From the NCBI GenBank assembly GCA_024867545.1, contig JANFNE010000022.1, forward strand, positions 496,001 through 560,000: DNA of 64,000 bases. Direction: 5' to 3'. The position numbers and the translations under genes are program-made. Positions 1 to 64,000 of the stretch are shown piece by piece. Under the pieces are notes generated by a model that saw nothing but the letters and a program-made list of their open reading frames with translations, did not search any database and was not told the origin of the DNA. The DNA is from Phytopythium helicoides. Lineage: Eukaryota; Oomycota; Peronosporomycetes; Pythiales; Pythiaceae. Numbering within the stretch: the first letter of the stretch is position 1; each line of letters opens with the position of its first letter.

Positions 1-319
1 CGATGCGTCCGCGCGCAGATTGTAGTGGCATGTCTAGAGGTGTGGAAGCGACCACGTCCGACCATGTCATGTTGGACTCGTCACCCAAGGACCTCCATTT
101 GGAGAACTCCAAGTGAGCGCGCGCGATGCGTCCGCGCGCGCAGATTGTAGTGGCATGTCTAGAGGTGTGGAAGCGACCACGTCCGACCATGTCATGTTGG
201 ACTCGTCACCCAAGGACCTCCATTTGGAGAACTCCAAGTGAGCGCGCGCGATGCGTCCGCGCGCGCAGATTGTAGTGGCATGTCTAGAGGTGTGGAAGCG
301 ACCACGTCCGACCATGTCA
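1..319. repeat. 125-bp tandem repeat, left part
   Basis: Near-identical units of about 123-125 bp begin at 2, 125 and 250. Each contains a GC-alternating stretch and the sequence CATGTCATGTTGGACTCG. The third unit is broken at 319 by the copia element, and the array resumes at 5103, with further unit starts at 5165 and 5290. Units abut with no spacers. No convincing protein is encoded; the short open frame through the repeat is simply periodic. The unit contains TGTTGGA, like the start of the neighbouring copia LTR, and the array runs into a diverged copia LTR at about 5298, so it may be an expanded part of an older LTR (inference). Confidence 0.9.
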
Positions 320-686
320 TGTTGGAGGTAGTGAGGTCTTGGACACGAAGCTTGGACGGAGCGGAGGGAGTTCTTCACTTGGACAGAAGACCGGAGCGAA
401 GACCACTTGAGGGGTAGAAGGAAGATTCGAAAGTGATTTGATTGAGGTCCTTAGTTCGCAACTACTTGCTACCTCTAAGCCTGCCTGTCCTTTACTGGGT
501 TCACTCTACTTGATCTTTTCCTGGATGCTGATTCACGGCAGCCAATCAGAGGGCGCCACGTGGATCCCATCTTGTACTCACAATCTCGTACCCACGAGTT
601 GACGTAATCGATGAGCGTAATCAACGTGGGATCGCATTGGACTGCCTCGGGCTAGTCGGTCCAGGTCAAACCGGCTGCCCTCAACA
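320..686 (-). repeat. 3' LTR of the copia element
   Basis: This is a 367-bp direct copy of 4736-5102. It is preceded, in element orientation, by a purine-rich tract at 687-697 that overlaps the polyprotein stop codon. Confidence 0.93.
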
Positions 687-697
687 CGCCCCCTCAA
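687..697 (-). other. Polypurine tract of the copia element
   Basis: The minus strand reads TTGAGGGGGCG immediately before the 3' LTR, in the position of the plus-strand primer. It overlaps the TGA stop codon of the polyprotein. Confidence 0.75.
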
Positions 698-3600
698 TGC
701 GAAGTCCCATGGATGCCGAGAGCCGCCGTGAGTTCCGTGTGGCGAGGTCCCGGTAGCGCCTTGGTCATGATGTCGGCCAGCATCGTCGCAGTCTCGCAGT
801 ACTCGAGCTTGACTTCACCACGCTTGACTACGTCGCGGATGTGATGGTACTTGATGTCGATGTGCTTGGCGCGACCGTGGTTGACCGGGTTCTTGGTCAT
901 CTTGATGCACGACTGGTTGTCTTCGCGGATCATGAGCTCTGGTCCCGATGTGTTCGCAGCCGCAAGGATCTCGCAAACCACGCGATGAATCCACTTGCCT
1001 TCTTGGATGGCTAGGCTGAGCGCGATGTACTCCGCTTCGCTTGTCGACAGAGACACACTTGACTGCTTCTTGCTTCCCCAACTGACCGGCGCGCCCATCA
1101 GCATGAAGGTGTAGCCGGATGTCGACTTGCGATCAGCGAGGTCACCAGCCCAGTCGGCGTCGGAGTAGCCGCGAAAGTCGATGACGTTGCCGGGCTTGAA
1201 GCAGATTCCGTGGTCCTTGGTGCCTTGCAAGTAGCGAAAGATACGCTTGACCGCAACCCAATGCTCCTCTTGCGGGTTCTCCATGAAGCGCGATACGTAG
1301 CCCACGGCGTACGCGATGTCCGGTCGAGTCGCTGTCATCAGATGCATCAAGGCGCCGACCGCTTCCCGAAACGGAGCGTTCACCTTGGTAGATGCGTCGC
1401 TTGGAACCAGACGCGAACTCATGTCGACCGGACTCACCACAGCCTTGCACTGGAGCATGTTGAAGCGTGTGAGGATGTCGTTGATGTAGCGTCGCTGGCA
1501 CAGTGTGATGCTTCCATCGGGTCCATAGACCAACTCGATGCCGAGCACGAACGCACACTTGCCGCTGTCGGTCATCTCGAAGCGCATCTTCAGGTCATAC
1601 TTGGTGCGTGTAATCAGCTCGATTGAGCTTCCCGTCACCAGAACATCGTCGACGTAGACCAAGATAAGCACGCAGTGGTCGTTGACGATCTTGATGTAGA
1701 GACACGGGTCAAACGCTGACACTTGGAAGCCGATGGAGCACACAAACTCGTCGAAGGTCTCGTTCCACACACGCGAAGCTTGCTTGAGGCCGTAGATCGC
1801 CTTCACCAGCTCAAGGCAGTCAAAGCCGCCGTCCAACTCGACGCCTTCTGGAACCACACAGTACACGACCTCCTTCATCACGCCGTATAAGAATGCCGTC
1901 ACCACGTCCAGTTGATCGAGGTGCCAACCAAAGAAGACGATGAGCGCGATCACGATGCGCAGCGTCGCGTACTTGACCACGGGCGAGAACGTTTCCGTGT
2001 AGTCGATGCCGTACTTCTGCTTGAATCCCTTGGCCACGAGGCGTGCCTTGTACTTCTCGATGGACCCGTCAGCCTTTCGCTTGATCTTGAAAACCCACTT
2101 GGTGCCGATGGCGCGTTGTCCCGTTGGAAGCTTGGCCGCACGAAACACGCCTCGAAGTCGCATCGATTCCAGCTCCGCGCGAATCGCTTTGCGCCAGTGA
2201 GCTTGATCCGGGCCGTTCACCGCTTCCTCGAATGTAGTTGGCTCGGAGAGGTCGGAGGCTTCAACAGCGTTCGCGCTCGCTCGCCAAAACACAGGAGGAG
2301 TCGAGGGGTCCGAGCCGTCGTGTTGGCCGCCAGATTTTTCTTCTTCATCTTCTTGGCGTGAGGGAGAGCTGCGCGGCGCACTTGCTTCTTCCAATCCAAC
2401 TCGGTGTCGAACAGCCCGCGATCTTCCAGCAGTGTCATCTTCAGTCGCCGATCGGTTCTTGCGCTTCCCCGCCTGCGTGTAGTCCGTCTGTCCTGGTCCA
2501 TCTTCAGCAATTTCGAGAGAGTCGAAGGCGAGATCATCCACGTCTTCGTCGGAGGCCGCTGACGAGAACCCGAAAGTCGATTCGTCGAAGGTGACATCGC
2601 GAGTGATAACCACCTGCCCCGCCTCGATGTCATAAACCCGATAGGCCTTTGACGCTTCCTCATATCCGACGAACAACCCAGCACGAGACTTCGGGTCCCA
2701 CTTGAGCCGCTTCTCTTTCGGAGTCAGCACGTAAGCGCGACAGCCAAACACACGCATGTGCTTCACACTTGGCTTGGACTTGTACAGAATCTCGAACGGA
2801 GTCTTGTGCTGGAACTTGGGAGACGGTAGACGATTCTTGACATAGATGGCTGTCATCGCTGCCTCAGCCCAGAAGATCTTGTCCATCTTGGCGTGGTGGA
2901 GCATGCTGCGGCCGATCGTGACGATTGTCCGGATGGCTCGCTCTGCTGTGCCGTTGGTCTGGTGCGCGTAGGGAACCGTCGTTTGCTGCTCGATGCCTTC
3001 GTCTTCGTAGAACACCTTGAGCGAGTTGGTGGCAAACTCACGCGCTCCATCATGACGCACGAACTTGACCTTCTTGCCGAATTGGTTCTGGACCTTGGTG
3101 ATGTACGTCTTGATGCAGTCCTCGCTTTCCGACTTGGCACGCAGACAGAATCCCTTCATGCATCCGCTGGCTTCGTCGACGATCAGCAGCAGATACTTGC
3201 TTCCACCCAGAGAGTCTTCTTCCATGGGTCCACAGATGTCGAAGTGGAGCAACTCGAACGTGTCGTAGTGGCGCTTGTCACGGTTGCTTGGAAATGGCCT
3301 TTGGACCATCTTTCCTTGTTGACAGCCGCGGCACACGCTTGGTCCACTCGAGCTGGAGGGTAGCTTCGCGTCCTTGATCATTTCGTTGTCGACCATCTTG
3401 CGAAGCACCTCAACTGGAGCGTGACCCATACGCGCGTGCAGATCAACAGCTCTTCCACTGGTTGCCGCGTTAGCCGATCGCTGAGGTGTGCGAAGCCAGT
3501 AGAGTCCGTCAACGAGGTCTGCCGTCGCCACCACTTGCTTCGAAGCCTTGCGCGCAACATGCATCTTGGTGCCGTCGAAGATCACTTGGAACTGGCCACT

Positions 3601-4731
3601 CTTGTTGATTTGCGGCACCGATAGAAGATTCTTGCTCATGTCGGGGACATACAGCGCGTCCTTGATCTCGATCTCGCGCTCTTCACCGTTGGGCAGAAGC
3701 ACTCGCTCGAAGATGCTTCCCACACCCTTGATTGCCGCCTTGTTGCCGTTGGCCACCGATAGTTCGCCGTCGTCTCGCTCAATCAGGCTGGCGAACTTGG
3801 TCTTGTCGTTGCAGATGTGGTGCGTTGCGCCGCTGTCGACCGCCCACATCCCGGGCATCTTCTCGCCCGTCGAAACTCCGCACTCGAGGGAAACCGCAAA
3901 CGCAACTCGCTGGTTGTCGTAGTCGTAGTCGTCGTTCCTCCACTGAGCGCTGTTGGCCCCGCGTCCACGGCCATTGCCGCCGCGTCTCGGACCTCCTCGG
4001 TTCTCGTCCTTCTGCTTGGTCCAGCACTTGTCAACCAAATGCCCCATCTTGCCGCAGTAAGTGCACTGGCGAGGCTCTCGGTCGACACTGAACGCCTTGG
4101 TCGCGTCTTCAGTCTTCATCGCCGGAGTCTTCTCGCCTTGCCGCTTGATATGCTCATTCGTGAGCACCTTCACAACGTCTCGCGTCCGCAGCTCTGCGTT
4201 GCTCATCTCCAAGTTGAGCACGACGTTCTCGTAGCTCTTGGGGAGACTGCGTAGCAAGCAGATCGCCACATCTTCGTCCTCCATCTTGGCGCCGATGCTG
4301 CTGAGCTTGGAGCTGATGTTGAGGACTTCATTGCAATGATGCAACACATTGCCGCCTTCCGCCATCTCCATGCTGAAGAGCTGTCGCTTCAAGTAGATGC
4401 GACCAGCCTTCTGCGATCCACCGTAGAGGGTCTTCAAGCGCTCCCACGCCACCCAGGCTTCCTCACAGTCGTCGACCACGTGATGGTAGTCCGCGTCCAT
4501 GTGGAGCAGCATTAAGCCGAACGCGATGCTGCTTGCCTTGACGTAGTCGTCCTTGGCCCGCGGATCCGTGAAGCTCGGAGTCGTCTCGCGGTTCACGACA
4601 TGCCACGTCGACTTGGTCAGGAACACGCCACGCATGTAGCGGCTCCAAGTCGCGTAGTTGTCTCCGTTGAACTTGTCGATGGAGACCTTGGTCGAGGCGT
4701 CTTGCGCAGAGGACATGGTGCTTGGGCTCAT
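694..4731 (-). CDS. Copia Gag-Pol polyprotein
   Basis: The polyprotein has about 1345 residues if translation starts at the ATG at 4731, which lies inside the primer-binding site. The open frame extends further upstream into the LTR, so the exact start is uncertain. Domains in order: Gag (FNGDNYATW), a zinc knuckle [14 protein letters not shown], an aspartic protease [11 protein letters not shown], the integrase HHCC region (HARMGH...CRGCQQGK), an integrase DDE core ([25 protein letters not shown]), a reverse transcriptase with the YVDD box ([11 protein letters not shown]), and RNase H ([18 protein letters not shown]). It makes the nucleocapsid and the enzymes for reverse transcription and integration of the element. 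No internal stop or frameshift is present. Confidence 0.95.
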
Positions 4732-4735
4732 AACC
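4723..4735 (-). other. Primer-binding site, half-tRNA-iMet type
   Basis: Directly downstream of the 5' LTR the minus strand reads GGTTATGAGCCCA. This is complementary to the anticodon-arm segment TGGGCTCATAACC of eukaryotic initiator tRNA-Met rather than to the tRNA 3' end. Drosophila copia is known to prime with a cleaved half tRNA-iMet, so the same mechanism is inferred here. Confidence 0.75.
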
Positions 4736-5102
4736 TGTTGGAGGTAGTGAGGTCTTGGACACGAAGCTTGGACGGAGCGGAGGGAGTTCTTCACTTGGAC
4801 AGAAGACCGGAGCGAAGACCACTTGAGGGGTAGAAGGAAGATTCGAAAGTGATTTGATTGAGGTCCTTAGTTCGCAACTACTTGCTACCTCTAAGCCTGC
4901 CTGTCCTTTACTGGGTTCACTCTACTTGATCTTTTCCTGGATGCTGATTCACGGCAGCCAATCAGAGGGCGCCACGTGGATCCCATCTTGTACCCACAAT
5001 CTCGTACCCACGAGTTGACGTAATCGATGAGCGTAATCAACGTGGGATCGCATTGGACTGCCTCGGGCTAGTCGGTCCAGGTCAAACCGGCTGCCCTCAA
5101 CA
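4736..5102 (-). repeat. 5' LTR of the copia element
   Basis: This 367-bp repeat matches 320-686 with one visible substitution. It is the 5' LTR because the polyprotein reads leftward from it and the primer-binding site follows directly at its low-coordinate edge. The termini are short inverted repeats, TGTTG and CAACA. Confidence 0.93.
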
Positions 5103-5297
5103 CATGTCATGTTGGACTCGTCACCCAAGGACCTCCATTTGGAGAACTCCAAGTGAGCGCGCGCGATGCGTCCGCGCGCGCAGATTGTAGTGGCATGTCT
5201 AGAGGTGTGGAAGCGACCACGTCCGACCATGTCATGTTGGACTCGTCACCCAAGGACCTCCATTTGGAGAACTCCAAGTGAGCGCGCGCGATGCGTC
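5103..5297. repeat. 125-bp tandem repeat, right part
   Basis: This is the continuation of the 1-319 array on the other side of the copia insertion. It resumes with the same CATGTCA that ends the left part. The last unit breaks up near 5296 and passes into a diverged copia LTR. Confidence 0.88.
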
Positions 5298-5515
5298 TGC
5301 TTAAGGAAGAGCACTAAGGCGTTTGATTAAAAAAAGTGTGAATTCGATTCAGGTTCTTTGTTTGCAACTGTGCTACCTCTAAGCCCGTTACTGAGTACAC
5401 TTATAAGTTTCTTTACTGAATACAGAGTTACCTAACCCAATCAGAGAAAACAACGACTATGCCCACCTTGTACCGCCAATTTGCACGGATGACGACGCAT
5501 GAGTGTGATATGGTC
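5298..5515 (-). repeat. Relict, diverged copia LTR
   Basis: The order of short blocks follows the intact LTR but with many changes: ATTCGATTCAGGTTCTTTGTTTGCAAC against its counterpart near 429-468, then GCTACCTCTAAGCC, CCAATCAGAG, CCCACCTTGTACC, and a degraded GATGAGCGTAATC-like end. It appears to be an older member of the same or a sister copia family. Its far end and any internal region have not survived recognisably. Confidence 0.65.
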
Positions 5516-5559
5516 GCTTGGCGAGGCGTCGCCACCACAGTCTTGACAACCGTGGTGGA

Positions 5560-6240
5560 AGATATATTTGGTGGCTCTCCGGTGAAGGGGTATTGGCATA
5601 GATTGATGATTATCTAGGATATGATGGCGAGGAGACTCTTATGAAGCTTCTGAATAGCGATCTCAAGCGATGTGAACGTTTTGGTTTGAAGCTGGATGCG
5701 AAGAAGTGTCGGTTCTTCACACGGGAAGCGATTTGGTGAGGCAAATCTCAGAGGACGGGACTCTCACAGCAGCGAGTGGGGTAAAGTCGACTCGATTTAA
5801 GCAGGAGTTAGAAGCAGTAGCTGTCGCTGGTAATGTCCTTACCGATGGCGGTGTTTAACTCGACATTGAACAAGACACTTTCATGCCGGAGAGGAAGGTA
5901 GTGATTCTTGCTGAGGCAACAGACTTGCAGCAGCGCTTGTGTGTCGCGGTATATGCCGGGGTGAGTGGTCACCGTGGTCCTTCTACAGGAAAGATCCCAA
6001 GGCCATTTGGAGATGATCTCCGTGCAACGAAGCCAAAAGAGCTACTTCTTTTTTTTTTAATGTTCTGACAATAGTCAAATCTAATGGTGGTGCTAAGTAT
6101 AAACTTGTGCTAAAGGATGGAATGAGTAGGTTTGTGTTACGTAACACAGTTAGTGGATGAGGCGTCCATCTCAGCAAGGTTGAAAGTCGACCATGCGGAG
6201 GGGGATGTGATCCGTGGGTCAAATCTCTAGGTGTGGTCTC
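5560..6240 (+). pseudogene. Decayed Ty3/gypsy pol fragment
   Basis: Short plus-strand pieces match gypsy polymerase order but in different frames with stops. An RT palm/thumb piece (DDYLGYDGEETL, then RCERFGLKLDAKKCRFF) lies at about 5603-5740. QISEDG follows near 5747. An integrase zinc-region piece (LQQRLCVAVYAGVSGHRGP) lies at about 5927-5985, and a piece resembling the integrase core start (LVLKDGMSRFVL) at about 6100-6140. The fragment is non-functional, and no LTRs were recognised for it. Confidence 0.7.
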
Positions 6241-7087
6241 GTCCAATTTAGCTGGACCAGTGGAGGTTGCGGTATGACAGTTGCATGTTATATGAGCGCT
6301 TCGGCTCGCCCAAGGGGGCTACCTGTGCCCGCAGAACAGTTGTGAATCGCCAAAGTGTCTGTGCTTGAAGGTGTAGACGACGTGCTCGAATGCCTATGGA
6401 GCGATATGGTACTGTAAACTCTTAGTCCTTAGTGTTACTTTATTACAGCAAAGGGGCAGGGTTGCAGTTGACATGCACCATTTTATACTTAGAGTCAAAA
6501 TGGTTGTTTTATAAATTGTCGCTATCGCTGCTATCCGTATCCCTGTAGAGTCCGTCATCCGACTTGAGTAGGCTGAACGAGATGCTGAGACTCTCAAGCT
6601 CGTCAGCCAGCTCACCAACCCCAGCAGTTACAGTCTCCCCACTAGATGATGGAGTGCAAGTATCATTAAGTAAGCCTGAATGGCTGAAGTCACTGATGAT
6701 CGTTGACACGGAGAGCTCAGACCAGCTCTCGGCCCCCACTGAATGATTTCAACTCTACTACTCATCCTCCCCCTTCAGCTCGCTTACAATGTCCTGGAGC
6801 TTCTTCCATGATGATTCCAGTCGATTATTGGTGTTTTCGCTGAGTAGTGCAACAGCCGCGCGAGTCGGTCACACTACCAATTGAAAGCTAGTTACACCAC
6901 GGACGGGTTCATTCACATGGCGACCCAAGGCGGTCTTACTGCTAGATGAAGCACTGTCACCAGTGATGCCCATGGAGATCAAAGAGAGCGTGTAGCTGAA
7001 TTGACTTTCGTACTTGCGCTCAGTCTTCGCGTAGAGCACCAGGTTTCCCATACTAGTCAGTTATAGCTTTTGTCACGGGCTAAAGCC
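6241..7087. other. No gene recognised
   Basis: AT-richer sequence with only short open frames on both strands (for example 6564-6746 plus, 6509-6739 minus, 6869-7051 minus). None shows a recognisable motif. The minus-strand pieces could be the decayed 3' end of the transposase relict that follows, but I cannot support that by motif. Confidence 0.5.
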
Positions 7088-7600
7088 CTAGTTGGACATG
7101 GAGATATGGAACAGGCAATGTAGAATAGTCACGAGGCGAAAGATGCTCTTCAGGACGGACATCTTGGTGACTTCCTCGTCAACGAAAACATATTTTAGCT
7201 TAGCCCGCTTGGGATAGTTCTCCTTGAACGCGCTGATTGCGGACAGCAGTATCTCTTGCCGCTCGTTGTACACGTGGCATGTTGCATGAGCTGGTCCTTG
7301 ATGAATGAACCATGACCCATGAAGGAAATGAGCTTGTTCTTTTCCGTGTTGGTACATGCGTCTTGGCCACCATGGAATCTTCCGGGAACTGATCGAACAT
7401 CTTATACATGCTTTAAGTTTGCATAGTTATGCACGCAGCACAACCTGCTTTTACATAGAGCAATTAGCAAAAACTCATGTTACGAAGCCGGAACAAATAG
7501 GGCTGTAAAATGTTCATTTACGTTGTCAACGAAGATTCTGACAACATATCCTGGCTCCTCACAAAACCCCTCCAACTAGTTTTTCAACCGCATTGCTAAA
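7088..7600 (-). pseudogene. MULE-type (ZSWIM-like) transposase fragment
   Basis: Read leftward, three blocks in changing frames follow the order of oomycete MULE transposases: EEPGYVVRIFVDN..NEHFTALF (about 7490-7570), NKLISFMGHGSFIKDQLMQHA (about 7270-7345), and ERQEILLSAISAFKENYP leading to KYVFVDEEVTKMSVLKSIF and ILHCLFH (about 7100-7265). The last block matches the D-x(n)-CxxH part of the MULE catalytic core. Frame changes between the blocks and a stop before EEPGY show that it is dead. Terminal inverted repeats were not found. Confidence 0.72.
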
Positions 7601-9368
7601 GCAATTAATGGGTGTTCCCTTGCTTGGAGCCGACGAACCTGGTTACGGGCGTCATGAGATGTTGGATTGGACTTGGTGTTCTCCACAATCAATCGAAAAA
7701 TGTTCTTCTTTTTGGGCCAGCATGAACTGCCGCACAAGTTGCACTTGCTCTTTAAATTTTAGGAGCCGTGGCAATGATTGCTCAGGATGGTGCCGTAGAT
7801 GGTGCCGTAGACGCAGTGATGTTGGGGAGAGCCATCATGGTCCAATGGTTGTGGGCTGTATAGAATGACTGATAGATCTGTGCCGGATAAGACCATGTAA
7901 TAAAGAATCAGATCAAGTCTGCTCCATCGTGCAATGTAGCGATTCCAAACAATTTTGTCGAAAAGCTTGTCCAATTTTAAGGACCTCAAGCTAAGTCTTT
8001 TCCATAGCTACTGATGACTCTCCACTTGTGCTTATAAGTACTATCCTGTCAATTTATTATGTTTACTTCGTATACTGTGTAGTTTTAAGAAGGCGGTCTT
8101 CTGCTCTCATTTATAACACTTTATGAAACGAGTTCGGAGTGAGTTGACACACTACAGGAACTGTGCGTGCCAAGACCGTTTGTAGTGCACTCCCTACTAT
8201 GGCACCAACCACTGCCGATCCTCTCACCACCGTGTAGTATAATGAATCGCCTACGGTACCGCTCGCTGGCTGCCTTGCACTGAACGGACACAGCAGCAGC
8301 TCTGCTCCACCACGCATATGTTGTTCTAGTGGGTGGTTCAGTTCATTGCGGAGATGACGAAGCATTTGAAGCCATGGCTGGCCAAATAAATCGAGATCTC
8401 TAACATGCTAAGGTTAGCGACGTGATTGAGCACTCAAATGCTCGCAGTGGACGGACGCGGGATGTGGCAACATAGTGCTTAATCGCTACTACTGGCCTTG
8501 GTGCTAACGACCCCATCTCCCTCCCCGTAGTAGTTGGTTCTCGCGCTTTGTGCCCGGTTGTTTATCGCAAAAAAAGCAAACAGAAGAGCAGGCGCTGTTT
8601 CGAATGGTGGCAGCAGCCAAGCACCTGCACCTATACTCCAAAACCTTACTGCTAACGCTCAGTATTACTTCAGGAGAACGCAACAGCAAGAATCTAACGC
8701 CCACAGCTACAACTGACCGCAACACGAACTAAATGTCGCTCGTAGCTTGCTGGCGAATCGATACTGATCGATCGCCTGTTATGCTAAGTCGGGGGTCGTC
8801 CTCTGGCACTTCGCCGAGCAAAACATTGATGAGAAACTGATTCGTTTCGAAACGGTTCTCTCGCTGAATCGCCTTGAGCTCTTGTACGCAGTCGTAGTTA
8901 TCGAAGGATTCAACATATCTAGAAATAAGCTGGCGGGGATGCGTAGCAGCTGCTGCTATTGATATGGCTCTGTTGTCTGCCTCTCGGCCAAGCACAAGTG
9001 CAGGGAGGGGATATTACTGATGGTGTCGGATTCAAACCACAGGACACAGGGCCGGATGCAAATCAAGCTGCGGAATATGGGAAAGTTCACCTCGTTTCCT
9101 TTGACACGCAGATCTGTACAATGCCCATATGCTTTGTACGTTGATGATAGTGAACGCCAGTTCGGAGTGCTAATGTGGGGCTGGATGACGAGTAGGCGAG
9201 GCTGTTCGTGTTGTCGGTCGTTGCGAGGTAGGTTGCAAAAGGAAAAGTGAATTCATTTTTTGTGATCGTGCTGAGGAAATCGAGGCACGCCCTCTCTACC
9301 TCGTAAAACTTGTGCCCGAACGAGGCGAAAGCGAATCTCGCTTTCCATGCAAATATCCATATGTATTT
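7601..9368. other. Unresolved region, possible decayed gene
   Basis: No gene can be assigned. Two minus-strand frames look protein-like, 8729-8995 (a stretch containing RENRFETNQFLINVLL) and 9087-9368 (containing HKFYEVERACLDFL), but stops separate them and I recognise neither. The gypsy element inserted at 9369, so a minus-strand gene here could have been cut by it; the other flank would be 20375 onward. That is a guess. Confidence 0.35.
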
Positions 9369-9576
9369 TGTTTCAAGTCGTCCTCGAGGACGATGACGGA
9401 GAGTAGGTGGAGGAGGAGAAGAAGAAGGCTTGAGCGCTGGCGGGCGAGTTCCGAAGTGAGGGCGGGCCGCCCGCAGGGAGTTCCAGCCACCCATGAGGGC
9501 GGCTGTACGTACGTCTCCCTTTTTATGTGTATATCATTAAACTAATAGCAGCCGATAACTGGCTCTAACTTAATAT

Positions 9577-9580
<4 letters not shown>
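9369..9580 (-). repeat. 3' LTR of the gypsy element, outer part
   Basis: This stretch matches 20165-20370 almost base for base, apart from small changes in the purine-rich GGAGGAGAAG part. It stops at TTAA (9577-9580), where the piggyBac element begins. The missing end of the LTR (TAATACA) is found beyond piggyBac at 13632-13638. Confidence 0.9.
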
Positions 9581-9609
<29 letters not shown>

Positions 9610-9648
9610 ATGACCGATGTTGTATCTTACTACATGTTATGTGACAGT

Positions 9649-9670
9649 ACATGTTGTATATACAACATGT
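9649..9670. repeat. Left subterminal palindrome of piggyBac
   Basis: A perfect 22-bp palindrome (half-site ACATGTTGTAT) lies 68 bp inside the left end. The right end has a near copy at 13547-13570 with one mismatch between arms. A related TGTTGTATATACAACA motif recurs inside the element's introns (10510-10553, 11645-11695, 12515-12580). It may be a transposase-binding site (inference). Confidence 0.7.
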
Positions 9671-9879
9671 TTAAATAGAGCTAGTATGGAGCATACAAAA
9701 TTCAATATGTTTTGGAAATCGTATCTACTACTTCAGTACGTTTTGCACAGGGGAAGGGTGTACGGCGGGGAAAGAAAGGTGCTTGGTCAGCAGCAATCAC
9801 GAGCAGAGATCTGTCTTCAGCGGGTGGATGCCGGTCGCCGCACTCTCGCCTCATTCAAGAAAACGTCGATGAAGTGGCC

Positions 9880-12800
9880 ATGTCAACCAGGAGCATGCGC
9901 GCGAAGACACGTGAGAAGCGTGAGGAGGCGCGCGCGCAGCGTGAGCCGTCGGTTGAGGCCACCCCGAGACTGCCGGCACCTGCCCGCCCTCCACCGATGG
10001 GTAAGGCTGCTGCATGCGCTGCCGTGAGAGAGAAGGAGGATCGTGCAGCGCAGGCGGCACAGGCAAGGTCCGTATCGACCCAGAAGCGACCGGCTGCGAG
10101 TCTGACGGCGCAACCCCAAACGAAGAAGCAGAAGGCTCCAAGTCAAAGAGCGATCAAGAAGGCAGAAGCGGTGGAGAAAGCGGCGAAGAAGGCAGCGGAG
10201 GATGAGGCACGACTCGAGCGGATTGCAGACGCGGAGTCATCTGGTTCTGTGATGGTCGACAGCACCCGCGAGTGTCTGGCTGCAGACAAAGCACAGAAGG
10301 CAGCACTACGCAAGACTCCGCCCAAAAAAACTCCGCCCAAGAAGACTCCGCCCAAGAAGAAGATCATGAAGAGTCCCAGTCCTAGCGACGAGCGGTACGT
10401 TGATGTGATTGTGTTTGGAACTTCCATGACCTGCTAGTGCTGCGTATCTGCCAGATCTGACGAGACGACAACGAAAATGTAAGTTGTCAACAGCTACACC
10501 ATGATGCACTATATACAACATGTTGACACTTTTATCATGTTGTACATTGCACGCAGCAATTTCGATGAGCTCGAAAGCGATGACGATGTGAATATTGTTC
10601 AAGAAGGAGAGCAATTTGCTGACCAGTATGATGCACTCACCTTGGATGGAGATGAGTCTGTGTCCGGAGGATCTGACCTTGATTTAGGAGACTTTTAGCA
10701 GTCAGAAGACCAGAGCGATGATGATAATGATGATTCTGACAGTGAAGACGGGTTCGAGTGCGATGAAGATGAGTTAGTGGAGCAATCGGACCTCACAGCG
10801 ATTGCCAGGAATGTGGAATATATGCGTACGCTTGGATTGGGAGGGTGGAGAACCATGACAAAGGACGGTCCGCGGTATCCTGGTCTGATTGAAGTCAACT
10901 CTGGACCAACCCAAGAGGTCCTCGCCATGGCAAACTCTCCTCTCGATCTTTTTTTTTCTTTTTTATGCCCAAGAAGCTGTGGAAAAAGACAGCAGACGAG
11001 TCGACCAAGTACCACCGACAGAATATTGAGCGGCAAGTTGAGAAAATGTATGAGCAGCAACCTGAGCCAAAGAAGAAAACCAAGCAGCAACTTCAAGCGC
11101 AGGAAGCGAGGAAGCCAGACGTACGACCCCATGAGATTTTGCGATGCATTGGACTGCTGATTGCGAGAATGTTGAACCCCCAGCGTCGGCATTTGTACGA
11201 TCATTGGGCAACTACCTTTGTTGGAGCAGTCGCGCCCGGAACATTTGGGCGCTTTATAGCTCGTAACCGGTTCTCTTTCGTGATGCAGAACCTTCACTTT
11301 ACCAACAACAGTGACCCTCGCTCACTCACAGATCGAGCGTGGAAAGTGCGCAGTGTGGTGGACATCTTGCAGCACACTTTCCCGAAGGGGTACGACACAC
11401 CTAGTGCTATTGCTTTTGACGAGGGGATGATTCCGAACCGCAGCCGCTACAATCCCACGCGACAATACCTGAAGGACAAGCCGCACAAGTGGGGCACGAA
11501 GCTCTACATGACTTGCTGCGCGCACACTGGATATTGCATTCGGTACGTGGTGGGTACTGCATGTGCTTCTGACTTTTTTACCGGTCACCTCCTTCTGGAG
11601 GTGACCGGTTTTTTTTTTTTTTTTTTTTTTTGGTTCTCTAAGTCTTCATGTTGTATATGACTCCATCTCAGTTGACACTTTATGTTGTATGTGTCATCCA
11701 GGATAGAGATTTACTGTGGCAAGAATCAATCTGAAGACGAGCTAGGAAACCCTCTACCCGAATCAGCTGATCCTAAGGCTGGCCCTGAAGCTGTCATGAG
11801 GAATCTGCGCGCGGTGTTGCCAAAGAAAGAGGATGGTGCCTTTCATGCTGTTGTTACCGATCGATTTTACACTTCATTTCAGCTTGCCTTTCAGCTACTT
11901 TAGCGCAACATCTACTTCGTTGGGACTTGCCAAACTAATCGACTGGGATTTCTGCTCATACTCAAGCCGAAGAAAAAGGTTACGAGAAGGCCGAAGAGTA
12001 TTCCTCGGGGCGAAACACAAGTTGTTGAGACACCACTCTGCTCCGAGATGCGAATGCTAGTATGGTGGGACAACAAGCCGGTATACTTACTTTCTACTGG
12101 TGCATCGACGGCGATGGAGACATGCGGTGCGGTGTGCATATCTTGCTATCGTTTGGATGTCTATCTCGGCTAACCACTTCGTGTAGAACGCAGATTACGT
12201 GGTGGGTCCAACTTGGTAGTCCCATGTCTAGCAGCTATGCGCGATTATCATCGCTGGATGGGTGGTGTCGATATACACGACCAACTTCGGCTCCAGAGAT
12301 ACTCGCTGCAGCTCCAAGTCCGGTTCAAGAAGTACTACAAGGCAATCTTCCTTGATCTTGTTGACATTGCGCTGGTGAATGCGTACATAGTCTACCGAGC
12401 AGCTCGGTCTGCGAGAGGAGAGACCGCCTCGCACAGCTCGTTCTTCCAAGATTTGCAAGGCCAGCTGCTGGAGTTGACAGAAGAAAACTTTCGCGAAGAA
12501 AGTGTAAGTTATTCATGGTGTATATGTCAACATGCTGTATATGCCATCATGGTAACACTGAATTGTGGTGTATGTGTTGACAGCGGCGTTCACCACTTAC
12601 ACCTTCCTCGCAAGCCGTTGGGCGAGTCACGCCTGAGCACGAGCCAGTTGAGTGTGATGAGTTCCAGCAAATCAGCCCGAATGTTAGGCGCCGGCGGCAG
12701 CGACAGTGCAAAGTCTGCAGTATATACAAGTCGTCTGTGGGGAAGCGACAACAGACCAAGTATTATTGCGCTGGGTGCAGCCCCTCATCGACCAGCAGGT

Positions 12801-13179
12801 ACGCCATCTTGCTTGCGTGTTGAGTGGCGATGTTCTGACAAGCCGAATGCGTACGATTTTCCTGTGCAACAAAGTGTGGCCACACTTCAGTGGCAACACC
12901 ATGGCGTGCCATCAAATTTGGCATTTCAAGTGGAACTATGGGAAGAATCTGCCGAAGCCTCGCGCCGGTCGCGGGATCCAGCTGCGTGCCACGGCGGAGC
13001 AAGCGGTTGGTCCTGGAATTGTTCAAGCGCCCAGAACACCTCAAGCGACGCCGGATCGAGATGAAGCAAGCGTAAGCGACGAAGATAATTGCGCAGAGGG
13101 AGAAGAGCAACTGAGTGGTGCCAGCAGCGACGATGGCAGCGAAGATGACGACGTCAAGAGCGACCGCAAGAGCAGTTGA
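9880..13179 (+). pseudogene. piggyBac transposase (DDE_Tnp_1_7), broken
   Basis: The N-terminal part (from ATG 9880) is basic and Lys/Ala-rich with a thrice-repeated KTPPK. An acidic stretch (10560-10770) follows, then the transposase core. Core landmarks are MPKKLWKKTADES, AFDEGMIPNRSRYNP (first Asp) and VVTDRFYTS (second Asp), then MRDYHRWMGGVDIHDQLR (third Asp). A C-terminal cysteine-rich region follows (CKVCSIYKSS...YYCAGC). Introns are likely near 10401-10459, 10482-10558, 11544-11701 and 12505-12583. Damage: an in-frame TAG at 10696-10698, a frame slip in the T-run near 10950, TAG at 11901-11903, and further breaks near 12100-12200. All three catalytic Asp codons survive, but the gene cannot make a full protein. 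Confidence 0.85.
11580..11631 (+). repeat. Perfect hairpin plus T-run inside a piggyBac intron
   Basis: A 13-bp perfect stem (11580-11592 pairing with 11597-11609, half-site ACCGGTCACCTCC) with loop TTCT is followed by about 22 T. It lies within the predicted intron 11544-11701, so it would be spliced out. It resembles a bacterial terminator in shape only. It may be a small foldback insertion or a signal that shortens the transposase transcript. Confidence 0.7.
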
Positions 13180-13546
13180 GGTGGAAGCTCTGAAAATGGC
13201 GTCTCCGTTGGCGGCGCTGACAGTGGAGGTGAGGGCATCGCTGAGGAAAGCAGCGCGCAACATGGCATTTAGTTTGATTGCTGGAAGGTAATGCACTGTC
13301 GATGCTTACGTGAATCTGCATCTTTTGCTTGGTGAACGCACTTTGACACCAGTGTATTGCAAAAATTGTGCTTGGTGCTCTGACTCTTGATAAAAGGGCC
13401 ATCAACCAACTCACGCATTGGGGTAACACATACAGCATCGATGGCCAAACTTGTTGTATATGGCTTAGCGACGTACCAATCCCCATGTCGCGTTTTTCAG
13501 AGCCGTGCGCAGGCCCAATACAAATTTTAAGTCATTGCACGGCATT

Positions 13547-13570
13547 AACATGCTGTATATACAACATGTT
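13547..13570. repeat. Right subterminal palindrome of piggyBac
   Basis: This is the counterpart of the 9649-9670 palindrome (AACATGCTGTAT / ATACAACATGTT), about 60 bp inside the right end. One position is mismatched between the arms. Confidence 0.68.
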
Positions 13571-13631
13571 TGCAATGCCAAAAAAGTGGAAAATTCTACG
13601 GTCATGGGGGGGGGGGGGGGGGGGGGGGGGG

Positions 13632-13638
13632 TAATACA
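13632..13638 (-). repeat. 3' LTR of the gypsy element, inner part
   Basis: TAATACA is the remaining terminal part of the LTR beyond the piggyBac insertion. It matches 20368-20374. Confidence 0.72.
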
Positions 13639-13650
13639 CTCACCCCCTCC
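13639..13650 (-). other. Polypurine tract of the gypsy element
   Basis: The minus strand reads GGAGGGGGTGAG directly before the 3' LTR. This is the expected plus-strand primer and confirms the LTR border despite the piggyBac insertion. Confidence 0.8.
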
Positions 13651-13931
13651 AAGATGTAATAGGCGTCGTGAGTCGTGACTTGATGGGGTTTGATGCGGTG
13701 CCGTCCTCGCGTTCTGGCGCGACTTCAACGCGTTCTAGCGGAGCGCGCTCGAGGACGTAGGCGCTCTGCAGGGCTAGAAAACAATTAGCACAACCAAAAC
13801 AACCGTGTGCTGCTTACCCGGGTGTCGCCAGAACTTCTCGTCGCGACCGTGCCTGCGTCCGCTGTAGTGTGCCGACGCGTGGCGGGAGATCTTCGGTCTC
13901 GTGTCGGCTTCTGCCGACGCTCAACGTGGCC

Positions 13932-15535
13932 ATGACGTGGACCAGGCAAAATGCGCGCATGTCGACCGGCGGCAGCGCGCCGCGGAAGGAGCTGTCCGTC
14001 GCGGCCTCCCGAAAGTCGGCGCCAGGCACGACCCGGGTAAATCCTAACAAGCGCTGGTCGATCTGGTCTGTGGTTGACCGTAGGGGCAGCCCCGGCACGT
14101 ACGAATACCGCGTCGTGTGGGCGCTGCCCCGCAACCGGAAGAAGCGCGGCCAGTCGACTTGGGAGCCTCGCGTCTGGTTGTTGCGAGAGTGTTCAAGCTT
14201 GGGGACGACCTTGATGTCGTCAACGCTTACCGGACCTGCGCAGACCAACATCCACAACCACGTGAACCAGACGTACCGTCGTGAACGGGGCATCCCACTG
14301 TCAATCCGCGCGTCACCAAGTGGCCGCTGCGGATTTGGAGCGCTTGAAGCTGCTTCGAGAGTTGTGGGCGCAAACGCCTGGTCTTCGGCAGCCGTTTCTG
14401 AAGAGTTTCTTGCTTCCGGCCTGCGTAACCCAAGTGATGAGTCACATGTGGTGTGGCCCACACTGCGACGCTTTGTGAAGTTCGCCAACTCCAGGGCGCG
14501 GGCCAGGGGGTACCCGAGCTGTTCCAAGATACCCTCGGCTGTAACCTGGTTGTTGGAAGCGTCACCGGTCGTCGCGCTCTTGGTTATGTTGCGAGCCTGG
14601 TGTTACCCTGTGGGGTATACGTCTGCGCTGGGGCTTTTGTGGAGAAGTGGCCGGCCAAAATCGGCGCACGACCTTCACTCACGCGCCCGACACCGACTAT
14701 CGGAGGGGTTACTCCGTTTGGCGGACGGCGTCACGTTGTGTACCCGTCGGTGGGCGATTCGCGATTCTCGCGGATACGGAGGAAGAAGCGTGTGTGGTCG
14801 AGATCTTCTCGAGCGAGGCGGGGTCACAGCAGCGGAAACTCCTCGCGCTGCGACGGTGGGGTGTGGTTGCTGCGTGGCAGATGGCTTCGGCGTCCGCAAT
14901 GTCGAAGCGCTCCAAAGGGGTTGCGGCAGGTGTCGTTCCTTGCCGCCCAAAAGGTAGATCACGAGGGATCCCAATGTCCTTTACCGTTGTCTTTCACCCT
15001 CTTGTTGCGTGTGGGTTGAGTTGAGATGCGATTTGTAGACCAAGAAGACGACTTGAGCTCTCCAAAGTAGATTCGCGACTGATTTACCCTGCTGGCTGCA
15101 CGTCCTGCAGCCGCTCCTACGCTGGCTCTATCCTCCATGACGTCCTAGATGTGGTACACGCTAACTAGGCAAAAATACCTAATCTTAACCCCTCAGAAGT
15201 CGTACAGCCCGAGTCAGACCCAGAGCTGAGCCAAACTATCGCAGACCTTGGATCGTACTTATCTGGATCGGTACGATAGCACACAGCGAGGTCCGAGCAC
15301 TCCCGCCTCGATCCTCCCGTCGTCACTGACGATTCTCAGCGGAGGGCGTTCCGCCACACTTTCCCATTGCCCAAGCGCCTCGCCCACGCATTCCTCTTGG
15401 AGGTTGAGACTGCGGGCTCTTTTGCCACTGATGCTGGGACGACGCGAGAGCTCCTCGATGAATGCTTGGGCGACTGGCTCGAGGCGCTGCTCTTCGTCCG
15501 CCGGGTTGAGTTGCAGCGTAAATAGATTTACGAGG
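13932..15535 (+). pseudogene. Antisense chromodomain-like gene inside gypsy
   Basis: A plus-strand gene, opposite to gypsy pol, lies between the pol 3' end and the 3' LTR. The first ATG is at 13932. A chromodomain-like block follows: RWSIWSVVDRRG, then YEYRVVWALPRNRKKRG and STWEPRVWLL at about 14055-14195. Protein-like stretches continue in other frames: GDDLDVVNAYRTCADQHP (about 14203-14255), FAILADTEEEACVVEIFS (about 14758-14811), and a C-terminal stretch with FPLPKRLAHAFLLEVETAG and LLDECLGDWLEALL that stops at 15533-15535. Frame changes show decay. It ends about 80 bp from the convergent end of the gypsy chromodomain. The chromodomain call rests on residue pattern only. Whether this is an original antisense gene of the family or a later insertion is open. 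Confidence 0.6.
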
Positions 15536-15615
15536 ATAAACGTTGTTGTTTTGCTTCTTCATGACGTGTATTCTTCTTATTATCTTGGTTTGCGATGACC
15601 ACGTCGTGGTGCTTC

Positions 15616-18600
15616 CTATTTCCGTCGCCGTTTCCGGCGCTGAGTCCTTTCGAAATCTTGGATATGGCCGGACGCTTGGTGCAAATTCTCGACGGGTCTC
15701 CATGTTGGCGTAGCTTCTCCCACCCACCGTGCTTGGAACTGGACTGCTCCTAGGCGCTTACGCTTGCCTGTGATTGCTTCAACGAGTTGTCCGACACTAC
15801 CATCTCATAGAACGACTGCTTGAGGCTGCGAGAGTCGACTGGGCTACTCGTACGGTTTGAGCGAGCTGGTGTTGAACACTGGATGCAGCTGCATACCGGG
15901 AGGGATGTTGAGCTCGTACGCGTGTGTGTGAACCTTGCGGATGACGGAGTACGGACCGATCCACTTGGATCCCAGCTTGCGCGAGTTTGGGCAGCTGGTG
16001 TGGGCTGTCTCCAAGTGTCGCGTGCTGAGGTACACTCTGTCACTGACGTCGAATACCTGTTCTGCTCGGCCTCGATCGTAAACGTGTGCCATCCGTGCTT
16101 GTGCGTGCTCGATAGCGTCTTGGCATTGACGAAGAACGGCAGCTTGTTGTTCAGCGAAGTTTACCGCCGCCCGCCGTCCCCCACGTAGTCCTTGCCGCTT
16201 TGCATCCGCTAGATTTGCGAGCGGGTTGTGTGGGATGTAACCGATATCCGCCTCGAACGGTGACATCTTAATGCTGTTTTTGACGGCCGCATTGATCCCG
16301 AACTCCGCATTCGCGAGATGGACATCCCAGTCGTCCTGATGTGGACACGAAGCACCGGAGATATTCTTCAAGTGTTCGGTTCGTGCGCTCTGTCTGGCCG
16401 TCACCTTGGGCTCGATACGCTATGGTCATCTTGAGCTTGGTGCCAACAATGTCGAAGACTTGACTCCAGAATCCCGAGATGAACTTGTGGTCGCGGTCAG
16501 AGATGATGTTTTCAGGTATGCCATGGTGCCGCCAAATGTAGTCGATGAAGAGCCGCGCGACCCCACTAGCCGTCACTGTCTTCGCGGTCGCGATGAAGTG
16601 TGACCGCTTGGTTAGTCGATCCACAACAACCCGTATTGAGTCGAACCCTTGTTTCGTCGCTGGAAGGTGGGTGATAGAATCCATGGAGATAGATCGCCAT
16701 CTTTCAGACGGTATTTGGAGGGGTTCGAGCAGTCCTGTTGACTTCGTCAGTCGCGGCTTGTTCCGTCGACACGCTTCGCAGTCGCCGATGTACTTCTTGA
16801 TCGTACGAACCATCCGAGGCCAGTACCAGTCTTCGTGTAACTTGAGGTAAGTTCGATCAACTCCGGGATGGCCGCCGTAGTTGGAATCGTGAACTTCGCT
16901 AATGATGCGGTGTTTGAGCTCGACAGGACTTGGTACAATATCCCGTGGGTGTACGTCTGTTGCTCCTTGATACCAGACAAGATTCTTCTCTTCCAAGAAG
17001 GGCTTGAACTGTTTTTCAGTCAACCAGGTATCGCCTGTTGTCTGTGCTCGCTGCATGATAGCTTTCTTGACATCTTGGACGAACTTATCTTTGGCGTAGC
17101 CAGCGATGATCTGGGCTACCAGATCATCCGTAGGGTTGATCTCGGCGACTCGTAAGCTATAGCTGGTCTCGTTGAAGCTCGGCGTCAGCAGATCATGGAA
17201 CCGCTTAGTCTCAGGCTTAAGATCACGACAACTGAGTGCGTCTGCGATTTCGTTCTTGGCCCCAGGTAAAAACGCAAACACTGGCTGGTACTGCGCGAGG
17301 ATGTCGTACCACCGGGCAAGTCGTCGGTTTGCCATCTTCTGCTGGAAGATCCCTTCGAGTGACTTGTGGTCAGTTTTGATCATGACTGGTTTGTCCAAGC
17401 AATAGATCCGAAAAGCTGCGAGGGCATTGACGATGGCCAGTAACTCTTGCTGCTGCATTGGATACTAAAGCTCGGCAGGTTTCATCTTCCGACTGGTGAA
17501 TGCAATTGGTCTTTCTGTACCTTTCATGACTTGGAACAAAACACCGCCGACTGCGAACTGGCTTGCGTCCGTCCGCAGGTGCATTTGCTTAAAGTCGGGT
17601 AGGTGAATAACAGGAGTGCTGGAAAGACGTTGCTTCAGCTCGTGAAAGTTCTTGAGCTGCTGCTTGTCAAGCGAAATCTTAGTGTTCTCCTTGTCTTTCT
17701 TCTTGAGTAACGAGAAGAGTGAAACCGTCAGTACCGCGTACTGGTTACAGAAGTGCTGGACATAGCCCGTCAACCCGAGGAAGCTATGCACCTCATCTTG
17801 GTTCCGCGGTACCGGTCACTCACGTATGGTTTTGAAAGCTGTGTACTTGATGTGGTCGGCTTTCATCCAGACTTGGTAGTACGCTGACATCAGGTCCATA
17901 CATGAGAAATAGTGCGCGCCAGCCATGCTGTCGAAGACATCTTTCCGCGTCATCGGCACACTCTGGCGGATCGTGTTGGAGTTCAGATACCGGTAGTCGT
18001 GAACGATCCTCCACCCAACTGGTTTGCGCACACAGAACGTTGGTGCTGCGTGTGGACTAATGCTTGGTCGGATGAGTCCTTTCGAGATCATTTCGCGAAC
18101 CCAACGGTCAATCTCGATCTTCTGCTCGGGAGACAACCGCCACTGTTGGCGGTACATCGCAACATTAACGTCCCGCACGTCGATGCGATGCTCGATACCG
18201 CGCTCTATCGGCAGACCTTCTGGTAATTCGGGTCGGAACGCGGTATCCTTGAACTCGAGCAATACTGGATACGCTGGGTTGTCCTTGAATGTGGCCCAAT
18301 CGGTGTCGAGAAATCGGCGAGCTTTCTCGGTGCCGACGTTGTCCGGTTCGTCATGATGGCTTGTCTGTTTGGCGATACGCGAGATGGTGTCGTTCGTTAG
18401 CACGGGCATGAAGTCGTGTTGGGGCTGCTCCTTCGCCGGCAGTCGCACGAACTTTCGTAGCTTCTTCCTTGAGATGTACTTCGTTTCGACGCCACTGGAG
18501 TCCGTCACACCGAATGTGAACATTGTCTCAACCATGGTTGCCTTCTTCTGTCTCCGCGACAGAGTCTTTCCCTCCTCGCGTGAATTCCCAACGGCTTCAA

Positions 18601-20065
18601 CGTCAACCTCCTGATGCGTTTCTGGCACGACGGCCCGACGAGTCTCGGGGCTTATCGTTGACGAGCTTTCGCTGGTCACAGCTTCTCGGAGCTTGGAACC
18701 TGTAGTCGGACTGCGTTTTCCGCACGGAGTCGAAGCTTTGGTCGTAGAAATCACACTTGAGTCTTCTCGGAAGCATCGACGCTTCCGGTCAATATCGGGT
18801 TGTACATCTTCGAAGAACGGCATCCCCAGGATACAGTCAAACGCTTCTGGTATGTCGAACACCACTGCAGCGCACTGATACACCGGTACCTTAGGAAGGT
18901 GGATGTCCACTTCCACAACTTCCAGGGTCGCGCGCGTCATTTTGTTGTCACCGAGCTGGACTGTGATCGTCTTGTCGGGGAATTGCCGAGTTGGCAAACC
19001 CCGCTTGGTGACGTAGCTGCGCGAGACGTACACCGTTGTCGCGCCGGAGTCCAACAGAATCGTTGCGCTTATTCTGCTGTCTGCGTCTTGAATTTCACCT
19101 TGCATCTTGAACAACGGTGACGAACGATAGACGAGAGGGTCATCGCAAAGAAGGTTCAACTTGAATGTATTCAGAGTTAAATCGTCCTTGCTGACTCTTG
19201 CCGGCAGGTCCCTCTTCTACTGACGTGACTGGCCGTTTCCCTGGTCCTTCTTGAACAAGAGGCAGTCTTTCTTGAAGTGTCCAGGCTTCTGGCAGTAGAA
19301 GCACACAGGACCGTCCTTCTTCACGTCGCCCTTGTTCCCTGCTTGTAGTGACCGGGCTTGAACGGCTTGCGGTTGAACGGCCGCTCGAAGCGCTTGCCTC
19401 GTGATGCTGATGGGCCTTTGAACCCCGAAGGTCGCGCTTGCTGCTGACGCTCCGATCGTTCACGAGGCTTGTCGTATCCGACACCAAAGTGCGCTTGCTC
19501 GTACTTGGCTGCTAAGTCCATCGCCTCGCTGATTGTGGATGGGTTCTCGAGCTTGATGTAGGTTGGACATTCTTCCTCAGTCCATCGCAGTAGTTGGCTA
19601 CTTGGTCGACGTCGCTCATGTCCTCAACGCGAAAGATCCACGCGGAGTAACGCCCGTTGTAGTCCTCGATTTCGCTCCCTTGACGCAGTTGGCGAAGCTT
19701 CTGGCGAAGTGTAGCTTGGTAGTTGGACGCCTCGAAGTTGCTGAGCGCATCACACTTGAACTGGCCCCAAGTTTGGTGCTCCGCTGGCGTGCGCGATGCC
19801 CAGAAGAGGAACCATCCAGTCGCGGGATCCTCCATCGCAGTCCCCGCAATCGCCGGCATGATCATGTTGTTGCCCGTCGGATCGTGGCCGTGTATGAGAC
19901 AGAGCGTCTCGACTTGGAAGAGACACTGACGGACGTCGTCGCCGCGCTTCCCCTGAACTTCGGTAAGTTGTCAGGGACAAGGGGCATGGACTCAGACGAT
20001 GCCATTTCCGTTGGCGCTTGGAGCGATGCGATCTCCGCGCGTAGCTGAGCGATCTGCGTCTCCAT
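15616..20065 (-). pseudogene. Gypsy gag-pol, broken, RT core deleted
   Basis: Read leftward from METQIAQLRAEIASLQ at 20065: Gag in at least three frames; the zinc knuckle CFYCQKPGHFKKDC (about 19265-19305); protease ILLDSGATTVYV (about 19030-19065); RT from WRIVHDYRYLN and FSCMDLMSAYYQV to YTAFKTIRE at 17820. There the frame jumps straight to PVPRNQDEVHSFLGL, so the catalytic YxDD region (roughly 90-100 residues) is missing. RNase H follows (LRTDASQFAVGGVL, IKTDHKSLE), interrupted by TAG near 17464. The integrase has its HHCC zinc region (HDSNYGGHPG...CEACRRNK) and core (SMDSITHLP, ISDRDHKFIS, GDGQTERTNRT), with a frameshift near 16400. After KPYE-stop (about 15844) a frame-shifted chromodomain (FQARWVGE, TWRPVENL) ends at 15616. 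Confidence 0.88.
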
Positions 20066-20149
20066 CTCCTCTTGACTTGGTCCCTCCCCGGCTTAAGCCG
20101 AAACCGTATCTTGACGTGTCGGTCGCGCCATGTCGATGGGGCTGGGACC

Positions 20150-20163
20150 AACAGGTGCTACCA
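20150..20163 (-). other. Candidate primer-binding site of the gypsy element
   Basis: One base inside the 5' LTR the minus strand reads TGGTAGCACCTG. The TGG start and position fit a primer-binding site complementary to a tRNA 3' CCA end. TGGTAGC resembles the initiator-tRNA type, but the tRNA cannot be named with confidence. Confidence 0.45.
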
Positions 20164-20164
20164 G

Positions 20165-20374
20165 TGTTTCAAGTCTTCCTCGAGGACGACGACGGAGAGG
20201 AGGAGAAGGAGAAGAAGGCTTGAGCGCTGGCGGGCGAGTTCCGAAGTGAGGGCGGCCCGCCCGCAGGGAGTTCCAGCCACCCATGAGGGCGGCTGTACGT
20301 ACGTCTCCCTTTTTATGTGTATATCTTTAAACTAATAACAGCCGATAACTGGCTCTAATTTAATATTTAATACA
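20165..20374 (-). repeat. 5' LTR of the gypsy element
   Basis: This is an uninterrupted 210-bp LTR. In element orientation it runs from TGTATTAAATATTA to GACTTGAAACA. It supplies the empty TTAA site that shows where piggyBac entered the sister LTR. Confidence 0.88.
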
Positions 20375-20620
20375 CATTTGACGCGTTTCGCGCTGCTGAG
20401 GCAGCAGTGAATCTCCAAATCCCGACGTCATGTCGGACGAGTCCATTGTCGCCGCACCCAAGAGGCCAAGAGGGTTGCGCGACAGAAGGCAGCGGACGTA
20501 CCGGCGGATGATGCAACCGGCGGCGTCACCGTCCAAACCCTTATCGCTGAGCTCGCATTTGTTCAAAACAAATAGAATTATTTGAGACGCGCGTTGTATC
20601 TTCAAGAGTCGCAGATATCT
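20375..20620. other. Flank of gypsy and upstream region of the next gene
   Basis: No gene is recognised. The stretch holds the right flank of the gypsy element and the 5' region of the secreted EGF protein gene. A short minus-strand frame (20360-20605) overlaps the LTR and has no motif. Confidence 0.5.
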
Positions 20621-23412
20621 ATGAGCCTCCGGATCCTGCCTCTACTGCTGTTGGCTTCGACCTTGCTGCTGCTACTGCTCCGATGGACTCAGACTGACGC
20701 AGCCATCACCGCCGCGACAATCTCGCTGGCGTCGAGCGCTGCGGGGGAAACGTCTGCTGCGACGGTAGCGTTCACGACCGGAGTGACGGTTCCGATCGGC
20801 GGCTCCGTCCGCATCTCCTTCCCGACGGTGTTCCTGGTATCGCCAACGGCGTTATCGGCCACCACGGGGGTTAGCTCGAGCTCAACCTTGTCAACTTCAG
20901 GCTTCGACGTGACCGTGACGATCGCAGGAACCGCCGTCAGCCCAGGGGCCGTGCAGTTTGATCTGGATGGCATCACAAACCCAGGTGATACTACACGCCT
21001 CAAGTTTTGCATCCACTTAGGTAGCCCACTAACGCACTGATACTATGCCTCCAGGCGCCGGGACCACATCGTCGTTCGCGATTGTCACTGCCACGAGCGC
21101 AGGCATGGTGCTCGAGTCGACGTCTGTGGCCGGGATATCCATCGTCGCGGGCTCCATAAGCGATGGAGCGGTCATCGCGGGCTCTACGAACGCTGGGGCA
21201 ACAACGACGTACGCCTTCTCGTTCACGACCACCATCGATCTGCGTGTGGGGAGCCTGCTTGAGCTCGAGTTCCCTGTCTTGTCAGCGAGCAATTTTGTTA
21301 TCGCGTCGGCTTCGTTGGCGAGCACGAGCGGAGTTGATGCTGCGTCCACGACAGTCCAAGTTCTCGGACAATTTGTTCGACTTGTTGTCGCAGGGAGCAC
21401 GATTGTTGCCGGAACAACGATATCCGTCACCTACGGAGCCATTATAAACCCTGCAGCTCAAAATGCAGGGACTTTCGTCGTGCGAAGTCGCCAGCCGGCA
21501 GGGAAAATCTACCAGGCGAGTCCAGCCATTACCGGGCCGACGATAACCAGCCTGACGCTTCCTACATCTGCAGTTGGTGTTGCGCCGCTCTCTTACTTCG
21601 CTGGAGTCTCGACTTCGTACGTCGTGACGTTCGATAATGACGATATCTATATCCCCAGCGCCAGCAAATTGTCGATCATCTTCCCGTCCTCGGCCCGCTT
21701 TGGCATTAGTGGTGCTGCTCTCGTAGGGCTGAGCAAGATTGGGACCACAAACACCGCCTTCAGCCTTAATGCGGGAGCATTCACTGCTACAGTCATTGTC
21801 GGGTCCGTTCCCATTGCATCGGGTACGGATCGGTCGTTCACAATGAGCGGGATTGTGAATCCAGGCTCCTCGTGCAATGAATTCATTGTCGAGTATTGCA
21901 CAGCTACCTGGGAAGACTACACATTTCGGATATCGGATAGTGCGGGAAACCTGTTTGCTGTATCAACCGCAGTTCCAGGCACGCTGATCGTGAAGAAGCC
22001 ACTTTCATTTGGAAGGGTTCGCCCGCTTTTGAAAGATCCAAATACGCCGACATCTGCTACTGTGACCCTCGACACGGGGGTTGCTATCCCTGCCGGTGGG
22101 TCCATTGAGGTTGTTTTTCCAGCAGGGTATAGTGTTGATGCGTCGGCAACCGTCAGTGCAGCCTCGCTTGTTGGGATCCCCTCTTCCAGTTTTGGAGCCG
22201 TGTCAGTGACTGGCTTGAAGGTTTCCATCACGTTGACTGCAGCGATTTCTGCCACTTCGGGGCTGGGCTTCACTTCTAGTGGAATCACCACTCCTTCATT
22301 GATGACTATTGGAAGCTACATTGTGCGAACTCGTGACTCGTTTCAGAGTATCCTCGAGGAGAGCATTGCAATTCTTGGAGAGGGCTGCACGTACTTGAAT
22401 GACTGCAATGGCCACGGCCGATGTACCCTACTATCAAAGAGATGCATTTGCGATCTAGGCTGGGGCTCGCCAGATGATATTGCTGCATACCGCTCACCTG
22501 ATTGCACTACTCGTGCGTATTTCTTGGAGTTGAACTTTAGTCGCTCTTGGGGGAGAAGGCTCAGTCAAGTGTTATGTGGACGCAGGCGTTTGCCCCGCTG
22601 GCGCGTCATGGAACTCGGTTCCAACAGCAACCGATACAGCTCACAATGTACTCGAGGAGTGTTCAGGAATGGGCATTTGCGATCGTGAAAGCGGCAGATG
22701 CAGTTGCTTCGATGGATTTACGGGTGCTGCCTGCGAACGGAGTGAGAGATTGTCGATGTTCCTCGCAATGCGATGATCGAATGCTAACAAGTGGTGCTTG
22801 AAAGTGGCTTGCCCGAATAGTTGCTCGGGTAAAGGTCGATGCACAACGATGCGGGATATGGCAACAATGTCAAATGCATTGCCGTTGGCTCCTACTGCGA
22901 CGTATTCCGGCAACCTGGTTGGTCTCCACTTGTACTTTTTTTTTTTTTGCAAGCTTGCACCGATTCCATAGCTAAACTTTTTTTTTATGATGATAGGAAA
23001 CAACGACGTGGGATCAAGATCGGATAGTTGGGTGCGTCTGTGACTCTGGCTGGGCAGTCGGAGTTGGAAATGGGGAAGTGCAGGTGACCGAGTACTTTGG
23101 CGCCGATTGCTCTCTGCGTACGTCTGTGTTTAATTATTTGCATTGTAGATGTCATGCTGTCTGATAATCGATTGGCTCCGCTTCTGCATAGGGCACTGTC
23201 CAACAGGAGATGATCCCGATACAGACAATGATGAGACCGACTGTGAAGGTGTCGCGGCTCCAGGTGGACACATGACAGGTGTCGCAGGGAACAAGTGCTT
23301 GGTTGAGTGCTCGAATCACGGAGTGTGCAACTACCGATACGGGCTGTGCAAATGCTTCTCGGGTTATACGGGATTTGCCTGTCAGTCGCGAGACGTGCTG
23401 TCTGTCGGATGA
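20621..23412 (+). CDS. Secreted repeat protein with EGF/tenascin-like C-terminus
   Basis: Predicted exons are 20621-20984, 21055-22512, 22565-22741, 22805-22917, 22997-23117 and 23192-23412, giving 817 residues in frame. The start chosen is the ATG before a signal peptide (SLRILPLLLLASTLLLLLL); an upstream in-frame ATG at 20582 would place a poor leader before it. The first ~600 residues are about four Ser/Thr/Val-rich repeats of 110-140 residues, each ending in a G-I-x-N-P-like turn, probably beta-sandwich stalk modules. The last ~220 residues hold EGF-like units (CNGHGRC, CSGMGICDRESGRCSC, CPNSCSGKGRC, CSNHGVCNYRYGLCKC) typical of stramenopile tenascin-like proteins. No membrane anchor follows. 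It is probably secreted, with an adhesive or extracellular-matrix role (inference). The intron at 22918-22996 contains poly-T runs. Confidence 0.85.
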
Positions 23413-23835
23413 AAAGGATGAAAAAAAAAAAGTGCCAGGCGTAGAAGTTGAACCTTACAGACAATCCTACTTGTGTAATTCGAATTGGTAGGGCTCTATT
23501 AGGTTGGGATCATTGAGTCGAATGGTGATGGAGTTGGTGTTGATAAGTCTAGCAGCTAGGCGACCCTGTCTAGATCAAAACGGCGAAGGTCGGCTAGCGG
23601 AGGAGGTTGGTTAGCTTGGGTCGCGAGAAGAAAGCTAAGTGGAAGAAACTGGTACCAAGTAAGAGGGAGCACCGTCACTTCCACTCGCAGCTAGCATCTC
23701 GCTCACCGCAGCTGTCGGGCTCTATAAGAAACGGATTGTGCTCTGTAGCATGAAGGAGCTCCACCTTGAGGAAAAAGCCGGGAATGATGGGGTCGGCGCA
23801 CCTTGCGCTTCACCAAAATGTCTTCCTTTACGCAA
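23413..23835. other. Intergenic, no gene seen
   Basis: Convergent 3' regions of the EGF protein gene (+) and N-acetylglutamate synthase (-). A run of A lies just after the stop of the former. No open frame or RNA gene is recognised. Confidence 0.6.
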
Positions 23836-25521
23836 TCAGGTCATCTGGAGGAGCAATTCCTTCTCGTCGATTGCGCGCGTGGAGCTGATGTCCATGATGT
23901 ACACCTTAGACTTGCGCTTGAGATCAATCTTGGCACGCTTGGACTTGGGAAGGTCGTCCACTGTCGCCTCCTCAAACCCGCGCTCCATGAACCAGTGCGC
24001 TGTGCGTGTCGTCAGCACAAAGAGCTTGTTGACGCCCATAGAGCGGGCCTTCCGGAGAATATACCCCAGCAGCGCGTTGCCCTTGCCCAGGCTACGGTAC
24101 ACCGGGTCGACTGCAACGCACGCCATCTCGGCCATATTGTCCTCGTATGGCTGAAGAGCCGCACAGGCGATGATGGCACCGTCACGCTCGACGACCGCAA
24201 ACGTGTGGACGTTCGACTCGATCTGCTCCTGGTTCCGCGAGACGAGGATGTCGGCGTCCAAAAGCGGCTGAATAAGGCGCATGATGCTCACAATGTCGCC
24301 ATGACGAGCCATGCGTACTCCCTCGTACATGTCCTTGCAGATCATGAGCCCCTCGCCGTCGCGCGTGAAAAGCTCCTGCAGAAGTCCTCCGTCGATGTGG
24401 CGGCTGACCATGTGCGAGCGCTTGACACCGTTCACACAGGCACGAATCGCCTCCTTGACGTACAAGAGGAAGTCCGGGTCGACCTCCGATCCGCCATCGG
24501 CCGTGGTGGTCAGGTGGGAGTCGGCGTGCGTCTGCTTTTCCGCGAGCTCCACGTATTGTTGGGCCTGCTGGATGACAAGTGTCTGGACCTTTTGGTTGCA
24601 TCGCGAGTCAAACATTTCCTCTCCGTTGTGGAGGAAAATAAGCTTGTCGCTCTGGAGTTGGACGGCGCACTTGCTGGCGACCTGCTCCGACAGGCAGTTG
24701 AAGACCTCGCCGCTGGGGGAGTAGCCGATGCTGGAGATGAGCACAATATCGCCGTTGTCGAGCGCCGCGCGAACCTTGCCCGTGTTGAGGCGGCGCATCT
24801 CGCCCGTGTGCTTGAAGTCGACGCCGCCGCGTACGCCAACGGGCTGGGCGGTGATGAAGTTGCCCGATGTGACGTTGATGCTGGCGTTGCCGGCCTTGGG
24901 TGCGTTGGCGATGCCCCTGCCGAGGAAGCTCTCAATTTGGAAGCGCACGGAGCCTGCGGCGTCCATGGCGCACTGCAGTTCCTCTGGTCCGGTGATGCGC
25001 ATGCCGCAGTCGAATCGCTGCGAGAGCTGGCGTATCTCGAGCTGTCGGTTGAGCTGCGGGCGCGACCCTGCGACGAGCACGAGCTTGATGCCGAAGGTGT
25101 TGAGCAGCGCGATGTCCTGCATGACGGCGCCGAAGACGCGCGACTCGACGAGCTGCCCGGGCAGGTGCAGGACCATGGTGGTGCCTCGGTGGAAGTTGAT
25201 GTAGGGCGACATGCTGCGGAACATCTCGGTGAAGGAGCTTGGCGGGCGCGGCTTGCATCCTGCGGGCAGTGGCGTGGCCGCCTTGACCTGCAGGCACTCT
25301 GGCGGCACCATGGGGAGCGAGTCGGCGCCGATGACGGACGGGTCGTCGGCCGCGGGCGTGGCGCGCAGCATGGTCGGATCGCTGGCGCTGGGCACGGGCG
25401 CGGCCCGCAGCGCGTCGGCCGCGACGGTCGCGAGCGCGCGCGCGCCCAACTGCAGCACGGCGGGCGGCGCCGCGCGCCAGGCCGAGAGCGCGGCGCGGCG
25501 GAGCACAGGCGCGCGCCACAT
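23836..25521 (-). CDS. NAGS: N-acetylglutamate synthase (ArgA type), mitochondrial
   Basis: Single exon of 561 residues. The N-terminal ~60 residues are Ala/Arg-rich (MWRAPVLRRAALSAWR), like a mitochondrial transit peptide. An amino-acid-kinase fold follows (GTTMVLHLPGQLV, LVLVAGSRPQLN, GYSPSGEVFNC), then a C-terminal GNAT acetyltransferase domain at about residues 430-545 with the acetyl-CoA loop RSLGKGNALLGYI and the tail HWFMERGFEEA. This AAK plus GNAT order is that of bacterial and plant ArgA, which make N-acetylglutamate from glutamate and acetyl-CoA, the first step of arginine synthesis. It is longer than typical bacterial ArgA because of the leader and a Thr/Gly/Ser-rich insert between the domains. 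A GC-rich shadow frame on the other strand is not a gene. Confidence 0.95.
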   Translation of the reverse strand: MWRAPVLRRAALSAWRAAPPAVLQLGARALATVAADALRAAPVPSASDPTMLRATPAADDPSVIGADSLPMVPPECLQVKAATPLPAGCKPRPPSSFTEMFRSMSPYINFHRGTTMVLHLPGQLVESRVFGAVMQDIALLNTFGIKLVLVAGSRPQLNRQLEIRQLSQRFDCGMRITGPEELQCAMDAAGSVRFQIESFLGRGIANAPKAGNASINVTSGNFITAQPVGVRGGVDFKHTGEMRRLNTGKVRAALDNGDIVLISSIGYSPSGEVFNCLSEQVASKCAVQLQSDKLIFLHNGEEMFDSRCNQKVQTLVIQQAQQYVELAEKQTHADSHLTTTADGGSEVDPDFLLYVKEAIRACVNGVKRSHMVSRHIDGGLLQELFTRDGEGLMICKDMYEGVRMARHGDIVSIMRLIQPLLDADILVSRNQEQIESNVHTFAVVERDGAIIACAALQPYEDNMAEMACVAVDPVYRSLGKGNALLGYILRKARSMGVNKLFVLTTRTAHWFMERGFEEATVDDLPKSKRAKIDLKRKSKVYIMDISSTRAIDEKELLLQMT

Positions 25522-26041
25522 GGAGCTCGAGACGCGGGGGCCGGCGGGCGCGTTGGCAACTGGCGGGCGGGCGGACGCGGCTCATGAGCAGAGCGTCTGG
25601 AGGAAACCGCCGCGCCAAGTATAGACTTCCGCGGGTATTTTTGCACCGCGCACGCAGAAACGCCGCGAGCGACTGCGAGGGGATATGCGATCCCGCGACG
25701 GCCGTTGCGCCCACAAGAACGGCGCCTTCAACCGGACCTTTTTGCTCCGGCGCAAGAAGTTTACGGCCGGAAGATTGGGAGGATCGCCAGCCGCACGCAA
25801 GGGAAATCAGTCGCTGCGCTTTGGTTGGTCGAAACGGCGGCTCTTCCGCGCCGCCATTGGCCAAAACCGGCCGTCGAGCCAGCCAATGTTCAGCGCGCGT
25901 CGCAAATCCGGCTGGCAAAGCGGATCCAGGTGCAACCTGCCACCGCCACCGCCGCCGCCGCCCATGGCGCGCCACTCCGCAACGCGCCGCTCGCCGCGCA
26001 GCCCCCGCCAGTCCCAGAGCCGCCGCCGATAGCCAGCGCCC
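25522..26041. promoter_or_regulatory. Divergent promoter, NAGS / EndoU
   Basis: About 520 bp lie between two divergent starts. Several CCAAT-box sequences in both orientations occur at 25820-25900 (TTGGTTGG, GCCATTGGCC, AGCCAATG). A short GCC/ACC trinucleotide run precedes the EndoU side (25938-25965). No other gene is seen. Confidence 0.5.
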
Positions 26042-27582
26042 ATGGCCAGCGTCGTCCCGTCCTGTGCGTCTGGCCGTGGCGATAGATGGGAGGGGCGGCC
26101 GCGACTGACCTTGTGACGCCGCGCAGACGCCGAGCTCCAGAGCCTCTCGAGCGCCTGCAACCGCCTCTGGGAGCTGGACGCCAACCGGTGCGCGCTGCGT
26201 GAACTGCTGGTGGGGATGGGGACAGCGCCGAGACTGACCCGCGCGCGACCAGGCTCGAGCCGAACGTGCACTACGAGCTCAACCTGCAGGAGGGCAAGGA
26301 GGCGTTCCACCGCGGAGACGTGGCCAGGGACCCGCTGTTCGCGTACGTGGACCCGTGCGTGTTCGACAGGCCCACCTTCAAGCTGCTCTTCGACCTGCTC
26401 GACAACTACGAGCGCAGCACGGGCGTTGCCGAGAAGGTCACGGCCGAGGAGCTCAGCGAGAATAACGCCTTCCTCAACGCCATCATGGACACGGCGCCTG
26501 TGCAGTACGCCTACAAGTGAGTCGCTCGCTGTTGGCGCCGCACAGGGGAAATGGCCGCGACTAACTAGTAACTCCCTTCTCTCTCTCTTGCAGCTGGCTC
26601 GTCAAGAACAAAAAGTTCCATGGAGACCAGCGCGACTTCAAGCGCAAGATGGACAACATTTGGTTCGGCTTATACCGCCGAGAGGTGCAAAACGACTCGT
26701 CAGGGTTTGAGCACGTCTTTGTCGGCGAGGAGAAGAACGTGCGTGTTGAAGATGCAAAGCGTGTCCCTCTCCTGACGACCAGAACTAACGTTTCTCTCAT
26801 CTCCAGGGCAAGATCTCGGGATGCCATAATTGGCTGCAGGTCTACAACGAGGAGCGCAAGGGCCGCCTGAACTACCAGGGCTACATTCGTCCCAAGCAGG
26901 TGAGCAACTTTATTCCTCCTTTATCACCTGGACCGCCACTAATGGCTACGACAGCGCGGGCGCCGGTTCGTCGAGCCGCACAACATGGAGCAGCTCGTGA
27001 CGATCCAGTTCAAGTGGGGACGCGAGACCAAGCTGGTGTCGACGACGTACGAGTTGCTGCCTACTGCCTGTAATCTGCTCGAGCTAATCTGTCGCGTCTA
27101 TTGCTTGCAGCATGGTCGGAGTGAGCCCCGAGTTCGAGATGGCTCTGTACACTATGTGCTTCCTGAATGGCAAGGAGGAGAACCATGTGCAGATCGGCCC
27201 ATACCACTGCAACATCAAGTGCTTTTCGTTCGGCCACGGCAACAACGTCAAGATCGGCTCTTCGTTCCCTGAGGCTCTCCCCATGTCGCCAGACCAAGCC
27301 GCGACAAAGGTCCAGTCGATTGTGCGTGGGCGTCAGACCCGTCAGCGCTCGGGTCGCCCGGCCCCTCCACCGCCGTCACTTGACTCGTGGGGACCTCCTC
27401 CTGGTCAGAGCGCTCCTCCTGCTGCGCCGCAGCAGCATGCGCCACAGGGCAATGCCTGGGGAAAGCCGCTGGCGTTCTCCAGCACGACCACGACGACCAC
27501 GAGCCGCACGACGACGACGACGACAACCCGCTCGGACGCGGCTCCCGCGAGTGGCGCGTGGAGCCAGCCCCACAAGTGGTAA
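26042..27582 (+). CDS. EndoU (XendoU-like) endoribonuclease with IQ motif
   Basis: Exons 26042-26063, 26127-26187, 26253-26516, 26594-26738, 26807-26899, 26955-27046 and 27111-27582 join in frame to 382 residues. Family landmarks are RLWELDANR, YELNLQEGK, RPTFKLLFDLLDNYE, IWFGLYRRE, DSSGFEHVFVGE, the second catalytic-His block GCHNWLQVYNEE, and VGVSPEFEMALYTMCF. EndoU enzymes cleave RNA at uridines in a metal-dependent manner using two His and a Lys; both His blocks are present. After the domain comes an IQ motif (AATKVQSIVRGRQTRQR), a likely calmodulin-binding site, then a Pro/Gln/Thr-rich tail. There is no signal peptide, so it probably acts inside the cell. The first two short exons are the least certain part. 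Confidence 0.88.
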
Positions 27583-27877
27583 TTTGTCCGCGACTCGTCC
27601 AGTGACGACGCGATGATACTTGAACTTGCATCCGACAGCATTCAGCACGCAGAGATTGCCATGCCATGTGAATAGAAAGCTTGTTGTCCAGCTTGTGGCT
27701 CGTTGTCACTGCCGTCTCCTCAAATCCCGAAATGGCTTCAAGTGGTCCACGTCGTCCGTTTCGCCCGCCCACTCAGGGCATCCGTTGCAGGCTGCAACTC
27801 CAGAGCTCTGGGAGGTGCTCGCAGCAGCTCGCCACAGCACATCCCGATCTCATTCGACGCTGAGCTCTCGCGTGGCG

Positions 27878-29892
27878 ATGGAGTCGAAGCACAGCCGCGA
27901 GGACGAGACTCCCGAGCGGAAGCCGTCCTTGTCCCGCAAGTCGACGGCGGACGACGACTGCGAGGCGCCTGCACCAGCTCCCGAGGTCGTCGCGCTCCGC
28001 CAAGGCTACAACCAGACGTACGTCGTCCGGTCCGGCGGCGGCAAGGACAACTCGCTGCACGACGTGCTCTTCCGCTGCGGCAACTGGTGCTACGGCGGGC
28101 AAGTCGACCTCGGAGGCTCTCGCTTGGAGCTCGCAGATGTGCCGGTCGCCATCCCGGCGCTGCAGAAGCAGCAGGCGTCGCTCCAGTACCTCGGCGAGTG
28201 GAAGGCATTGCCAACAACCTCGCCGTACTCGGCCCCTCTGGCGACGCTCTACGACGCTCTGGATTTCATGGGTGCCGAGCTCGCGAGCTCGCGAATCGAG
28301 CACAAACTGATGACTGCAGCGGACGAACACGCGTGGATCGACGCCGACCCGAAGGGATCGGGAAGTGGCAGCTCGCACTTCTTTGAGCTTCAGACGAGTG
28401 GGTTCTCGAGCCTGGACGACTCGGGCATCGACTTTGCGGCGAGCAAGACATTCGTGCGAGGTCTTGTGCTTCTCGTCGTCTACTATCAGCGTAGCTTTTA
28501 CGTCGTTCTGCAAGATGGAGACGGCGAGCAGCCGCTGCTGGACGTGCGCTTTCCGGACATGTCGACGCATCTCCAGGGCGTTCACTTGCAGACGTACCAT
28601 CAAGAAGATGACAGCAAGCGGGGTACCGAGGATATTGCTGCTCGAGTCAAGAAGCTGACGCTCTGGCAAGCTGGGGGCGGGGCAAGTGGCTCTGGTGGGA
28701 AGATCGCAAGTCCATCAAAGCCATTGAAGGTTCAATGCAAGGATGTTAGTGGTGGTGGCGGGTACACGCAGACGTTCCTGATCCGCCGGAGCAGCTCCGC
28801 AGACAAGACCAATAACCTCCGCGAGGTGCTCTTCCGCTTCGGAAATTGGTGCTACAATGGGCACGTGGATCTAGGTCCCAAGCTCGAGCTTGCGGATATT
28901 CCAGTCATCATCCCGATGTTGCGCCGCCAGCAGAGTGCATTGGTGCGTTTACATGACCTGCGTGTGGGGATCACTCGTTGCCAACTAATTTGACTGGGTG
29001 GAAACCCAGACGTTCATGTGCGAGGTCGGCAAAATGCCTGCGACGTCGTTGTTCACACCGTCGATGGAGCACCTAGCCGAGCTCGTGCCGGCTCTTCAGG
29101 GAGAGATTTCCAAGGCTGAGCAGTTTGTGCGAGCGTTAGCAAGCTCGAAGGATGCCGGTGCAGCCGCTCGTGTGACCGAGTGGCTTGAGGACGACGACAC
29201 CGAGTGCTTCTTTGAGATCGGGGTGGACAAGTGTCCTGCACTTCAGGTGAGAACTATCGCTTACACGACCACCCCTGGCAAAATAGCTAATCGCATGAAA
29301 TGTGAAACAGAACGTCGAGGCAATCGCTAGCAAGGTTTACCTCGGAGGCGTCGTTCTCGTAGTGCTGTACTACGACTACACGTTCTACGTGTACCTCGAG
29401 AACGGCGAGGAGGAGCAGCCGCTTCTGGACACGACGTTTCCAGACATCTCCTTCCAGAAGGAGGGAATGCAGCTCAAGACGTACCGCGGAGGCGTGCCTG
29501 GGTGCCCCGAGCTACGCCGCCTCAGCATCTGGAAGGTGGTTCTCGACATGATGGACGACAGTGACGGCGAAGAAGGCGGTGTGAGGGTCTTAAATGCCTC
29601 GTTGGGTGCAAGCGGCAAGGGCTCCACCGACCGGCTGCGCGCAGATTCCAAGCAGATGGAGCGCAGGCGCGAGGAGGATGTGAAGTCACCAGGCGAGGAC
29701 GGCAATAAGCCAACGAACAATTCGTCTCCATCGAAACCCGAAGCACGCAAGACCGCACTACCACACCACATTGCGCCTCTCAAGCAGCCAAGTGCAAGCG
29801 GGTCTGCCACGCTCAAGAAGATCTCTGATCTCGGGTTGAAGGCTCCGTGGGACGAGACTGGTCGACCGCTGGGACTGCGAGCGAGCAAGTGA
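27878..29892 (+). CDS. Unknown protein with an internal duplication
   Basis: Exons 27878-28942, 29010-29246 and 29311-29892 give 627 residues in frame. The start chosen is MESKHSREDETPER; an upstream ATG-less extension is open but not needed. Two copies of a ~210-residue module are clear. Copy 1 begins GYNQTYVVRSGGGKDN and holds VLFRCGNWCYGGQVDLG. Copy 2 begins GGYTQTFLIRRSSSADK and holds VLFRFGNWCYNGHVDLG. Each module ends with an EQPLLD..FPD segment and a hydrophobic VLVVLYY-like strand. The C-terminal ~110 residues are charged and low complexity (phosphorylation-type tail). I do not recognise the family. No signal peptide or membrane segment is evident. Confidence 0.82.
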
Positions 29893-30032
29893 GCTGAACA
29901 ATGGCGCCTTTGCGCACACTTGGGCGATAAGGTATCAAGAATAAACAGCACACATTTACACGTCTTGATTCCATCCCTCTTGATTGACCACAGAGTTACC
30001 AAATCGCAACTCAAGTGCGTTGACAGTGTCAA

Positions 30033-31576
30033 TCACGCGACAGCCAGCCAGTCGGGGGCAAGACTGGCGTTGCCATTGCTGGTCTCATAGTCGCTGGAAG
30101 AAATAGCGGAGGAGCGTGCGCTATCCGTAGCTGCAAACACCGACGCGCCAACCCAAGCCAGCATATTGCGAGGAAAGTAGAGCTGTGCGAGACCGATGCG
30201 ATCAGCAAGAACTGTGGACTTCGTGTCTGGCCGCAGCGAGTCACTAAGCTCCGCAACTAGACGAGAGGCAAAGCCTACGCATACATCTTGTCAGAACAGC
30301 TCACAGAGAGCTAGTCAATAACAAGTTGAGGCGCACCAGGAATCATAGCAGTGCCGCCGATCAGCACAATGTTGCTCAGCGTCGACGCGCGGACGTCAAG
30401 AGGAGTCTTCATTACTACTTGACGAATGCCCTCGATAATGGAAGCGTTATCGACCGTGTCACCTGTGAAGCATATCATTTTGCTGTCATGAGCGATGAGA
30501 GATGATGGAGAGCTTGGCAAACAAGTTCCCACCAGCAAATAAACACTCGACAGCCGACGTCCGAGTTTCCGCTGGAACCTACATGGCCGGACAAATGGAA
30601 TGGTGAGAAGATGACGATGTCTCGATGTCAATTGTCCACACTTACCACTAGAGGTTCACTCGAGTCCGTCTGGAAGGCAGCATCGACAACGGTAACGGGG
30701 AGTGGTTTCTGACCAGGCAGACGCTTTCAGACGGACGGCATGGATCAATCACGACAACTTCTCGCCCACCTTTTGTTGAGCAAAACACGCGCGCTCCAGA
30801 ACGTCCTCAGCAGGTTATCGACGAGATGGAGGCGAGGTCTCGCTGAAGCGCCTCGCAGCAGCGCTTACTCCCATTCGGGATCGCTATCAAGGAGCACACA
30901 GTTATTTACCGGAGAAGCGGTCGGCTCGGAAGGCGACTCACTCTGGTAAAGGTGCTGCAGCGGGATGCCCTTGAACACAGGCAGCACACGCGTCTCGGCC
31001 CAGCCGCAGTCGATCACCAGCGCCGAGTGGGACGCCGTCGCGTACAGCGCCGTCAGCACGCCTGGCACGAGCGTCACCGCCGCCGCCTGCCACCAAAGCG
31101 AGCGCGTCAGTGTCTACTCAGTCAGTCGACGAAGCCGATGGGCGAGCACCACCTTGAGGTCTGTGAAGAGCACCTGGAGCAGCGCCTCGCGGAGCGCGCG
31201 CGGGCTCAGCAGGTCTTCGGCCACGACAAATCGACGGCGCGCGGGGTTCACCAGCATCAACCTGCGTCAATGGCGCGCTCGCGTCAGCTCGAGACCCGCC
31301 GGCTCATCCTCAACGACACGCACTCGAAGCACAGCGCGTGCAGCTTGGGGTAGAGGAAGCGGCGCCAGTCGGCGGCCGAGCGCGGCGCGCCGAGCAGCTC
31401 GGCCATCTGCAGGCGGCAGTCGATGGCGCGCGGTCAGCGACTCGCTCCCACCTCAGCTGGTCGCCACGCGCACCTCCCAGCGCAGCACGCAGCGCGGGCG
31501 CGCGCTCCCCCGCGACGCCCGCGCGCACGTAGCGCCCGCCCAGCTCCACCACGAGCGCGCGCTTCTCGCTGCTCAT
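30033..31576 (-). CDS. ARP10: Actin-related protein ARP10 (dynactin pointed end)
   Basis: Minus-strand gene with about nine exons. Recognised blocks are RALVVELGGRYVRAGVAGE at the start, MAELLGAPRSAADWRRFLYP, LMLVNPARRRFVVAEDLLSP, TLVPGVLTALYATASHSAL then VIDCGWAETRVLPVFKGIP, EDVLERACFAQQK, VPAETRTSAVECLFAGG, TVDNASIIEGIRQVV, LSNIVLIGGTAMIPG, and a C-terminal LAWVGASVFAA. The order matches human ACTR10, a subunit of the dynactin pointed-end complex that links dynein to cargo. Between ISS and AEDVLERACF the frame needs one base removed near 30812, where the unshifted frame meets TGA; this is a sequencing error or a real defect. The exon 1-2 boundary (about 31430-31480) is uncertain. Confidence 0.85.
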
Positions 31577-31622
31577 CGCGGGTTCGCCTTTGTTTTAGTA
31601 CTGGAACGCCGCCAATTGGACG
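31577..31622. promoter_or_regulatory. 46-bp divergent promoter, ARP10 / SNRNP25
   Basis: Only 46 bp separate the two divergent start codons. The stretch contains GCCAATTGG, which reads as a CCAAT box in both directions. Transcription start sites must lie inside or overlap the opposite gene. Confidence 0.5.
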
Positions 31623-32400
31623 ATGGAGGCGCTGGAGCGCGAGCTGCTCGCGGGTGCGCCGCTCCCCGCGCTCCTCCCGCCGCCCGCTGAGCTGACCGCG
31701 CGTTGACTCGCAGACCCGCTGCTGCAGGACGTGAGGCGCGCGACGGCCGGCGAGCTGCGCGCCGTGCGGGCGCTCGAGAGGGGCGACGCGCTGCGGCTGG
31801 AGCTCCAGCTGCTCGACGGGTCGCGCGTCCGTGCGTGGGTCTGCCTGCTGCTGCAGGCAGGATCAAGGAGGCTGACGCTATGGGCCGTGGGGATGCAGGC
31901 GTGGAGGTGCCGCGGGGAGGCAGCGTGGCGGCGCTCAAGCGCGCGGCGCAGCGAGCGATGGCCGAGGCGGCGTCCAGCCGCGAGGGCGGCCGCCGCCGCC
32001 GCCTCTCATGGTACTGCGAGCTGGCTGCTGGCAGACGCTGCGGGTCGAGGTGGTGCTCATGAGAGCTATGCACGGCAGGAAGAAGGTGTGGAAGGACTGG
32101 TGCCTCGAGTTCCAGGGCGAGCTGCTCACCGACGGCCGCGCGGCGCTCGAGGCCGTGGGCATCGCGAGCGACGGCGCGCGGCTGGCGCTTCCGCTCGCTG
32201 CGCGACGGCCGCGTGCTCTCGGCGCGCGCCAAGAAGCAGGAGAGGGAGCGCGCGCGCGCCAAGGCCCAAGGCGTCCGGCCGGCGGCGGTGATCAACACGA
32301 CTGGACGCGTCCGTGGGGCAAGTCTACATGTACTTACAGCGCCCCGCGCGCGGCGGCGCCTACCGCACCTCCTCCTTGTCCTCCTCCATGGCGTCCATGA
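31623..32400 (+). CDS. SNRNP25: U11/U12 snRNP 25K protein homologue
   Basis: Exons 31623-31653, 31714-31830, 31899-32010 and 32079-32400 stay in frame (193 residues if unshifted). Blocks fitting the ubiquitin-like fold of the minor-spliceosome 25K protein are DPLLQDV, VEVPRGGSVAALKRAAQ and LSWKKVWKDWCLEFQGELL, followed by LTDGRAALEAVGIASDGARL. After GARLA the family ending would continue as FRSLRDGR, which lies one frame over from about 32190. Either one base is wrong there or the last ~65 residues are as read. The human protein contacts the 5' splice site of U12-type introns in the U11/U12 di-snRNP. The 3' end overlaps the convergent gene at 32360-32804. Confidence 0.72.
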
Positions 32401-32804
32401 GCTGGCGCAGCTCGTCCCAGAGCTGCTGGCGCGCAGCGCCCTCGAGCGCGCCAGCCAGCTTGGCGCTGCGCTCCTGGCCGTCGCGCGCGAACCAGACGCG
32501 CTCGATGTGGTCGTCGCCCTCGGGCAAGCGGCAGCGCGTGCTTGTCCTCGAGCCACACGGGCGGCCCGCGCGCCACGAGTCGCCGCAGCTCGGCCTTGCA
32601 GTCGGCCTCCTGCACCTTCTTCATGAAGGTGTGGAACTGCGAGTCCAGCAGCTGCTGCACCACGTCGGCCGCGAACAGCGCAGGGTGCCACGCGCCGCTG
32701 GGCGCCGTCTGGTACTCGCAGTAGTTGCCGTCCGCCAGCGTGATGTCCTCCATGGTCGCCATGCACTCGAGCCCCTCGGGCGGCTCGCCGTGGGTCGCCG
32801 CCAT
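32360..32804 (-). CDS. Conserved-looking protein of unknown function
   Basis: About 147 residues, starting MAATHGEPPEGLECMATMED. The composition is that of a real cytosolic protein: LADGNYCEYQTAPSG, then VVQQLLDSQFHTFMKKVQ. The frame read without change runs to 32334 with an Arg/Gly-rich tail that looks spurious. One base fewer near 32528 gives a natural ending (LPEGDDHIERVWFARDGQ ... MDAMEEDKEEVR) that stops at 32360. I cannot assign a family. It starts 150 bp from the divergent SPCS1 gene, with CCAAT boxes between them. Confidence 0.65.
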
Positions 32805-32954
32805 CTTCGCCCGGTCTGGGAAGAACTGGAATGAAGGCGTCGGCGAGCGCTCATTGGCTGAAAGTCTCTACAAACCTCCTCCCATTGGCCGAAATCCCGC
32901 TCGGACGGCCACAGCTGCCCACGTGGTCGCTCGCCACTAGCCGATATTGCCGCC
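32805..32954. promoter_or_regulatory. Divergent promoter with CCAAT boxes
   Basis: 150 bp between the unknown protein gene (-) and SPCS1 (+) hold two CCAAT boxes seen as TCATTGGCTG and CCATTGGCC (about 32853-32890). This is consistent with a shared, housekeeping-type promoter. Confidence 0.5.
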
Positions 32955-33313
32955 ATGGTCGACTACAAGGGGCAGCAGCTCGCCGAGAAGCTGCTGGTGC
33001 TCGTGTTCGTGGTCGTCTGCACGCCCGCGTGGATCTACGGCTTCCTGCAGCAGGACTTTTCCTACCCCTTCCGCGCCTGGCTGGCCGCCACGGCGCTCAG
33101 CGCGCTGGTGCGTGGTGACCGAGACGCGTCGCGACCTCGGAGATATGGTGGGCGGTGGCCGAGCCTGACGCTGACGCTGCATTTGCATCTGTGTCCCGAC
33201 AGCTCGTGCTGCCCAATTGGGGAATCTACAACCGCAACCCGGTCAAGTGGCTGCCCAGCGCCATGTACGTGCGCAAGCCCAAGGACAAGGACGCCAAGAC
33301 CAAGACAAGCTAG
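32955..33313 (+). CDS. SPCS1: Signal peptidase complex subunit 1 (SPC12)
   Basis: Exons 32955-33107 and 33203-33313 give 87 residues. The protein starts MVDYKGQQLAEKLL, as in the SPC12 family (human MDYKGQKLAEQ), has two membrane segments (LVLVFVVVCTPAWIYGFL and AWLAATALSAL) and the family ending NWGIYNRNPVKWLP. It is a non-catalytic subunit of the ER signal peptidase complex that helps to select cleavage substrates. The intron of 95 nt has a CAG acceptor. Confidence 0.92.
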
Positions 33314-33433
33314 CGATAGAGGCGCGCGCGGCTTTCATACACGAGCAAAGAGATGTATTTGACGAATTGCTAGCGTCTATGGCAGTCGGAGACGAACGTC
33401 GGGCGGTTGAGGGAAGGACGAACGGCCGCTAGG

Positions 33434-34141
33434 CTACTCCTCGGCCGCCTCCTCCTCCTCCTCGTCGCCCTCCTCCTCGTCGCCGTCCTCGCCTTCACCC
33501 TCCTCGTCGTCGTCCTCGTCGTCGCTGTCGCGCGAGAGGTAGAGCTGCACGGGGTGCTTCCAGACCTCGTCCTTGATGAACTCGGCGAGCTCGTGGTCGC
33601 CCTCTGCCGAGGCGAGCCAGGAGAGGAAGGAGGCGCCTTCCTTGGCCTCCTTGGCCTCGTCCGTGTCCTTCCACTCGAGCCCCGAGGCCGTGACCTGGTC
33701 CTCGCCCTCGTCGTCCTCGGAGAAGACGATCTGCTTCCAGACGGTCTTGTTGGCGAGGAAGGGGTTCTCCTTGAGCGCGAGCGCGAGCTTGTAGCTGCCG
33801 TTGTTGTCCTCGAGGAACTCGACGTCGAGCGAGGTGGCGTGCTCCAGGATGAGCTCGTCCTGCTCGTCGATGCTGGCGGCCAGCAGCGGGTGGTTGCTCA
33901 GCGCCTGCTTCCAGAGGCCGGGCACCTGCGCGAGCAGCGCGTTACGCTTGGCGAACGTCGGCGCCTTGCTCTTGTTGAACTTGCGCTCGATGGCCAGCAC
34001 CTCCTTGGCCAGCGCCGCGTCCGCCGCCTCCAGCTCCGCGTTCACCTCCTCCACCTGCTCCAGCACCTTCTGCACGCGCTCCAGCTCCTCTGGCGCCGGC
34101 TCCTCGGTGCGCTGGCGCTTGGCGGACGGCTCGCCGGTCAT
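33434..34141 (-). CDS. SET: SET/TAF-I family NAP-domain histone chaperone
   Basis: Single exon of 235 residues. The start chosen is MTGEPSAKRQR (NLS-like) at 34141; the open frame continues upstream without support. A helical coiled segment (LERVQKVLEQVEEVNAELE) is followed by the NAP fold (IERKFNKSK, VPGLWKQALSNHPLL, VEFLEDNNGSYKLAL, FLANKTVWKQIVF) and an acidic tail of Asp/Glu. This matches SET/TAF-I, a nuclear histone chaperone and phosphatase-2A inhibitor in animals. It lies tail to tail with SPCS1. Confidence 0.9.
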   Translation of the reverse strand: MTGEPSAKRQRTEEPAPEELERVQKVLEQVEEVNAELEAADAALAKEVLAIERKFNKSKAPTFAKRNALLAQVPGLWKQALSNHPLLAASIDEQDELILEHATSLDVEFLEDNNGSYKLALALKENPFLANKTVWKQIVFSEDDEGEDQVTASGLEWKDTDEAKEAKEGASFLSWLASAEGDHELAEFIKDEVWKHPVQLYLSRDSDDEDDDEEGEGEDGDEEEGDEEEEEAAEE

Positions 34142-34649
34142 CGTGAGCTGCTGGGCGAGAGGCTGGCGAGGCGCGCGGGCGGCCGCGGGGCTTTTCGGGA
34201 TTGAGCGCCGCCAAACAGCGCGGGAAACCGACGCGGGAAGACGGCCATTCGTTGCGCTCGATGTGGCGCACACCGCTTTGGCTGATTACGAGCGCCGGCT
34301 TCAACGCGCGACTGGCGGAGAGAGCGGCCGCCACGGACAGCCACGCGGCGAGGAGGAAGGAGGGGAGCAGGCGGATCGACGTCTGCGATTGGCACCAGCA
34401 GCAGTGGCGCTGCACCAGTGGTGGCCCATGCAGCCGTTTGAAAACGGACAACAACTTCAACCTGGAATCCTTTCCGCATGAAATCCATTCCGCAGCCTCT
34501 AGGACCGACCGGGACCCGCCACTACGCCCGACTGCCGTCTGCGAACGGCCTCCGCGCCGGACCCCGCGGCGACCGCCTCGTTCGCGGCGGAGAGCTGGTG
34601 TGAAGCCCGCGGTGCGGCATCTGAAGGCGTGCGCAGTCGCGGTACTTTC
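34142..34649. other. Upstream of SET and downstream of SPAG17
   Basis: No independent gene is seen. The stretch 34520-34760 has a minus-strand frame (FDLFVDLVDHFKLSLD) that looks like a natural C-terminal extension of SPAG17, but reaching it from the last exon needs an unresolved frame change. Confidence 0.45.
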
Positions 34650-37600
34650 TCAGGGCTCCGCTGGTGGACGGCGACTTCTGGATCGCACTCGCAGTCCAGG
34701 CTGAGCTTGAAGTGATCGACCAGGTCGACAAAGAGATCGAAGCTGACCTATCGATTGCATCCACTCGCGGGTCTCAATGAGTTTTTTTACACCCACCACC
34801 AAGTCATAGTACTCACCTGCAAGGGTGCGCCATGATGAAGGCGCTTCGAAAGTGCAACGGAGAGCTCTGACGTCGTCACACCCACTCCGAGAGCGTGCAC
34901 AATCGCCTGCCGAGCTGCAGTCAAGCAAACTCATAGCATCAGGATCTGCACACTTGTTAGTGAAAACAAGCAGCGTACTCTGGGCGAGTGAAAGCAGACC
35001 GCTAGCCGACTCATCGACCTGAGAAAACGCAGTCCACAGCAGAGCCATCGGGTCATCCACATCGTTGCCCGGGTCATCGCACGTCCCGTCGTCACTTTCG
35101 GAGCCATATTGATCGAACTCGTCGTCTTCGTCTTCATCACCATCAGCGTTATCCCTTGGACTCCCTTCGCCGGGGCCTCCACCTGCTTCCTCATTCCCTT
35201 CAGGAACAGTTTCCATTTGTGTTCCTTTGCTCGCGGCTGCTAAACGCAACTCTCTTGCTTTTTGTCGTTCCTGCTTCTTTCGAGCGCGAGCCGCTTTGTA
35301 CGCCGCCAGCACGCGTTTTTGCATCGCAGCTTCCTGGGCAATCGCATCCGCATTGCGAGGGTCGACCACCTTGAACCGGTCCTTGTTTGCTTCCCGATCG
35401 CTTTGCCACTGCTTCCACTTACGCCATGACACCTGCATCTGCTCTATTTGTGCAGTCGAGAGTGGCTGCAGCGACCACAAGCGACGAACAATGATAAACG
35501 ATTGTTTGTTTTCCCGATCAAACTCCGCATAGTAGTCGGACGATAGGAGTTTACCGACTGTCGCAGCGGGCTTGCGTAGACTCATTAGTCGGCTAGTGAG
35601 GGCTTGATCGCGGAATAAGGGAGCAGGAGGCAGAGTCGGAATCCCTGACCAAGGCTTCATGGCAACGATTGACTGCAGAAACGCGCGAGGCAAAGAAAGC
35701 GGGGCTTCTTTGCCTGCGCTGCCATCGGAGATATCCTTGATATAATCCGATACCTCGTGGGGTTGCAAGATTTCAAGAGCAGTTCCATCACCGTTTAGGA
35801 CAAATACGTGCGGCTCAATCGGGTTGTTGATAGTTGCCTGAGCGGGGATGTGTCTGACTCCATATTTCTGCGTTTCAGCCTCGCTCACAACCCCCGCGAG
35901 GTCGACTGATGCGCGAGGAGCACTCGATCCATCACCAGTCTCTACCAAGAACACGTTCTGCTCCTGATCGCAAAGCTCGAACCGCCCAAGGCGGATATCA
36001 AAGTAGTAAACACCGTTATGGTTGACCACATCCAGCTCATTGTCATCGTCGCCCGAAGCTCCTGGCGTAGTTGAGGATAGCGAGTATTCGATGCGACCGC
36101 TATCCTTGGCGATGATCCGTGTGCCATCAGGTTTGGTAGTTATCACCCGACCGTTTACCTGCGCCGTCACTTTGGTGTTATAAGCAATCTCGATGACAGT
36201 GCCATCGTAGACTTTCACGACACCTCGGGTTCGTAAACCACCTTTGGTAACAGCAACTCGCTCTCCAGATGCATGACGCTGAGCCGTCAGGTTTACATTG
36301 ATATCATAGCAAACATCAGCAAATCCGTGCTTCTGGACGAGGATGTGCGATTCTTCAGAGTTCAAATACATTCGAGTGCCATCCAGGTGATATATAACTC
36401 GAGCTCCATCCGTGTGTGTCGCGATGATAACACCGTTTGCTTGGTGCTCAACCACAGCTTTGGTTTCAGGGTCGACGGTGAATCCCGATGTAGTTACAAG
36501 TCTGCTTTGAGTAGACTTGCATCGTTCTAAAGATCCATCTGTGCATATGACAACATTATAGGCCGCGCCTTCAGGTGTGAGCACTTGACCCTTATTTCCA
36601 TGCAATACTCGAAGCACGCATCCCCGCCCGTAGATGAGCCGATACACCTCTTGGTCTATCTTCTCTTCGTCTCCCCCATCATGGTCATACTTTTGTATGA
36701 TTGATCCGTCCGAGCACGCTGTAATGATGAGACCACACGGGAAAGAGTTCGAAACAGTCACGCTTGTGAATTTGTCCGGCTTCTTTGGGAACTGTTTCCT
36801 TCCTTCGCAAATATGAAGCCGCGATTCGTCTTCAAATGACGCAGCAAACTGCATCGCATGAGGGGTAGCCGGGTGGGGAGAGTTCAGCTTTTGATCACCT
36901 TCAAGTGGTCGCAAACCAAACACGCCACTGCATCGAGCCATGTCAGCCTAATAGATCAACCAACCTGTATCGTTAGGAAATACAAGCAACGCACCGGCCT
37001 TGGTACACACTGAGCCATGCTTGTCCTCGGGGGTTTTGATGGAGACGCACGACACTATGATCGGCTGGATAGAACACCCACTGTTTCTCTGATACCTGGT
37101 CGAGCTCTGAAGACGAGAGAGGGACACAAGCTCGTGATGCTTCTGCTGTTCGAGGGGTCAGGTACTCTGGAGACATTGCTCGCTCTTTCTTCCAGTCTTT
37201 GAACGCTGGGCGGTGACGGACGTGATCTCGTGCTGACCAAAACGAAGTTCGGAATCGACCTGGGGCAGTTGGAGTAAGATAAGCCAGAAGAAGAGCGTCA
37301 GTCGGCTCATAATACGACTTGAAGACTGCAGGAGAGCGAAGTAGGATTTGGGCAAGTCGTTGGGGAAATACACGCTCGTTCAACAGCTCTCCATACTCTC
37401 GTGACTGCACTTTTCCTGCCCAGATTGCCCCTAGTTGCTCCTCAATCTGTAGCAATTGGCGTGTTAGATGAACATGTGGAATTGTAAGTTCCTGCGGACA
37501 GAAGGAGGCGAACTCGGTCTCAAGTACTCCGCGCTCCATTTGCGAAAGCATCGGAGCAACTGGAAATCCTTTACGTCCAGCATTACCCACACCAGGCAGA

Positions 37601-38998
37601 TCACTCAATTGCCACATCATGCGCTCAATGTCAGCAATAGCCATCCCATACGCACTAGGGAGAGTATACGGGCTCCCATTCAAGCGCAGTGCATCTCGAC
37701 ACGCACTAGCCCGGGCAACTCGCATCGCTGCTTCATCGCCAAACTCGATCCACTCTTGGTGATAAAGCGCAGGGCATGAACTCAGGGACTTACTTTCCTC
37801 CTCCTCCTCGTTTTCGTCCTCGTCATCCTCTTCATCATCTCCTTCGCCTTTTACATCCATTTCTACGGTTGCACCAACGGCTTCACGCAGCGCATATACC
37901 ACCGAGCTTACAGACGTGCTGGCAGGGAAAGCCGATTGAAGTACTTTCTCATACGTGTGCTGCAATCGTCGACACTGCTTTGAGTTTGACTCAATCGAAG
38001 GGATTGAGTACACTTTTGTAGTTTGTACCCATTCCTTGAAGGCAAACTTGTCGATCGACAGGCGCTCTAGGGTCTCCATAACATCATTTACTAGATCTGC
38101 GGCGAGAATTCCTTGGCTTAAAGCAGCATCAGCTGGATCTACACGAGCGCACGATATGTCGGTGAAGACAAAGTCACTCCACTGTAAGCCGCCGACCCTC
38201 GAGGCATTGTAAAATGATGCAATTGTTGGATTCGCCGTGAGAAAGGGAGATGGTGGAGCCTGCGAACGACTCGAGTGGAGAGAGGCTATCGAACTTGGTA
38301 GGATTGAGGCTCGAGCGGCGGCTACTGGAGCCCATAGAGGAACTCTTCCGGCGGCTTCGGAGCTCCTTCAGTGGGTCTACCAGCAGAACGACTCCATCGA
38401 TGAGAGGAAGTAACGGAAGCTGCTCGTCCGCGTGCGAGTCCATTAAGGCGCGATCACAGCCAGCTTCTCCAAACCGTAGCAGCTGCTCAACCTCTTCCAG
38501 TGACGAGGGGTAGTCCACCAGCAAGTATATCCGCGCTGATGCGGAGGGCTGCGGACCGGGAGTCGCATCTGACTCGACCGCTGAGCCTCCTCCGTCCGTG
38601 ACGTCCGCTTCCGCAGCCTGTTCCTCCTGCAGCCTCTCAAACTCGCGCTTGTCCCGATCAACGAGCGCCTGGAACGCAGTCGCCAGCATCTCAGGCGTCA
38701 CCTCCGCCTCTTCGTGCGCAGCACCAGCCACGGGAAGAGCGCCGGCGCTCGACGTGCTGCCAGTCAGCAGCGACGCCCCTCCTTCTGCGCGACCTTCCTC
38801 CTGCCCACGCGCGCGAAGCAGCGCCTCCCGCGCCAGCTCCGCGCGCCGCACGACGCGCCGCGAGCCGCCGCGGGCCCACGCCGCTCGCGCCTCGTCCGCC
38901 TCCACCAGCGCCGCCAGCTCCGCGAGCGCCTGCGCCTCCAGCGGCGTCGCGCCGCTCGCCAGCGCCACGCAGTGGAAGCGCCATGACGAAGTCCGCAT
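34650..38998 (-). CDS. SPAG17: SPAG17/PF6-like ciliary central-pair protein
   Basis: A large minus-strand gene. Exon 1 (from 38998) carries ARIYLLVDYPSSLEEVEQLL, the PF6 N-terminal block. The second part (about 38190-37009) holds FKEWVQTTKVYSIPS, a Glu/Asp-rich linker and VVRLHQNPRGQAWLS. A 61-nt intron (36948-37008) joins it in phase to ADMARCSGVFGLRPLEGDQ. The third part has repeated G-x-x-I-x-x-x-x-DGT/DG units (LIITACSDGSIIQKYD, GVIIATHTDGARVIYHLDG) characteristic of SPAG17. A donor GTGAGT at 34816 suggests one more intron; read through, the frame ends at 34650. SPAG17/PF6 builds the C1a projection of motile 9+2 cilia and is expected in a zoospore-forming organism. Exon 1's 3' border and the exact C-terminus are unresolved. 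Confidence 0.83.
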
Positions 38999-39084
38999 GG
39001 CGACCGAGGCGTCCTTTCGCTGATTCGACCGAAATACGGCCGTGATACTACTGCCAACTCAGTTCTCGAAGAAAGGGCGGCGAG
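38999..39084. promoter_or_regulatory. 86-bp divergent promoter, SPAG17 / glycosidase-like
   Basis: The two start codons are 86 bp apart. The sequence contains no obvious CCAAT box. The close spacing implies overlapping promoters. Confidence 0.4.
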
Positions 39085-41744
39085 ATGACGCGCTGGTGGA
39101 CCAGGATGGCGGCGCTGGCGGCCGCCTGCGCGGCCCGCGCGGCCTCCGGTGCGGCCCCCGGCGCGTGCGAGGAGGCGCAGCTGAAGCGTGAGGCGGGCGC
39201 GGTGCTGGCGGCGCACTTCGACGTCGAGTTCGGCGCGGTGGCGGCAGGTGACGCGGCGCGCGCGGGCTTCCAGCACCTGGTGCGGCTGCGTGCGGGTGTA
39301 GGCGGGGACGAGCGGAGCTGACGGGCTGGCGCCGAGCAGAAACCGGCGGACGCCATGTTCGCGGCGCAGGCGCTCGCGCACGACGACTTCCCGCAGGCGG
39401 CGGCGCAGTTCCAGTGAGTGGGGGGAGGATGTGGGCGTGCTCACCGGGTTGTGGGGGACTGAAGCCTTCTTTCTGGTCGTGGCGACAGGAACGTGCTCAA
39501 GTTCCAGCACCCGAGCGGACTGCTACCGCACATGGTCTACGGGCCGTCGGTCCCGGCCGAGGCCGTGTGGATCGACAGCAACCGCACATACCACCCAGGA
39601 CCGGCGTTCTGGGCTTCCAATCGAAGTGCAGCCGCTGCTGTGACGAGTGCCCGCAACGGAGAGGAGGGATCCGAGACTAGTGGCAGCTCGCAGGCATCGC
39701 CTGCAGATTTGATTCCGGCGGGGACATCAGCGATCCTGGCGCCACCTATTGCTGCAGATACGGCATGGCAGATCTTTCGCCTTGCGCCGTACGACGCTGT
39801 GCTTGGGCGTCGTGAGCTACCAGACACCAGCGCTGCAGTTTCTGTGCAATGTGTATGAACCGCTGAAGCGCCTTCAGACATTTATACTGACAAACCGAAC
39901 AGAGCGCCTGGACGGGCTTGATGCCAACTCTGTTGGACGAGTCGTGACACATGTAAGTTTAAGGTAATTCCTGCAAACGAAATCCAATTCCTCAACAAGT
40001 TAACTGCATGGCCGCAGCACCCGTGGGAGACGTTCTCAGGCCTATCGCGGCACTGGAAATACTTCTTGGCGAGGCTGAAGAAAGCAGATGACTACACTCA
40101 GGTCGTCAACACTATCCCAGCTCAAGCTAAGGAGCGATTTGCCGCCGGCGCCATCGGTGCAGGGTGGTCTGCCAACGAGGCCATCATCGATTTGTATGAG
40201 CCAATGATCTACTTGGCATCAACCATCAAGTATGATGACGATCTCCTCGGAGACGCAGTCGCATCCTTTTCGGTTGCAGACGTCGAGTTCAATTCTCTTG
40301 TATTGCGATCCGCTCAGGCGCTAGTGAATATTGCACATATCCTGGCAGACCACTCGTCTGTTTGCACGGACTTCTCGTTATCAAGGGACGACATTCGGGA
40401 TGAAATCCCAATTTTGAGATCTGTCGTTGCTGGCCTCCAGAAAGCAATCATCGGTGGCACGAACCAAACAAAGACGTTTTGGAACGAAACGAGTCAGGTG
40501 ACGCATGCTAGGACCATTTTCATTCTACTTTCACCCACTAACTGCTACTATATTGTGCTGTTTACCTATGACAGTTTTTCAACGATGTGGACGCCGTATC
40601 TCCAACTAGCGTCCACTCCTTGCGCCAAGCTCTTCCTGCATATGCATCGGAACTCGGCGCGTCGATCAAACTTATGGTGTTTGAACACTTTCTTTCTCGA
40701 TCGGGGACCTTTGACTTCTTTTGCTCCAAGTTCTCAGCCTCTTTTTTCGCGTGCTCTAACGAAGCGGATACACCTCGATCTACTTGGACACTTTACAACT
40801 ATTTCGTCCAGCGAGCTTTTACGCTGGTACGTTCGATTGTGGTAATGTCCGTCAAGTAATTAGGTCACAAACGTGTACTGCTTCATGCACAGAATGGATT
40901 TCCTGGTATCGGGGAGTTTCTTCGAACAAGACACGAGACATGGTATGTGAGGCATCGAGAATGCCGGTTATACGTCACCCGTCAGCACCAACAGCCAGTC
41001 GAGCCCTATCGACTTCTATCCTCGCTGATTCTACGCCGACTCCGTCCAGATCCAGTGATGCTGGACATACAGTGCTATCGCTCGTGTATAATTCGGAAAC
41101 AGGCAGGGCAACACCGGCTGTATTCGATGACACTTACATCGGGTCGACTCTCGCGGCCGCGGCGTTCCTCAATATTTTACTTCCCAGCAGGTACGAGGGT
41201 CATCTGATCAAAATGACCTGAAATTCCTTTCGTAACGTTTGAGTCATTGGATGCTTCCGATACAGTGACAGCACCGCCAAGCCCGGATAAGCCTCCTGTT
41301 GACCACCGCATGCTGACTGTCATCATGTGTGTAGAGCTGGTCGTCGCCTTTGGCGTTGCACTCAGCTGCGTACTTTTCTCCGTTTACTTCGTTGTAAATC
41401 GTCCACGCGACGGACGGACCACTTCGCCGTCGCGTGAAAATGGACAACGAGCTCGGCCCCAGCGTCGGCGGTCGCGCGGCAGGTCTGGCAACAGTCGGCT
41501 TCGAGACGACTCCGATGGAGAAGATCGAAATTCAATGGGCTCATCTTGGTACAGTGACGAGAGGGCCTCATACTCGTCAGTGTCAGGATATGACCAAGTG
41601 GACGACGAGTTGGAAGAGGCACTGCTGTCGGATGAAGACGAACATGCGTACGGGTCGATCGAGCAGCAAGGAAGTGGACAAGCTGTAGTCAACTCGATGT
41701 GGGGCTCGCTGAAGGATGCACTTCATGCTATTAGTCCATGGTAA
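39085..41744 (+). CDS. Type I membrane glycosidase-like protein
   Basis: Predicted exons are 39085-39279, 39340-39413, 39489-39952, 40018-40497, 40575-40826, 40893-about 41190 and about 41271-41744. The N-terminus is a signal peptide (MAALAAACAARAASG). GLLPHMVYGPSVPAEAVWID, HPGPAFWASN, QFLCNVYEPLKRLQ and HPWETFSGLSRHW recall (alpha/alpha)6-barrel glycosidases of the GH63/mannosylglycerate-hydrolase type. Near the end a membrane segment (VIMCVELVVAFGVALSCVLF) is followed by an acidic cytosolic tail. The frame breaks near 39812 (DAVLG to SYQTPALQFLC), and the exon after 40893 is ambiguous: one frame keeps phase, another has the better protein sequence DDTYIGSTLAAAAFLNILLP. Enzyme class and substrate are inference. 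Confidence 0.6.
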
Positions 41745-41892
41745 AACCAAGTTACTCTGTATGCAGGTGCACAATTGAATGGTCAATATGAAGACCCAAC
41801 ACATGTATTGGTGTACTCATTCTCAACAACGAACACGACAGCCGGTCGCAGCGAGGGTAGTCGTGTCTGATTTTTTGTTGTCGACCCGCAAA

Positions 41893-43686
41893 CTATGATG
41901 CTGGAGAAGGTGGAAACGTGCCGAGCTTCATCTGACTCATCACTACCATGTATACGAGGGCAACAACGAACATGATAGAGCCAAGTGTGAAGTGCAAGTA
42001 CTCCATGTGTCCATCGTTGAGATTGGTCGTGATGTATTTGCCCCAAAGCAGGACCTAGCGACGACTGCAGCGTGCTGCCAATTGACATGACAAAAAAGCT
42101 GATCGTGATCGACGTACTTCGCATGCGCTGGGGAACCTCCGAGTAGCAGATATCATAAGATGAGATCGACACGAATACGCATGCCAGCGAGACGAGGAGG
42201 TACTGGCCGATCGCATTGTACCACTTGATGTTGTTCATGACCTGTCCCCCGTCATTGTTCAGTAGATACTCAATTTCGCCAGACGCCCCGACGTAGGTGA
42301 TTGGCCCAGCACTACGCCGCACGATCTCAAATACGCCAGACCAAAACATAGCGAGCGAACCGACAAGGAAGCCCGTCAAGACTTTGCCGAATTGACTTGG
42401 AGGCTTGCCAGCGTACTTGGCATACAGCGGGTATGCCACTTTGTGCAGAAGAGGAACCCAAATCACGGCAGAAAGTGGATTGAACATCTGCACGGTCGGG
42501 CCGGGATCTGCCATGAGTCGATGCTGCTATACAGGCGCACATCAGTCTGCTGAATGATTGTCTGGTTGTTGGCGCGCTGGTTTTCGCACATCCACCAAAA
42601 CACGTTGAAAGCATTGAACGGTAGCACGCGAATGATCCGCTTGACTCCATAGACGAGTTCCGAGTCGTAGTTGCCGCCGTTACGTTCATCAGCACCATCC
42701 ATGAAGGACGAGTCGCGACCAAAGTACACCCAAATAATTGTGCCTAGTAGGGAAAGCGCACCAGAAACATAAGAGATGTTGTGCCCAACTTCTCCATTGT
42801 CTGACAAAAATGCTGCCGGGACGTTCAGAATCACGGCAAAGAGGTACGACGCGGTTCCCAGCACGATCATTCGCGCGCGGAAGTTGTGCTTGGCATGGCC
42901 AACTACAATCCGGATTACCACTGCGATGGAATGAGAAGTTGGCGGAACGTTGGCGTAGCGACGTCGTGAAGCAAACAAAACCCACGCTGTCAACAGCATC
43001 AATATGAAGCCAGCAGTGTAAACCGAAAAGTAGCCGTAGTCGGCTGGGATTGTGCCAATTCCATGAACAGAAATGGTTGGAAAAAGCAAATACGCGAGGA
43101 ACGTGCCTAGGTTGCCAAACCAATAATGAATGCTGAAGAATTTGACCTTGTCGTCTGGCGGTGCAGTGGGCGAGAATTGGTCGCCACCAAGCGAGACCGA
43201 CAGCGAAGTGATACTGATTTGGGTCAAGCCGACACCAAGGAAAAGACCAATGTTGAATAGGGCCTTGCTTGCTCCAAGACTACTTATAACAACGGGGATT
43301 GCAGCCAGCGCAACTGGAATCAACCCAACGGCGCTTGAAGCAAGAAGAGTCTTGAACTTGCCCAGCTTCTCGTCCGCAATGTATCCGGTCAAGATGCATG
43401 CGAATTGACAAATCGAGTCGAAGGTGGTCTTCATCGAGTTGGAGCCCTTGTTCGACCACCCAAGCTTCATGAAGAAGTTCTTGAGCGACTGCACGACGCC
43501 GTAGTGGGTCAGCTCTGAACAGAGGATGGCGACGAAGATGAAGATGCAGACTCGAGTGAGAACATTCTTGGAGTACTTGGCTGGTCGCTCGTCCCAGAGT
43601 TTGGTGGTGTAGGCGCCATCGGCACTTCCGGGTGTGAAGGTTTTGGGCGTGACGATTGGCGACGGCGATGGTATTGCGCTGACCAT
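41893..43686 (-). pseudogene. POT/PTR family transporter, copy 1 (two frame breaks)
   Basis: Starts MVSAIPSPSPIVTPKTFTPG at 43686. Family landmarks are ELTHYGVVQSLKNFF, SLGGDQFSPTAPPDDKVKFF (the PTR2 signature region), FRARMIVLGTASYLFAV, FWWMCENQRANNQTIIQQ, and the C-terminal half VQMFNPLSAVIWVPLL through YSEVPQRMRSTSITISFFV. Compared with copy 2, one base is missing near 42502 (WQIP to GPTVQ) and one is extra near 42056 (SSL to VLL). The natural end is TAG at 41893. POT proteins are 12-14-helix proton-coupled symporters of peptides, nitrate or other small solutes; the substrate here is unknown. The breaks may be sequencing errors. Confidence 0.83.
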
Positions 43687-43715
43687 GGCGATGTCGGGAA
43701 GAGTGCTGCGGCCGA

Positions 43716-43736
43716 GGCGAATTGGAAAGTGAATGA
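43716..43736 (-). promoter_or_regulatory. Oomycete Inr/FPR-type core promoter of POT1
   Basis: The minus strand reads TCATTCACTTTCCAATTCGC, about 30-50 bp upstream of the start codon. It fits the oomycete initiator (TCAYTYY) plus flanking promoter region. The surrounding ~130 bp match the POT2 upstream region at 48884-49018. Confidence 0.6.
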
Positions 43737-44991
43737 GACCAGGAAAGCTCGTTTGACAGCGTCCGGGGCCCTTTTACAGCTAGCCTTATGGTGTCGCCCG
43801 TGTTAACTCTCGGCAATACTGAGCAAAGCTGTGTGGTCACGGAAATTCTTTCGAGCTGGTGAAAGTTTGCAGCGCAATCAAACAGTAAAGAGCGGTTGGA
43901 GAGAGACGGTACAACATGAAGCAGAATGGACATAATGCGGTAGGCTCCGAGAGCGACGTTCACGATACGCGGTCTGAACATGTGATTGGATGCTTTGCAT
44001 CATGACAGTCGACTGGGAGCGGCCAATGACTAGGTCGTGTCAGTAGGCATGGACATACTGTTTCGCACGCGTGACGGACTCCTGAAACTACGCCCACACG
44101 AAAAGCAACAAGAATACCGCTTTATCAGCGCAAGGTGTCCGCAATAGTCTCTCTGCGACGCTCATCCATCAAGCGTCCTGCAGGCCATCATCGCAGCCCA
44201 GTCCTCCGGAGACTTTGATCAGCAGCACCACTTCCTCGTTGTGACGTATCCAAAAACACCATCTCGTAATAATACTGGTTTCTAAGCCGATAGATCCCTT
44301 GATCGAGGCTTCCAAAGCACGTTGCCTTCCTTGCGCTCAGCATGATGAAATATGGGAATTGTATCGTAAATTTGAACCCGTCAATTCGAGGCGAGGTCCA
44401 TTGGTTTGCGGAAGCACCACTCAACACCTGCATAGCAAACTGTCAAACAAAGATGGCGTTAGTCAGACAAGTTCGCCGCACTGCACAAGCTTCGGCAGTC
44501 TCCTTTTGATGTGTGTGCCCTTGACAGCAGCAAAATCTTTCGCTTTTTCATTGGTCGGGCGACACCCAGTCCTGAAAAATCAAAAGCCCAGTACGATTGT
44601 CATCACTAAGATTTATTCACAGGTGTGGATGAGCAACATGCGTCATGCGATCGCGACGCGAAATATTGCTGCCAGACGAATTGCGCAAGCAATACACTCT
44701 AAAGAGTCTCTTCCTCCAGATAGTGGATGGTGCTGCTGGAATTGTGATTGAACGATCCATCCGGTTGCACGACTACTGTAGCCTCACCCCTCAATCGTGC
44801 AGGCAAAAATCGACAAAGAATTGTGAGGTTCTGTGTCTGCAGGGAATGAGCGGTGCTGTTAATTGTGAGCGAACGATCCATCCTCAAAGGCCAAACAGTG
44901 ATCGGCACCACGAAAAGATTACTTTTGGAAATTGAACTGACATTGTACTACCAGTATTCACACAAGACTACAGGAACTCTCTCTGTTGCCC
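43737..44991. other. Intergenic, no gene recognised
   Basis: Between the POT1 5' end and the TauD-A 3' end only short frames occur. Two copies of a ~20-bp sequence (containing GAACGATCCATCC) lie at about 44738 and 44863. No motif or RNA gene is recognised. Confidence 0.5.
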
Positions 44992-46241
44992 TTACGGCTT
45001 GGATTCGGCAGCCAAGTAGGGGATCTCTCCATGTGGAGTAACTCGAACAGCATGGCGGTTGCCCGGGAGGTAGTCGAACGTCGCAAAGTGGTTGGTCACT
45101 CGGTTGTCCCAGATTGCGAGCGAGTCCTTGGTCCAGCGGAAGCGCACCTGGAACTCGTGGCCCTGCGAGATGTGGTTGTAGAGCAGCCGGAGAACAGCGT
45201 CTAAACGAAGACATAAATCAAAAGAACATGAGTTCAGGAGTATCGCACCAGAAAAATATGAAGAGGTCGCCGTACCTGACTCGGAGACAGATAGTTCCTT
45301 GATTCGGCGGGTAAAGGCCGGGTTGACGAACAGCGCCTTGCGTCCTGTGACTGGGTGAGTTCGCACCACAGGATGAACAGTCTCAACAATCGGGCGGCGC
45401 AACGTGTGGCCCTTTGCGAGAGCCTCCTCAGCCTGGTCTTTGCTGCTGTGGACCGCAGTCAGACCCTCGAGGAAGGCTTGGAACTGCGGCGTGAGTCGCT
45501 CGTAAGCCTCGTACGACGACGACCACAAGGTGTCGCCACCGATCTGAGGGGCCGTGATCACTTTGAGAGTGGTGTACGACGGAGGCTGTTGAGAAGGAGA
45601 CAGGAAGTAAGCAACATCATTCTCAAGGAAGTGCGAACAGACTTTAGGATTGCTCACCTGGCGCTCGTAAGTGACGTCTGAATGCCACTCGTTGTTCGGG
45701 TCAAGGAGGCGGTATTCCTTGAGAAAAGCACTGGCGCCTTCGACAGTGTTGTGCACAACGTGACTTCTGGGTAACCCTCGGGGTGTCCGTAGTTCTGGTG
45801 GATGTGCAGCGGACCGTAGTAGCGACCCAACTCCAGCTGCTGGTCGATTGTGATCTCCTGGTCGCGGAAGAATACCACACCGCGCTCCGCAACAAGAAGC
45901 GCTAGCTCGTCCTTCTGCGCATCCGTGAGCTCGTGGAGCTGAACGCCGGAGATTTCGGACCCGATCTTGGGCTCAAGGTGCGTGATGGTGGCATTGGCCA
46001 GCAGGTTCTTGAAGGTAGGGTCAGCCTTGAGCGCGCGGTCTTCGTACGGCAGCACCGGAATCGGCTCGTACGTCGTGTCGGGGTGCACAGGCTTGAGCTC
46101 CGGGTGCTCCAAAATGGCGTACTCAACGTGCTCTGCGAGCGCGTTCTTGACGGGCGTGACAGTCGGCGCCTTGGGGTGCGCCGCCACGCTGGAGGGGACC
46201 GAAGCACTGACAGTCTGCGTCTGGGTCTGGTTGGGAGCCAT
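44992..46241 (-). pseudogene. TauD-like 2-oxoglutarate dioxygenase, copy A
   Basis: Exons 46241-45658, 45585-45276 and 45200-44992. It starts MAPNQTQTQTVSASVPSS. Conserved blocks are [58 protein letters not shown] then [20 protein letters not shown]. The iron-binding WHSDV (His, Asp) follows, with the distal His in [15 protein letters not shown] and 2-oxoglutarate Arg at AVRVTP. One base is missing near 45762 (GYPEV to HVVHNTVEG). It lacks the intron that copies B and C have after HSSK. TauD/TfdA enzymes oxidise sulfonates and related acids using 2-oxoglutarate and O2. A 245-bp stretch of exon 1 is nearly identical to copy B. Confidence 0.83.
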
Positions 46242-47021
46242 GGCGATGTCGAGCTGCTTGTGAGCGGAGCGAAGGAAATCGGAGAGTGAGGATGGAAGGA
46301 GTGCTGCTGGCGAGCACGTGCATGGCATGGGACGCAGACTCGCAGCCACCGCAACCTGCGGAGATCCACGCACCCAGTTGCAAGTCGGGTCTCACCACCG
46401 CGCGTCAAGGGGAAGGGATCGAGCGATGACATGGCTCATGCACCACCAACCCTCCCACGCACGGCGCCGGTGATTCGCCAGCGGCATCCGCGTCACGAAT
46501 CCCGAGATTCCATACCGTAAAGTGCAAGTGCCGGACGCCGAGATAGACGGGACTCGCAGGTGTCGACAAGCGGCCTTCCAAGATCCGGGGGCTGCAGTGG
46601 AACGCACCGGGACTGACCTGAGGTCATGGACAAGCCTGCCCATGAGCAGATGGCGCGCGAAAGTGGGCGTGACACGGCTCTCATCCACGATTGGGCGGAT
46701 TCGAAAACGACCGAGCCAATCAAATTGAGCGATTTGGCGACGTCTGAAAGTGGACTGACGAGACATCTATGGTCGATGGATTGGTGCTCGGCCTCGAGTT
46801 CGAGCGCGTTTGAACTTGCCGTAAGGTTGGCTGGAGGACCGTAGGTACTCATGTCGACGCCGAAGACGCATTGAAGCTACTGTTGGGCTAGCATCAATTG
46901 CGTACCGCACTTGATGAGGCTGGTCGCAGTCGATAAACTCTACAGAGACCAAGTAGATCCTACGATCGCACGCTGCATTTGATTGACTTCACACACATCT
47001 TTTTCACTCGAGGAGGGGTCC
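46242..47021. other. Upstream of TauD-A, downstream of TauD-B
   Basis: No gene is seen. The TauD-A side has a pyrimidine-rich stretch with TCACTCTCCGATTTCC on the minus strand (about 46273-46288), a plausible initiator region. The rest has only short frames. Confidence 0.45.
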
Positions 47022-48317
47022 TCATGGGGTGGGAGTGAAGAACGGGATCTCGGCCTGCGGGGTGACGCGCACCGCCTGGCGGTTTCCAGGGAGGTAGTCG
47101 AACGTCGCGTAATGGTTTGTGCTGCGGTTGTCCCAGATCGCGAGCGAGTTCTTGGTCCAGCGGAAGCGCACCTGGAACTCGTGGCCCTGCGAGATATGCT
47201 GGTACAGGAAGCGCAGCACCGCATCTAGAGATGCAGTCAAACAATCAGTGTGGGGTCCTCAAACACTAGAATCCAAAGTCAGCGTACCGGACTCCGCAGC
47301 TGACAGCTCGACGATGCGAGTCGTGAAGGCAGGGTTCACAAACAGCGCCTTGCGGCCAGTCACAGGGTGGGTGCGGACTACCGGGTGCGCAAACTCCACC
47401 ACGGGACGGCGCAGGAACTCGCCGATTGCAACACCACCTTCAGCTTGTTTCTGAACAGTTGTAACCCAGTGAGTGCATCACTTTTTTGGCAGCAACGATA
47501 TTCACACCACCGACAGAGTCACCACACTGACCTTGCTGCTGTGGATCGCAGTCAGACCCTCGATGAACGCCTTGAACGGCGGCGTCAAACGCTCATAGGC
47601 TTCGTACGAAGACGACCAGAGGGTATCGCCACCGACAGGAGGAGCCGTCACAACCTTGAGTGTCGTGTACGAGGGAGGCTGGGTCATTCATGGTCAATGA
47701 GGAATTCATTATCAAGGCTGCAAACCCCAAGATGATTCAGAAAGGAGAAAGACACTCACCTGGCGCTCGTACGAGACGTCCGTGTGCCACGATGTCAAGG
47801 GGTCCAGAAAGTGGCGCTTTAGGAACGCTTCACTGCCTTCCACCGTGTTGTGCACCACATGAAGCTCTGGGTAGCCTTCAGGGTGACCAAAGTTCTGGTG
47901 GATGTGCAGCGGACCGTAGTAGCGACCCAACTCCAGCTGCTGGTCGATTGTGATCTCCTGGTCGCGGAAGAATACCACACCGCGCTCCGCAACAAGAAGC
48001 GCTAGTTCGTCCTTCTGCGCATCCGTGAGCTCGTGGAGCTGAACGCCGGAGATTTCGGACCCGATCTTGGGCTCAAGGTGCGTGATGGTGGCATTGGCCA
48101 GCAGATTCTTGAAGGTAGGATCAGCCTTGAGCGCGCGGTCTTCGTACGGGAGCACCGGGATCGGCGGGTATGACACCTTCGGGTGAACGTGGGTGAGCTC
48201 GGGATGCTCGAACGGAGCGTGATCAACCTCAAGCGCGAGGGCGTTCTTGATAGGCCTGGTTGCGAGGCTATCAGCCGTGTCAGAGGGAGTGGTCGCGTTT
48301 TGCCCTTGTGGCGCCAT
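47022..48317 (-). CDS. TauD-like 2-oxoglutarate dioxygenase, copy B (intact)
   Basis: Exons 48317-47760, 47678-47532, 47450-47288 and 47224-47022 join in frame to 356 residues with no defect, so this is the reference copy of the three. Motifs are [30 protein letters not shown] (Fe-binding His and Asp), [38 protein letters not shown], and [20 protein letters not shown] (distal His and 2-oxoglutarate Arg). The predicted role is Fe(II)/2-oxoglutarate-dependent oxidation of taurine, a sulfonate or a related acid; the substrate is not determinable. It is cytosolic, with no leader. It is divergent from POT2, sharing a 703-bp upstream region. Confidence 0.92.
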
Positions 48318-49020
48318 GACGAAAGACCTTGGACTTGCGTGAAAAGTTTGATAGTGAGGAACACCTAAGGGCTAGTTGGAAGCTGCTCAGCCGCACTTCA
48401 TCTGTACACGCATCCAGACCTGCCTCAATTGAGTTTGCGCATTCGGGATCTATATGCACTAAATGGCATCGCGCGTCAGGAGTCCATCTTGCTTCGGTGG
48501 CCGCCACGATACGCGTGCGTGCGTGCGTGAACACAACACGCCTCCGTGATGACTGTAGGGATCTGCCGGATCGGATCACTTGTCAGCCGGAGGAGCTGAC
48601 ATGACTGCGATGCTGCCCATTGGTCTTTCTTTCGTAGAAGTGATCCGATCGTTCCATTGGCCACTTCGAGTCGACCGTCACGATTCACAATGGCCAATCA
48701 TCCGCTCAGACTGCCCGTCATGTGCATCGCGCCAGCCAGCCACGATGGGAACCGAACGCATTGTGATTCCTTTGGTGCGCTGAATCATATTGCTGTGCTT
48801 TGAATCGGCAAGCACCGTCTCAACTGAAAGCTACGCCAAGAAAATGTCAAATTGCCCCGCAAATCTTGCGAGCTTGAATGCGACACTGCAGTGCTTACAG
48901 TTAACTCGGGCGACACCATAAGGCTAGCTGTAAAAGGGCCCCGGACACTGTCAAACGAGCTTTCCCGGTATCATTCACTTTCCAATTCGCCTCGGCCGCA
49001 GCACTCTTCCCAACATCGCC
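48318..49020. promoter_or_regulatory. Divergent promoter region TauD-B / POT2
   Basis: A 703-bp region between two divergent starts. The POT2 side (48884-49018) is conserved with the region upstream of POT1, including the GGCGACACCATAAGGCTAGC block and the core promoter at 48971-48991. The TauD-B side carries TCACTATCAAACTTTTC on the minus strand near 48340-48358, like a weak initiator. Conservation between copies suggests shared control, perhaps by the substrate (inference). Confidence 0.55.
48971..48991 (+). promoter_or_regulatory. Oomycete Inr/FPR-type core promoter of POT2
   Basis: TCATTCACTTTCCAATTCGC lies 30 bp upstream of the POT2 ATG and is identical to the POT1 element. It fits the oomycete initiator plus flanking promoter region. 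Confidence 0.65.
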
Positions 49021-50901
49021 ATGGTCAGCGCAATACCATCGCCGTCGCCAATCGTCACGCCCAAAACCTTCACACCCGGAAGTGCCGGTGGCGTCTACAC
49101 CACCAAACTCTGGGACGAGCGACCGGTCGAGTACTCCAAGAATGTCCTCACTCGAGTCTGTACCTTCATCTTCGTCGCCATTCTCTGCTCAGAGCTGACC
49201 CACTACGGCGTCGTGCAGTCGCTCAAGAACTTCTTCATGGAGCTTGGGTGGTCGAACAAGGGCTCCAACTCGATGAAGACCACGTTCGATTCGGTCTGCC
49301 AATTCGCGTGTGTGCTCACTGGCTACATTGCGGACGAGAAGCTGGGCAAGCTCAACACTCTTATGGCCTCCACGAGTATCAACGCTGTCGGTTTGATTCC
49401 AGTCGCACTCGCTGCAGTGCCTTCGGTGCTGAGCCACATTGGAACAAGCAAGGCGCTGTTCAGTATTGGTTTGTTTTTGGGCATCGGCTTGACCCAAATC
49501 AGTATCACTTCGCTGTCGGTCTCGCTCGGTGGTGACCAATTTTCACCCGTTGCACCTCCCGAGGAGAAGTCCACGTTCTTCAGCATTCACTACGCAGCCG
49601 CCAACTTTGGAACGTTTGTCGCCTATTTGCTCTTCCCCACCATCTCGCTTCACGGACTTGGCGCCATCCCTGCAGACTACGGGTACTTTGCAGTCTATGC
49701 TGCCGGGTTCATCTTGATGCTCGTCATCGTGACTCTGCTTCTCATCTCACGTCGCCGATATGTGAACGTGCCACCTACGTCTCACTCCATTGCAGTCGTC
49801 ATTCGCATCGTTCTTCACCACGCCAAGACCAACTTCCGTGCACGCATGATCGCTCTCGGAACCACTGCCTACTTGCTTGCCGTGGCTCTCAATGTTCCGG
49901 CTGCATTCTTGTCTGATCACGGAAGCATCGGCCACAACCTTTCCTATGTCTCCGGCGCGCTGTCGCTATTTGGAACGGCTATCTGGGTGTACTTTGGTCG
50001 CGACTCGTCGTTTATGGATGGAGCTGATGAGCGTAATGGTGGCAAGTATGACTCGGAGCTCGTCCATGGTGTCAAGCAAGTGATTCGCGTGCTTCCGTTC
50101 AATGCCTTCAACGCATTCTGGTGGATGTGCCAGAACCAGCGTGCGAACAACCAGTCAATCATCCAGCAGACCGATGTGCGTCTGTACAGTGATATCGATT
50201 CGTGGCAGATCCCTGGCCCGACGGTGCAGATGTTCAACCCACTGTCGGCGGTCATCTTTGTGGCGCTCCTGTATCGTGTTATTTTCCCTCGCTACGAGAG
50301 GGTATTCGGCAAGCCGTCAAGCAAATTCGGACGAATCTTGACGGGGTACTTTGTGGCATCTCTTGCCATGTTCTGGTCGGGAGTCTTCGAGACTGTACGC
50401 CGTGACGCTGGACCCATCACGTACATCAACTCGACCGGCGGCGTCGAGTACCTGCTGAACGACGATGGCGGACAGCCCATGAACGACATCAAGTGGTACA
50501 CGGCTCTGGGTCAGTACTTCCTCGTGTCGCTCGCGGGTGCTTTCATTGTGATTCCTTCGTACGACATTTGTTACTCGGAGGTGCCGCAGCGTATGCGCAG
50601 TACGTCTGTGGCACTGAGTTTCTTCGTCATGTCTATTGGGAGCACGTTGCAGTCGTCGCTGGTGCTGCTATTCGGCAAGTACATCACGACGAATCTGAAC
50701 AATGGGCACATGGAGTATCTGTACTACTGCCTGGGATCGATCATGTTCGCGGTTGCGCTGGTGTACATTGTGGTGATGAACCAGATGCAGCTCGGGACGC
50801 TTCCGCCTCTTTCCAAGGATGGAACTACTGGCCGTGAGCAGACTTTGGAGGGTACAACTGGTGCCGTTGCGAAGATATCAACAGCGTCTGAGGATGCCTA
50901 G
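49021..50901 (+). CDS. POT/PTR family transporter, copy 2 (intact)
   Basis: Single exon of 626 residues with about 12 hydrophobic membrane segments. Landmarks are ELTHYGVVQSLKNFFMELG, SITSLSVSLGGDQFSPVAPP (PTR2 signature), FRARMIALGTTAYLLAVAL, FWWMCQNQRANNQSIIQQTD, VQMFNPLSAVIFVALLYRV, and SYDICYSEVPQRMRSTSVAL, followed by a soluble tail. POT family members import small solutes with protons across the plasma or vacuolar membrane. The family includes di/tripeptide and nitrate carriers; the substrate here is not evident. This intact copy shows where copies 1 and 3 are broken. Its middle and 3' parts are almost identical to copy 3 while the 5' part is diverged. Confidence 0.93.
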   Translation: MVSAIPSPSPIVTPKTFTPGSAGGVYTTKLWDERPVEYSKNVLTRVCTFIFVAILCSELTHYGVVQSLKNFFMELGWSNKGSNSMKTTFDSVCQFACVLTGYIADEKLGKLNTLMASTSINAVGLIPVALAAVPSVLSHIGTSKALFSIGLFLGIGLTQISITSLSVSLGGDQFSPVAPPEEKSTFFSIHYAAANFGTFVAYLLFPTISLHGLGAIPADYGYFAVYAAGFILMLVIVTLLLISRRRYVNVPPTSHSIAVVIRIVLHHAKTNFRARMIALGTTAYLLAVALNVPAAFLSDHGSIGHNLSYVSGALSLFGTAIWVYFGRDSSFMDGADERNGGKYDSELVHGVKQVIRVLPFNAFNAFWWMCQNQRANNQSIIQQTDVRLYSDIDSWQIPGPTVQMFNPLSAVIFVALLYRVIFPRYERVFGKPSSKFGRILTGYFVASLAMFWSGVFETVRRDAGPITYINSTGGVEYLLNDDGGQPMNDIKWYTALGQYFLVSLAGAFIVIPSYDICYSEVPQRMRSTSVALSFFVMSIGSTLQSSLVLLFGKYITTNLNNGHMEYLYYCLGSIMFAVALVYIVVMNQMQLGTLPPLSKDGTTGREQTLEGTTGAVAKISTASEDA

Positions 50902-50968
50902 AACGTGTTGGTGAGCTTGAGTTTTGAGCGATGCCGTGTAGATTTCCATGATTGATCAATTCCTTTGA

Positions 50969-50988
50969 ATGGCCGGGGTACCCGGCAT
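50969..50988. repeat. Candidate left inverted repeat of the Fanzor insertion
   Basis: ATGGCCGGGGTACCCGGCAT, nearly palindromic itself, is matched in inverted orientation by 53364-53385 (ATGCCGGGTTTACC, then ACGGCCAT), apart from a 2-nt gap and one mismatch. The pair brackets the Fanzor gene at about 350 bp upstream and 120 bp downstream. No target duplication was identified, so the status is tentative. Confidence 0.4.
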
Positions 50989-51128
50989 TGGCGCTGTGGT
51001 AGATGGCCACAAAAACCTCCATTTCTACATTCACCCTTCTCAGCACAACGATCGACGTAAACTCTCACTCAACCGGAAAACGTGGAAAAGTAGACGTGAA
51101 ACTAAATAAACCTGTGGTTACGGCAAGA

Positions 51129-51183
51129 AAGTTACGCAAGTACAGTGTCTCGGACTCTTGAAGACACTTCAAGAGCGTAACTT
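51129..51183 (+). repeat. Nested hairpin upstream of Fanzor
   Basis: CTCTTGAAG and CTTCAAGAG (51155-51163, 51167-51175) form a 9-bp hairpin with loop ACA, closed by an outer 8-bp stem AAGTTACG / CGTAACTT (51129-51136, 51176-51183). It could be a structured RNA or DNA element of the Fanzor locus. No function is shown. Confidence 0.5.
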
Positions 51184-51321
51184 ACGGTACTTCCCAATTG
51201 ACCGCAGCTCATCAGCTTCAGGCGGGTTGCGCGATGCCTCCCCAGCGATGACAACAGCACTGCATTGACACTTCGTATTGCTTGTTGGAGATGCCATAGG
51301 AAGTATCTCCAGAGCTCCATC

Positions 51322-53241
51322 ATGAGCCACGGCAAGCTAGTAAAGCGGACTTTGCAGCTCTGCCTGCATTCACGTAAACGGTCATGAACTGCTTCCGCAA
51401 CTCGTCGAGGTCGGTCCAAGACAACACGTGCAGCTGGTGCTAGGTCTAAAAGGAAGAAGTGCAGCGCAGAACCACGCAAGAGTCAGTCAAAGAGGCGACG
51501 AGCCGAAGTCGAAGCTCGTGACGCAGCTAACGCCAAATCCTCGCTTGTGTGCGTCAAGACGTCGCTCAAGGCGTTTTGCAAGAGCGATGAGGCCATGACT
51601 TTGCCGTGGGAGTCCGTGCTGGCGGATATGGACCAGGTCGTGCTGGAGGCTTACGTCCTCGCCAACATCCACGCCGTGCGGATGTGTCAGCTGGGCGATG
51701 CAGTGGAGCCACTCAACCAGGTCTTCTTCTACAGATGCCTATCGTGTGTTTGCAACGCCAACTCCACACTCGGGTCTCCTGCATTCCAGCAATCAGTCAC
51801 GCTGTACAACACTTGGCGAGGTGAAGACGCTCGACGTGCAAGCAACCGGCAGATTACCGCTGGGTGGCAGCAGAACGCAGCCCAAATGATGGCCACTAAC
51901 ACCAAGAACGCGATCGTACGCAACTTCTACCGTCGCTTTCACTGTCACATCAAGCGGGTCTATGACTTGAATGGTGCTGAGGCCTACGTCATGATCAAGA
52001 GCATCCTGGACCCTGTCTACAACGGCAACGATACCGAGGTGCAGGCTTGGCGAGAGCAGATCCCGCGCAACGAGAGCGGCTACTTGTCCGACGAGGCTAA
52101 CAGATTGCTTCCTCTCACCTACATGATTCTGACCGACATTGAGGAGAGGAATCGCCGGTTTCAGCATCGACAGGACATCCCAGAGATCCGCACGTTCAGT
52201 CTCCTGCCGACAAAGAATGGGTTCAAGTGCTCGCACTTCAAGATGTGCAAGACGGCGCTCCACAGCCTACTTCTACGTGCTGGTGTTTGTGTGCCTCCTT
52301 TAGGTGACGATTGGAATGCTGTCGCAGACGATTGGTGGCACAGTCTCTTCAATATCGAGAAGTTCGAAACAGCCAACAAGAAGTTCGCAGGAGAGATCGT
52401 GACGGACGGAAAGGCTGTCAGCATCGTCATGCGGAAAACCCATCCGGCGACAGACCGCCCACTTAGGGAAGAAGATTATGATGTCGTGTGGGGCCTAGAT
52501 CCTGGCAGACGAGATCTGTTTGTAGCAACCAACCAGGACGGCGAGACTATCCATTGCTCTTCTCGTGAGTTCTACGAGGATGCTCGCTACCACAAGAGCA
52601 ACCAGAAGATAGCTTGCTGGAAGGAGCGGCGTCCCGACATTTTGGCGGCCGAGCGTCAGATGCCGTCGAAGAAGACCGCGTCGCTCGAGTTGCTGGAAAC
52701 GTACACACGATACGTTATTCCACGTATGGAAAACCTGCTAGGATTTTCACGGACGAAGGGATTCCGCAACCTGCGTTTTGGTCGGTACATCTTTGCGCAG
52801 AAAAAGCTTCATGAACTATGTCGGAGACTGACCCAGCAAGCAGGCAGGCGAACGGTGGTTGGATTTGGAGATTGGAGCAATACCGATTACTCTGGACTCA
52901 TCAAGAAGTGCCCCGCGGGGCCGGTCAAGAGACTCGAGCACACATTGAGAAACTACTGTCGTGTGCAACCAATTGATGAGTTTCGCACCAGCAAGCTTCA
53001 CTCACGTTGCCACCGGCGGCTAGAATACCAGTACAGTCTCCGCCTCTGCAAGGTCAAGAACAGCACGGACAAGGAATGGCGGACGTGCAAGGTTTATAGT
53101 GTGCTCCATTGTCGATCCAATGGCTGTTTTGGTACTACTGTGAACCGCGACGTCAACGCCTCCAAGAACATGCTGATGCTTCTTTTCTACATGCTTCGTG
53201 GTCAACCAAGACCTAACGTTTTCTGTCGAGCGCCAACTTAA
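51322..53241 (+). CDS. Fanzor (eukaryotic TnpB homologue, RuvC nuclease)
   Basis: Exon 1 51322-51373, intron 51374-51433 (GTAAAC...CAG, which removes an in-frame TGA) and exon 2 51434-53241 give 619 residues. A basic nuclear-localisation-like segment lies near the N-terminus (RSKRKKC, KSQSKRRR). The C-terminal half has the split RuvC fold: VVWGLDPGRRDLFVATN with Asp373 (RuvC-I), VVGFGDWSNTDYS (RuvC-II strand, Asp497 where TnpB has Glu), IDEFRTSKLHSRCH with Glu533, a zinc-ribbon remnant (LHCRSNGCFGTTV), and NRDVNASKNM with Asp590 (RuvC-III). The central segment AGEIVTDGKAVSIVMRK is typical of Fanzors. Characterised Fanzors are RNA-guided DNA endonucleases carried by eukaryotic mobile elements. 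The frame is intact. The locus sits between POT2 and a methionine sulfoxide reductase gene. The guide RNA is not identified; the 3' flank is the first place to look. Confidence 0.88.
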
Positions 53242-53363
53242 CACATCAGGGGCCACAAAGTGTCTGCAGGTGCGCTCAGCGTTGCCCACAGATAGCACTG
53301 TATACTCAGGCATTGTTGCATTTTCACTGGGTTCCATTCCCAGTCATCGTCTTTTATCGTAGG

Positions 53364-53385
53364 ATGCCGGGTTTACCACGGCCAT
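53364..53385. repeat. Candidate right inverted repeat of the Fanzor insertion
   Basis: This is the inverted partner of 50969-50988. It lies 122 bp after the Fanzor stop codon. The stretch between the stop and this site (53242-53363) includes a small hairpin CTGGG...CCCAG near 53337-53353 and would be the place for a guide (omega-type) RNA by analogy with TnpB elements (inference). Confidence 0.4.
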
Positions 53386-53571
53386 ACCCGCGAGCCGAAG
53401 GCGAGTGCTAGCAATGGGTTATACTTCTTACATTTGTTGGAGATGATGTCTACTTTTTGCTAGCCGAGGAGTGCCAGCTAACTAACTGTTAGATTGTATC
53501 TCTTGTCAAATCTCGTGAGGAGCTGTATTTCCGCACTCAGACTACGTCTCACGAAACGCCTCCTATGACTA

Positions 53572-54123
53572 CTACAACGGAGGCACGTCGCTCGGCTGGA
53601 ACACCAACGAAACGCTGTTCACACAGTGACGCTCGTCCGTCGGCGTCTTGAACCCTTCGCCCTTGATCACATGACCCATATGCCTGGACACAAGTCACGT
53701 GTGAGCCGCATGCAGATATTGACACACCACGAGCACCTACGGCAAGCTCGCACTCACCCGTCGCACTTGGCACACACAATCTCGCACGCCACGCCGTGCG
53801 GATCGAGTTCGAGCTGTCCATTTTGGATCAAACACCGCACACTATCACCGTTAGTGCAGGAAAGCGGACGGAACACCGTTTTCCTGAGCACGACCGTTCA
53901 CCTTGATGGCGCCGGGGATGGCCTGGTAGAACGCCGGCCAGCCACAGCCCGAGTCGAACTTGGTTGTGGACGTGTAGAGCGGGGCCTTGCACCCAGCGCA
54001 CACGTAGGTTCCCTCATCGAAGTGTGCGTTGTACTCCCCCGATCCTTGCGGTTCCGTCCCCTTGAGACGCAGCACCTCGTACTGCAGGGGCGTGAGCTGC
54101 TGCTGCCCGTTGGCCTCCGCCAT
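53572..54123 (-). CDS. MSRB: Methionine-R-sulfoxide reductase B
   Basis: Exons 54123-53875, 53813-53758 and 53683-53572 give 138 residues. Landmarks are the zinc Cys pairs CAGC and CAKC, CGWPAFYQAIPGAIKVN, GHMGHVIKGEGF, and the catalytic-Cys motif RHCVNSVSLVF. The enzyme reduces free or protein-bound methionine-R-sulfoxide with thioredoxin. No leader peptide is seen, so it is probably cytosolic. Intron 1 starts with GTTCCG and was placed by frame and family continuity (AQENG to LELDPHGV). It runs opposite to Fanzor and POT3 and is an ordinary host gene. Confidence 0.92.
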
Positions 54124-54827
54124 GCTTCTCGTTGCGGTAGGGGGTGTTGTAGGCTGGGAATTCTAGACTGCGGGGTGTGAGTGCGCGATTCACGGCGTGA
54201 ATGCGCGCAGGAGCGTCTGGAGCGTCTGGGGTGCATGGGTCTCGTCGTTGAACAGCACAGGTGCACATCAAGTCAACGATCGAGGACCGCTCCGATACTG
54301 TACTTTCTAGACATTATGACACTCACCAAAAGCGTAAATATCGCCAGTCGCGACCATTTGACAGACATGTCAAATGGTACGATATGATTGGCGGGTCTCC
54401 GATCTCTAGCCGCCCAATCAGGGTGGCGAACCATCAGGACACATTCGCTGCCATGGAGCAGCGACGCGAGGACCGAGGAGTAAGCGTTCATGCACCTTCC
54501 TCGGTTAGTCATGCTCCGAGGGCGTGAGATGAGGAGGGAGCATCAAAGATGAGTGGATTGCGCCGATTTAACTGTTGGGAGATGGACAGAAGGTACAGCG
54601 TTGTTGCTCAAAGTGACGACTATTATAGGACTGTGCGTACCGTAATGCAATGGACCTCGCGGTCGTACAGGAGAGACCCCTGGGAGCCCGAATCGACCGA
54701 TGGTGCTTGCCGACTCAACTTTTTCGCTTCAGTCATTTTCCAATTCGCCCGGAACCGCACCAGTTCCCTCCGGCCAACCAACCAATCCCCACCAGCGTGA
54801 CCTTCAGCTCCAGCTCCACCACCAAGG
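54124..54827. other. Divergent intergenic region MSRB / POT3
   Basis: No gene is recognised. It includes the upstream regions of MSRB (-) and POT3 (+). The POT3 core promoter is at 54733-54749. Unlike POT1 and POT2, the larger conserved upstream block (GACACCATAAGGCTAGC) is absent. Confidence 0.5.
54733..54749 (+). promoter_or_regulatory. Oomycete Inr/FPR-type core promoter of POT3
   Basis: TCATTTTCCAATTCGCC lies about 80 bp upstream of the ATG. It shares the CCAATTCGCC part with the POT1 and POT2 elements. Confidence 0.6.
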
Positions 54828-56699
54828 ATGGCGAAGGCGGTTGCGTCCACATCACCGGTGCTCACACCCAAGACGTTCACGCCAGGCAGCGCCGGTGGCG
54901 CCTACAGTACTCAGCTCTGGGATCAACGACCTGTCAAGTATGCTCAGAACGTCATCACCCGCGTGTGCATCTTCATCTTCGTGCTCGCGCTGTTTTCGGA
55001 GCTCACGCACTTCGGTGTCGTGCAGTCCCTTAAGAACTTCTTCATGAAACTCGGATGGTCGAACAAGGGCTCCAACTCGATGAAGACCACGTTCGACTCC
55101 ATCTGTCAATTTGCGTGCATTATTATGGGCTACCTTGCCGACGAGAAGCTGGGCAAGTTCAAGGCTCTGCTCACTGCCAGCACCATGAACTGCATTGGTT
55201 TGATCCCCGTCGCAATCGCTGCTCTCCCTACTGTCCTCGATCACCTCGGAACGAGCAAGGCACTGTTCAACATTGGATTGTTCGTCGGTATCAGTCTCAC
55301 CCAGACCAGCATGATGTCGCTGTCGGTGTCCCTCGGCGGCGACCAGTTTTCGCCAAATGCGTCGGCTGACGAAAAGGCAACCTTCTTCAGCATCCACTAC
55401 TGGTCGGGCAACTGTGGCACTTTTCTTGCGTACCTGCTGCTCCCGACGATCTCCATTCACGGGCTCGGTGCCATCTCCCAGGAGTACGGATACTTCAGTG
55501 TTTACATCGGCGGCGTTATTCTGATGCTCCTCACTGTGGCGCTGCTTCTCGTCTCACGACCACGTTACGTGCAAGTGCCACCTACGTCTCACTCCATTGC
55601 AGTCGTCATTCGCATCGTTCTTCACCACGCCAAGACCAACTTCCGTGCACGCATGATTGCTCTCGGAACCACTGCCTACTTGCTTGCCGTGGCTCTCAAT
55701 GTTCCGGCTGCATTCTTGTCAGACCATGGAAGCATCGGCCACAACCTTTCCTATGTCTCCGGCGCGCTGTCGCTATTTGGAACGGCTATCTGGGTGTACT
55801 TTGGTCGCGACTCGTCGTTCATGGATGGAGCTGATGAGCGTAATGGTGGCAAGTATGACTCGGAGCTCGTCCATGGTGTCAAGCAAGTGATTCGCGTGCT
55901 TCCGTTCAATGCCTTCAACGCGTTCTGGTGGATGTGCCAGAACCAGCGTGCAAACAACCAGTCTATCATCCAGCAGACTGATGTGCGTCTGTACAGCGAT
56001 ATCGATTCGTGGCAGATTCCTGGCCCGACGATGCAGATGTTCAACCCACTGTCAGCTATTGTTTGGGTTCCACTGCTCTATCGTGTCGTCTTCCCGATCT
56101 ACGAGAAGTTTGCTGGTAAGCCTGCTAGCAAGTTTGGCAAGATCCTCACGGGGTACTTTATTGCGTCAATCGCCATGTTCTGGTCGGGAGTCTTCGAGAC
56201 TGTACGCCGTGACGCTGGACCCATCACGTACATCAACTCGACCGGCGGCGTCGAGTACCTGCTGAACGACGATGGCGGACAGCCCATGAACGACATCAAG
56301 TGGTACACGGCTCTGGGTCAGTACTTCCTCGTGTCGCTCGCGGGTGCTTTCATTGTGATTCCTTCGTACGACATTTGTTACTCGGAGGTGCCGCAGCGTA
56401 TGCGCAGTACGTCTGTGGCACTGAGCTTCTTCGTCATGTCTATTGGAGCACGTTGCAGTCATCGCTGGTGCTGCTATTCGGTGATTACATCACGACGAAT
56501 CTGAACAATGGGCACATGGAGTATCTGTACTACTGCCTGGGATCGATCATGTTCGCAGGTTGCGCTGGTGTACATTGTGGTGATGAACCAGATGCAGCTT
56601 GGGACGATCCCGCCGGTTGGTACCGAGACCACCCCGGCACTCCAAGAGGCAGAGAATGGCAGTCAGCAGAAGGGTTCGACAGCGTCCGAAGGCGCGTAG
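54828..56699 (+). pseudogene. POT/PTR family transporter, copy 3 (two compensating indels)
   Basis: Starts MAKAVASTSPVLTPKTFTPG. It is the same protein as copy 2 up to SFFVMSIG. There one G is missing (GGG to GG near 56445), shifting the frame through QSSLVLLFGDYITTN and MEYLYYCLGSIMFA, and one extra A near 56557 shifts it again, to VALVYIVVMNQMQLG and the stop at 56699. The region between the two indels is otherwise conserved. From about 55577 the DNA is nearly identical to copy 2 except for a diverged island at about 56033-56172. The 5' third differs at many sites. It is either a recent pseudogene or an intact gene with two consensus errors. Confidence 0.82.
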
Positions 56700-57332
56700 A
56701 GTGTGCAGACATCGCTCTGCAAGGTACCTGGTAGGGTCTAACGCTCTCAAAGAATACGTTCGCATCTTTTCAGAATTTCAATTGCAATACGTTGGACACT
56801 CATTGCCTTTCATCGCATTTTATAGTGGCCCATTGACGCGTCGCACACCGGCGAAAAATGATCTTGGCGGTCGCGCCATCAATTTCACCACCTCGATGAC
56901 GCGGCTCGGCGCGCTAATCGCATGATGTCTCGGCGGTCGGCCCATCGCCTTGTGTACGCATGAGTCGACTGGGTTATTTGGTTCGCCTTGATTGGGCGAG
57001 ATGGTCAGTTGAGGCTGCCAATCCAAACCAGGAATGCGGAAAACGCAGCAAAATCGACGGTACATCGGACGGTACTGTGCCGGGGTTGATGAGTCTCTGC
57101 GGTCGACTGTGACGTGTTCAGGCTGACTAGTTCAACGAATTTACACTGATGCATTCGAGGACCTACGAGTAAGCATGATACCATGGACAGCAATGTTGAG
57201 TGGACGGCAACGCGAGCAGACACGCACGTGTTGGATGAGTGCACACTCGCACGGCACAGTAGAGCTGCTGCTCATTGCAAGCTCATCGCCTAGCCATTCC
57301 ACAATCTCCTTCCTGTTTCCAAGATCGACATC
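56700..57332. other. Intergenic POT3 to TauD-C
   Basis: No gene is seen. The TauD-C side ends with CCATTCCACAATCTCC (about 57295-57310), a plausible initiator-type sequence about 25-40 bp before the start codon. Confidence 0.45.
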
Positions 57333-58622
57333 ATGGCACCCCAGAACCAGTCGTCAACTACCACTGAATCCTCCGCGGACGCTTCGGCCACCACTCCTAC
57401 GCCTATCAAGAATGCGCTTGGACTTGAAGTGGAGCACCAACCCATTGAGCATCCCGAGCTCACGCGCGTGTTCCCCGATACGCTCTACCCGCCGATCCCG
57501 GTGCTCCCGTACGAAGACCGCGCGCTCAAGGCTGACCCCACGTTCAAGAACCTGCTGGCTAACGCCACCATTACCCACCTGGAGCCAAAGATCGGGTCCG
57601 AGATTCGCGGTATCCAGCTCCATGAGCTCACGGATGCGCAGAAGGATGAGCTCGCTCTACTGACCGCTGAGCGCGGCGTTGTATTCTTCGCGACCAAGAG
57701 ATCACAATCGACCAGCAGCTGGAGCTCGGTCGCTACTACGGGCCGCTGCACATCCACCAGAACTTCGGTCACCCCGACGGCTACCCGGAGGTGCACGTGA
57801 TCTACAACACGGTTGAGACCAGCGGCGTCTTCCTCAAGCGCCACTTGCTGGATCCCGTCGCAGAGTGGCACACAGACGTGTCCTATGAACGCCAGGTGCG
57901 ATTTTACCTATTGGTTTCGGTAGTCGAAACTTCCTAGCTAACTCGTTCGTCATCGCTCCTGTACTGCACAACCGAGCAGCCGCCGTCGTACACGACGCTG
58001 AAGATCATGACGGCTCCTCCTGTTGGTGGTGACACTCTCTGGTCGTCGTCGTACGAGGCGTACGAGCGCCTTGACACCACCTTTCAAGGCGTTCATTGAG
58101 GGACTGACTGCGATTCACAGCAGCAAGGTGCGTGCGTCTCGGCATTGTGGTGGGTGGTTACAGGGCGTTCACATGAACTGGTGAGCGCAGAAGCAAGGCG
58201 AGGATGGTGTCGCACGTGGCCAGATTTTGCGCCGCCCGATCGTCGAGTTTGCGCACCCGGTGGTTCGTACGCACCCAGTCACGGGTCGCAAGGCGTTGTT
58301 TGTGAACCCGTCGTTCACTCGCCGCATCGTGGAGCTCTCGGCAGCCGAGTCTGGTACGGTGAATAGTTTGCTTGCGTCTGGTAATTCATTGTTCTGACAT
58401 TCCGTCTATCCATGAATTGTAGACGCGGTGCTCAACTTCCTGTACCAGCACATTGGCAACGGCCACGAGTTCCAGGTGCGCTTCCGCTGGGAGAAGAACT
58501 CGGTCGCGTTCTGGGACAACCGCAACACGAACCACTACGCGACGTTTGACTACCTCCCTGGCAACCGCCACGGATCGCGCGTGACGCCGCAAGGCGAGAT
58601 CCCGTTCTTCAAGAAGGATTAG
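57333..58622 (+). pseudogene. TauD-like 2-oxoglutarate dioxygenase, copy C (two frame breaks)
   Basis: Starts MAPQNQSSTTTESSADASAT. It follows copy B exon by exon: exon 1 to about 57894, then about 57979-58124, about 58170-58357 and 58422-58622, with introns at the same three sites as copy B. One base is missing near 57689 (VVFF to DQEI), and one T is extra near 58071 (YERL to TPPF). The metal-binding WHTDV, distal His ([15 protein letters not shown]) and C-terminal Arg region are preserved. The tail is EIPFFKKD. Same predicted chemistry as copies A and B. The breaks may be sequencing errors or early decay. Confidence 0.8.
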
Positions 58623-59133
58623 ACGGGGTCTTTCGTTCCGTTTATGCTTGTCACGACAGTGCCCGGGTTGACATCGACCACTGTCAGTTCTGCTACCGGT
58701 ACTGCTATTGGTAGCTAGTTCATTACGTTTCATATCAATCAACTCAGTTACATGAACTTTTGGTTCCCAAACAAGCTTGATGAGGCGTAATATAGTAGAA
58801 GTTGCTGCTACTGCACCTGGTGATGGCTACCTCAAGTGCCTCCGACGAAGCAAAAATGGCTGTCACCACTCCATTCGAACCCAGATGCTACTGTCATCAT
58901 TCACCCCACACTGAAGTGGCTGCGAACGGGATTGGATGGCAAACATGGACCACGCAGGATTAGTTCATTCCGGCGAGGTTTACCGCCTTAGTCATTCGGA
59001 AACATGTCGTGGGAGGAAACAAACGGGTAGCCTTCACACGCAAACATAGCCAATTTCCGAGCGAGCTAGTATGAGCACCGCGTAGGGAGATGAATGGTTA
59101 TCCAACTCACAACCCGCTGTCTGGATTTCTAGT
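58623..59133. other. Intergenic, no gene seen
   Basis: Convergent 3' regions of TauD-C (+) and the TFIIS-N protein (-). There is no recognisable frame or RNA gene. Confidence 0.55.
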
Positions 59134-61248
59134 CTACAGCAGATCCTTCTTCCACTTGGCCACAAGCAGCCCAGCTGCCTTGGCGACCTCTGCATTTGCG
59201 TGCTTGCGCAGCTTGTTGATTGTCCGACCGATACCCGTGGATTTGAGAATGTCCACCGTCAATTTCAGACCCGACAGCGTCGCCAATACATGGAGAGCCA
59301 ACTTGGCCGAGACGTTCTTGACATTGTCGCCGTCATTCTCGAGAAGGCTCTGCTGGAATCGAACTTGCGTCTCCAGGTCAGCCGATGACGCAGGATCGGT
59401 TGCTTTCGTGTCTTCCTTGGACCCGACACCGTCGGACGTTGCCGATATGTTGTCATTGGGATTGTCTGATCGCTTTTCATCGATGCGAGGAGACGCAGGG
59501 AGCTCGGGAACCACAGAGGGTATGCCCTGCGGAAAGAACATTTTTGTAAGTCACCATATTGCGAAGAAAGCTATTACTGCTACTCACGAAATCGGAGTTC
59601 AGGTGCTGCTCCAATAACAGAGCCACGTCAGGAATGGCAGGAGCGAAGCCGAATCGGCGAGGCTCGCTCAAGGCGCGTAGAGCACTCATTGTTGGAGGGT
59701 ATGAGGGAGTGGAAGGGGAGGCAGCTGACGTCCAAGAGCCATCAGCATCCTGAGTTGATAACAGAAATGCCATTCCGCGGCGGACGGCGACGAGATTATC
59801 GGATCCCTCGAAACACTTCAGAGCCTGCCAAGTTCACATTATTAGAATCCTGGAGAACGCGTCCAAGTAAAAGCTTTGGGTGAAAAAGAGCTTATCATGT
59901 ACCTGCAGGATATCGCCAACAAGCTCGACATCTTGCTGGGCAATCTGGTAGACGAGGTGCTGCCGCAAAAAGAAATACTCGTGGGGAAGCAATTCCTGAA
60001 ACAGGAGTGAGGGCACATTCCTAAAAGCTTTGAAGGCTAGGAATGACGCACCGGCTCACAGCGCAAACGCCCAAACTCCGTAAGGATCATGACAAACGAT
60101 ACAATCCACTTGATTTGAGTCCTGTAAACAGATGCGGGGACTTCATCTGGAGCCTTGTATGGGTATAGTGCAGGGAGATATTGCAAGAGCTGAAGCCGCC
60201 ACGTCCGAATACAACGTCAGTGTCTACATGGAGCAGAGTGGAAGAGGACTGCGCCATTCTGACCTGCAGCAGCGAGAACCCAATCGATTGCCCGAGATAG
60301 TTCGTGTAGAACCACAGCAGGAGCGCGTCCGTGAACCTCTCATACACGGACGAACTGTCGTCCGACGCCGGCGGACCGCTTGTCGCGGGGTCCCAACCGA
60401 GAAAGTCCTGTCGAGCACGATAAAAAAAGTATTGGAAACTTGTTTAACAACAAGTCCATAGCAGCTTATACGAACCATAGCCGTGTACAGCGGGGGAGAG
60501 CGCTCGAGCCAGTTGAGCAGCTCGACTCGCCGCGGGTGGCAAATACCGAGGCCCTCGACCACGTAGACCGCGAAGATGGCCTCGACGAGCTGCGAGCGAC
60601 GCAACAACGTTAGTCTACGAGCGTCCCTACCCATCTGACAGCACCAGCCGCACCTGGCTGGGGGACGGCACGTGCTGCGGCTCCCAGTGCTGGTGGCGCT
60701 GCTCGCGCAGCCATCGCGCGCCGAGCAGCCTCGCGTACAGCGCTGCGAGTTTGAGCACCGGGCCTGTCTCGACGGTCTGCAGCTCGTAGAGCGCCTGCGT
60801 GGCGTGCAGTGCGCAGTCGTGGAAGGCCTGGGGCGAGGCGGTGGCGAGCGCGTATGCCTGCGGAGCGCTGGCAGAGCGAGTGGACGGTCAGTCGCGGAGC
60901 GCGCGAGCAGCGTCGAGCAGCAGCGCACGCACCCTTGATGACAGCCTCGGTGCGCGGCGCGAGCTTCCACGGCTCCGGCGGCGCGCGGCGCGCGACCTTC
61001 TGCGCCTTGATCTTGCGGAACTCCTGGTGCATGAGGCGCTTGAGCACGTCCTTGTGGTTGGCGAGGCTCACGTGCACGTCCTTCTCGACGGCCTGGCGCA
61101 CGATTTTGGTGCTGAGCGCCGCCACGTCGTGCGCCGCCATGACGCGCGCGATTGACGCCGCGATCTTTGCCTCCAGCTCCTTGGAGATGGAGCGCGGGAG
61201 CACCACCAGCGACGAGCCGGCCGCCGTCATCTTGGTGTACATGGCCAT
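59134..61248 (-). CDS. Nuclear protein with DEK_C-like and TFIIS-N domains
   Basis: Multi-exon minus-strand gene starting MAMYTKMTAAGSSLVVLPRS (61248). Residues about 20-75 (ISKELEAKIAASIARVM, IVRQAVEKDVHVSL, HKDVLKRLMHQEF) resemble the DEK C-terminal / SWIB-like helical domain. The middle exons are helical: ALYELQTVETGPVLKLAAL, VVEGLGICHPRRVELLNWL, YERFTDALLLWFYTNYLG, LLPHEYFFLRQHLVYQIAQQ, and MAFLLSTQDADGSW near 59733. The last exon ends in a TFIIS N-terminal (LW) domain, LATLSGLKLTVDILKSTGIG leading to GRTINKLRKHANAEVAKAAG and LLVAKWKKDLL, which in other proteins binds disordered transcription-elongation partners. A chromatin or transcription role is inferred. Internal exon borders are approximate. 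Confidence 0.72.
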
Positions 61249-61434
61249 CGTGCCAGGAGGCCGCTGGGAAGGGAAATGCCGCCCGCGTGACTACCGGATC
61301 GCCCACGGGGCGAAACCGCGGGCGACCCGGTAGCCACGTTCGCGCGCACCGTGGCGCGCCGGATCTATAGCGCCGCCCCCCACCGGGCCACACATACTGG
61401 GGGAGAAGCTGTTTGCAGCGGGACTTGACGCGAG
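61249..61434. promoter_or_regulatory. Divergent promoter, TFIIS-N gene / ferredoxin-like gene
   Basis: 186 bp of GC-rich sequence between the two divergent start codons. No clear CCAAT box was noted. Confidence 0.4.
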
Positions 61435-62141
61435 ATGCTGGCGCGCGCTGTGCGATCGACGGGCGTCGCGGGCCGCCGCTGGATCGGCGGGCTGTCGACG
61501 CCTCTCGCGGGCCCGTCGGTGGCCTGAGAGAGTGTGCGTGATGCGTGTGGAGGCGGCGGAGATGCGCTGACGCGAGGGGGCGAGAGCTGACGCGGCCTTT
61601 CTCGTTCTGGTGGTGCAGCGTCAACGTGGTGCTCGTCGACTACGAGGGCAACCGGCACGCGATCCAGGGCCGCGCGGGCCAGACGCTGCGCGAGGCCTGC
61701 GAGATGAGCGGGCTGCCGCTCGTCAAGGACGACTCGTTCGGCGGCGGCGGACAGGTGGACGCCGTGCGCACGCCATTTTACACCGAGTCGCTCTTCGGAG
61801 AGGGCGCGTCGTCCCCGCAGTCGCACGTGGTCGTCGCCAACGAGTGGATCCACAAGCTGCCGTCGCCAGACCCGCGCGAGACGCACATCCTCGAGACCTA
61901 CGTGCCAAAGGAGGACCTCTCGGCCAAGTGCGTGCTGCCTAACGGGACGCTTCATTACGAGATGCGAACGCTAACGCTAACGCTGCTGCTTGCTCTTCTC
62001 GGCAGCTCCCGCCTCGGAACGGAGATCGTACTGAAGAAGGAGCTCGACGGACTTGTCGTGGCCGTGCCAGAGGCGCTGCCCGTCGAGACGTTCGTCTACG
62101 ACCACGAGTACGACGAGGACGACTTCGAGGAGGACCCCTGA
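61435..62141 (+). CDS. Ferredoxin-fold protein without cluster cysteines (C1-FDX-like)
   Basis: Exons 61435-61514, 61619-61927 and 62006-62141 give 174 residues. The leader MLARAVRSTGVAGRRWIGGL looks mitochondrial. The body follows adrenodoxin-type ferredoxins: VNVVLVDYEGNRHAIQGRAG, QTLREACEMSG, then at the end SRLGTEIVLKKELDGLVVAV and PEALPVET. The usual cluster cysteines are absent except possibly the Cys of REAC: the C-x-x-C loop is replaced by a long segment with SHVVVANEWIHKLPSPD, and RLGC has become RLGT. This resembles the ferredoxin-like subunit (C1-FDX) that bridges the arms of mitochondrial complex I in plants and ciliates. Assignment to that subunit is inference; loss of the Fe-S ligands is seen directly. 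Confidence 0.72.
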
Positions 62142-62239
62142 GCGCGTTGACGCCGCCGCCCTGGACGTGCGCGAAAGTAACAGAGAACGAGTCGCGTGCG
62201 CGCCCTTTTACACTATCTGTGGCTCTCTCACTCTCGTGC

Positions 62240-64000
62240 TCACTCGCTAGCGGTCGCCTTCTTCCTCGCCTTGGCCTTCTGCGCCGCCTTCTTCTTCTCA
62301 ATCTCCAGCCGCGACGAGTTCTTGATGTCGCTGCGCCGCTTAACTGCCTCTTCGACGGGGCCCGCTCGCCATGGAGGCACGGCGAGAGGCTCCACGGAGT
62401 CCGCTCACGGTCGACGGCTTGCGGTTGTTGTCTACCTCGTCCTCCTCCTCTTCGTCTTCGTCGTCGTCGTCCTCGCCTTTTTCCTCTCGCCGCTGGTCGT
62501 CCGGGTTCTCGACCGTGTACGGGTTCATCTGCCGCCACTGTGGGGACAGAGGCACTCGGATGTTGTACCGCAAGCGGTCGTCATCGGTTCTGGAGGCGTG
62601 ACCGAGCAGAGGAGAGCCTGCCACTGTACCGCCCTGCAGCCTGCTATCGACGCCACTGCCGCCGAGTTGCCGAGTCCACTGCTAACGCTGCTACTTCCGG
62701 TCCCGACGCCAACCAGCGGGTGGGGATTGCCTGCGCGGACGCTGTTCTTGCGGCGCATGCTCGCAGTCGAAGTCGACTGCAAGTGCGTTTCGTCGCCCAA
62801 AACGTGCCGCACGCCCAGCTCAATGGCCTCCGACAGCCCAAGCAGATCAAGCTCAGCTGCTGCAGTCGACGAGGACGTCGCCCCGAGGATCTGAGCAATG
62901 TGCAGCAGTCCGAGCTGCAACTTCTGCTCGACGTCAGACACAAACCACAACAAAACCTTCAGCACGTCGTGACACATTTGGGAACAACGTCCAGGCTTAG
63001 CGTACGTACCTCATGGAGAGCTCGCATCCACGCCACACGCTCGCGTCGGTGCTGATTCGTCGCTGCAGCGTCTGCAATCTGCTGCTCGAGCTCTTTCGTT
63101 GTCGCTCGCGGAGGGGCTCCGTTGGCACCTCCACCTGATAACGGAGACCCAACTGCGTTGACAACGGTGTCTTCGTCCTGCCTCGCACTCACGCTTCCTC
63201 CGAGCTTGAGATTGACAAACTGCGTCTGCAGTGTCTGCAGTCTATCACGCAGCTCTGCCACTCGCAGCTCCGCTTGCTTTCCTTCCTCCTCGAGTTGCCC
63301 AGCGTGGTCGATCTGGCTTTGCCAGTACGCCTGCACTTCTTCCGGGTGGTTGATGCCGACATGTCGAAGGGCACCGAGCACGCCGTCGTCCTTGTAGGCA
63401 CTGCCCAAATACATTTGGAGCGTTGCAGGCATTCCGCTGGCGCACAACTGATGTCTCCTTCATGTGCAGCAGCCTCTCCTTGGCGCGCATAAAGTTTGCG
63501 TCGACGACGACTGGGGGCTCGACACCGCTCGGACTAGTTCGGTACAGCTACAGAGAGAACTTCGTTAGGTTTTGCTCCTTGTGCACTCTCCTTCTCCTTT
63601 GCCTCGCTCGGAGACCGAGCTATAATCTTCTTGACTCGAGCAGGTGCTAGTCCGGAACGACTGGCCATTCGCAAGTTGAGCTCGCGGCGCCAGCGCAGTC
63701 TATCGAGAGCTGCCTGGTGGATCGTAGCCTTATCCTGCGTCGCTTGCCGAAGTTTTGGTAGCTCAGCGCTTGCCAGCCTGGTCTCGTATGACAGCACCTG
63801 AGCTCGCTGTTGGAGCTCGATAATCTCTTGACGAAGTTTGTGGACAACCGCCTCGGCACTCTCGATGATATTCGGGTCCCGTGCAGGATTCACCTCGCAG
63901 TGTCGGAGAATTGCTCGGTAGTAGTCACCTCGCTGACGCCCGATAGCAGTTTCATCGCCCACTTTGCGGATCTGTTCCTGCAGCTCGTCCGTTTGGCTTG
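62240..64000 (-). CDS. Coiled-coil protein, possibly dynein-arm docking factor (partial)
   Basis: Minus-strand gene whose start lies beyond the window. Visible parts read leftward: QRGDYYRAILRHCEVNPARD, long heptad-like helices (AVVHKLRQEIIELQQRAQVL, RLRWRRELNLRMASRSG), REKLLHMKETSV, DDGVLGALRHVGINHPEEVQ, then AGQLEEEGKQAELRVAELRD and LQTLQTQFVNLKLGG, an acidic/basic linker with DDDDEDEEEEDEVDNN, and the C-terminus RSDIKNSSRLEIEKKKAAQK ending at 62240. Introns interrupt near 62960-63010 and 63440-63545, and one is likely near 62560-62600. The pattern resembles outer-dynein-arm docking proteins such as CCDC151/ODAD3, but without a signature motif this is tentative. An axonemal role would fit SPAG17 in the same window. 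Confidence 0.55.

Follow-up and report, generated by a model that had tools for sequence, protein, structure and literature searches.

The window, a stretch of 64,000 nucleotides from Phytopythium helicoides (assembly GCA_024867545.1, contig JANFNE010000022.1, positions 496,001 to 560,000), contains one copy of a young, multicopy, non-autonomous oomycete element, probably of the rolling-circle type (Helitron2/Helentron), in which the sole long frame is that of a Fanzor1; the explanation as a whole, mechanism included, is considered likely. Fanzors are the eukaryotic relatives of CRISPR nucleases. The extent of the element and the features of its ends were determined as follows.

50968..53414, + strand: whole mobile element, 2447 bp in the window copy and about 2.6 kb in full-length copies, delimited by copy comparison, end profiles, end pairing and the empty sites of three other copies
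50968..50989, + strand: 5′-terminal palindrome AATGGCCGGGGTACCCGGCATT (5′ ATIR and hairpin), conserved among copies; 10 of 200 shuffles fold as well (DNA fold)
51129..51183, + strand: inverted repeat in the 5′ untranslated part, from copy comparison
53364..53385, + strand: 3′ ATIR ATGCCGGGTTTACCACGGCCAT, 29 nt from the 3′ end, in the sense of the Helitron2 definition (extract of PMC3627910)
53389..53407, + strand: 3′ hairpin candidate CGCGAGCCGAAGGCGAGTG, with a stem recognised by eye and DNA folds that are not significant

The termini could be placed only to within about 3 nt, since both ends have AA. The earlier note had placed the gene at 51322..53241, which is right for the stop at 53241 but too narrow for the element. 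The long palindrome at 51129-51183 is present in some copies and absent from others, including copy L002.

Copies were searched for in the window's own genome (49,062,832 bases in 100 contigs). At least 79 protein matches were obtained; as two loci are listed twice, these stand for about 77 loci. Of the 79, 28 cover the 564-residue query in full and free of stops, and 22 have an open frame of 662/663 codons. The comparison of 30 copies gave an element of about 2.6 kb. With up to 3 mismatches allowed, the 27-nt 3′ end was found 121 times, the 27-nt 5′ end 81 times and the reversed pattern 0 times. Pairing joined 61 of the 81 5′ ends to a listed 3′ end, mostly at a distance of 2.3-2.7 kb, and left out the 20 5′ ends without a listed 3′ end as well as 21 unlisted 3′ ends of the 121. 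The family is young, multicopy mobile DNA of roughly a hundred copies, and it looks functional. The suggestion of recent activity was supported at the family level by the uninterrupted matches and open frames, and not as an intact gene in the window copy.

The identity of the protein was assessed by homology, alignment and structure comparison, and the following positions were assigned in the 564-aa frame starting at 51547.

52402..52410, + strand: TDG motif of the WED domain, residues 286-288
52498..52506, + strand: RuvC-I DPG (D318-G320), with D in 38, P in 39 and G in 39 of 39 aligned proteins
52978..52980, + strand: relocated RuvC-II glutamate (E478, DEFRTS), E in 38 of 39
52999..53127, + strand: putative zinc ribbon HxxC...CxxxxC (H485, C488, C522, C527), from the alignment
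53149..53151, + strand: RuvC-III aspartate (D535, NRD), D in 36 of 39

The motifs previously named as evidence for a Fanzor (GLDPGRRD, TSK..C, CxxxxC and NRDVNAS) are all present in the open frame ending at 53241, and the basic stretch described with them lies upstream in the same frame. The Fanzor identity itself was borne out by the match of the window protein to SpuFz1 (E=5.2e-11, far beyond chance), by 53 homologues at E<=0.001, by the 79 matches in the same genome and by a strong structure match. The profile check proposed by the earlier note returned a single Pfam match, Cas12f1-like TNB, which lies below the Pfam cut-off and does not refute the claim. The structure test that it had also proposed showed no failure: the three solved Fanzor1s account for the first seven matches and rank far ahead of the Cas12 and Fanzor2 rows. 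By structure comparison the window frame has the Fanzor1 fold (WED/REC/RuvC/TNB), and judged by alignment it carries the Fanzor1 active-site signatures. In the consulted extract of PMC10711439, the TDG motif of the WED domain is a Fanzor1 trait, and the Fanzor1 signature consists of the RuvC-I DPG and a RuvC-II glutamate relocated to a position just before the zinc motif. Both parts of this signature were found in the window frame, and the TDG motif is widely kept in the alignment (T in 36, D in 38 and G in 38 of 39 proteins), which comprised 39 of 54 proteins, namely 38 of the 53 homologues and the window frame. The CxxxxC formerly called a remnant is present, rather as the second half of the putative zinc ribbon, the first half of which is HxxC in 31 and CxxC in 8 of the 39 aligned relatives.

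The closest named homologue is that of G. ultimum (62% identity), and the protein of P. nicotianae is 55% identical; further homologues are from Nothophytophthora, P. capsici and P. palmivora and, at 43-45%, from the green algae Asterochloris and Klebsormidium. The tree of 36 rows contains an 11-row clade of all named oomycete rows and two environmental rows with support of 100/99, so that both the homologues and the tree agree with the oomycete origin assumed before. Together with the relatives of a neighbouring peptide-transporter gene, described below, they place the host close to genera such as Phytophthora and Globisporangium. A protein labelled as belonging to a Thermoplasmata MAG (P0015) is 46% identical and adjoins the oomycete clade (83/82); it probably represents eukaryotic contamination of that MAG.

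For the class of the element, the definition of Helitron2 in the extract of PMC3627910, including ATIRs and hairpins, was applied. The 5′ ATIR lies within the 0-2 bp of the end that this definition allows and forms a hairpin, and the 3′ ATIR, 29 nt from the element end, is similar to the 5′ palindrome and is followed by a hairpin that is weak in the DNA fold. Moreover, 3′ ends are in excess and 5′ truncation is frequent (121 versus 81 ends; 41 of 100 listed 3′ ends without a 5′ end). None of the 33 Rep-helicase matches in the same genome has ends in common with the element, in a comparison covering ends of little divergence and the 100 listed 3′ ends. Because of this result the element is called Helitron2-like, and for the same reason we infer its mobilising enzyme.

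Several regions were considered as the autonomous partner. The Rep-helicase regions L061-L064 (contigs C1, C23 and C35) have no ends in common with the element. No 5′ end or listed 3′ end lies within 30 kb of a Rep-helicase match except at one place on C1 (626.6-651.6 kb), and this place was rejected as a partner since the ends there belong to a Fanzor copy into which a pair of Helitrons has inserted. At C1:1714703 and C26:404806, long end-to-end pairs were likewise set aside, because they enclose unrelated insertions, by eye a MULE-like transposase frame and a Ser/Gly-rich frame. Scans of other genome contigs and of viral contigs found no relative.

Additional details of these regions were recorded. 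The two tandem Rep-helicase Helitron genes on C1 (L061, L062, L065; 626.5-651.7 kb) stand at element position about 1305, where the split Fanzor copy marks their insertion point. Rep-helicase genes also occur in regular arrays with a spacing of about 9-12 kb (C35 18-42 kb, C17, C23, C26). At C1:1714680-1717900 (L070), the 5′ part of Fanzor copy L013 is interrupted by an insertion whose 416-aa frame by eye resembles a MULE transposase, and at C26:401700-404830 (L071) a 2.95-kb insertion with long, repetitive Ser/Gly-rich frames is located near the 5′ end of Fanzor copy L003.

Insertion sites were examined by a joined-flank search for 17 insertions, three of which have empty relatives (one for L024, one for L030 and four for L010). 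TGAA stands at the insertion point in all six empty sites. The flanks of the three insertions overlap by 4, 2 and 0 nt, so that no target duplication above 2-4 bp was seen in these three tests, with termini uncertain by about 3 nt. A 6-7-nt repeat at the element ends of L014 was taken as chance. Among 21 5′ flanks, T stands at -2 in 16 and G at -1 in 12; T is the first base of 29 of 37 3′ flanks.

Alternatively, the element may have been moved by an enzyme other than that of a Helitron (a DDE, tyrosine or serine recombinase with a short or no target duplication), the palindromic ends being incidental. This is rather unlikely, even though no Rep-helicase element with the element's ends was found, two of the three empty sites permit a 2-4-bp AA/AAAT duplication and other oomycete Fanzor1 elements are Mariner elements in the extract of PMC3627910. 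Against it, the 5′ palindrome, the asymmetric inverted repeat 29 nt from the 3′ end and the excess of 3′ ends fit the Helitron2 definition, and neither an ordinary terminal inverted repeat nor a constant TA was seen.

The 3′ part of the element and the adjoining host DNA were assigned as follows.

53242..53414, + strand: 3′ untranslated part, conserved and structured; candidate guide-RNA scaffold
53415..53434, + strand: right-flank host DNA, expected guide of the window copy's RNA by analogy with SpuFz1 and other OMEGA systems (extract of PMC10432273)

The 3′ 174 nt are about half as variable as third codon positions (95% bootstrap.013-.026 versus.032-.049; permutation p=0.002). Folding of the last 221 nt gave z -2.83 (matched by 2 of 200 shuffles), and that of the last 180 nt of the sense strand z -3.52, the lowest of 36 folds, compared with -0.92 for the antisense of the same stretch. 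The fold signal depends on the last 36 nt, because the overlapping fold window 2400-2580 gave only z -0.94. Among 40 copies no two-sided compensatory change was found, with 28 one-sided kept versus 35 broken cells, and the covariation test is not informative in these copies. Conservation and folding favour the 3′ part as a candidate guide RNA with its guide in the right flank. That the conservation reflects the transposition ends alone, and no guide RNA, is a rather unlikely reading. In its favour, such ends would be conserved too, covariation was not seen, the Rfam search returned no match to the 3′ part and the overlapping fold window is unremarkable. However, diversity is low over most of the 174 nt and not just the last 50, a single 20-nt block at.039 being the exception; the 5′ part, by comparison, varies as much as third codon positions do, and the excess folding is restricted to the sense strand.

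The start of the gene was the main point of difference from the earlier note, which had described an intact gene with one small intron.

51388..53241, + strand: Fanzor1 open frame without the family start codon and the first ~36 codons; first in-frame ATG at 51595, stop TAA at 53239-53241
51322..51373, + strand: proposed first exon (ATG, 17 codons), with the ATG in 25 of 25 copies covering the site and no sign of coding constraint
51374..51433, + strand: proposed, putative 60-nt intron, holding the scar of a 220-bp deletion (about 51386-51388) and the in-frame TGA 51385-51387

The splice arithmetic is correct: removal of 51374-51433 (60 nt, GT...AG) eliminates the in-frame TGA, and the frame from the ATG at 51322 then comprises 619 residues and a stop. 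The intron was not confirmed, since full-length copies read an intronless frame of 659 aa and the family needs no intron. Compared with these copies, the window copy lacks 220 bp at about 51386/51387. Within the missing segment lies CCACCATGG with the family start ATG, where the uninterrupted 659-aa frame of full-length copies begins; all 25 copies that cover this ATG have it, and the next in-frame ATG after the TGA in the window copy is at 51595. The designation as an intact gene is unsupported for the window copy because the family start codon is deleted there. The unspliced ATG was taken as the family start because its N-terminus matches that of the P. nicotianae protein, which begins MATKRPRLDAEDDPGP, compared with MANKRARSGKEGDPGP for the family frame; 9 of 16 post-Met residues are identical, and 0 of 100,000 shuffles score as high. 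Going by this alignment, the two N-termini are homologous, and the gene of full-length copies reads as intronless, with 659 aa from a Kozak ATG. Direct reading identified the deletion junction in six loci (window, L022, L027, L066, L067 and L068), and a pattern search found it at 16 loci; therefore the deleted form itself spread or was copied. A spliced retro-copy was rejected as origin of the short form, as the missing 220 bp do not start with GT.

The contrary reading, an intact and expressed gene whose message, spliced from the ATG at 51322, would yield a 619-aa Fanzor, is improbable. It draws on the splice being in frame in the window copy and, as a 280-nt intron, in full-length copy L002; on the conservation of the donor GT (23 of 24) and the acceptor AG (29 of 29) among aligned copies having those bases; on the upstream ATG being kept in all 25 copies; on the spread of the deletion form to 16 loci; and on residues 1-52 of the unspliced frame being unconstrained within the family (shared changes 11 nonsynonymous, 3 synonymous). 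It is opposed by the N-terminal match to P. nicotianae over the first 16 post-Met residues and by the equally complete conservation of the unspliced ATG in CCACCATGG. Moreover, indels amount to 3 events in 2 of 21 copies at 463-619 (unspliced coding part) versus 12 in 8 of 21 just upstream, and the 17-codon exon shows no constraint (shared changes 3 nonsynonymous, 1 synonymous).

In the 30 best protein matches, a choice that favours intact copies, nucleotide diversity at the first, second and third codon positions was.0184,.0148 and.0401, and that of the 5′ and 3′ parts.0415 and.0189. We estimated the neutral ratio for omega ourselves, using third positions and the 5′ part. In 42 copies, private changes of single copies (147 synonymous, 357 nonsynonymous, 15 stops) gave an omega of about 1.04, and changes common to at least two copies (84 synonymous, 86 nonsynonymous, 2 stops) one of about 0.44. 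The values were 1.29 private and 0.44 shared for 12 copies picked by the 3′ end and not by protein, and 0.79 and 0.30 for the whole frame of the 30 best protein matches. These values are read as purifying selection in source copies followed by neutral decay. The alternative raised earlier, retention of the gene for a host function, is unsupported because the gene is multicopy and private mutations look neutral; although shared variants are under purifying selection, a domesticated host gene was rejected as extremely improbable in view of the 79 matches at scattered sites with identical ends, the neutral private mutations and the existing empty sites.

The mechanism proposed is as follows. Source copies would produce the Fanzor1 nuclease, which would cut the still-empty allele beside a short motif (about TGAA, judging by the left flank), and repair would then copy the element across; a Helitron Rep-helicase would supply mobility in trans. 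Having lost the protein start and kept both ends and the candidate guide RNA, the window copy is most likely guide-only or dead. That most copies, including this one, are guide-only loci whose 3′ RNA is guided by their own right flank, with a minority of intact copies supplying a shared Fanzor homing on the empty allele, is offered tentatively, as a possibility rated well below even. If true, the Fanzor in a replicative rolling-circle element would act as a homing (gene-drive-like) partner instead of aiding repair, and selection on the protein would be confined to the source lineage, in line with the contrast between private and shared changes. Since homing and guide-only loci are already suggested by Saito et al. 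in the portion consulted, the favoured mechanism is theirs, applied to a better-resolved family.

This natural family offers many near-identical copies (intact, start-deleted and 5′-truncated) with mapped ends and known empty sites, as well as a measurable contrast of selected source variants versus neutral private ones. Two predictions become testable: an RNA from the 3′ end should carry the right flank as its guide, and empty alleles should be cut by the nuclease beside a TGAA-like motif. Additionally, a plausible but wrong reading, in which a start-deleted copy was taken for an intact gene with an intron, was corrected.

Fanzor1 in Helitron2 is known from Chlamydomonas, and oomycete Fanzor1 from Mariner elements (extract of PMC3627910); among the listed titles and abstract beginnings on Fanzors together with oomycetes or Helitrons, no report of a Fanzor on an oomycete Helitron was found. 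The most similar known elements are CRe-1, CRe-2 and CRe-3 of Chlamydomonas reinhardtii, non-autonomous Helitron2 elements that, in the same extract, share the Fanzor1 cargo, the 5′ hairpin, the asymmetric inverted repeats and the frequent loss of 5′ but not 3′ ends (as in CRe-1). Their full-length insertions have no duplication, which may hold here too, none above 2-4 bp having been seen at three empty sites. They differ in having 5-10 exons, whereas the gene described here is intronless, in their green-algal host, in 7-19-bp duplications, none of which were seen here, and in the target TTTT instead of a TGAA-like one; for the oomycete element, no Helitron with matching ends was found. SPu-1/SpuFz1 of Spizellomyces punctatus (extract of PMC10432273; PDB 8gkh) has the same Fanzor1 fold and catalytic residues, a one-frame element of ~2 kb and many loci with ends but without a full gene. 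In contrast, SPu-1 has 33-bp inverted repeats and TA duplications (extract of PMC3627910), and SpuFz1 a CCCC zinc finger where the window frame has a putative HCCC one; identity over the fold is 18-20%. PUl-1, PUl-4 and PCa-1 (Pythium/Phytophthora Mariner) also carry an oomycete Fanzor1, but have Mariner inverted repeats and TA duplications, and were set apart by their description in the extract of PMC3627910 and not by protein sequence. Helentron/HINE and proto-Helentron-Pi (extract of PMC4067079) have palindromic subterminal repeats and a 3′ palindrome as here, and the 3′ CTAG of Helentron/HINE is also present, but three bases inside the element end; unlike here, they have no Fanzor and insert in TT or A/T.

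In the neighbourhood of the element, a frame at 53851-54123 (- strand) just downstream by eye resembles methionine sulfoxide reductase B. Two neighbouring peptide-transporter (PTR2) genes at 49021-50901 and 54828-56504 have near-identical stretches at both the protein and the DNA level, a pattern like that left by a recent duplication or by gene conversion; named relatives of the peptide-transporter neighbour (Phytophthora, Globisporangium) reach at most 58% identity and metagenome rows up to 79%.
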